A stretch of DNA of 33,001 nt, from contig JAVCDB010000094.1 of assembly GCA_030765205.1 (NCBI GenBank), positions 1 to 33,001 on the forward strand. Reading direction: 5' to 3'. Position numbers and translations under genes: made by a program. Origin of the DNA: Candidatus Aadella gelida (GTDB lineage: Bacteria; Omnitrophota; Gorgyraeia; Tantalellales; Tantalellaceae). The notes below the pieces were generated by a model. The model saw nothing but the letters and a program-made list of their open reading frames with translations. It had not been told where the DNA came from and searched no databases. Positions 1 through 33,001 of this stretch are shown here, one piece after another. The first letter of the stretch is position 1. Every line of letters begins with the position of its first letter.

Positions 1-26
1 GGTACCAGTTACAAGCTATGAACTCA

Positions 27-422
27 TTAATTAAGTATCTCAAGGTTTACATTGACGAGACCTTTATCAAGATCGGCAATTTTTTTGAAGGCGCCCATAG
101 TAAGATCTATGACCCTTCCTTTTCTGCACAAACGTTTCGCCGGTCCTCTGTCATTCGTTCTTACTGTGACTTTCTTTCCATTATCAAGATTTGTAACCTC
201 GATCATCGTTCCGAAAGGAACGTCCCATATAGCACAGGTCATAGCGTCATGATCGAATTCTTCCATGTTTGCCGTAGTCGGCCTGATCCCAGGAGAAAAT
301 TCCGCATACCACGAGGCCAATCCTACAAGAGGAACATTGAATGCTTCCGAAATCGCTCCGGAGGCGGCATTGAGAAGTATGATAAAACTTATGAAAATAT
401 AAGTTGTTTTTTTGAGGAACAT
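27..422 (-). CDS. RlpA-like double-psi beta-barrel secreted protein
   Basis: 131 aa ORF with N-terminal signal/TM segment and RlpA-like motifs (GLASWYAEFSPG, FGTMIEVTNLDNGKKVTVRTNDRGP, RVIDLTMGAFKKIADLDKGLVNVNLEIL). Confidence 0.85.
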   Translation of the reverse strand: MFLKKTTYIFISFIILLNAASGAISEAFNVPLVGLASWYAEFSPGIRPTTANMEEFDHDAMTCAIWDVPFGTMIEVTNLDNGKKVTVRTNDRGPAKRLCRKGRVIDLTMGAFKKIADLDKGLVNVNLEILN

Positions 423-616
423 ACGCGACTCCCTTCTAACTTTACATTCTTTTAAGGGATATCACGTAAAATAATAAAAAGCAACTTTTTGGTAAGGAAA
501 ACTTTTTATGAAATATCACACGTTCTGAAATTTTGAACAGACAGGGATTTGCGCTGGTTCGCGATGTAACTTTTGGGTAAGAAATTTTGTAATAATTAAA
601 TAATCACAAAAAATTT

Positions 617-1366
617 TTATTTTTGGTTGGGTAGTTTTTCCCGAGTCTCAACTATCTTTGCTATGAAAATACCAACCTCATAAAGAGCTATCATGGGCAA
701 AGAAAAAAGTAACATATTCATAATGTCTTGCGTAGGCGTTATCACGGCCGCAAAGATCATTATTCCAAGAGCAGCATAATGTCTTTTCTTTCTGAGCATC
801 GAAGAACTGATTATTCCGGCATCGGACAAAAGACCCATAGCTACAGGGATCTCAAAGATAATTCCGCCTACAAGAATTAATGCGCCAAAAAAGGATACAT
901 ATCTGCCCAGAGTTATTGCTGGTACGGCTATATCCCTGCCAAACCCTATAAGGAATTTCAAGGAAGCCGGTATAGCCAAAAAGTAAGCGAACATTATGCC
1001 GGTAAAGAAAAGTATCAAAGCAAGTATTATCCATAAAGCTATGCGCTTCTTTAATCTTTTGTCGAACGCAGGCGAAAGAAAAGCCCACAAATGATACAAC
1101 ACAACTGGAAAACTCGCGATAAAACCCGCAAGTAATGTAACCTTTAGATATGAGGTAAAAGCTTCGGCGGGACCTATAAATATGAGATTATCCACAAGCC
1201 CTTTAACTGGACCTTTCGATATTTCAAGAATACGGTCGCCTATAAAAAAAGCGGCTATAGTCATGGTAACTATAGCCGCTAAAGACCAAAGTATCCGCCT
1301 GCGTAACTCTTCAAGATGGCTTATTACATCAAGCCGCTTAGATTCCTCGGGATAAACAGGACTCAT
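617..1366 (-). CDS. tatC: Sec-independent protein translocase TatC
   Basis: 249 aa polytopic protein; [45 protein letters not shown] and [26 protein letters not shown] are TatC hallmarks. Confidence 0.95.
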
Positions 1367-1539
1367 CCCGACTTGGAACCATCCTCTTTATTGTTATCGT
1401 TAAATTCTTGAGTGCCCTTCTTAAATTCACTAAGAGCCTTGCCTAAGGCTTTGCCAATTTCCGGTAATTTTGCCGCACCGAAGATCAAAAGAGCAATGAC
1501 CAGTATAAGCAATATTTCGGGTAGTCCTAATCCTAACAT
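1363..1539 (-). CDS. tatA: Twin-arginine translocase TatA/E-like subunit (58 aa, below the ORF-track cutoff)
   Basis: My minus-strand translation from the ATG at 1539: [58 protein letters not shown], stop TGA overlapping the tatC ATG. [21 protein letters not shown] is diagnostic of TatA. Confidence 0.93.
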
Positions 1540-1579
1540 TTGTTATTCCCCTTTCTTTAAATACCGGCTCCTGGGTTTT

Positions 1580-1957
1580 CTATTTTTTCTTGCGGGGGCC
1601 GTCTTCTTCGTCTTCTCTGTAGATCGGTTCGGATGGAGGAGTGTATGGTACGCCATTTTCTATAGACGTATAAACATCTTCAGTATCCTCAACCTTTTCG
1701 CTGTCAGAGATATCTTCTTTTTGTTCCCCGGATACCCCATCATCTACTATTCCTTCGAGGATGACCAACTCGTCCTTAATATTCTCTATCCCAAAACCGT
1801 CTTCGATTATTTGCAATACAGTTTCTTTCTCTTTAAGAGAACAGACTTCGCCGCTAAGATCAATCCCTCCATCTTCATCCATTTCTATTTTGATGAGACC
1901 ACAATCTATACCGGCCTCTTCTAGCTGAATCAAAATGTCCTTCAATATTTTTTCCAT
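1580..1957 (-). CDS. BON-domain-like acidic protein
   Basis: ORF 1580..2050, likely start at MEKILKDILIQLEEAGID; the pattern IKIEMDEDGGIDLSGEVCSLKEKETVLQIIEDGFGIENIKDEL resembles a BON domain; low-complexity acidic tail. Confidence 0.5.
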   Translation of the reverse strand: MEKILKDILIQLEEAGIDCGLIKIEMDEDGGIDLSGEVCSLKEKETVLQIIEDGFGIENIKDELVILEGIVDDGVSGEQKEDISDSEKVEDTEDVYTSIENGVPYTPPSEPIYREDEEDGPRKKK

Positions 1958-2078
1958 GTCCACCTTCCTGTTGTCTTTCCGTAGCATTTTCAAGTATACC
2001 ATATGACAACAAAAATGCCAGTTAGGGCCGGCGGGGACAAATTGAAACAAATTGGGGACGTACCCCTATTTATCTGAT

Positions 2079-2495
2079 TTACTCTCCTATGATCTTTACT
2101 AGAACGCGTTTGCGTCTCTTTCCGTCAAATTCGCCATAAAATATTTGTTCCCAAGGACCAAGATCCAGCTCTCCGGAGGTTATTGCAACAACAACTTCTC
2201 TTCCCATTATCTGCCTTTTCAAATGAGCGTCGCCGTTATCCTCTCCGGTGTTATGCCGGTACCTGTCTATCGGAGCATGTGGAGCAAGCTCTTCTAGCCA
2301 ATCATCATAATCCTGTAACAATCCGGATTCATCGTCATTAATGTAAACACTAGCAGTTATATGCATAGCATTTACTAGACATAATCCTTCGTGCACATCG
2401 CTTTTTTTGACCACCTCTTCTATCTTCGGAGTGATATTAAGATAATCTCTTCTATGCGGAGTGCAAAACCATAATTCTTCGCGGTATGATTTCAT
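2079..2495 (-). CDS. YjbQ family protein (secondary thiamine-phosphate synthase-like)
   Basis: 138 aa; [88 protein letters not shown] match the UPF0047/YjbQ family. Confidence 0.93.
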
Positions 2496-2504
2496 GGAAA
2501 ATTC

Positions 2505-2828
2505 CTATTTTGTTTCTTCGTTTACCCATTTTTTATATTCTTCGTTCACCTTGTGGACTGGTATAGCGGAAATGCAGGGACATTCATAGCTATGCTGTTT
2601 TTTTATCTCCGCCTCGAGCTCTTCCAGCAAAGACGCTTTGGTTTTAAAAATTATCACACATTCTTTATCTTTATGAACCTTGCCCTCCCAATGATAGATC
2701 GACATTATATCACTGCTTATATTGGCGCATGCGGCAAGACGCCTAGTAACCATAGCATCTGAAATGATCTCCGCTTCTTCCATTCCTGAGACAGGAACAT
2801 ATACCAAATAAATCTCATCCACGGTCAA
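2505..2828 (-). CDS. cutA: Divalent cation tolerance protein CutA
   Basis: 107 aa; RRLAACANISSDIMSIYHWEGKVHKDKECVIIFKTK, HSYECPCISAIPV. Confidence 0.95.
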   Translation of the reverse strand: MTVDEIYLVYVPVSGMEEAEIISDAMVTRRLAACANISSDIMSIYHWEGKVHKDKECVIIFKTKASLLEELEAEIKKQHSYECPCISAIPVHKVNEEYKKWVNEETK

Positions 2829-3610
2829 CTTCCTTTTCTTATTTCATATAGCGTTATTGCTGCGGCAGCGGCCACATTAAGCGATTCTACTTCGTTTTCA
2901 ATTGGAATATGGAAAACTCTATCTGCTCTCTCCAAGATCTCTTCTGAGAAGCCCCTGCCTTCACTCCCGAATGCGAAGACACCAAACGTCTTTTCATTCG
3001 CTATCTCGAGAAGCGTTGATTTAGCATCAGATGCGGAGGTTCCGGCAAAAAGTTTTATACCGCGGTTTTTTAGATTGTCTATCCGATCCAGATCGACTCT
3101 AGAAACAGGCGTGCTCACGACGGCCCCGGCAGAGGCTCTTATAGTTTTAGGATTAAATTCATCTGCGCAGTCTCCGTAGAGTAAAACTTCATCTGCTCCA
3201 AAAGCAGCCGCTATCCTTACCATGGTACCCAAATTCCCGGGATCCTGCACATTGTCCAAAAGAAGAACCGGACCCTTGCCTGAAACATTAGAAAGATCCG
3301 TACCGGAGGTTGGTTTACTCATTACTAAAAAAACACCTTCGGGGTTCTTTAGAGTACAGGCCCTACTAAAATCTCTATCACTCACATGAAAAGAATTAAC
3401 GCCTTTTTTTTCAGCATATTCAGCAAAAGATCTATCTTTTTTTAAATAACTATCCGAAATTATGATTGAAACCGGCAAATACCCCTTGTCAATAATATCC
3501 CGAGCTATTTTGGATCCTTCAACCACAAAAAGACGAGCCAAGTCCCTTTTCTTTTTATCACGCAGAAGTTCGCGTACCTCCTTCAAATAAGATCGCTTAA
3601 CCCGCTCCAT
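2825..3610 (-). CDS. SpoU/TrmH family RNA 2'-O-methyltransferase
   Basis: 261 aa; GPVLLLDNVQDPGNLGTMVRIAAAFGADEVLL, FGSEGRGFSEEILERADRVFHIPIENEVESLNVAAAAAITLYE. Confidence 0.93.
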   Translation of the reverse strand: MERVKRSYLKEVRELLRDKKKRDLARLFVVEGSKIARDIIDKGYLPVSIIISDSYLKKDRSFAEYAEKKGVNSFHVSDRDFSRACTLKNPEGVFLVMSKPTSGTDLSNVSGKGPVLLLDNVQDPGNLGTMVRIAAAFGADEVLLYGDCADEFNPKTIRASAGAVVSTPVSRVDLDRIDNLKNRGIKLFAGTSASDAKSTLLEIANEKTFGVFAFGSEGRGFSEEILERADRVFHIPIENEVESLNVAAAAAITLYEIRKGS

Positions 3611-3861
3611 AGCAATTCCTTTTATGATCTAATCTGGTTCGCGCTTGTATGGTTATTGGTATCTAGTAACATCAAGTGTTTTTGTCTCAAGTCATCGTAA
3701 AGCTTGTTTATTCTGCCTTTTTGCATGAAAAATGGTATTCAGCTATAGGTTCCCCTACTTAAAACACTTGCAGCAAAGTACCTCTTTTCTGCATCTGTTG
3801 CGTTCTTTTTTACGTGGTGTTATGTAAAATGGCGGAGGATTTTCCCTTCTCATCCCCTATT

Positions 3862-4467
3862 CTATCTTTCGAAAGTTCCTACGTTTTCCCACCATTTTCC
3901 GCTATCCCAGGTTTTTGCTTTCTTCCACATTTCTTTGGCGGCTTTTGTTTTGAGTTTTTCCGGCGCTTTCTTAAAAAACTTTTTTGCGTTAGGACTCCCC
4001 ATATCAACGTACTCTTTCGCCTGAATAAGGCATTCTAAGATATCCGCGTCTCTAGCCACTAGACTTTCTTTAGTTTCTTGGATGTCATGTTCTTCCCGTA
4101 TCCCGCTGAGTTCTTTTTTTATTTCTTTTGGGAGATCCTTGACCTGATCAAAAAATACTTTTTTTTCGGCTCCTCTCACATCAATATACCTATGCGCCAT
4201 TTTATGCAGGTCATTTATACGCGCTTCATGTATATCATTAAAAAGAGTCATCATGAGAACTTTATACGGATCGGCCTTTTCCTTTTTGGCCAGAATATAA
4301 CCTATAACAGCACATCTAAAACTGTGATCCGCGACACTTTCTTCATGGGGCACCCCTAACACCCACCATCCGCTGCGTTTAACCCTTTTTAGAAGTCCGG
4401 CTTCTGCGATAAGGTCAAGTATGTTTTCCATGTCGGGTTTTTTATCGTTTTTTTTCGTAGACATCAA
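3862..4467 (-). CDS. HD domain phosphohydrolase (YfbR/HDDC2-like)
   Basis: 201 aa; ESVADHSFRCAVIGYILA, LFNDIHEARINDLHKMAHRYI, ARDADILECLIQAKEYVD. Confidence 0.85.
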   Translation of the reverse strand: MMSTKKNDKKPDMENILDLIAEAGLLKRVKRSGWWVLGVPHEESVADHSFRCAVIGYILAKKEKADPYKVLMMTLFNDIHEARINDLHKMAHRYIDVRGAEKKVFFDQVKDLPKEIKKELSGIREEHDIQETKESLVARDADILECLIQAKEYVDMGSPNAKKFFKKAPEKLKTKAAKEMWKKAKTWDSGKWWENVGTFER

Positions 4468-5190
4468 TCACCTTTTCTTTCTTATTTCATGACAGAAAAT
4501 AGCCGCTGCAACAGCGGCATTATAAGATAACTCTGCGCCCTCCATTGGAAGCATGATCTTTTCGTCAAGCAGTAAACTAACTCCCGGACGTATCCCCTTA
4601 CCCTCGCTACCCACAACAAGTGCTATGGGAGCGTTTTTATCGTTTTCCAGAAGCTCAAGCTTTTTCCCTGAAACCAATGCTCCTACTATACATACACCTT
4701 TTTTCCTAAGAGACTTTATGGTTGTGGCAATATTTGTTACTTTTGATATCCCAATGTAGTTTTCCCCTCCATTAGCTACCCTTAAAACTGTTTCAGTAAC
4801 GTCTGCAGATCCGTGTTCAGGTAAAACCAGAGAAAATCCTCCCAGACAGGCTAATGTCCGTATTATGGAACCTAGATTCTGTGGATCTGTTATCCCATCC
4901 AGAAAAACCGGTATGGTTTTCCCCGAAAGACATAGTTTTACTATTTTCTCATACGGCATATAACCAAACTCTTCGACTTCAGCAAACACTCCTTGAGAAT
5001 GAACGTCTCCGCAGAGCTTTTTGAATTCGTTTTTATCTAACGATTCAAATCTTAATTCTGCATTTTTAGCCTCACGGACTACATCTGAGAGATCGACCTG
5101 TCTTTGCAGAAACAGTTTCTTGATGGATCCCGGATTAGTTTTCATTCGCTCTCTGACCGGATTTTTTCCGTATAATCGAATGGTTTTCAT
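4468..5190 (-). CDS. rlmB: 23S rRNA (guanosine-2'-O)-methyltransferase RlmB-like (SpoU family)
   Basis: 240 aa; IRLYGKNPVRERMKTNPGSIKKLFLQ, VFLDGITDPQNLGSIIRTLACLGGFSLVLPEHGSADVTETVLRVANGGENYI, VVGSEGKGIRPGVSLLLDEKIMLPMEGAELSYNAAVAAAIF. Confidence 0.88.
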   Translation of the reverse strand: MKTIRLYGKNPVRERMKTNPGSIKKLFLQRQVDLSDVVREAKNAELRFESLDKNEFKKLCGDVHSQGVFAEVEEFGYMPYEKIVKLCLSGKTIPVFLDGITDPQNLGSIIRTLACLGGFSLVLPEHGSADVTETVLRVANGGENYIGISKVTNIATTIKSLRKKGVCIVGALVSGKKLELLENDKNAPIALVVGSEGKGIRPGVSLLLDEKIMLPMEGAELSYNAAVAAAIFCHEIRKKR

Positions 5191-5193
5191 TGT

Positions 5194-5383
5194 CTATCTT
5201 CCAAATCTGCCTAAAAGTTCCGCCTTACCCAACACGTGGCCTTCAATTTGTTTCATCAAGTTGCTTTTGTCTCGACCGGGTCCTATCACAGGGTCAATAT
5301 CAAGAGCATACAAAGTTTACGCAAAATAAGAGCGCACAGACAAATGCCGCTGCGCAATATCTTTTATATATTCTTAGATTCAT
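5194..5383 (-). pseudogene. Small secreted protein, apparently split by a 1-nt frameshift
   Basis: Frame 1 from the ATG at 5383: MNLRIYKRYCAAAFVCALLFCVNF(VCS*). The adjacent frame continues YALDIDPVIGPGRDKSNLMKQIEGHVLGKAELLGRFGR and stops at 5194. Joined by skipping one base they give a signal peptide plus a mature peptide of about 62 aa ending 3 nt before rlmB. Confidence 0.4.
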
Positions 5384-5427
5384 CTTGTTTTCTATCGTAT
5401 ACGGTCTCACAAATCTTTCCGCACTTA

Positions 5428-5793
5428 TCATGCCGCAAGCGCTAGGAGAACACCCATAACAACAGCAACCGTCCCCAACATACATACCTGCTTTGTACTT
5501 CTGGTCTCTAACCATGAAATGAACTTATCAATAACTTTTTTCTTAAAGATAAAAACACATGCCCCTCCCAAAAGACCTAATGAGCCAATCAGAAAAACTA
5601 TCCACGGCACACTACAAGACGCAGCAGCCAGTACTAATAAAAGGCTGATAACGGTTTTAACACCGTTTATCTTGTATATCATCTTATCTTTCTTTATCTC
5701 CTCTACTATCTTTTTCATTATCCTGGGTTTCAAGACTACCATACACCCATAAATTATGATTACTACAGAAACGATTTTCACTATCAGGACCAT
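5428..5793 (-). CDS. Small integral membrane protein, unknown function
   Basis: 121 aa with several hydrophobic helices (IVKIVSVVIIIYGCMVV, VISLLLVLAAASC, WIVFLIGSLGLLGGACVFIF, MLGTVAVVMGVLLALAA). Confidence 0.7.
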   Translation of the reverse strand: MVLIVKIVSVVIIIYGCMVVLKPRIMKKIVEEIKKDKMIYKINGVKTVISLLLVLAAASCSVPWIVFLIGSLGLLGGACVFIFKKKVIDKFISWLETRSTKQVCMLGTVAVVMGVLLALAA

Positions 5794-5811
5794 ACTTACC
5801 TCCTTCTTGTT

Positions 5812-7017
5812 CTATTCGTTAAATAACCCTCTCATTACATTTATAACTGTTTCAACATCACTATTACCGCTGCTCTGCTCGCTACTTTGTTGTTCATCTC
5901 CCTGCCCGGTTAACCCCCGTATAGCGCCGGCTATTTTGTCCACAACCATGCCCTGTATGGCTTCCTTCACGCGAGGTCCGGGATAAAACACAGGATCATT
6001 CACGGTACCTTTTATCTTAAAATCAAATGTCAATTCATCCGGAGCGGAAGAAAGGTATTTTACAATATCCGGAACCATATCTTTTTGCCAGGATGCGGCG
6101 CCATCTTCTGTTTTCTTTTCTCTGAACTTAAGTCCCTTTAAAACAAGTGTGTTCGTGGATCCTATATTCCCATGATCAAAATCAAATACAAGTGTGCCCG
6201 AAAAAATCCCACTGTCAAATATTACGGGAGAATATTTTTTGTAATATGGTTCAAAAAGTGTTATATCAAGGCCTGATACCTCAAATCTACTGGACATTGT
6301 TATCTGCTTTTCAGTAGGATCCAAGGACAGGATCCAAGAAACATTCTGCCACTGATTACCGTTAACAACACCAGACCCCTGCGTCTTTACAGATACTACT
6401 TTACTATAACCATTTTTAAGACCTAGATCCAATGTACCGTTAACATCATCAATCGAAAGTCTGTATCCGCGCGGATCTACTCTATAATCGGTGAAGATAA
6501 CTTTTCCGTTCTTTATATCTATTGCCCCCGAAAATTTCAGTATATCCTCAATATTCATTCCCGAACGCTGTTTATCAGCGCTTTTTGTTACCTTTTCAGA
6601 GGATGCCTGAACACTTTCTTCCTTTTTCGCATCTTCCATAACCCGGCTCATGCTATTAATGTTTATGCGCCCATTCTCCAGCCTTTGGATGTTAATATCA
6701 ATATTTTCCGCAGATACCCTCTTTACTTCTATTCCATTTAAAAATGTATTTCCCTGCATACCATAACTGCATGATATCTTCCCAATATCAGCTAGAAACC
6801 TGTCCGAGAATCCGGTGGGATTTTTTACCTTGAGATCTTTAAGCACAAAAGTGCGGTCTCTCATATTGAACGATACCCCTTCTACCTCGAGATATGAAGG
6901 CAAATTGCTTTTTATAAAATTTTCTGCAGAAACACGTATGATCTCCTCTCTGTTAATGTAGAGGACTGCGGCTATTATCACTGCAATGATAAGTAAGACA
7001 ATAAAAAAATTTCTCAT
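5812..7017 (-). CDS. AsmA/DUF748-like inner-membrane-anchored protein
   Basis: ORF 5812..7074 with likely start MRNFFIVLLIIAVIIAAVLYI; AsmA-like N-terminus (LEVEGVSFNMRDRTFVLKDLKVKNPTGFS) and LSIDDVNGTLDLGL repeats. Confidence 0.75.
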   Translation of the reverse strand: MRNFFIVLLIIAVIIAAVLYINREEIIRVSAENFIKSNLPSYLEVEGVSFNMRDRTFVLKDLKVKNPTGFSDRFLADIGKISCSYGMQGNTFLNGIEVKRVSAENIDINIQRLENGRININSMSRVMEDAKKEESVQASSEKVTKSADKQRSGMNIEDILKFSGAIDIKNGKVIFTDYRVDPRGYRLSIDDVNGTLDLGLKNGYSKVVSVKTQGSGVVNGNQWQNVSWILSLDPTEKQITMSSRFEVSGLDITLFEPYYKKYSPVIFDSGIFSGTLVFDFDHGNIGSTNTLVLKGLKFREKKTEDGAASWQKDMVPDIVKYLSSAPDELTFDFKIKGTVNDPVFYPGPRVKEAIQGMVVDKIAGAIRGLTGQGDEQQSSEQSSGNSDVETVINVMRGLFNE

Positions 7018-8048
7018 TATTTCCCTTCCCTTTCGTTCCAAACCCCTTTTATCTGCCGAGAGCACTCTGCACAAGTCCCATTTTCAATATCGAATTTATC
7101 CGTTATTTCAACACTAAATCCGTTCCGGTTTAACAATATAGTTCCGCAATCCGGACATTTGGTATTAACTTGATCTCCCATATTCCCGGGATAAACATTG
7201 ACCAAACCTTCCTTTTCACCTATATCAACAGCCTTCTTTATGGTCTCAAGGGGCGTGACAGATGAATCCATATATTTGTGATCAGGATGGAAGCGATTGA
7301 CATGCCATGGGATTTCACGGTCTAAACCTGCCAAAAATTTAGCTATCCCTCTTATCTCTTTATCTGAATCGTTCTCCCCCGGGATAATTAAAGTGGTTAC
7401 TTCTACCCAAACCCCTTTATCTTTCAATGCTTCTATAGTTCTAAGCACTGGCTCCAATCTACCGTTACATATTCTTTTATAAGATTCCTCATTAAAAAAT
7501 TTAAGATCAATATTAGCTGCGTCCAAATACGGAGAGATCTTATCAACTGCCTTTTCCGTCATGAACCCGTTAGTGACAAAACTATTATAAAGACCTTTTT
7601 CCTTGGCTATCTTCGCAACATCAAAAGCATACTCAAAAAATACTGTTGGTTCTGTATATGTATATGCAATGCTCCTGCAAAAACTCTTTTCGGCTTCCTC
7701 CACTATGTCTTTGGGAGAAAATTCAGTGCCGAGAAGCCCTTCAGAAGACGCGGTAATCTGAGATATTGACCAATTCTGACAAAATGAACATTTAAAGTTA
7801 CATCCCGCTGCCGCAATAGAATAAGCCCTTGTACCCGGCAGGAAATGATAAAACGGTTTCTTCTCTATAGGATCGATATTCTTCGCAACTACTTTACCAT
7901 ATCCATAAGTGTAAAGTTCCCCTCCAACATTCCTGCGTATCCCGCATATGCCGAATCCCTCCGGACCGATAACACAATTGTGACAACAGAGTTCGCACCG
8001 AACATCCTTTTCTCCAACACTTTCCCATAAAACAGCTTTTTTAAGCAT
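7017..8048 (-). CDS. amrS: AmmeMemoRadiSam-type radical SAM enzyme (AmrS-like, cytoplasmic)
   Basis: Start reassigned to MLKKAVLWE; CELCCHNCVIGPEGFGICGIRRN, AAAGCNFKCSFCQNWSISQ (CxxxCxxC), YTYTEPTVFFEYAFD, C-terminal CPDCG...CAEC zinc ribbon. Confidence 0.92.
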   Translation of the reverse strand: MLKKAVLWESVGEKDVRCELCCHNCVIGPEGFGICGIRRNVGGELYTYGYGKVVAKNIDPIEKKPFYHFLPGTRAYSIAAAGCNFKCSFCQNWSISQITASSEGLLGTEFSPKDIVEEAEKSFCRSIAYTYTEPTVFFEYAFDVAKIAKEKGLYNSFVTNGFMTEKAVDKISPYLDAANIDLKFFNEESYKRICNGRLEPVLRTIEALKDKGVWVEVTTLIIPGENDSDKEIRGIAKFLAGLDREIPWHVNRFHPDHKYMDSSVTPLETIKKAVDIGEKEGLVNVYPGNMGDQVNTKCPDCGTILLNRNGFSVEITDKFDIENGTCAECSRQIKGVWNEREGK

Positions 8049-8049
8049 A

Positions 8050-9093
8050 TTAGCTATCTTTATCTTGTGTATCCTTTTCGATCTCTGTCTGGAATCTCTC
8101 ATCCAGTTTGATCGTAGAGTCCAGGGTTCTCTTGAATCTAGAAACATGACCTTCACCCGTACGATAGGATTCTTGAGCCTTTTCAAGAACATTTCCTATG
8201 GACTCAAACTTTTTGTAAAAAAGATCAAAATCTTTACCCAGTTTAAATAAAGATTCTTGAAGTTTTTTCGAGTCCTTTACTATCTCAATATTCCTAATAC
8301 CGAGTATAACGATCTGCAGAAAAGCATAAAAGGTATTCGGACTCACCGGAATAACTTTTCTTTCTGACGCATATTCGTAGATCTGGCAAGGATCACCCAG
8401 GAAGTTCTTTTCAGCAATTGTTTCATAATATATAGATTCCGACGGAATAAACAGGAGAGCAAATTCTGTTGTCCCTTTTTCGGGTTTAACATATTTTTCC
8501 CGTATAGAATTTATCTGAATTTTCAACGCTTTTTCATATGAAGCCCAGAACTTTTTCTTTTCTTCAGGAACAGCAGAAGCTGTGTACTTTTGATAATCGT
8601 CTTTAGGGAATTTCGAATCTATTGGAATAACCACGTCTCTATACTTAACCACAGCATCGACCTTTTCGCCGCCTTCTATAGTGTACTGTCTTTCCCACAT
8701 ACTTTTCTGCGGAAGTATCTTCTCAAGCATCTCTTCAAGTACGGTTTCTCCGTAATCACCTCTTAATTTAGGTGTTTGCAAGAGATATTCAAGCGATTGT
8801 CCCAGTTTTTCCGCTTTTTCCTGCTGCATGACCAAATTTCCCACAGTTTTATTCATCTCATTGATATGCTCAAGTGTTTTCATAGCATTTGCAGAAAGAA
8901 CTTTATTGCTTTGCCCAACTTCTTTGCGGGTATTATCCATCGCTTCTCTTATCCTATCCGAGAAATCTAAGAATTTGGAATTAAGAACAGACTCTATCTC
9001 TCCTTTACCCGATGACCTCTTATGCAAAGTCATAAGAAGAAAAATTGCCGCTCCCAGCAACAGTGCCAGTAATATTATGATGATCATGTCCAT
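8050..9093 (-). CDS. rmuC: DNA recombination protein RmuC
   Basis: 347 aa; N-terminal TM, coiled coil, LRGDYGETVLEEMLEKILP, VIPIDSKFPKDDYQKY, FIPSESIYYETIAE, VIPVSPNTFYAFLQIVILGIRN. Confidence 0.93.
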   Translation of the reverse strand: MDMIIIILLALLLGAAIFLLMTLHKRSSGKGEIESVLNSKFLDFSDRIREAMDNTRKEVGQSNKVLSANAMKTLEHINEMNKTVGNLVMQQEKAEKLGQSLEYLLQTPKLRGDYGETVLEEMLEKILPQKSMWERQYTIEGGEKVDAVVKYRDVVIPIDSKFPKDDYQKYTASAVPEEKKKFWASYEKALKIQINSIREKYVKPEKGTTEFALLFIPSESIYYETIAEKNFLGDPCQIYEYASERKVIPVSPNTFYAFLQIVILGIRNIEIVKDSKKLQESLFKLGKDFDLFYKKFESIGNVLEKAQESYRTGEGHVSRFKRTLDSTIKLDERFQTEIEKDTQDKDS

Positions 9094-9175
9094 ATTTTTC
9101 CTCTTTATAAAGTTTGGTCTGCGTTATTAGAATATCATTTAAGTGGCATCACGTCGTCTCTTATCAAAATCCCCT

Positions 9176-10576
9176 TTATCCATGTGCTGGTCTGTCAAAA
9201 ACTGCATTACATGCGTCTACTGCTATCTCAGATAATGTGGGATGAGCATGAACCGTCTTACTTATGTCGTCTACTGTAAGGCCAGCCTGCTTGGCTACAG
9301 CAAATTCATGTATAATTTCACCGGCTTCAGGGCCGAGGATATGTACTCCGAGAATTTTTCTTGTGCCCTTATCCGCTAATATTTTCACAAAACCGTCATC
9401 TTGACCGCTCAAAACAGCTTTACCGTTTGCCCGGAAATACTGTTTGCCTATGGCAATATCCTGCCCTTTCTCCCGAGCTTCGTCTTCTGACAAACCAATC
9501 CTTGCCACCTGGATATCAGTATACACAACATTGGGTACCATAGAAGGATCAATCTCTCGAAAGGTCTTACCGGCCGCATCAAGTGCGGCTATTTCGCCTT
9601 CTGCCGAAGCTACATGCGCAAGCATGGGACCTTTAACAACATCTCCGGCCGCATAAACATTATCTGCAGCAGTCTTCATCCTCCCGTCGACAGGAATGAT
9701 CCCTTTTCCTTCAAGCTCTATTCCAATCTTTTCTAGCCCTATCTCGGCAGTGTTAGGCTGCCTCCCTACTGCCACAAGAATCTTCCGGTATACCTTAGTT
9801 TCTTCTGAGCCTGACTTCTTTATAGTTACTTGAACCTCATTTTCTTTAACACAAATGTTTTCAGCGATAGCGGATGTTATTATTTTGACCCCTCGTTTTT
9901 TTAATAATGTTCCGAAAGCTCTAGAAACTTCTTTGTCCATTTCAGGAAGAAGAGTATCTTTCATTTCAAGTAACGAAACTTCCGAGCCCAACAGATTGAA
10001 GTATGACGCAAATTCCGTCCCTATCGCCCCTCCTCCAATAATCAATATGTTTTTGGGAGCTTCTTTAAGCCTTATCGCACCCGAGGAAGAAAGTATCCTT
10101 TTCCCGTCAAAAGGAACCCCGGGGATCTGATATGGTTTTGATCCTGTAGCTATAAGGATTTTCTTTCCAAGAACCGTGCGATCCGTTTCTCCGGGGGCTT
10201 TGATACTTATCTTACCTGGAGAATCAAAGATTGCTTTCCCCAGAAGAAGATCAATACCCTTTTTCTTAAAAAGATAAAGTACTCCTTTGCGTAAAGTATC
10301 AGAAGCACTTCGGCTTTTCTCGACAAATTTTGCAATATTCGGTTTTGTCTCGGCTATTCCGTAGAGATCTGCTCCTTCTGATATTTCTTTCAAGTTCTTA
10401 GCTATACCAAAAAGCGCTTTCGCTGGAATACATCCTTCGTTCAGACATGTCCCTCCGACCCTATCTTCGCAGACCTCTATAATAGCCGTTTTCAAACCAA
10501 GTTGTGCAGCTTTTATAGCCGATACATATCCCGCAGGTCCGGCGCCAATGACTATATAATCGTATTTCACTTCCAT
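9176..10576 (-). CDS. lpdA: Dihydrolipoamide dehydrogenase
   Basis: 466 aa; YDYIVIGAGPAGYVSAIKAAQLG, GGTCLNEGCIPAKAL, GGGAIGTEFASYFNLLGSEVSL, HAHPTLSEIAVDA. Confidence 0.95.
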   Translation of the reverse strand: MEVKYDYIVIGAGPAGYVSAIKAAQLGLKTAIIEVCEDRVGGTCLNEGCIPAKALFGIAKNLKEISEGADLYGIAETKPNIAKFVEKSRSASDTLRKGVLYLFKKKGIDLLLGKAIFDSPGKISIKAPGETDRTVLGKKILIATGSKPYQIPGVPFDGKRILSSSGAIRLKEAPKNILIIGGGAIGTEFASYFNLLGSEVSLLEMKDTLLPEMDKEVSRAFGTLLKKRGVKIITSAIAENICVKENEVQVTIKKSGSEETKVYRKILVAVGRQPNTAEIGLEKIGIELEGKGIIPVDGRMKTAADNVYAAGDVVKGPMLAHVASAEGEIAALDAAGKTFREIDPSMVPNVVYTDIQVARIGLSEDEAREKGQDIAIGKQYFRANGKAVLSGQDDGFVKILADKGTRKILGVHILGPEAGEIIHEFAVAKQAGLTVDDISKTVHAHPTLSEIAVDACNAVFDRPAHG

Positions 10577-10615
10577 CTATCTCCCTTAAATATTATTTCT
10601 TCGACTTGGTTTTTC

Positions 10616-11143
10616 TTACTTGTTTCTTTTTTTGCCGGCTTTACTCCGCGCCAAAATATACAATATATCTGAGACACAATTAAGATATGACAAAATGTTC
10701 TTATTGGCGGATTTATCTCCTTTTAACAGCCTCACCACACTTCTCTCGGCACGCCTTGCAACGGATCGGGATATATCAAGAAGCGATGAAAGTTCACCCT
10801 CACCCGGCAGATAAAAACAATTGTCTATCTTTGCCTTCTTCTCCAGTTGATAAGCAATTTTTGTTATCTTTTCAGCATCTTCTTTTTTAAGAAGTGCGCC
10901 GAGTTTATGTTTCTTATCCGGTGCGATAGCAATTTCAGAAGCTATGATCAAAAGCGATACTTGTATCTGTTCCAATATAGCCTTTTCTTTACGAACGGTT
11001 GTCTTATGCTTAACGATACCAAGATAACTCGAAAGCTCATCAATATCACCCAGCGCACGTATCTCATCACTATCCTTACTGATCCTACCTCGAAACAGAA
11101 GATCCGTGAACCCAGAATCGCCTTTACCTGTACGTACGCTCAT
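10616..11143 (-). CDS. PduO-type cob(I)alamin adenosyltransferase
   Basis: ORF 10616..11173 with likely start MSVRTGKGDSGFTDLL; ISKDSDEIRALGDIDELSSYLGIV, FYLPGEGELSSLLDISRSVARRAERSVVRL, LNCVSDILYILAR. Confidence 0.93.
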   Translation of the reverse strand: MSVRTGKGDSGFTDLLFRGRISKDSDEIRALGDIDELSSYLGIVKHKTTVRKEKAILEQIQVSLLIIASEIAIAPDKKHKLGALLKKEDAEKITKIAYQLEKKAKIDNCFYLPGEGELSSLLDISRSVARRAERSVVRLLKGDKSANKNILSYLNCVSDILYILARSKAGKKRNK

Positions 11144-11175
11144 GTAGTCTAGTCCTCTTCTGATCATCCACAATT

Positions 11176-11259
11176 GTAGCTGGGGTTTATTCTCAGCCTC
11201 TTATGTAGCTGGGGTTTATTCTCAGCCTCTTATGTAGCTGGGGTTTAAACCCCAGCTAC
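11176..11259. repeat. Two tandem 29-bp repeats plus a third half-unit that closes into a perfect 26-bp palindrome
   Basis: (gtagctggggtttattctcagcctcttat)x2 at 11176-11204 and 11205-11233, then gtagctggggttt|aaaccccagctac at 11234-11259. Confidence 0.97.
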
Positions 11260-11370
11260 TCGTAATAGACGTAATAACTTTCCCTTAATAGGATATAATA
11301 GTAATAATCATTGTTATTCTACCCGAAAACGCGTCTTTTGGAAAGTTAGAAAAAGATATGAGCGATCTTT

Positions 11371-12702
11371 TTATAAAATGATGCTTTTTTGAGCTTTTTT
11401 GAAAATGTCGTCCAGTTCTTCATTTGAGACACATAAAGGCAGGAAAAAGTATATTATGTCACCTAAAGGTCTAAGCAGGATATTATGTTTTAGTCCTTGC
11501 TTGTAAATTTTTAGACCATTCCTTTCTTCTACAGGAAACGGTTCCTTTGTAGTTTTGTCCTTAACTAACTCGATAGCGCCTACGGCACCAACCGAACGCG
11601 TGTCTCCCACAAACGGAAGACCGGAAACAGTCCCCAAGAACTCTTCAAGCCTAGAATGTATGTTTTCTACATTTTTCAAAGTATTTTCTTTTTCGAACAA
11701 TTCAATACTAGCGTTCGCGGCTGCACATGCTACCGGATTAGCGGTATAGGTATGTCCATGATAGAACGTCTTTTTCTCATTAACCGGACCATAAAAAGAA
11801 TCAAATATCTCTTGGGTAACCATAGTTGCTGCCAAAGGAAGATATCCGGAAGTTATCCCTTTTGAAATACACATAATATCAGGCGAAATACCTGCATGTT
11901 CACAAGCAAACATTTTTCCGGTACGTCCAAAACCGGTAGCCACCTCATCAGCTATCAAATGAACATCATATTTCTCCGTAAGACTCTTTGCGCCTTTAAG
12001 ATATTCAGCCGGGTAAATTATCATACCACCTGCGCCCATAAGTACCGGTTCCAGGATAACCGCTGCGATTTCCGTACTGGACTGCTTTAGAACGCTTTCC
12101 AGCATTGAAAGACATTCCGTTCCGCATTCCCCTTTTGTCTTACCAGCGGGACATCTATAACAATAAGGCGTAGGAACCCTCATTGTATCAAACAACATAC
12201 TGCTAAACTGTTCTGTATATGCCCCTTTAGCGCTTACGCTCATAGCCCCGACGGTATCCCCATGATACGCCTTATCTAACGCAACTATCTTCGTTTTGTC
12301 TTTTTTTCCGTTATTACGCCAATACTGCACAGACATTTTCATTGCCACTTCAACTGCGGTAGATCCATTATCCGAAAAGAAAACGCGATCCAGACCGGGA
12401 GGGGTAATCTTTACAAGCCTTTCTGCAAGTTCAATTGCAGGTTCGTGAGTAAACCCCGCAAAAAGTACATGCTCAAAAAGATCCAATTGTTTTTTTATAG
12501 CTTTTTTAATATAGGGGTGATTATGTCCATGAACATTACACCACCAGCTTGATATGGTGTCATAATAAAAGTTACCGGTATTATCATAAAGTTTTATACC
12601 TTCAGCTTTTACGATAGGTACAGGCGGCATATCCTCGCAGTCTTTCATCTGAGTATAAGGATGCCAGATCTTATCAAGATCCCTTTTTACAAGTTCCTTC
12701 AT
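11371..12702 (-). CDS. bioA: Adenosylmethionine-8-amino-7-oxononanoate aminotransferase
   Basis: 443 aa; IWHPYTQMKD, SSWWCNVHGHNHP, VFFSDNGSTAVEVAMKMSVQYW, IADEVATGFGRTGKMFACEHAGISPDIMCISKGITSGYLPLAATM. Confidence 0.96.
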   Translation of the reverse strand: MKELVKRDLDKIWHPYTQMKDCEDMPPVPIVKAEGIKLYDNTGNFYYDTISSWWCNVHGHNHPYIKKAIKKQLDLFEHVLFAGFTHEPAIELAERLVKITPPGLDRVFFSDNGSTAVEVAMKMSVQYWRNNGKKDKTKIVALDKAYHGDTVGAMSVSAKGAYTEQFSSMLFDTMRVPTPYCYRCPAGKTKGECGTECLSMLESVLKQSSTEIAAVILEPVLMGAGGMIIYPAEYLKGAKSLTEKYDVHLIADEVATGFGRTGKMFACEHAGISPDIMCISKGITSGYLPLAATMVTQEIFDSFYGPVNEKKTFYHGHTYTANPVACAAANASIELFEKENTLKNVENIHSRLEEFLGTVSGLPFVGDTRSVGAVGAIELVKDKTTKEPFPVEERNGLKIYKQGLKHNILLRPLGDIIYFFLPLCVSNEELDDIFKKAQKSIIL

Positions 12703-12973
12703 ATTTTTTAATCCTCATTTGCGATTGTATGATTGTTGATATTTAGCACCATCAAGTGTTTTGGTCTCTAGTTATTGTAAAGTTCAGCTCTTCTGCCGTT
12801 TTGTACCGTTTGCAAATTTGTGAGGGCAAGTGTCCCCTTTTTTGTGTTTAAAGGTGTCCCCAGGGTTATTCTGCGGTACACAAAGTCTGGTTCACGACTG
12901 TATATCTGTGGTATTTACTAACGTGACTCGTTGTTTGACCGATACTCTAATTCTACGGACTATAAACTACCCC

Positions 12974-13681
12974 CTACCGACTTTTCACCCTTAATCCCGC
13001 TAACAATTTCTCTCCGATTGGCAAAAAGTTTTGATATAAGTATTCTCTGTTATTATTGAACCGTAGTTCACCAAGTATTTTTTCTCCAGACAAATTTCCA
13101 ATAGTTAATATGTTGTCCTCAAACATTTTACTCTCGCCCTCTTCCGACAATCTATTAAAAATTATGCCTGCTACAGAGATTTTTCTTCTTTTAAGAGCCT
13201 CACAAGTAAGTAATGTCTGATTAATCGCACCTAATCTATTCTCAGCGACTATTACTACCGGCAGGCCTAGCGTTTCTGCGACATCAATAATTGTCTCTTT
13301 CTCGTTTATCGGAACCATAAGGCCCCCGCTTCCTTCAGCTATAACAACATCAAACTCTTCGCGTAACTTTAGAAAGGATCTCTTTATCTTCTCCGAGACG
13401 ATCTTTTTTCCATCTATCTCAGCTGCAAGATGTGGTGAAACCGGTACCTTAAATGTATAAGGAGCCATGTCCTCACCGTGTAGTTTCATCAAATTTTCAC
13501 CGCAATCAATAAACTTCATATGTTCAAGGATATCCTCGGAGACACCACAACTTCCGGTTTGCACCCATTTCTGAGTAATAGTCCTTAAACCCTTCTCAGA
13601 AAAGAACTTTAGCAAAAGTCCCGTAACTACAGTTTTTCCTACACCGGTATCCGTGCCTGTAACGAAAAGCGCATTCTTCAT
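12974..13681 (-). CDS. bioD: Dethiobiotin synthetase
   Basis: 235 aa; FVTGTDTGVGKTVVTGLLL, VIAEGSGGLMVPINEKETIIDVAETLGLPVVIVAENRLGAINQTLLT. Confidence 0.96.
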   Translation of the reverse strand: MKNALFVTGTDTGVGKTVVTGLLLKFFSEKGLRTITQKWVQTGSCGVSEDILEHMKFIDCGENLMKLHGEDMAPYTFKVPVSPHLAAEIDGKKIVSEKIKRSFLKLREEFDVVIAEGSGGLMVPINEKETIIDVAETLGLPVVIVAENRLGAINQTLLTCEALKRRKISVAGIIFNRLSEEGESKMFEDNILTIGNLSGEKILGELRFNNNREYLYQNFLPIGEKLLAGLRVKSR

Positions 13682-14442
13682 TTTTCTGCCCTACAAAAAT
13701 ATATATGATGCGTTGCTCTGATTCCTTTAAATTTTTCTATATAGGCTTTTTCTAAAGCTTTCATCGTATACTTACCCAGAAATATATCTCGAGCCAACCC
13801 CTCCCCTCGTGTTCCGCTGCGTTTTATATCCCTCAAAAAATCCCATAAAGACACAAAATCCACGGTAAACTTCTCTTCTCTCATTAATACGTTCTTAAAA
13901 TATCTCCCTACTATCATTTGAGCTTCTTCAAATGAGATGAATTTCTCAGACGTCAAAGGAAGATACTTGCCAAAGTAATCTGACAATATTTCCTGAAGCT
14001 CTTTAAACGTTTCAGGGCCATACATTGAAAAGCATATTACCCCGTTCTCTGTCATAGTATTCTTAAACCTCTCAAGTGACCCCTCAAAATCCTGAAACCA
14101 TTGAAAGCTTGCATTAGATGTCACCAGGTCAAACTTTTCTCCCGCGAAAATTTCTTCCCCGTCACATACTCTAAATTCTGTTAACTTTTCACCATCTTTA
14201 CTTCTAGCTATATCGATCATCTCTTCAGACAAATCTATAGCATCAATACTTGCAGCATCATTCATCTCGCGAAGCATGCCGGTATAAAACCCTGTACCAC
14301 AACCCACTTCTAATATGCGAGAAAATGATCTTTCTCTGATAAACTCTGTTAGACTTTCAGCACACTTCCTCTGAACAGAGGCATGGTTATCATACACCCC
14401 AGCATTTCTCGAAAAATTCTGTTCAATAAGTCGTTTATCCAT
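13678..14442 (-). CDS. bioC: Malonyl-[ACP] O-methyltransferase BioC
   Basis: 254 aa SAM methyltransferase; FSRNAGVYDNHASVQRKCAESL, ILEVGCGTGFYTGML, ASFQWFQDFEGSLERFKNTM; sits between bioF and bioD and overlaps bioD by 4 bp. Confidence 0.93.
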   Translation of the reverse strand: MDKRLIEQNFSRNAGVYDNHASVQRKCAESLTEFIRERSFSRILEVGCGTGFYTGMLREMNDAASIDAIDLSEEMIDIARSKDGEKLTEFRVCDGEEIFAGEKFDLVTSNASFQWFQDFEGSLERFKNTMTENGVICFSMYGPETFKELQEILSDYFGKYLPLTSEKFISFEEAQMIVGRYFKNVLMREEKFTVDFVSLWDFLRDIKRSGTRGEGLARDIFLGKYTMKALEKAYIEKFKGIRATHHIYFCRAEK

Positions 14443-14624
14443 AGAATATTTGCACTTCGTATATCATAAATAAAAACATATTCTGGGGACATCCTTCAAC
14501 CAGAGATTATACTCCTAAGGGAAGGGTGTCCACAGAACGTGCGTAAATAGCATAAGTTTGACCCATCTTTCCTCTTGTGGGGTGGCACCAAATAGTACGT
14601 CCCCGAACCGCATCGCGTCCCAAA

Positions 14625-15773
14625 TTATTCAAACTTCGTTATCGCTTCTATGAAGGTATCCAGCATCTCTTTCGTATGATCAAAGGTCAAAGATATTCTT
14701 AACCTTGCCTCGCCTCTTGGCACTGTGGGCGTTCTTACCGGAGTAACCCAAAAACCATGTTCTTTTAGAAACTCGCTCATTTTAATAGCTTTTTCATTAT
14801 CTCTGACAATAATAGGCACTATCTGAGATTCTCCTCTCACTTCAAAACCCTTCTCCTGCAACTTTCTTCGCAAATAACCAGCATTTGTTAAAAGTTCTGT
14901 CCTGCGCTTTCCTTCCCGCTTTACTATTTCCAGTGCCGCTATGTCAGCAGCAATAATGACTGGCGGCAGTGATGTTGAATATATAAAACTGCGGCAGGCG
15001 TTTACCATATATTGTTTAAGTTCAAAAGACATCGCCGCATAAGCCCCAAACCCTCCCAGCGCCTTACTAAACGTACCCATAACAATGTCTATATCCTTTT
15101 CCAACCCTTTCTCTCCTGCAAGTCCTCCCCCATTCCTGCCAAAAACACCCGTAGCATGAGCCTCGTCAACCATCATAATGCAGTTGTGATCTGTCTTAAG
15201 GCGCACAATTTCCTCAAGAGGCGCGATATCCCCATCCATGCTAAAAACTGTTTCCGTAATAATGAGTGAGGCCTTATATTTTTTTCTCTCTGCTTTTAAG
15301 AGCTCCCCGAGATGATCTGTATCATTATGCCCGAACCGGAACATCTTCGCTCCTGAAAGACGTATCCCATCTACTATGCTCGCATGATTGAGCCTATCGG
15401 AGAATACACAATCATCTTTTCCTAAAATTGCGCTTATTATCCCTACATTCGCCTGATATCCTGAATTAAAAACAAGTGCAGCGGGTTTTTTCTTAAAATC
15501 AGCAACTTTATCCTCCAGTTCATCGTGATATGAAGTAGTCCCTGTCATAAGACGCGAAGATGATGAACCCACAACAGGAGAAAGCGCTTTAAACGATGCT
15601 GCCGCAAGATCTTTGTTTGACGCTAGCCCTAAATAATCGTTAGATGAGAAATTTATATATTCCTTCCCATCCACAAGAATTTTCCCGTCTCCCGTAGGCA
15701 CCACAGTTCGTAGCCTGCGCAGCAATCCTTGTTCCTCTCGAAGCTTTAAGAACTTATCTATTCGTTGTTCCAT
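14625..15773 (-). CDS. bioF: 8-amino-7-oxononanoate synthase
   Basis: 382 aa; INFSSNDYLGLASNKDL, ALVFNSGYQANVGIISAI, MMVDEAHATGVFGRNGGGLAGEKGLEKDIDIVMGTFSKALGGFGAY. Confidence 0.95.
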   Translation of the reverse strand: MEQRIDKFLKLREEQGLLRRLRTVVPTGDGKILVDGKEYINFSSNDYLGLASNKDLAAASFKALSPVVGSSSSRLMTGTTSYHDELEDKVADFKKKPAALVFNSGYQANVGIISAILGKDDCVFSDRLNHASIVDGIRLSGAKMFRFGHNDTDHLGELLKAERKKYKASLIITETVFSMDGDIAPLEEIVRLKTDHNCIMMVDEAHATGVFGRNGGGLAGEKGLEKDIDIVMGTFSKALGGFGAYAAMSFELKQYMVNACRSFIYSTSLPPVIIAADIAALEIVKREGKRRTELLTNAGYLRRKLQEKGFEVRGESQIVPIIVRDNEKAIKMSEFLKEHGFWVTPVRTPTVPRGEARLRISLTFDHTKEMLDTFIEAITKFE

Positions 15774-16669
15774 AACCGCTTTATTTCTCCTATTAAAATA
15801 TTATCGTCTTCTGCCGGACGACCTGCTACAGTAAGGTATCCTCCGACCATCATTCCGTTAGCGCCCGCTGAATACATCATGCTCTGAAAATCTTTAAGCA
15901 CAGCTTCTCTTCCTGCCGCTACCTTTATCGTAATATGCTCAAGTATTATCCTAAAGATAGCTACAGTTCTTAAAGCCTCTGTCGGAGACATCTTCTCCGC
16001 ATTCTCAAGTGGCGTTCCTTTAATAGGAACAAGAAAATTTATAGGCACCGAATCAACTCCAAGTTCCTTTAACATTACCGCCATATCAATGCGATCCTGC
16101 CAGGTCTCACCTAACCCAATTATCCCGCCGGAACATACTTCAAGTCCGACATTTCTAGCATTACGTATGGTATCTATCCTTTCCCTAAAACTATGAGTTG
16201 AAACTATTTCCGGATAGAACCGCTCGGAAGTCTCTATATTGTGATGATATCTCGTTAGCCCTGCGGATTTCAGTTTATAAAATGCATCTTCCTCCAGAGC
16301 GCCCAAAGAAGCGCATATATCAATTTCAACTTCGCCGGCTATCATTCTAATGGCGTCTGCGATAGAATCAATCTCTTCCGGAGTAAGCCTATTCCCACTA
16401 GTAACTATGCCAAACCGTCCTGCACCGTTTTTTAAGGCCGTTTTTGCAGCATTAATGATATCTTCTTTATTTTTGAGAGAATATTCAGGGATAGAAGTAC
16501 AGTGATGCGCGGATTGGGCACAAAACTTACAATCTTCGCTACAAGATCCCGATTTTGCATTAATTATCCCACACATCTCCAATTTATTGCCAATATTACC
16601 CTTACGAACCCTATTTGCCTCATAAATTAGGTCTTCAGTGGAGCTTTTCAGCAAATTGTCATATTGCAT
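15758..16669 (-). CDS. bioB: Biotin synthase
   Basis: 303 aa; INAKSGSCSEDCKFCAQSAHH radical SAM motif, RYHHNIETSERFYPEIVSTHSFRERIDTI, CSGGIIGLGETWQDRIDMA. Confidence 0.97.
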   Translation of the reverse strand: MQYDNLLKSSTEDLIYEANRVRKGNIGNKLEMCGIINAKSGSCSEDCKFCAQSAHHCTSIPEYSLKNKEDIINAAKTALKNGAGRFGIVTSGNRLTPEEIDSIADAIRMIAGEVEIDICASLGALEEDAFYKLKSAGLTRYHHNIETSERFYPEIVSTHSFRERIDTIRNARNVGLEVCSGGIIGLGETWQDRIDMAVMLKELGVDSVPINFLVPIKGTPLENAEKMSPTEALRTVAIFRIILEHITIKVAAGREAVLKDFQSMMYSAGANGMMVGGYLTVAGRPAEDDNILIGEIKRLWNNE

Positions 16670-16696
16670 ATGTATATATCCTTTTTACGCGCCCTA

Positions 16697-16728
16697 TTGT
16701 AAACAAGTCTACCACCAGAGGTTTACAA
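16697..16728 (-). promoter_or_regulatory. BirA-type biotin operator upstream of bioB
   Basis: TTGTAAACA-N14-GGTTTACAA (ttgtaaaca agtctaccaccaga ggtttacaa), 28 bp upstream of the bioB ATG; matches the established BirA operator TTGTAAACC-N(14-16)-GGTTTACAA at all but one half-site base. Confidence 0.9.
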
Positions 16729-16797
16729 TTACAACAAATATTGAGACCTTCCCATTTTCTGCTACCTACAATATCAATTTAGAATGAAATTCAACAA

Positions 16798-17304
16798 TTA
16801 CGGTGAGCTACTTGTTCTTAAATAATCCTGAATAAGCTTCTTATGACTCTTAAAGGGTACTTCGGGCATATCTTCCGCCGGGAAAAATCTGGCATCTGAA
16901 GCATCGTCACCCACAGAAAGTTTCAGGTCCTTGACCTGAAATTCCATGCCTACTATCATAACATATCCATACGTTTCGCTTTCTTGCAAATGGACACCGA
17001 CAAGAGTTCCCGCCTTCCCTTTAAGACCAGTCTCCTCTTCCAGCTCCCTTGCTCCAGCTATTTCAATAGTTTCGTCTAGTTCAACAAATCCGCCGGGCAA
17101 AGCCCAATGGCCCTTGCAGGGTTCTACTGCTCTTTCTATAAGTAGTAATGAGCCCTTTTCATCCTTGACGATACACGCAACTACGGGAACCGGGTTGAGA
17201 TAATTTATCCATCCGCAAGAAGAACAAAGAAACCTGTCTCTTCCATCACTATGTCCCTGGACAAGAGCGGATCGGCACATCGGACAATATTTGTAATTTA
17301 TCAT
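16798..17304 (-). CDS. NUDIX hydrolase with N-terminal zinc ribbon
   Basis: 168 aa; YCPMCRSALVQ...FLCSSCGWINYLNPVP and NUDIX box GGFVELDETIEIAGARELEEETGL. Confidence 0.93.
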   Translation of the reverse strand: MINYKYCPMCRSALVQGHSDGRDRFLCSSCGWINYLNPVPVVACIVKDEKGSLLLIERAVEPCKGHWALPGGFVELDETIEIAGARELEEETGLKGKAGTLVGVHLQESETYGYVMIVGMEFQVKDLKLSVGDDASDARFFPAEDMPEVPFKSHKKLIQDYLRTSSSP

Positions 17305-17306
17305 AT

Positions 17307-18968
17307 TTAAACTTTAAAAATTGCTCCGGTTGATGCCGAAGTAACTTGTTTAGCATACCTATAAAGATATCCTTCTTTGACTTTAAAGTCGGGCTGTTCC
17401 CATTTTTTAAATCTTTCTTCGATTTCTTTATCGTCCACCATTAATTTTAAAGATTTGTTAGGGATATCTATCTGTATTTTATCTCCTTCTTTAATTATAG
17501 CGATAACGCCGCCTTCCTGCGCTTCCGGGGAGATATGTCCAATAGCTGCACCTCTAGTTCCTCCGGAAAACCTGCCGTCAGTTATAAGTGCCACGTCTTT
17601 ATCAAGACCTTCCCCCACTATAGCAGAAGTAGGACTAAGCATTTCTCTCATTCCCGGACCGCCTTTAGGACCTTCATAACGAATAACTACAACATCACCT
17701 TTTTTAATCTTCCCGCCCATTATAGCTTTCATGGCATCTTCTTCAGAATCGAATACTCTTGCGGGACCTTCATATGTAAGCATGCTGTCATCCACCGCTG
17801 CTTTTTTCACAACTGCTCCGTCAGGAGCGATGTTCCCAAAAAGAATACTTAACCCTCCGTCTTTTGTATAAGGAGAATCAATCGGTCTTATAACTTCTTC
17901 ATCTAAATTCTGAACATCATGCAGGTTTTCTTTAACGGTCCTACCTGTAACCGTAAGAATACTTGTATGTATAAGTTTTTTCTTGTTTAGTTCCGACATA
18001 ACAGCAGGTATACCTCCAGCGAGATCAAGATCCTGCATATGATGTGTCCCGGCAGGAGATATCCGGCACAGATTCGGAGTCTTTTCACTTATCTCGTTAA
18101 ATAGGCTAAGATCTAGTTTTATCCCCGCTTCATTCGCTATTGCCGGCAGATGAAGTACGGTATTAGTAGAACTTCCGAGAGCCATCTCTACCGTGATAGC
18201 ATTCTCAAAAGCTTTCTGCGTAGCAATGTCACGCGGTTTTATATCCTTTGCTACAAGCTCCATTATTTTCATCCCACCGACTTTACCTAGCCTAATTCTC
18301 TTTGCCATAACTGCGGGTATGGTCCCATTGCCCGGAAGTCCTAACCCTAGAGCCTCACTTAAACAGTTCATAGAATTCGCAGTAAACATGCCCGAGCAAG
18401 AACCGGAACCGGGACATGATTCATTCTCAATCTCTTTAAGATCTTTATCGGATATTTTTTTAGATGCATGCGCGGCGACACCTTCAAAAGCGGTTATAAG
18501 ATCTATATCAACTTTTTTACTGCATCCGGCAAGCATTGGTCCGCCACTTACAAGTATTGCAGGAACATTAAGGCGTAACATTGCCATTAACATTCCCGGG
18601 ACTATCTTGTCGCAGTCGCATATGCATACAAGCCCGTCTATCGGATATGCTGTACCCATGATCTCTACTGAATCCGCGATAAGCTCCCGTGACGGCAGGG
18701 AATATTTCATGCCTTTATGTCCCATGGCTATCCCATCGCAAACACCTATGGTATTGAACTCCATAGGTGTCCCCCCGGCCATTCTAACCCCTGCCTTTAC
18801 AGCAGCGGCCAGATCTTTCAAATGGTTATGTCCGGGTATAACTTCACTAGCCGAATTAGCTATCCCAATTATCGGCCGGTTAAGTTCTTCATCCGTATAT
18901 GATAACGCCTTGAATAATGCTCTATGCGGCGTTCTTTCCAGCCCCTTCTTCATCTGATCTGATCTCAT
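17307..18968 (-). CDS. ilvD: Dihydroxy-acid dehydratase
   Basis: 553 aa; [87 protein letters not shown]. Confidence 0.97.
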
Positions 18969-18988
18969 TTTATCCTCCTCTAATCTAC

Positions 18989-19945
18989 TTACTTATATTC
19001 TGTTCCCTTTAATCTTTCCACATAATGCTGGCTGGAAAAAGATGCTGTTGCTCCGTCACCGCAGGCAGTTACCACCTGGTGGAGTATTTTTGAACAACAG
19101 TCTCCTGCGGCAAAAATTCCTTCAGCTGAAGTTTTCATGCCGGCATCTACTTTTATTCCGCCCTTATCTTCACGTTCCACTATTCCTTCAAGAAACCCCG
19201 TATTGGGCTCCCATCCGGTAAAAACAAAAACCCCGTCACAGGAAAGATCCGTATCTTCACCTGTTTCCATGTTGTTTACCGTCACAGATGTGACTTTCTG
19301 TTCCCCATTGATCTTCTTGATAACGGAATTCCAGATAAATTCTATTTTATCGTTTTCCTGCGCCCTTTCCTGAAGTATTTTCGCGGCACGCAATCTGTTC
19401 CTGCGATGTATTAATGATACTTTTTTGCCGAACTTAGTCAGATACAATGCTTCCTCAACAGCTGTATCTCCTCCGCCAATAACAACGATATCTTTGTCCT
19501 TAAAGAAAGCACCGTCACATGTCGCACAATACGATACTCCTTTCCCAGTCATTTCTTCTTCTCCGGGTACACCTATCTTCTTAGCTTTCGCGCCTGAAGC
19601 TACTATCACAGAAAGCGCTTCATGAACACCGCTCTCATCCTCCACCTGAAAGATGCGTACACCGTCTTCAATACGTTCGGAAAGCTTTGTCACTGTCCCG
19701 ACATGACTTTCTATGCCAAATTTCTCGGCCTGTTTTTTGAAAATGCTTATCAATTCGAATCCGGTGGCTTTTTCCACTCCGGGATAATTCTCTATGATCT
19801 CTGTCATAGTCGCCTGACCCATGACCTCAAAACTTTCGATCATAAGCGTTTTCATGCGGCTTCTTGAAGTATATATACCCGCAGTTAACCCGGCAGGACC
19901 GCCGCCGATTATGATAATATCATATATCTCTTTCTTCTTTTCCAT
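18989..19945 (-). CDS. trxB: Thioredoxin reductase
   Basis: 318 aa; [84 protein letters not shown]. Confidence 0.96.
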
Positions 19946-19975
19946 CCTATCCCTTTCTTTTTGCAGATCTCGCCA

Positions 19976-20686
19976 CTATATACGAAAAATCGATCCCGCT
20001 TTTACTGAAACACAATTACGATGATACTGACCGCTAAATATACGTTTTGCTTTTTCCCCGGAACAATGTGTGGGGCCGGTCTTTTTGATCCCGAATGCTT
20101 TTAAATCGGATATTATGTCGCTTATAGCTTCTCTTTCTAACCCGTCAAGATGAAATCCCCCCAAAACCATATACATATTTTCCGTATCAAAATTCTTTTT
20201 CGTGTATTTTAAGATATTTAGTATCCCGGGATGTGCGCATCCCGTAATAATTGATGTCCCTTTATCGCCTTTAATCACCAATGCCTGCTCGGGAAGATAC
20301 TCATCATTATATTCTCCGGCAAGTTCTCCTGTAACAAAAATGTTCGGCACAATTTCTATTGGTTCAATAGCGGTTATAAGCTCCCCTCCCAATTCCTTAA
20401 CACATTTTTTGAAAGTATCACTAAATGACGGGCATGCATAAACTTTTAACCCACGTTTACGTCTTAAGATCTCCCACAGGCCGCTTGTATGATCCCAATG
20501 ATCATGAGAGATCACTACGGCTTCAAGTTTATCCGTATTTATTTTCATTCTGTTCATATTCTCTATGAGATTATTTGGGATTTCACCTGTGTCGAATAGG
20601 ACTTTTCCATCAATCAGACAAGAAAATCCTTCCCCTGATAATAATCCTTTTTTTGCTTCCCTGTCATATATAACCTTAATATCCAT
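19976..20686 (-). CDS. MBL-fold metallohydrolase (dihydropterin/ribofuranosylaminobenzene phosphate synthase-like subgroup)
   Basis: 236 aa; VVISHDHWDHTSGLWEIL, SIITGCAHPGILNILKYTKK, LGGFHLDG...GPTHCSGEKA. Confidence 0.88.
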   Translation of the reverse strand: MDIKVIYDREAKKGLLSGEGFSCLIDGKVLFDTGEIPNNLIENMNRMKINTDKLEAVVISHDHWDHTSGLWEILRRKRGLKVYACPSFSDTFKKCVKELGGELITAIEPIEIVPNIFVTGELAGEYNDEYLPEQALVIKGDKGTSIITGCAHPGILNILKYTKKNFDTENMYMVLGGFHLDGLEREAISDIISDLKAFGIKKTGPTHCSGEKAKRIFSGQYHRNCVSVKAGSIFRI

Positions 20687-20688
20687 TC

Positions 20689-21354
20689 CTACCCCCTGTC
20701 TCCGAAAATCTTAGTCCCGATTCTAACTATATTGGCCCCTTCATCAATTGCGACTTTATAAGAATTTGTCATACCCATTGAGAGATAATCCATTGTTACG
20801 CCGGCGATCTCTTCTTTTTTTATTTTATCAAAAAGTTCTTTTGTATTTGAAAAGTACGGTCTAGCGTTCTCGGGATCACCCGAAAGCGGGCCCATTGTCA
20901 TTAAGCCCCTAACCTTTATATTAGACAATAAAGCTATTTTTTTTACCAGTTTGATTGCGTCTTCCGGATAAACACCGCTCTTTTGGCTTTCCTTCCCGCT
21001 GTTTATCTCTATAAAAACAGACATTGTCTTCCCTAAAGCAGCACATTTTCTATTGATAGCTTCTGCTAGCTTCAAAGAATCAACTGTCTCAATAACATCG
21101 AAAATCTCAATAGCTTTTTTTACTTTATTCTTCTGCAAATGACCGATGAAATGCCATTTTACCTTATGTCCTATATCGCGGAATGCTCCGGCAGCTTCCT
21201 GAACATAATTTTCTCCGATTATCCCTACTCCGCCCTCGATCGCTTCCTCTATTTCACTCGTAGTTCGGGTTTTTGCTGCTGCTACCAACTCAACATTCTG
21301 CGGCAGACCCTCAAGTATAGCCTCGACATTTTTCCTTATCAAACCAGTCTCCAT
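20689..21354 (-). CDS. YggS/PLPBP family pyridoxal-phosphate-homeostasis protein
   Basis: 221 aa; VELVAAAKTRTTSEIEEAIEGGVGIIGENYVQEA, WHFIGHLQKNKVKKAIEIFDVIETVDS, RGLMTMGPLS, LSMGMTNSYKVAIDEGANIVRIGTKIFG. Confidence 0.95.
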   Translation of the reverse strand: METGLIRKNVEAILEGLPQNVELVAAAKTRTTSEIEEAIEGGVGIIGENYVQEAAGAFRDIGHKVKWHFIGHLQKNKVKKAIEIFDVIETVDSLKLAEAINRKCAALGKTMSVFIEINSGKESQKSGVYPEDAIKLVKKIALLSNIKVRGLMTMGPLSGDPENARPYFSNTKELFDKIKKEEIAGVTMDYLSMGMTNSYKVAIDEGANIVRIGTKIFGDRG

Positions 21355-22014
21355 TTATTCTATAGTAAGACTTCTTGGTGCTTTATTTTTTTCATGATCC
21401 CTGGGCATGCGGATTTTCTTCATGTCCTCAAGTTTATTGTTTTTTTTCAAGCGTTCGTATATAGCTATCCACACACAATCTCTATCCTTGTCGGTCTCAC
21501 ATTTACCATTTTTTGCTCCGCCGCAAGGTCCATTGATCAGAGACTTAGGGCATCTCGTAACCGGACAAATAGCTCCCGTAACAGAAAGTGTACATTCTCC
21601 GCACAAGGAACATTTTTGCTCAAATTCAGCCTCTTTTAAAGTGATTTTTTTTATCTCTCCCTGGAAGAGCGTATCATTGGTTGGAAAAATAGATGCATCA
21701 GCAATTATCTCACATACAGCCTGCGTTCCCCCTCCACAAGACATACCCAGTAAAGCGTCAGAAGAATTTATCTCTTTCTTCTTCCTGCGATATAACCGCT
21801 TTATCTCCAATAAGTTGCAAGCAGGATCAAGCACCGCACATCCGGTAACTTTTTTCCCTTTGTCCGAAAGAACCTTTTCCATCGCCTTTATCTCTTTCTC
21901 TCCACCGGTCCTACAGGTAGTAGCACAAAGCTGGCACCCGATCAGGAATATTTTCTTTTTATGCTTAATAGTCTCTAAGATCTCATCAATAGGCTTTTGT
22001 CTAGTAATAATCAT
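21355..22014 (-). CDS. MTHFR C-terminal-domain (MetV-like) cysteine-rich protein
   Basis: 219 aa; CQLCATTCRTGGEKEIKAM, DPACNLLEIKRL, MSCGGGTQAVCEI, CSLCGECTLSVTGAICPVTRCPKSLINGPCGGAKNGKCE. Confidence 0.87.
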   Translation of the reverse strand: MIITRQKPIDEILETIKHKKKIFLIGCQLCATTCRTGGEKEIKAMEKVLSDKGKKVTGCAVLDPACNLLEIKRLYRRKKKEINSSDALLGMSCGGGTQAVCEIIADASIFPTNDTLFQGEIKKITLKEAEFEQKCSLCGECTLSVTGAICPVTRCPKSLINGPCGGAKNGKCETDKDRDCVWIAIYERLKKNNKLEDMKKIRMPRDHEKNKAPRSLTIE

Positions 22015-22060
22015 AGTTACTAATTATATACCTCATATTGTTTTTTAACAAGCAGAAGTA

Positions 22061-24328
22061 TCAGCTCACCTTCAAGGCAGCCAACACCGTTAAATTCACA
22101 AGTGCCGTTAACATACATGTACCAACAATTCCGAGCACTGGTATCAAAACAGCTGCAGCCAACAATGATCCAACACATGCACCCGCTAGGTCAAGACCAT
22201 AACTCACTCCGGCAACCTCTCCTGCACCCGATATATCTTTTGCACATATCTTGTTAGCAAGAGGAAACTGTATTCCTCCCATTATCCCGGCAATTATCGG
22301 TATAAAAGTAAGCAGAATATTAGATCCTAGCCATGACATTACTGGAGAATCAGTCAACGAGAGCCATTTGAACATAAACGGTAAAACAAGGGAATATAGA
22401 CATATTCCCACCTGAACGAGAATAAATATTTTTACATAATCGCGAATATTTCCTATTCTCTTTTCAATTAGTATCCCACCCACAGCTAACCCAGCCATGA
22501 ACGAAGCAATTATTATGCCCAGTTTGTAGAAAACATATCCGTATATAGCTTGAAACGACAATATCACCGCTATCTGAACAATAATTTCAAAAAATCCTGT
22601 TGTCATCACCGCCAGAAGAACGATCCTTTCGACCCCTCTTTTTCTTCCAGCAAGACTGAAAAATAGCATCGCTAAACAAATAAGTACAGTTAAAAGCCAA
22701 ATCCATTCTTCTCTGATCCTAAACAATATTTTTCTAAAGAATGGTTCATCGAAATGTGTGCTCCAAAAAGACGTGGCATAATAATTGGATATAGGTCTAA
22801 AATCAGAGTTTACATCCATCTCTGATGCCGCGTCATTGAGCAAATCGTTCAGATATATAACTCTTTCTTCAGAAAATCTATCAATCAGATACGGTTCACG
22901 TATATATTTAGTGTCCAGCATCCTTTCCTGGATTCTACGGCTGAGAACTTTAGGATCATAAGTAAGCATCCCCTTTTTGTTAGATGCTAAAAAATATGCT
23001 CTATCTCCGGGAAGAACCAAAACATCGGGAAACACTTTTTTAAGACTTATGTATAATGAACCTAAATACCTTTTAAGTTCTTCCCCTACATAATTCTCTG
23101 ATGACGTCACCGAAAACGACACCACCCCGCCTGGTCTTAGTTTTCTGTTTATCTCCCTAAAAAAGTCTACAGTATAGAATCTGTTTATCTGAGCGGTATA
23201 CGGATCTCCAAGATCTATTATCACGCAATCATACTTCTTATCTACCTGTTTTATAAAGAATCTTGCGTCAAGATTTATTACATTTACCTTCTCATCTCCT
23301 ATTCCTTTCGTCTCGGGCAGATATTTCTCTGCCATAGTTATTATGGTGGGATCTAACTCCAGATAATCAATCTCCTTCACAGGATGTTCTAATATTTCAG
23401 ATAATGTCCCGTTCATCCCGCCGCCAATCAAAAGCACTCTCTCAGGGCTCTTTGTCTCAAGCAATGCCAAGTGAGCGGTATTCTCGGCTGAAAACCTGTC
23501 AGGTACCGTATAAAGATGTAATCCGTTCTCATATATCGAGTGTTGCTTCCTCTGTTCAGTGATAACGATGTTGCCGTAAACAGAGTTTTCAGACGCTTTT
23601 ACCTTAAATCCTTTCCATAACAATTTTGCCGAAAAGTCTTCCAGATACTTTCCTCCCGAGAAGAACACAGCAGCAGCTGCGATCAAAAGTATCACGTTAC
23701 CGATCCTTTTGCGAAAAATAACATTCTCTTTTCCCGCGCAATGATGCCTCATAATAATTGATAACGCGAAATTGACGAACCCCAGGACCACAAGAATATA
23801 CATGGGCGGAAAATTCCTAATAAGAAAATAGGTTCCCAATAACCCTCCGGCAAGCGCACCTATAGCTTCGAGGACATAAACTTTTGCTACACCGAAAAAA
23901 GGATCTTCTGTGAAAGTGCTCCACACACGGCAACCTAAAGAGAACATTGCTCCCATCAAAAAACTAGCAGCACTCAAACCCGTGAAAACTATGATCATCA
24001 TCGGAATATAACCTATCATCTCTCCGATCGAGATACCTAGTAATCCCCGTGAAGATCGTATAAATAGGAGCGTAACAGGAAGGATAACCGCTAAAACTGA
24101 TTGGCAAATTGAATATATCCGCGCCTTATCATAACGTGCTATTCTGAATTTAACCGAAGCATAACTGCCCACAGCTCCCCACAGAAGCCATCCAGCCAGC
24201 ATTATTCCTATTGAAAGTTCATTTCCATAAAAGACCACCAGAAGTTCGCGCATAAAAACTACCTGCGCTAACATGGCGGTAAACCCCAGAAGCAGCAATG
24301 ATATAAAAACGGTTTTCTTGAAACTCAT
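22061..24328 (-). CDS. Membrane protein with internal spermidine/spermine-synthase-like (Rossmann) domain
   Basis: 755 aa; N- and C-terminal polytopic regions around LYTVPDRFSAENTAHLALLETKSPERVLLIGGGMNGTLSEILEHPVKEIDYLELDPTIITMAEKYLP...DARFFIKQVDKKYDCVIIDLGDPYTAQINRFYTVDFFREINRKLRPGGVVSF. Confidence 0.88.
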   Translation of the reverse strand: MSFKKTVFISLLLLGFTAMLAQVVFMRELLVVFYGNELSIGIMLAGWLLWGAVGSYASVKFRIARYDKARIYSICQSVLAVILPVTLLFIRSSRGLLGISIGEMIGYIPMMIIVFTGLSAASFLMGAMFSLGCRVWSTFTEDPFFGVAKVYVLEAIGALAGGLLGTYFLIRNFPPMYILVVLGFVNFALSIIMRHHCAGKENVIFRKRIGNVILLIAAAAVFFSGGKYLEDFSAKLLWKGFKVKASENSVYGNIVITEQRKQHSIYENGLHLYTVPDRFSAENTAHLALLETKSPERVLLIGGGMNGTLSEILEHPVKEIDYLELDPTIITMAEKYLPETKGIGDEKVNVINLDARFFIKQVDKKYDCVIIDLGDPYTAQINRFYTVDFFREINRKLRPGGVVSFSVTSSENYVGEELKRYLGSLYISLKKVFPDVLVLPGDRAYFLASNKKGMLTYDPKVLSRRIQERMLDTKYIREPYLIDRFSEERVIYLNDLLNDAASEMDVNSDFRPISNYYATSFWSTHFDEPFFRKILFRIREEWIWLLTVLICLAMLFFSLAGRKRGVERIVLLAVMTTGFFEIIVQIAVILSFQAIYGYVFYKLGIIIASFMAGLAVGGILIEKRIGNIRDYVKIFILVQVGICLYSLVLPFMFKWLSLTDSPVMSWLGSNILLTFIPIIAGIMGGIQFPLANKICAKDISGAGEVAGVSYGLDLAGACVGSLLAAAVLIPVLGIVGTCMLTALVNLTVLAALKVS

Positions 24329-24334
24329 GATATG

Positions 24335-25507
24335 TTATTCCCAAATACCGGCTATAGAATACCCACAGAACCCGCATTTACCCTTTTTGACATTATTCTC
24401 AAGCACTTTGTACCCCATCCTCTTAATAACGGTTTTCCCGCAACCGGGACATACAGTATTTTCCGCCTCAAGTTCCGGAACATTACCTATATACACATAA
24501 TGCATACCCTCTTCCAAAGCTACATCTCTTGCAGAACGAAGCGTTTCTATAGGCGTGGGGTAAAGTGACCGAAGTTTGTATTGTGGCCAGAATCTTGAAA
24601 AATGTATAGGAACATCCTTTCCTAACTCGTCACGTATCCATCTTACCATTTTGCGTATATCATCCATATTATCATTAAGAGTGGGAACGATAAGATTGGT
24701 TATTTCTATCCATACACCATTTTCTTTCATAATGGTAAGTGTTCTTAATATATCGTCAAGATCCTGTGAACATACTTTTCTCAAATACTCTTTATTAAAT
24801 CCTTTAAGATCAACATTTGCCGCATCAATAACCCCGCTTAACTTCCTCATCGGTTCGGCATTGATCTTCCCTCCTGTTACCATAATATTGCGAACACCAT
24901 TCTCCCTTGCGAGAATCGACGAGTCGAGAACATATTCATAAAAAACTATCGGTTCAGTATAGGTATACGCAATTGATCTGCAGCTATTATTAATGGCCGC
25001 TCCTACAAGATCTTTTACTGATAATCTTCTATTGGTGGTTTCTTCCGGAGGTCTTTGAGATATTGTCCAGTTTTGACAATACTTGCACCTTGAATTACAT
25101 CCAGCGGTGGCTACTGAAAAAGCTTTGCTTCCCGGAAGCATATGGAATAAAGGTTTCTTCTCGATAGGATCAACATGAACAGAACAGATCAACTCGTATA
25201 CCAGCGTGTACAATTTACCCTTAACAGGCTCTCTTACCCCGCAAAACCCTCTTTGCCCATCCGCTAAAAAACATTTGTTAGGGCACAAGAGACATCTAAC
25301 AGCACCGTCACCGGCATTTTCATAAAACATGGCCTCTTTCATGCCACGTTTTTCACCTATAAGTGCATACGCCTTATACTTGGAGAACATATCAAACAGA
25401 TAGATCGACGCCCCAGCACTTATACCTATCGCAGCGCATTTCTTAAGAAAATCACGTCGCGAGATCTTTTTGTGCCATATACTTTCCGGAACATTGAGGT
25501 CTTTCAT
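24335..25507 (-). CDS. AmrS-like radical SAM protein with N-terminal twin-arginine (Tat) signal
   Basis: 390 aa; KKISRRDFLKKCAAIGISAGASIYLFDMF (Tat motif SRRDFLK plus hydrophobic stretch), CLLCPNKCFLADGQRGFCGVRE, ATAGCNSRCKYCQNWTISQ (CxxxCxxC), C-terminal CPGCG...CGFCG. Confidence 0.9.
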   Translation of the reverse strand: MKDLNVPESIWHKKISRRDFLKKCAAIGISAGASIYLFDMFSKYKAYALIGEKRGMKEAMFYENAGDGAVRCLLCPNKCFLADGQRGFCGVREPVKGKLYTLVYELICSVHVDPIEKKPLFHMLPGSKAFSVATAGCNSRCKYCQNWTISQRPPEETTNRRLSVKDLVGAAINNSCRSIAYTYTEPIVFYEYVLDSSILARENGVRNIMVTGGKINAEPMRKLSGVIDAANVDLKGFNKEYLRKVCSQDLDDILRTLTIMKENGVWIEITNLIVPTLNDNMDDIRKMVRWIRDELGKDVPIHFSRFWPQYKLRSLYPTPIETLRSARDVALEEGMHYVYIGNVPELEAENTVCPGCGKTVIKRMGYKVLENNVKKGKCGFCGYSIAGIWE

Positions 25508-25522
25508 GCCTTGTCCTTTATC

Positions 25523-26161
25523 TTATTCTGAAACCCTTACCTGTATCTTACTTGCCAAATCCTTATCCACCGCGAACTGGCTTTCTCCTATCTGGAACAA
25601 ATACGCGGGACGCCGGCGAAGCAGCTGTACAGATAGTCCCGGCAATATGCCCATTGAAGTAAGTTTATTAAGCACTTTACTGTTCTTGGTACGTATATAC
25701 GCTATTCGGCCGCGCTGTTTAGGTCTGCATTCCGAAAGAGGCGCTATGACCTTCTGAGGCATTTTTCTGTTATCCCTACAACATTTACCTTCCGGGATAC
25801 TGCTCCCATGAGGACAAGTCATTGGATGCCCAAGCAAAGTACATATATTTGATTCCACATCTTTTTGCAGGGCATGCTCAAACTTACATCCTAGTTCATG
25901 CAGTTTGGCAGGTTTAACCATAAGAACGTCCGCAAGGAGCCTTTCTGACAAACGATGCCGCCTGACACAGCTGCGCGATTCTCTCCAACCTTTGTCTGTA
26001 AGTTTGAGGTCATTTTTGTCCTGTTCCGCATACCCTCCGGCTATCAAGTCTTTTCCGTCAGGATCATCGCATGCCATATCCAGCATCCAGACAGTCTCCT
26101 TTTCTTTGTTCATGATCCAATATTTTTCCAATATTTCCTGGGCTCTTTCTGAAATATTCAT
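25523..26161 (-). CDS. DtxR/MntR-type metalloregulator fused to a C-terminal FeoA/SH3-like domain
   Basis: 212 aa; N-terminal wHTH, HRLSERLLADVLMV, CKFEHALQKDVESNICTLLGHPMTCPHGSSIPEGKCC, C-terminal RIAYIRTKNSKVLNKLTSMGILPGLSVQLLRRRPAYLFQIGESQFAVDKDLASKIQV (FeoA). Confidence 0.9.
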   Translation of the reverse strand: MNISERAQEILEKYWIMNKEKETVWMLDMACDDPDGKDLIAGGYAEQDKNDLKLTDKGWRESRSCVRRHRLSERLLADVLMVKPAKLHELGCKFEHALQKDVESNICTLLGHPMTCPHGSSIPEGKCCRDNRKMPQKVIAPLSECRPKQRGRIAYIRTKNSKVLNKLTSMGILPGLSVQLLRRRPAYLFQIGESQFAVDKDLASKIQVRVSE

Positions 26162-26340
26162 TTTCTTTTCTTCCTTTCAATAAAACTTTTAATTTTTTTG
26201 ATCCATGCCGGTTCGGGAACGACCATATACCCGCACCGAGGACACTTTATTTTACCGCATTGACTGAATATAGAACATCCCTGGCATCCTTTTTTTTCTC
26301 CGCAAGACTCGAACTCTAACCCGCAAAACGAACACTTCAT
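26158..26340 (-). CDS. Small 8-Cys zinc-ribbon-like protein embedded between feoB and dtxR-feoA
   Basis: 60 aa MKCSFCGLEFESCGEKKGCQGCSIFSQCGKIKCPRCGYMVVPEPAWIKKIKSFIERKKRK; 4-bp overlaps with both neighbours. Confidence 0.85.
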   Translation of the reverse strand: MKCSFCGLEFESCGEKKGCQGCSIFSQCGKIKCPRCGYMVVPEPAWIKKIKSFIERKKRK

Positions 26341-28283
26341 AATTTTACTCCAAGACCGTTAAGTATAGAATTAAGCAAAAACCCTATAAAAAAAGCGAAC
26401 GGAAAGATAAAAAGCGCCATCCCTATGGCCATAAGCTTACCTCTCTCTTTCCATGTCACAACAAACTGGGCCACGCACGGCACAAAAAGTGTAAGAACAA
26501 CTGACGCAATTAGCAGCCCGTTCCCTCCCAGCTCTCCGCTTTTTGCCAGATCAAAAAGACCCGCAGCACCAAAATCTCGTCTGAAAAAACCGTACAGGAA
26601 AGCCGGAGAAGCATTTTCCGGTATCCCGGCCCATTTCACCGGATACGCCATAAATCTCACCAGAATATCGAATATACCCGTTATTTTGCCTACCCATATC
26701 ATGACACTTGCCGCAATAAAAACTGGTATTATCTCCTTAAAATACCAGACCATCCTAGTATATGTCTTTGTGAACACGTTAACAAAACTCGGCATTCTTA
26801 ACGGAGGCAGCTCCATAAAAAAGGATACATCTTCCCCTTTGACAAGTATTTTTCCAAGAAATCCTACTAAAAGAAAAACCATCGCCACCGTTCCCGCCCA
26901 GATACACATCATCATCGGTTTTCCGCCCATCAACCCCAAAAGAACGCCTAATTGAGCAGAACAAGGTATCGCGAGAGCCAGAAGAAAAGTAGCAATTATC
27001 TTTTCTTTTTTTGATTCTAAAGTTCTGGTCACGATAGTAGCCATAGTATCGCATCCGAACCCCAGGGTTAAAGGAATAACAGAACGTCCGCTAAGCCCGA
27101 TCTTCTTGAACATGCGATCAACCAGCATAGCTAACCTAGGCAAATATCCCGTATCTTCAATTATCGAAAATGCCACGAAAAATGTAAAGACTATAGGTAA
27201 TATTATTGCAAAAGCATACCTAGCCCCCAAAGTTATTATCCCATATTCTCCCGCAAACAATCCGAAGAATATCCCGTCACCAAACATTCTATGAAAAATT
27301 ATATCTACATTAGGGTTAACATACTTTTCGAACACATTGGCTTCTATAAGGTCTACCAATGTACCCGCCCCAAATTCACCCACAAACTTGTAAAGACCGA
27401 ACCAGAGTACCGCAGCTAATATGGGTAGACCCAGAATAGGATGCACCATTATCTGACTAAGCCCTTCTTTCCACCCGCTGCTCTTCCGCGTTGCGGCACC
27501 TAAACGCTCTTCAAGCACTTCCTGCGCTGTTTCGTGCCTGGCAATGGAAATCTCCCTCTCTATCCTTTCGTGAGGCAGTCCCGCCGTTATCTCCTTTATG
27601 CTTTCATGTTCTTTCTCTTCCTTAAGAACATCCAACCCATATTCATCGTTCTGCAATACCAAAAGTGCTAAAGCTCTGGAAGACAAGACGTATCGGTTTT
27701 TTATCAACCCATACAGATCCCGAATTTTATCTTCCACCTCGGCAGGATAAACCACTTTTTTAACATCTGTGAACTTGTATCTATCTTCCATCACCTCAAC
27801 TATCCTAGAACACAGATTCTCTACCCCGAGCCCTTGAGTTGCCACAGTCTCCACAACGGGAATTCCAAGATCATGTTCCAAATGCGCGATATTCATTTTC
27901 ATCCCGCGCGCCAGAAACTCATCATAAAGGTTCAGCACCAGTATCACGGGTTGACCGGTCTCTATAAGCTGGAGTGTAAGCGGCAGCATTCTCAACATAT
28001 TTTTTGCGTCAACCACATGCAGCAGGCATCCTGCATCCTCGCTAGTCACAATTTTTCGCGCAACATCCTCTTCAGAAGTTATAGGCCGCAACGAATACAT
28101 TCCTGGAGTATCAATAACAGAGAACTTATGATGCGCTCCCACCTTAATGTTCCCGTGCGAAACATCAACGGTAGTTCCCGGATAATTACTTACCGTGACA
28201 TAACTCCCCGTTAGAGCATTAAAGATAGCGCTCTTACCCACATTAGGACTGCCAACAAGAATTACTTTTTTATCCTGACCCAT
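26337..28283 (-). CDS. feoB: Ferrous iron transporter FeoB
   Basis: 648 aa; GTPase G1 VGSPNVGKSAIFNALTG, SNYPGTTVDVSHG, IDTPGMYSL, NLYDE; membrane gate motifs FFVAFSIIEDTGYLPRLAMLVDRMFKKIGLSGRSVIPLTLGFGCDTMATIVTRTLESKKEK. Confidence 0.97.
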   Translation of the reverse strand: MGQDKKVILVGSPNVGKSAIFNALTGSYVTVSNYPGTTVDVSHGNIKVGAHHKFSVIDTPGMYSLRPITSEEDVARKIVTSEDAGCLLHVVDAKNMLRMLPLTLQLIETGQPVILVLNLYDEFLARGMKMNIAHLEHDLGIPVVETVATQGLGVENLCSRIVEVMEDRYKFTDVKKVVYPAEVEDKIRDLYGLIKNRYVLSSRALALLVLQNDEYGLDVLKEEKEHESIKEITAGLPHERIEREISIARHETAQEVLEERLGAATRKSSGWKEGLSQIMVHPILGLPILAAVLWFGLYKFVGEFGAGTLVDLIEANVFEKYVNPNVDIIFHRMFGDGIFFGLFAGEYGIITLGARYAFAIILPIVFTFFVAFSIIEDTGYLPRLAMLVDRMFKKIGLSGRSVIPLTLGFGCDTMATIVTRTLESKKEKIIATFLLALAIPCSAQLGVLLGLMGGKPMMMCIWAGTVAMVFLLVGFLGKILVKGEDVSFFMELPPLRMPSFVNVFTKTYTRMVWYFKEIIPVFIAASVMIWVGKITGIFDILVRFMAYPVKWAGIPENASPAFLYGFFRRDFGAAGLFDLAKSGELGGNGLLIASVVLTLFVPCVAQFVVTWKERGKLMAIGMALFIFPFAFFIGFLLNSILNGLGVKL

Positions 28284-28294
28284 TATTTTCCCTT

Positions 28295-28624
28295 CTAAGC
28301 CCTTTCCAAAACATGCTTGAGCCCTTCATTAAACAGATTCTCTATATGCTCATCATTAAGCCGATAGAACGCCTTCCGCCCTTCCTTACGACACTTTATC
28401 AGATCAAGATCTTTTAGCGGTCTGAGTTGATGCGATATAGCAGAATGACTCATCCCTAAAAGAAGAGACATTTCAACTACACATAATTCTTCTTTTGACA
28501 ACGCAAATATCAACTTGGTCCTTGTAGGATCCCCTAACACGCGAAAGGTTCTGGAAAGTTTGCTGACCACTTCCGGGGAATCCATTTTTTTCCTTATTGC
28601 TTCTATTATCTTTTTTCTGGGCAT
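28295..28624 (-). CDS. ArsR/SmtB-family transcriptional regulator
   Basis: ORF 28295..28675; start reassigned to MPRKKIIEAIRKK (GAGGAG SD at 28631-28636). FRVLGDPTRTKLIFALSKEELCVVEMSLLLGMSHSAISHQLRPLKDLDLIKCRKEGRKAFYRLNDEH (ELCVxE metal-site-like helix). Confidence 0.93.
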   Translation of the reverse strand: MPRKKIIEAIRKKMDSPEVVSKLSRTFRVLGDPTRTKLIFALSKEELCVVEMSLLLGMSHSAISHQLRPLKDLDLIKCRKEGRKAFYRLNDEHIENLFNEGLKHVLERA

Positions 28625-28644
28625 TATCATCTCCTCGTTATTGC

Positions 28645-28677
28645 TATATATGAACAACTGTTCACATGTTAACATGT
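28645..28677 (-). promoter_or_regulatory. Putative ArsR/SmtB-type composite operator upstream of arsR-feoB
   Basis: tgaaca-ac-tgttca (28651-28664), 12-2-12 layout with 9/12 half-site match, immediately followed by the perfect palindrome acatgttaacatgt (28664-28677). Confidence 0.7.
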
Positions 28678-28717
28678 CCTGCCGGAGGTGTCAATAAAAA
28701 AGTAATTGAAGCCATAT

Positions 28718-28764
28718 AAAAAAATAGGGACGTCTCCCTTACGAGTGACGTCCCTATTTTTTTT
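28718..28764 (-). terminator. Rho-independent terminator (symmetric, potentially bidirectional) downstream of RNase P RNA
   Basis: aaaaaaatagggacgtc - 12 nt - gacgtccctatttttttt; long perfect stem with A/T tracts on both sides. Confidence 0.85.
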
Positions 28765-28770
28765 AAAATG

Positions 28771-29147
28771 AAGCAGATCTATAAGCCGGGTTCTGTAGGC
28801 GCATGCGCCTGATAGCTATCCATCTGGGACTGCCATTACTGACAGCCTCATGCGACCTACCCGGAGGTCATAGCGGAACTAGCCGCTCCGCACCAGTCCA
28901 TCCGCATGTACGGATTTTTCTGATTCCCTCCCTATTTGGTCTTGCTCCGCGCAGAGATTACCGCGTTTCACCCTTCCCTGTTAAGGGAAGACTCGTCTCT
29001 GTGGCTCTCATTTTCCTAAGAAAACGACCCCAATGGGGTTATCCTCGCCTCTCGGCGGACGGGTATTACCCGCTACGCTGCTATCTGGAGCCCGGACTTT
29101 CCTCTCCGTACGAGAACTCGCACAGAGCAGCTATCCGATCTGCTCCT
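28771..29147 (-). ncRNA. rnpB: RNase P RNA (bacterial class A-like)
   Basis: Minus strand carries GAGGAAAGTCCGGGCTCC (CR-I) near the 5' end and ACAGAACCCGGCTTATAGATCTGCTT at the 3' end; the termini pair (GAGCAGAT/ATCTGCTT, P1). Confidence 0.95.
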
Positions 29148-29173
29148 TCTGTATTTTATACCAGAACCTTATA

Positions 29174-29602
29174 TTATACAAGTGTATTGAGATCTAAAGC
29201 ATTATTGACCAATTTATCCGCTTCTTTGTTCTCTTCCCGAGGTATTTCATTGATCTTTACAGCTTTGAAAGACTTAATAAGGCTATCTGCAATAACAAAA
29301 AACTTTCTGATATTACGATCCTTTACCTTATATTGACCTTTTAACTGACGTGCGACCAACTGACTATCCAAATGCAAGGTTATCTCGGTCGCTTTTATTT
29401 TGAGGGCTTCTTGAAGTGCGCATATAACTGCGACATATTCGGCTACATTATTGGTGGCATCCCCTATGAATTCAGATATTTCGCTTATCTTCACACCTTT
29501 ATCATTCAAAAGGACTGCACCTACACCTGACGGTCCGGGATTTCCCCGGGAACCTCCATCAGTAAAAATTTCAAGCCTCTTGGCAGACTCAATTTTCGAC
29601 AT
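29174..29602 (-). CDS. RNase HI-like protein
   Basis: ORF 29174..29626, likely start MSKIESAKRL; EIFTDGGSRGNPGPSGVGAVLLND, NNVAEYVAVICALQEAL, LHLDSQLVARQLKGQYKVKD, IPREENKEADKLVNNAL. Confidence 0.94.
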   Translation of the reverse strand: MSKIESAKRLEIFTDGGSRGNPGPSGVGAVLLNDKGVKISEISEFIGDATNNVAEYVAVICALQEALKIKATEITLHLDSQLVARQLKGQYKVKDRNIRKFFVIADSLIKSFKAVKINEIPREENKEADKLVNNALDLNTLV

Positions 29603-30311
29603 AAAGCATTCTTCCGCAATTCTCACAAAGGACTATCGTTTTCTGAAGTTTCGCGTCATTGATTATCTGTGGTCTCAAATGCATATTACATTCGCTACAG
29701 GATTCTCCATTAACTACCGCAAGGGCTGTTTGTCCTTTATTAGCCAATATTCTTTCGTACACATCGAGAATTTTGCTGTCTATGGAAGCTGTCATCTCTT
29801 CTCTCTCTGCCCCTAATCCTTTAAGCATTTCGAGAAGTTCTTTCTCTTCTTTTACTATCGCACTCTTCTCACTCTCTACACTATCTCCTTCAGCCGCAAA
29901 TATTCCCTCTTCCTTTTTCTTCTTCGCCTCTGCGGATTCTATTTCATCCAGCAGACCTATTATCTCTTCTTCCAGCAACGATGCGTCGGCTTTCAGACTT
30001 TCTATTTCTTGCTGGAGAGCTGTATACTCTTTGTTCTTCTTTATAAGATTAAGCTCACCCTGATGTTTCTTTATCTTTTCCTCTTTTTCTCTTAGATCAT
30101 TCTCTCTGTCATTCTTTTCGACTTTGGCTTGTTTTAAGTTTTCTTCAGCTTCCTCCAGCCCGCTTCTTTTAGACCCCAAAGAATCATCCATTTCTTTGAT
30201 GCGTACTGGAAAAGTATCCTTCCTAGACTTCATCTCATAGATACGCACATCTATCGATTTGATCTTTATCAATTTTTCAATATCTTCTCTAATGTCAGTT
30301 TTTTCTGTCAT
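29589..30311 (-). CDS. Coiled-coil protein with C-terminal C4 zinc ribbon (DUF164 family)
   Basis: ORF 29589..30344, likely start MTEKTDIREDIEKL; long coiled coil, then ALAVVNGESCSECNMHLRPQIINDAKLQKTIVLCENCGRMLYVEN. Confidence 0.9.
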   Translation of the reverse strand: MTEKTDIREDIEKLIKIKSIDVRIYEMKSRKDTFPVRIKEMDDSLGSKRSGLEEAEENLKQAKVEKNDRENDLREKEEKIKKHQGELNLIKKNKEYTALQQEIESLKADASLLEEEIIGLLDEIESAEAKKKKEEGIFAAEGDSVESEKSAIVKEEKELLEMLKGLGAEREEMTASIDSKILDVYERILANKGQTALAVVNGESCSECNMHLRPQIINDAKLQKTIVLCENCGRMLYVEN

Positions 30312-30327
30312 TTTTTCCTTTTTTATC

Positions 30328-30474
30328 TGTTGTTCTCGTCCCACCTAATGGTGGGCGCAGGGGGACTCGAAGCCTCGCCCGGAGGTCTCGGCACCCGCTC
30401 GAACATTACGTCCTCGCTCGCCTCCGTATATGTTGTTCTCGTCCCACCTAATGGTGGGCGCAGGGGGACTCGAA
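30328..30474. repeat. 44-bp perfect direct repeat: tRNA-Val T-arm/acceptor/CCA plus flanking hairpin, duplicated 103 bp apart
   Basis: tgttgttctcgtcccacctaatggtgggcgcagggggactcgaa at 30328-30371 and 30431-30474; the second copy is the 3' end of the intact tRNA. Confidence 0.95.
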
Positions 30475-30528
30475 CCTCCGACCTCATGCATGTGAAGCAT
30501 GCGCTCTAACCAACTGAGCTATGCGCCC
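30452..30528 (-). tRNA. tRNA-Val (anticodon CAC), CCA encoded
   Basis: GGGCGCATAGCTCAGTTGGTTAGAGCGCATGCTTCACATGCATGAGGTCGGAGGTTCGAGTCCCCCTGCGCCCACCA; anticodon loop TTCACAT. Confidence 0.96.
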
Positions 30529-30713
30529 TGATAGTCGTATACCTCTATTCCTGTACGGCCCGCCAGCTGCTTATAGAACAAGAACAGTTGAAATAGATCT
30601 TATCCTCCTTCGTCTACCTATTATATCCTATCTGACTACGGCGGATAGCTTCCGCTTTTTCTATATGGCTTGCCAGCTGGAGCCAGATAATATTTAAATA
30701 AGTAGGCGAAAGC

Positions 30714-30790
30714 TGGTGGGGGCACAAGGACTCGAACCTTGAACCTACTGATTATGAGTCAGTTGCTCTAACCACTTGAGCTATGCCCCC
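30714..30790 (-). tRNA. tRNA with CAT anticodon (elongator Met or lysidine-modified Ile2), CCA encoded
   Basis: GGGGGCATAGCTCAAGTGGTTAGAGCAACTGACTCATAATCAGTAGGTTCAAGGTTCGAGTCCTTGTGCCCCCACCA; anticodon loop CTCATAA. Confidence 0.95.
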
Positions 30791-30870
30791 ACCGATATGC
30801 ATAATAAAGCCTAAAAAGCTCCCTTATCGAAAGCGTATTATAGCATAGCCCTCAAACATCTTTCAAGGAT

Positions 30871-30905
30871 AAAAAAAGAGGGTGGATCTTATGACCCACC
30901 CTCTC
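30871..30905 (-). terminator. Rho-independent terminator downstream of the VAKKK-repeat gene
   Basis: Minus strand GAGAGGGTGG-GTCATAAGAT-CCACCCTCTTTTTTT: GC-rich stem followed by a T run. Confidence 0.9.
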
Positions 30906-30928
30906 AACCTTACAAAAAAGAAGCTATA

Positions 30929-31147
30929 TTATTTCTTCTTTTTCTTAGCAACTTTTTTCTTCGCAACTTTTTTCTTAGCTACCTTTTTCTTAGCAACTTT
31001 TTTCTTGGCAACTTTTTTCTTAGCTACCTTTTTCTTAGCAACTTTTTTCTTTCTTACAACTTTTTTCTTCGCAACTTTTTTCTTAGCAACTTTTTTCTTC
31101 TTCACAACTTTTTTCTTCGCAACTTTTTTCTTCTTCTTTACAACCAT
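30929..31147 (-). CDS. Histone H1-like basic protein made of VAKKK pentapeptide repeats
   Basis: 72 aa containing only K, V, A and one R after the initiator Met (MVVKKKKKVAKKKVVKKKKVAKKK...); A/G-rich SD upstream, strong terminator downstream. Confidence 0.85.
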   Translation of the reverse strand: MVVKKKKKVAKKKVVKKKKVAKKKVAKKKVVRKKKVAKKKVAKKKVAKKKVAKKKVAKKKVAKKKVAKKKKK

Positions 31148-31384
31148 TTCTTTCCCCCTTTGTTAGTACTTCTTGCAAATTATTTCTTTATATTCTCTTT
31201 TGTTTAAAATATACATCATATTTTATGATTTGCAAGTGAAGTGCAGTTTTTTTTTGCGGGAAAAATATAAAAATTATTTTTTTTGAGACCGTAATTTTAA
31301 CGGTTTTTACCGTCTTCGAATTCAACTCTGGTTTTTCTTGTTTTGTTTTCTGAAACTCTTTATTGGCAGTAGCTATAGAGGACT

Positions 31385-31756
31385 TTAATCTTTAGCGAAA
31401 GTTATTGATGCTGTTCGCATCTTCAGTATCTTCTTAAGCTCATTGTCAGAATTTTTAAACGTTCTCACAAATTCTACGGCGACACCGAAGGTATTTATCA
31501 TTTTTTTATTTATTTTTTCGCACCTCACTACCCTCGATATCCATTGCATTGTTTTTGATGACACAGAAGTAGATATTGAACATTCTACTACTTCTCCGAT
31601 ATCAAAGCTGTCTATACTCAAAAAGTACACTCCTCCCAAGCTTATATTCTCTGATGTGGACATACCGCTTTTTGGATTTATATTTTTGAGGGTTCTGTAT
31701 TTAACAGTAAACCTATGAATGGATCTTTTGAAGGCTCTTTTCTCGTCTGTGATCAT
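31385..31756 (-). CDS. PilZ-domain protein
   Basis: 123 aa; EKRAFKRSIHRFTVKYRTL, STSENISLGGVYFLSIDSFDIGEVVECSI, WISRVVRCEKINKKMINTFGVAVEFV (RxxxR...D/N-x-SxxG layout). Confidence 0.85.
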   Translation of the reverse strand: MITDEKRAFKRSIHRFTVKYRTLKNINPKSGMSTSENISLGGVYFLSIDSFDIGEVVECSISTSVSSKTMQWISRVVRCEKINKKMINTFGVAVEFVRTFKNSDNELKKILKMRTASITFAKD

Positions 31757-32974
31757 TTACATATACCGTTCCGGTGCACTATCGAGTTCTTTAAACCCTG
31801 GAGAGAACTTTTCAGACTTTCTGCCAAAACATACCCCCAGCTGTTCAAACAAGCTAATCTGATCAAGATCAACATGTCTTTGCTCTATGGCTTTTTCCGA
31901 CGGCATATATCTTATTTCGTTACCTTTAACTCCTGAAAGAGTAACCCCAAAGATCCCTTCCTTGAGAAGTTTAACGGCTGCCGCACCGACTTCTTTTCCA
32001 AAGTTCACATCGTAAGCAGTACTGCGTCCGCTGCGTACCAGGTGCCCCGGGGTCACCGATCTCACCTCAGGTACCTCGTACATCCCCTTCACAAAAAGAT
32101 GAGTCTTTTCCATGAAATTTTTTATAGTATCGTCCTTTTCGAAACGTTTAGTTATTTCCTGGCATACATATTTACTGGCCCCCGCAAGTTTCTTATGACC
32201 AAAGGAATCTGCTCCCGCTCCTTCTTCCACGATCTCGGATCCCGAAGCGTCTCTCAGCCCTTCGGCGACTATTATTATATATGTGCCCGCGTTGACATCA
32301 CTGCTATTTATCCGTCTCATCAGAGTCTCTTTTACATGCTCATAAAGAATGTCAAAATCTACCGGAATTTCCGGAATTATGATAGCATCCGCGTCTGCGG
32401 CTATTCCTCCGCGGAATGCGGTATGCCCGGCGTATCTTCCAAAAACTTCCATTACTATCACTCTGTTATGAGTTTGACCGGTAGTTTTTAGTTCATCAGC
32501 ATATACCGCTATTTTATTTATAGTAGAATCTCCGCCTACGGAATATGTTTGGAGGTCAAGATCCATCGTCTTTGGAACATGAACACACTGTATCCCGTTT
32601 TTATGAAGATCTACCATCACGCTTCCGGAATCATCCCCACCACTTATTACCAAAGCGTCAATGTCGAATTTCTTAAGACCTTTCTTGATACGCTCGTACT
32701 TGGCTTCATCCTTGATGTTTTTCACTTTGACCCTGGAGTGTCCCGCTTCGGAACCTGCGGAATTCGCGTTGAAAAGATCCATTCTGTCAGCGGTAAGTTC
32801 CGTAAGTTCATTAAAATCCACAAGATTATATAACCCTGCGTATCCATTAGGAATAACGAAACATTTTATATTTTCACTGCATGCCATTCCTGCAGCTCCT
32901 TTAAGAACCGCGTTAAGTCCTCCACAATCGCCTCCGCTTGTCAATACCCCTATTTTTCGTACTTCTGACATCAA
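31757..32974 (-). CDS. 6-phosphofructokinase, PPi-type active-site signature
   Basis: 405 aa; GVLTSGGDCGGLNAVLKG, LVISGGDDSGSV, VHVPKTMDLDLQTYSVGGDSTI, MEVFGRYAGHTAFRGGIA; Asp in GGDDS and Lys in PKT. Confidence 0.9.
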   Translation of the reverse strand: MMSEVRKIGVLTSGGDCGGLNAVLKGAAGMACSENIKCFVIPNGYAGLYNLVDFNELTELTADRMDLFNANSAGSEAGHSRVKVKNIKDEAKYERIKKGLKKFDIDALVISGGDDSGSVMVDLHKNGIQCVHVPKTMDLDLQTYSVGGDSTINKIAVYADELKTTGQTHNRVIVMEVFGRYAGHTAFRGGIAADADAIIIPEIPVDFDILYEHVKETLMRRINSSDVNAGTYIIIVAEGLRDASGSEIVEEGAGADSFGHKKLAGASKYVCQEITKRFEKDDTIKNFMEKTHLFVKGMYEVPEVRSVTPGHLVRSGRSTAYDVNFGKEVGAAAVKLLKEGIFGVTLSGVKGNEIRYMPSEKAIEQRHVDLDQISLFEQLGVCFGRKSEKFSPGFKELDSAPERYM

Positions 32975-33001
32975 TCTTTCCTCCTTTTTTTCTAAATAGT
33001 A

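Follow-up and report, generated by a model that had tools for sequence, protein, structure and literature searches.

The genome of Candidatus Aadella gelida (phylum Omnitrophota) encodes, in addition to a classical signal-less AmrS, a second AmrS-family radical-SAM enzyme with a canonical twin-arginine (Tat) signal, and also a Memo-AMMECR1 fusion protein which begins with a Sec-type signal peptide. We propose that the latter two belong to a second AmmeMemoRadiSam system, which would be extracytoplasmic and exist beside the classical cytoplasmic one: AmrS would be exported by Tat in a preloaded form and would perform radical chemistry at the outer face of the inner membrane, together with the Sec-exported Memo-AMMECR1, on a substrate in the envelope. 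To this statement as a whole we assign a probability of roughly 0.62. Taken separately, export of the Tat-signal AmrS is highly probable, and for radical chemistry outside the cytoplasm the sequence data put the odds at about even.

The window, i.e. the whole stretch of DNA that was analysed (33,001 nt), is a complete contig of the home genome, which comprises 1.59 Mb in 113 contigs and is 92% complete. It contains the Tat-signal AmrS gene, its paralog and the Tat components:

24335-25507, minus strand: Tat-signal AmrS, a putative exported-type AmmeMemoRadiSam radical-SAM enzyme of 390 aa (TIGR04337, 365 bits)
25403-25465, minus strand: Tat signal, twin-arginine motif and hydrophobic stretch, residues 15-35 (TIGR01409, selection)
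25076-25099, minus strand: CxxxCxxC radical-SAM [4Fe-4S] motif with C137, C141 and C144 (invariant in 202 of 202 aligned sequences)
7017-8048, minus strand: classical signal-less AmrS paralog (TIGR04337, 329 bits; classical clade)
617-1366, minus strand: TatC (TIGR00945, 186 bits; PF00902)
1363-1539, minus strand: TatA-like protein of 58 aa (protein sequence)

The first-pass annotation had described the gene at 24335-25507 as an AmrS-family enzyme with a Tat signal, the CxxxCxxC motif and flanking cysteine pairs, and had placed a signal-less paralog and TatA/TatC in the same window. All of this was borne out. In the profile search the protein matched TIGR04337 (AmmeMemoSam_rS) over model positions 3-334 of 349, well above the cut-off of 220 bits, and TIGR01409 (TAT_signal_seq) with 24.9-28.7 bits (cut-off 16.7). 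Its motif K14-I-S-R-R-D-F-L-K-K is followed by a hydrophobic stretch, as in Tat substrates, and the cysteine pairs that flank the cluster (72/75, 79/89, 353/356 and 378/381) are all in place and conserved. The genes for TatA and TatC share four bases at the start of TatC, which makes TatAC a compact two-gene unit. The two AmrS proteins of the window are the only ones in the home genome.

The Tat-signal AmrS is also the sole TIGR01409 match across the 1.59-Mb genome (Tat substrates were counted per genome by this model alone), which makes a chance motif unlikely. Likewise, in G190 and G049, two genomes of the home genome's family, TIGR01409 is above the cut-off in their AmrS only. Comparison of four genomes of this family gave, for the 38 signal codons, pN values of 0.11-0.26 vs pS values of 0.54-0.87, a constraint similar to that on the mature AmrS domain. 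This clearly indicates that the signal segment is translated and under purifying selection, and a downstream start therefore does not explain the Tat signal. In view of this selection and of the signal-bearing relatives described below, a downstream start and a chance motif were both rejected.

The AlphaFold2 (AF2) model of the Tat-signal AmrS (pLDDT 81.8) is most similar to the pyruvate formate-lyase activating enzyme 3cb8 (TMt 0.79), and the nearest solved structure by sequence is 3c8f. Thus, in fold and sequence the glycyl-radical activases are the nearest known enzymes, but the Tat-signal AmrS is far below the cut-off of the activase model TIGR02493 (53 vs 232 bits), and differs from activases by its export signal and by extra cysteine pairs at both termini. 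No glycyl-radical enzyme was recognised beside it when the open reading frames of the window were inspected by eye.

The home genome encodes, as required for an AmmeMemoRadiSam system, Memo (two proteins) and AMMECR1 (one). One Memo is a signal-less protein of 267 aa. The second Memo forms a fusion with AMMECR1 and starts with MLKKIIIGTVILVIMSGQGIAEA, by eye a Sec-type signal peptide. Thus, the genome appears to harbour an exported and a cytoplasmic set, with AMMECR1 in the exported set only. The fusion is encoded apart from the Tat-signal AmrS, elsewhere in the genome. Its Memo half matches the MEMO1 structures 7kq8 and 3bcz, and its AMMECR1 half the AMMECR1-family structures 1vaj, 1zq7 and 1wsc. 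Human MEMO1 and archaeal AMMECR1 are known as single-domain structures taken as intracellular, whereas here the two domains are fused and preceded by a signal peptide. A signal peptide-like start was found in 84 of 87 distinct related fusions; the three exceptions are one borderline case, one late start in a broken frame and one gene at a contig end. In related loci the genes for signal-bearing AmrS and Memo-AMMECR1 are often adjacent, and in G061 (L046:7757-10324, minus strand) all three domains are joined in an 848-aa AmrS-Memo-AMMECR1 protein with a single N-terminal signal.

To place the enzyme in its family, 191 Omnitrophota genomes were searched; 161 have an AmrS match, 162 AMMECR1 and 101 TatC above the cut-off. 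A single scan of named genomes gave 80 loci spread over many phyla (e.g. Acidobacteriota, Planctomycetota, Thermodesulfobacteriota, Chloroflexota, Poribacteria, Zixibacteria and Bacteroidota). A tree built from 202 AmrS domains places the 17 classical sequences without signal, including the paralog at 7017-8048, in one clade (support 90). By our own rules, corrected by eye before the tree was built and independent of SignalP, the remaining 185 were sorted into 56 Tat, 4 Tat-like KR, 92 Sec/transmembrane (Sec/TM) and 33 signal-less proteins, so that 152 of 185 carry an export-type segment. The corrections withdrew six automatic Tat labels (G166, G133, G086, G066, L112 and L117), in which an upstream in-frame stretch had been included or the RR directly follows the start methionine, and added four signals that had been missed (L132, L091, L094 and L165); the ambiguous G149 and the stop-interrupted G069, the latter judged from its N-terminal piece, were entered as Sec/TM. 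The four Tat-like sequences, from Bacteroidota/Ignavibacteriota (L108, L149, L155 and L163), have KR in place of RR and form one clade with support 100; L108 comes from a cultured organism, Mangrovibacterium marinum DSM 28823. In two Chloroflexota/Anaerolineae enzymes (L145:3096-4472 and L158:6927-8231, both plus strand) the Tat signal is followed by a CxxCH motif ahead of the AmrS domain. CxxCH is the haem attachment motif, and attachment occurs outside the cytoplasm; a c-type haem site is therefore possible in these two proteins. In G106 (L042:3438-5733, minus strand) Tat-type AmrS is encoded twice in tandem, and TatC lies directly upstream.

The signal type switches 14 times on the AmrS tree. 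Within the home phylum, TatC is present in 15 of 15 genomes with Tat-type AmrS, in 14 of 70 with Sec/TM-type and in 26 of 26 with signal-less AmrS. In five independent contrasts between Tat and Sec the presence of TatC changed in the same direction in about four and never in the opposite one (median p 0.125); this suggests that TatC tracks the Tat type also after control for descent, with contrasts too few for significance. From the match between Tat signals and TatC and from the repeated switches, the simplest reading would be that the location of AmrS is kept and that the export route follows the translocon at hand. This also bears on the question of N-terminal conservation raised by the first-pass annotation: even in the nearest clade some members lack the twin-arginine motif, but an export signal of one type or another is mostly kept. 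C137, C141 and C144 do not vary among the 202 aligned sequences, whatever the signal class, and conservation extends to nearly all other residues of catalytic or zinc-binding type in each class, also in Sec/TM. The idea of a degenerate enzyme kept as a mere scaffold is thus unsupported, the cluster cysteines being invariant.

The coupling between the partners is not strict. We compared 16 genomes, chosen for the apparent lack of a strong exported-type AmrS, with the AMMECR1 of G125 left out of the comparison. In ten of them (G013, G033, G041, G063, G103, G112, G119, G124, G132 and G137) an exported-type Memo-AMMECR1 occurs with only a classical-type AmrS, in four (G080, G093, G147 and G164) AMMECR1 is solely signal-less, and in G130 a signal-bearing AmrS is present but broken. 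The ten contradict a strict rule that AmrS is exported wherever Memo-AMMECR1 is exported; incompleteness of metagenome-assembled genomes may explain part of them. A rule that AmrS outside the classical clade is always exported was also discarded, as the 33 signal-less sequences form a sub-clade inside the signal-bearing half of the tree. Some of them adjoin an exported-type Memo-AMMECR1, which suggests that in some lineages AmrS works inside despite such a neighbour.

Next to the Tat-signal AmrS lie a large membrane protein, which we refer to as SpdSyn, and genes for iron uptake:

22061-24328, minus strand: SpdSyn, 755 aa with 14 transmembrane helices and a spermidine-synthase-fold domain between helices 7 and 8 (PF01564, 94 bits)
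22814-23611, minus strand: predicted extracytoplasmic spermidine-synthase-like domain of SpdSyn (AF2 model, residues ~240-505; positive-inside rule)
25523-26161, minus strand: DtxR-type metal-binding domain fused to FeoA, directly upstream of AmrS (PF02742 and PF04023)
26337-28283, minus strand: FeoB-like ferrous iron transporter (identity read from the sequence by eye)

The AmrS gene begins 15 bases after the DtxR/FeoA gene and ends 6 bases before the SpdSyn gene, and due to these short gaps it is probably co-transcribed with the Feo genes in one transcription unit. In the neighbourhood clusters the FeoB-like cluster was also found near the Tat-type AmrS of G049 and G123. Human MEMO1 binds iron (PMC11081632); together with the feo linkage in the home genome's family this makes an iron-related role worth testing. 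The first ~50 residues of the DtxR-FeoA fusion have no match among the families scanned. Further along the window, positions 30882-31166 read as a repetitive FFFATFFLAT sequence on the plus strand and, on the minus strand, would give a Lys/Ala/Val-rich repeat similar to a histone H1-like protein.

The AF2 model of SpdSyn (pLDDT 86) has seven helices on either side of the domain, which matches aminopropyltransferases (nearest PDB entry 1uir). In 15 homologues, 516 Lys/Arg residues lie on the predicted inside and 187 on the outside, which by the positive-inside rule places the domain outside the cytoplasm, so that it probably faces outward. SpdSyn scores 90 bits against the speE equivalog (cut-off 250), too low for a spermidine synthase, and 83.5 bits (cut-off 40) against the broad subfamily of fused MFS/spermidine synthases. 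The alignment gave NLPxP as the consensus of its catalytic loop, which departs from true spermidine synthases, where SpeE has DSSDP. Counted in windows of different size, as are all neighbour counts given here, SpdSyn is found beside 35 of 56 Tat-type, 40 of 92 Sec/TM-type, 24 of 33 signal-less and 1 of 17 classical AmrS.

Two redox proteins recur near AmrS outside the classical clade. The membrane protein DsbD_2 is encoded beside 56 of 92 Sec/TM-type and 3 of 56 Tat-type AmrS, and beside none of the others. The independent contrasts (1.6 in the same direction, 0 in the opposite direction and 4.4 without difference) are too few for significance. This distribution fits a role of DsbD_2 in keeping the cysteines of AmrS in the reduced state where the enzyme leaves the cytoplasm unfolded. 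A NosR-like FMN_bind/Fer4_5 protein is found beside 20 of 33 signal-less AmrS. Its ferredoxin-like end should be cytoplasmic, and thus the signal-less AmrS may act in the cytoplasm. In G045 (L048:8291-10561, plus strand) the FMN_bind and Fer4_5 membrane segments of a NosR-like conduit are fused to AmrS itself with one added helix ahead of the AmrS domain (helices counted by eye), so that AmrS would sit outside. The NosR-like and DsbD_2 proteins can be named as candidate electron donors, and SpdSyn as a candidate SAM route. The first-pass annotation was incomplete in that the export of the partners, the probably outward-facing SpdSyn domain and the redox-conduit genes were absent from it.

Alternatively, AmrS could be tethered by its N-terminus with the catalytic domain in the cytoplasm, only Memo-AMMECR1 being outside, and a product of AmrS could be exported, possibly by SpdSyn. 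The cytoplasm normally provides both SAM and reductant, and the signal-less sub-clade with its exported-type neighbours is in line with this topology. We nevertheless consider it unlikely, because twin-arginine signals take the domain that follows them out, and because in Sec/TM-type AmrS the positive charges favour the same orientation: 235 Lys/Arg residues are found in the n-regions vs 152 past the hydrophobic part, with 59 proteins against 9. Furthermore, the triple fusion of G061 carries all three domains behind one signal, the CxxCH motif occurs in two Tat-type enzymes, and the helix count in G045, made by eye, puts AmrS outside. Still less probable is that AmrS has completed its chemistry by the time it is exported, or reacts a single time with bound SAM, and that outside it is a structural or metal-binding component and not a turning-over radical enzyme. 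Since Tat substrates cross the membrane folded and with their cofactors, a single turnover from one bound SAM would be conceivable without a SAM pool outside. This would not account for the conservation of the catalytic cysteines and of nearly all other conserved residues also in Sec-exported forms, and a Sec-exported partner is not expected to be folded together with AmrS in the cytoplasm. That the Tat-like segment is an artefact and the true start is Met56, from which the protein reads MKEAMFYEN and resembles a classical AmrS start, is very improbable in view of the strong selection on the upstream segment, the export-type segments in most relatives outside the classical clade, the ribosome-binding-like AAGGA before the upstream ATG, and the fact that this in-frame Met is common to the home genome's family but not found in other families; due to the same resemblance a second, shorter AmrS product from this internal start is possible.

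The extracytoplasmic system proposed here would work as follows. AmrS would fold and take up its [4Fe-4S] cluster, perhaps also SAM and zinc, in the cytoplasm, and the loaded enzyme would be exported by TatAC. Outside, in the company of the separately exported Memo-AMMECR1, it would form the 5'-deoxyadenosyl radical and modify an envelope protein or lipid; a protein substrate would correspond to that of its nearest relatives, the glycyl-radical activases. Electrons would flow to it from membrane redox modules, and SpdSyn, with its probably outward-facing domain, might provide SAM-type substrates on the outer side or also consume them. In lineages without Tat the same enzyme would be exported by a Sec/transmembrane signal, often together with the DsbD_2-type protein. 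Against this explanation stands that a [4Fe-4S]/SAM enzyme delivered by Sec would need assembly outside, and we know of no extracytoplasmic SAM pool.

The classical AmmeMemoRadiSam system of archaea and bacteria, which is cytoplasmic, shares with the one described here the three protein families and the cluster and flanking cysteines. It differs in that here export signals are present on AmrS and on the fused Memo-AMMECR1, AmrS falls into a separate clade, and SpdSyn, DsbD_2 and NosR-like proteins are neighbours. To our reading of titles and abstracts, the literature naming AmmeMemoRadiSam contains nothing about export; searches for radical SAM with a twin-arginine or periplasmic Tat signal returned nothing relevant, and those for AMMECR1 with radical SAM nothing beyond a passing reference. 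No description of an exported radical-SAM enzyme or of exported Memo/AMMECR1 was found in a search that left aside Burroughs et al. 2019 (JBC), reportedly a comparative analysis of Memo contexts in which signal peptides may have been noted. NosR/PceC-type flavinylated conduits (PMC8238504, PMC5928378) resemble the FMN_bind and Fer4_5 proteins, with CX3CP motifs, that are fused to or encoded beside relatives of AmrS, with the difference that the conduit is here paired with a radical-SAM enzyme. Neither PMC8238504 nor PMC11334425 mentions radical SAM, AMMECR1 or Memo in its main text.

The proposed system is important for several reasons. Radical-SAM enzymes depend on a [4Fe-4S] cluster in its reduced state, on SAM and on a donor of low-potential electrons, which are all cytoplasmic resources, and the AmrS family consists of oxygen-sensitive radical enzymes that were always thought to be intracellular. 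Many of the bacteria with export signals on AmrS and its partners are uncultured anaerobes. It is tempting to speculate, at slightly less than even odds, that a widespread system exists in which AmrS, Memo and AMMECR1 are exported, flavin or thiol conduits provide electrons, a SAM-type substrate comes via SpdSyn, and radical chemistry takes place in the envelope. To our knowledge this would be, if true, the first radical-SAM chemistry outside any cytoplasm. Export signals on every part, in many phyla and kept through switches between Tat and Sec, can have two meanings: either SAM and low-potential electrons exist outside the membrane in these anaerobes, or the export rules for radical-SAM enzymes are misunderstood. 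Last but not least, Memo and AMMECR1 are families linked to human disease, and the electron conduits and SpdSyn as putative partners would narrow the reactions to be sought for both.
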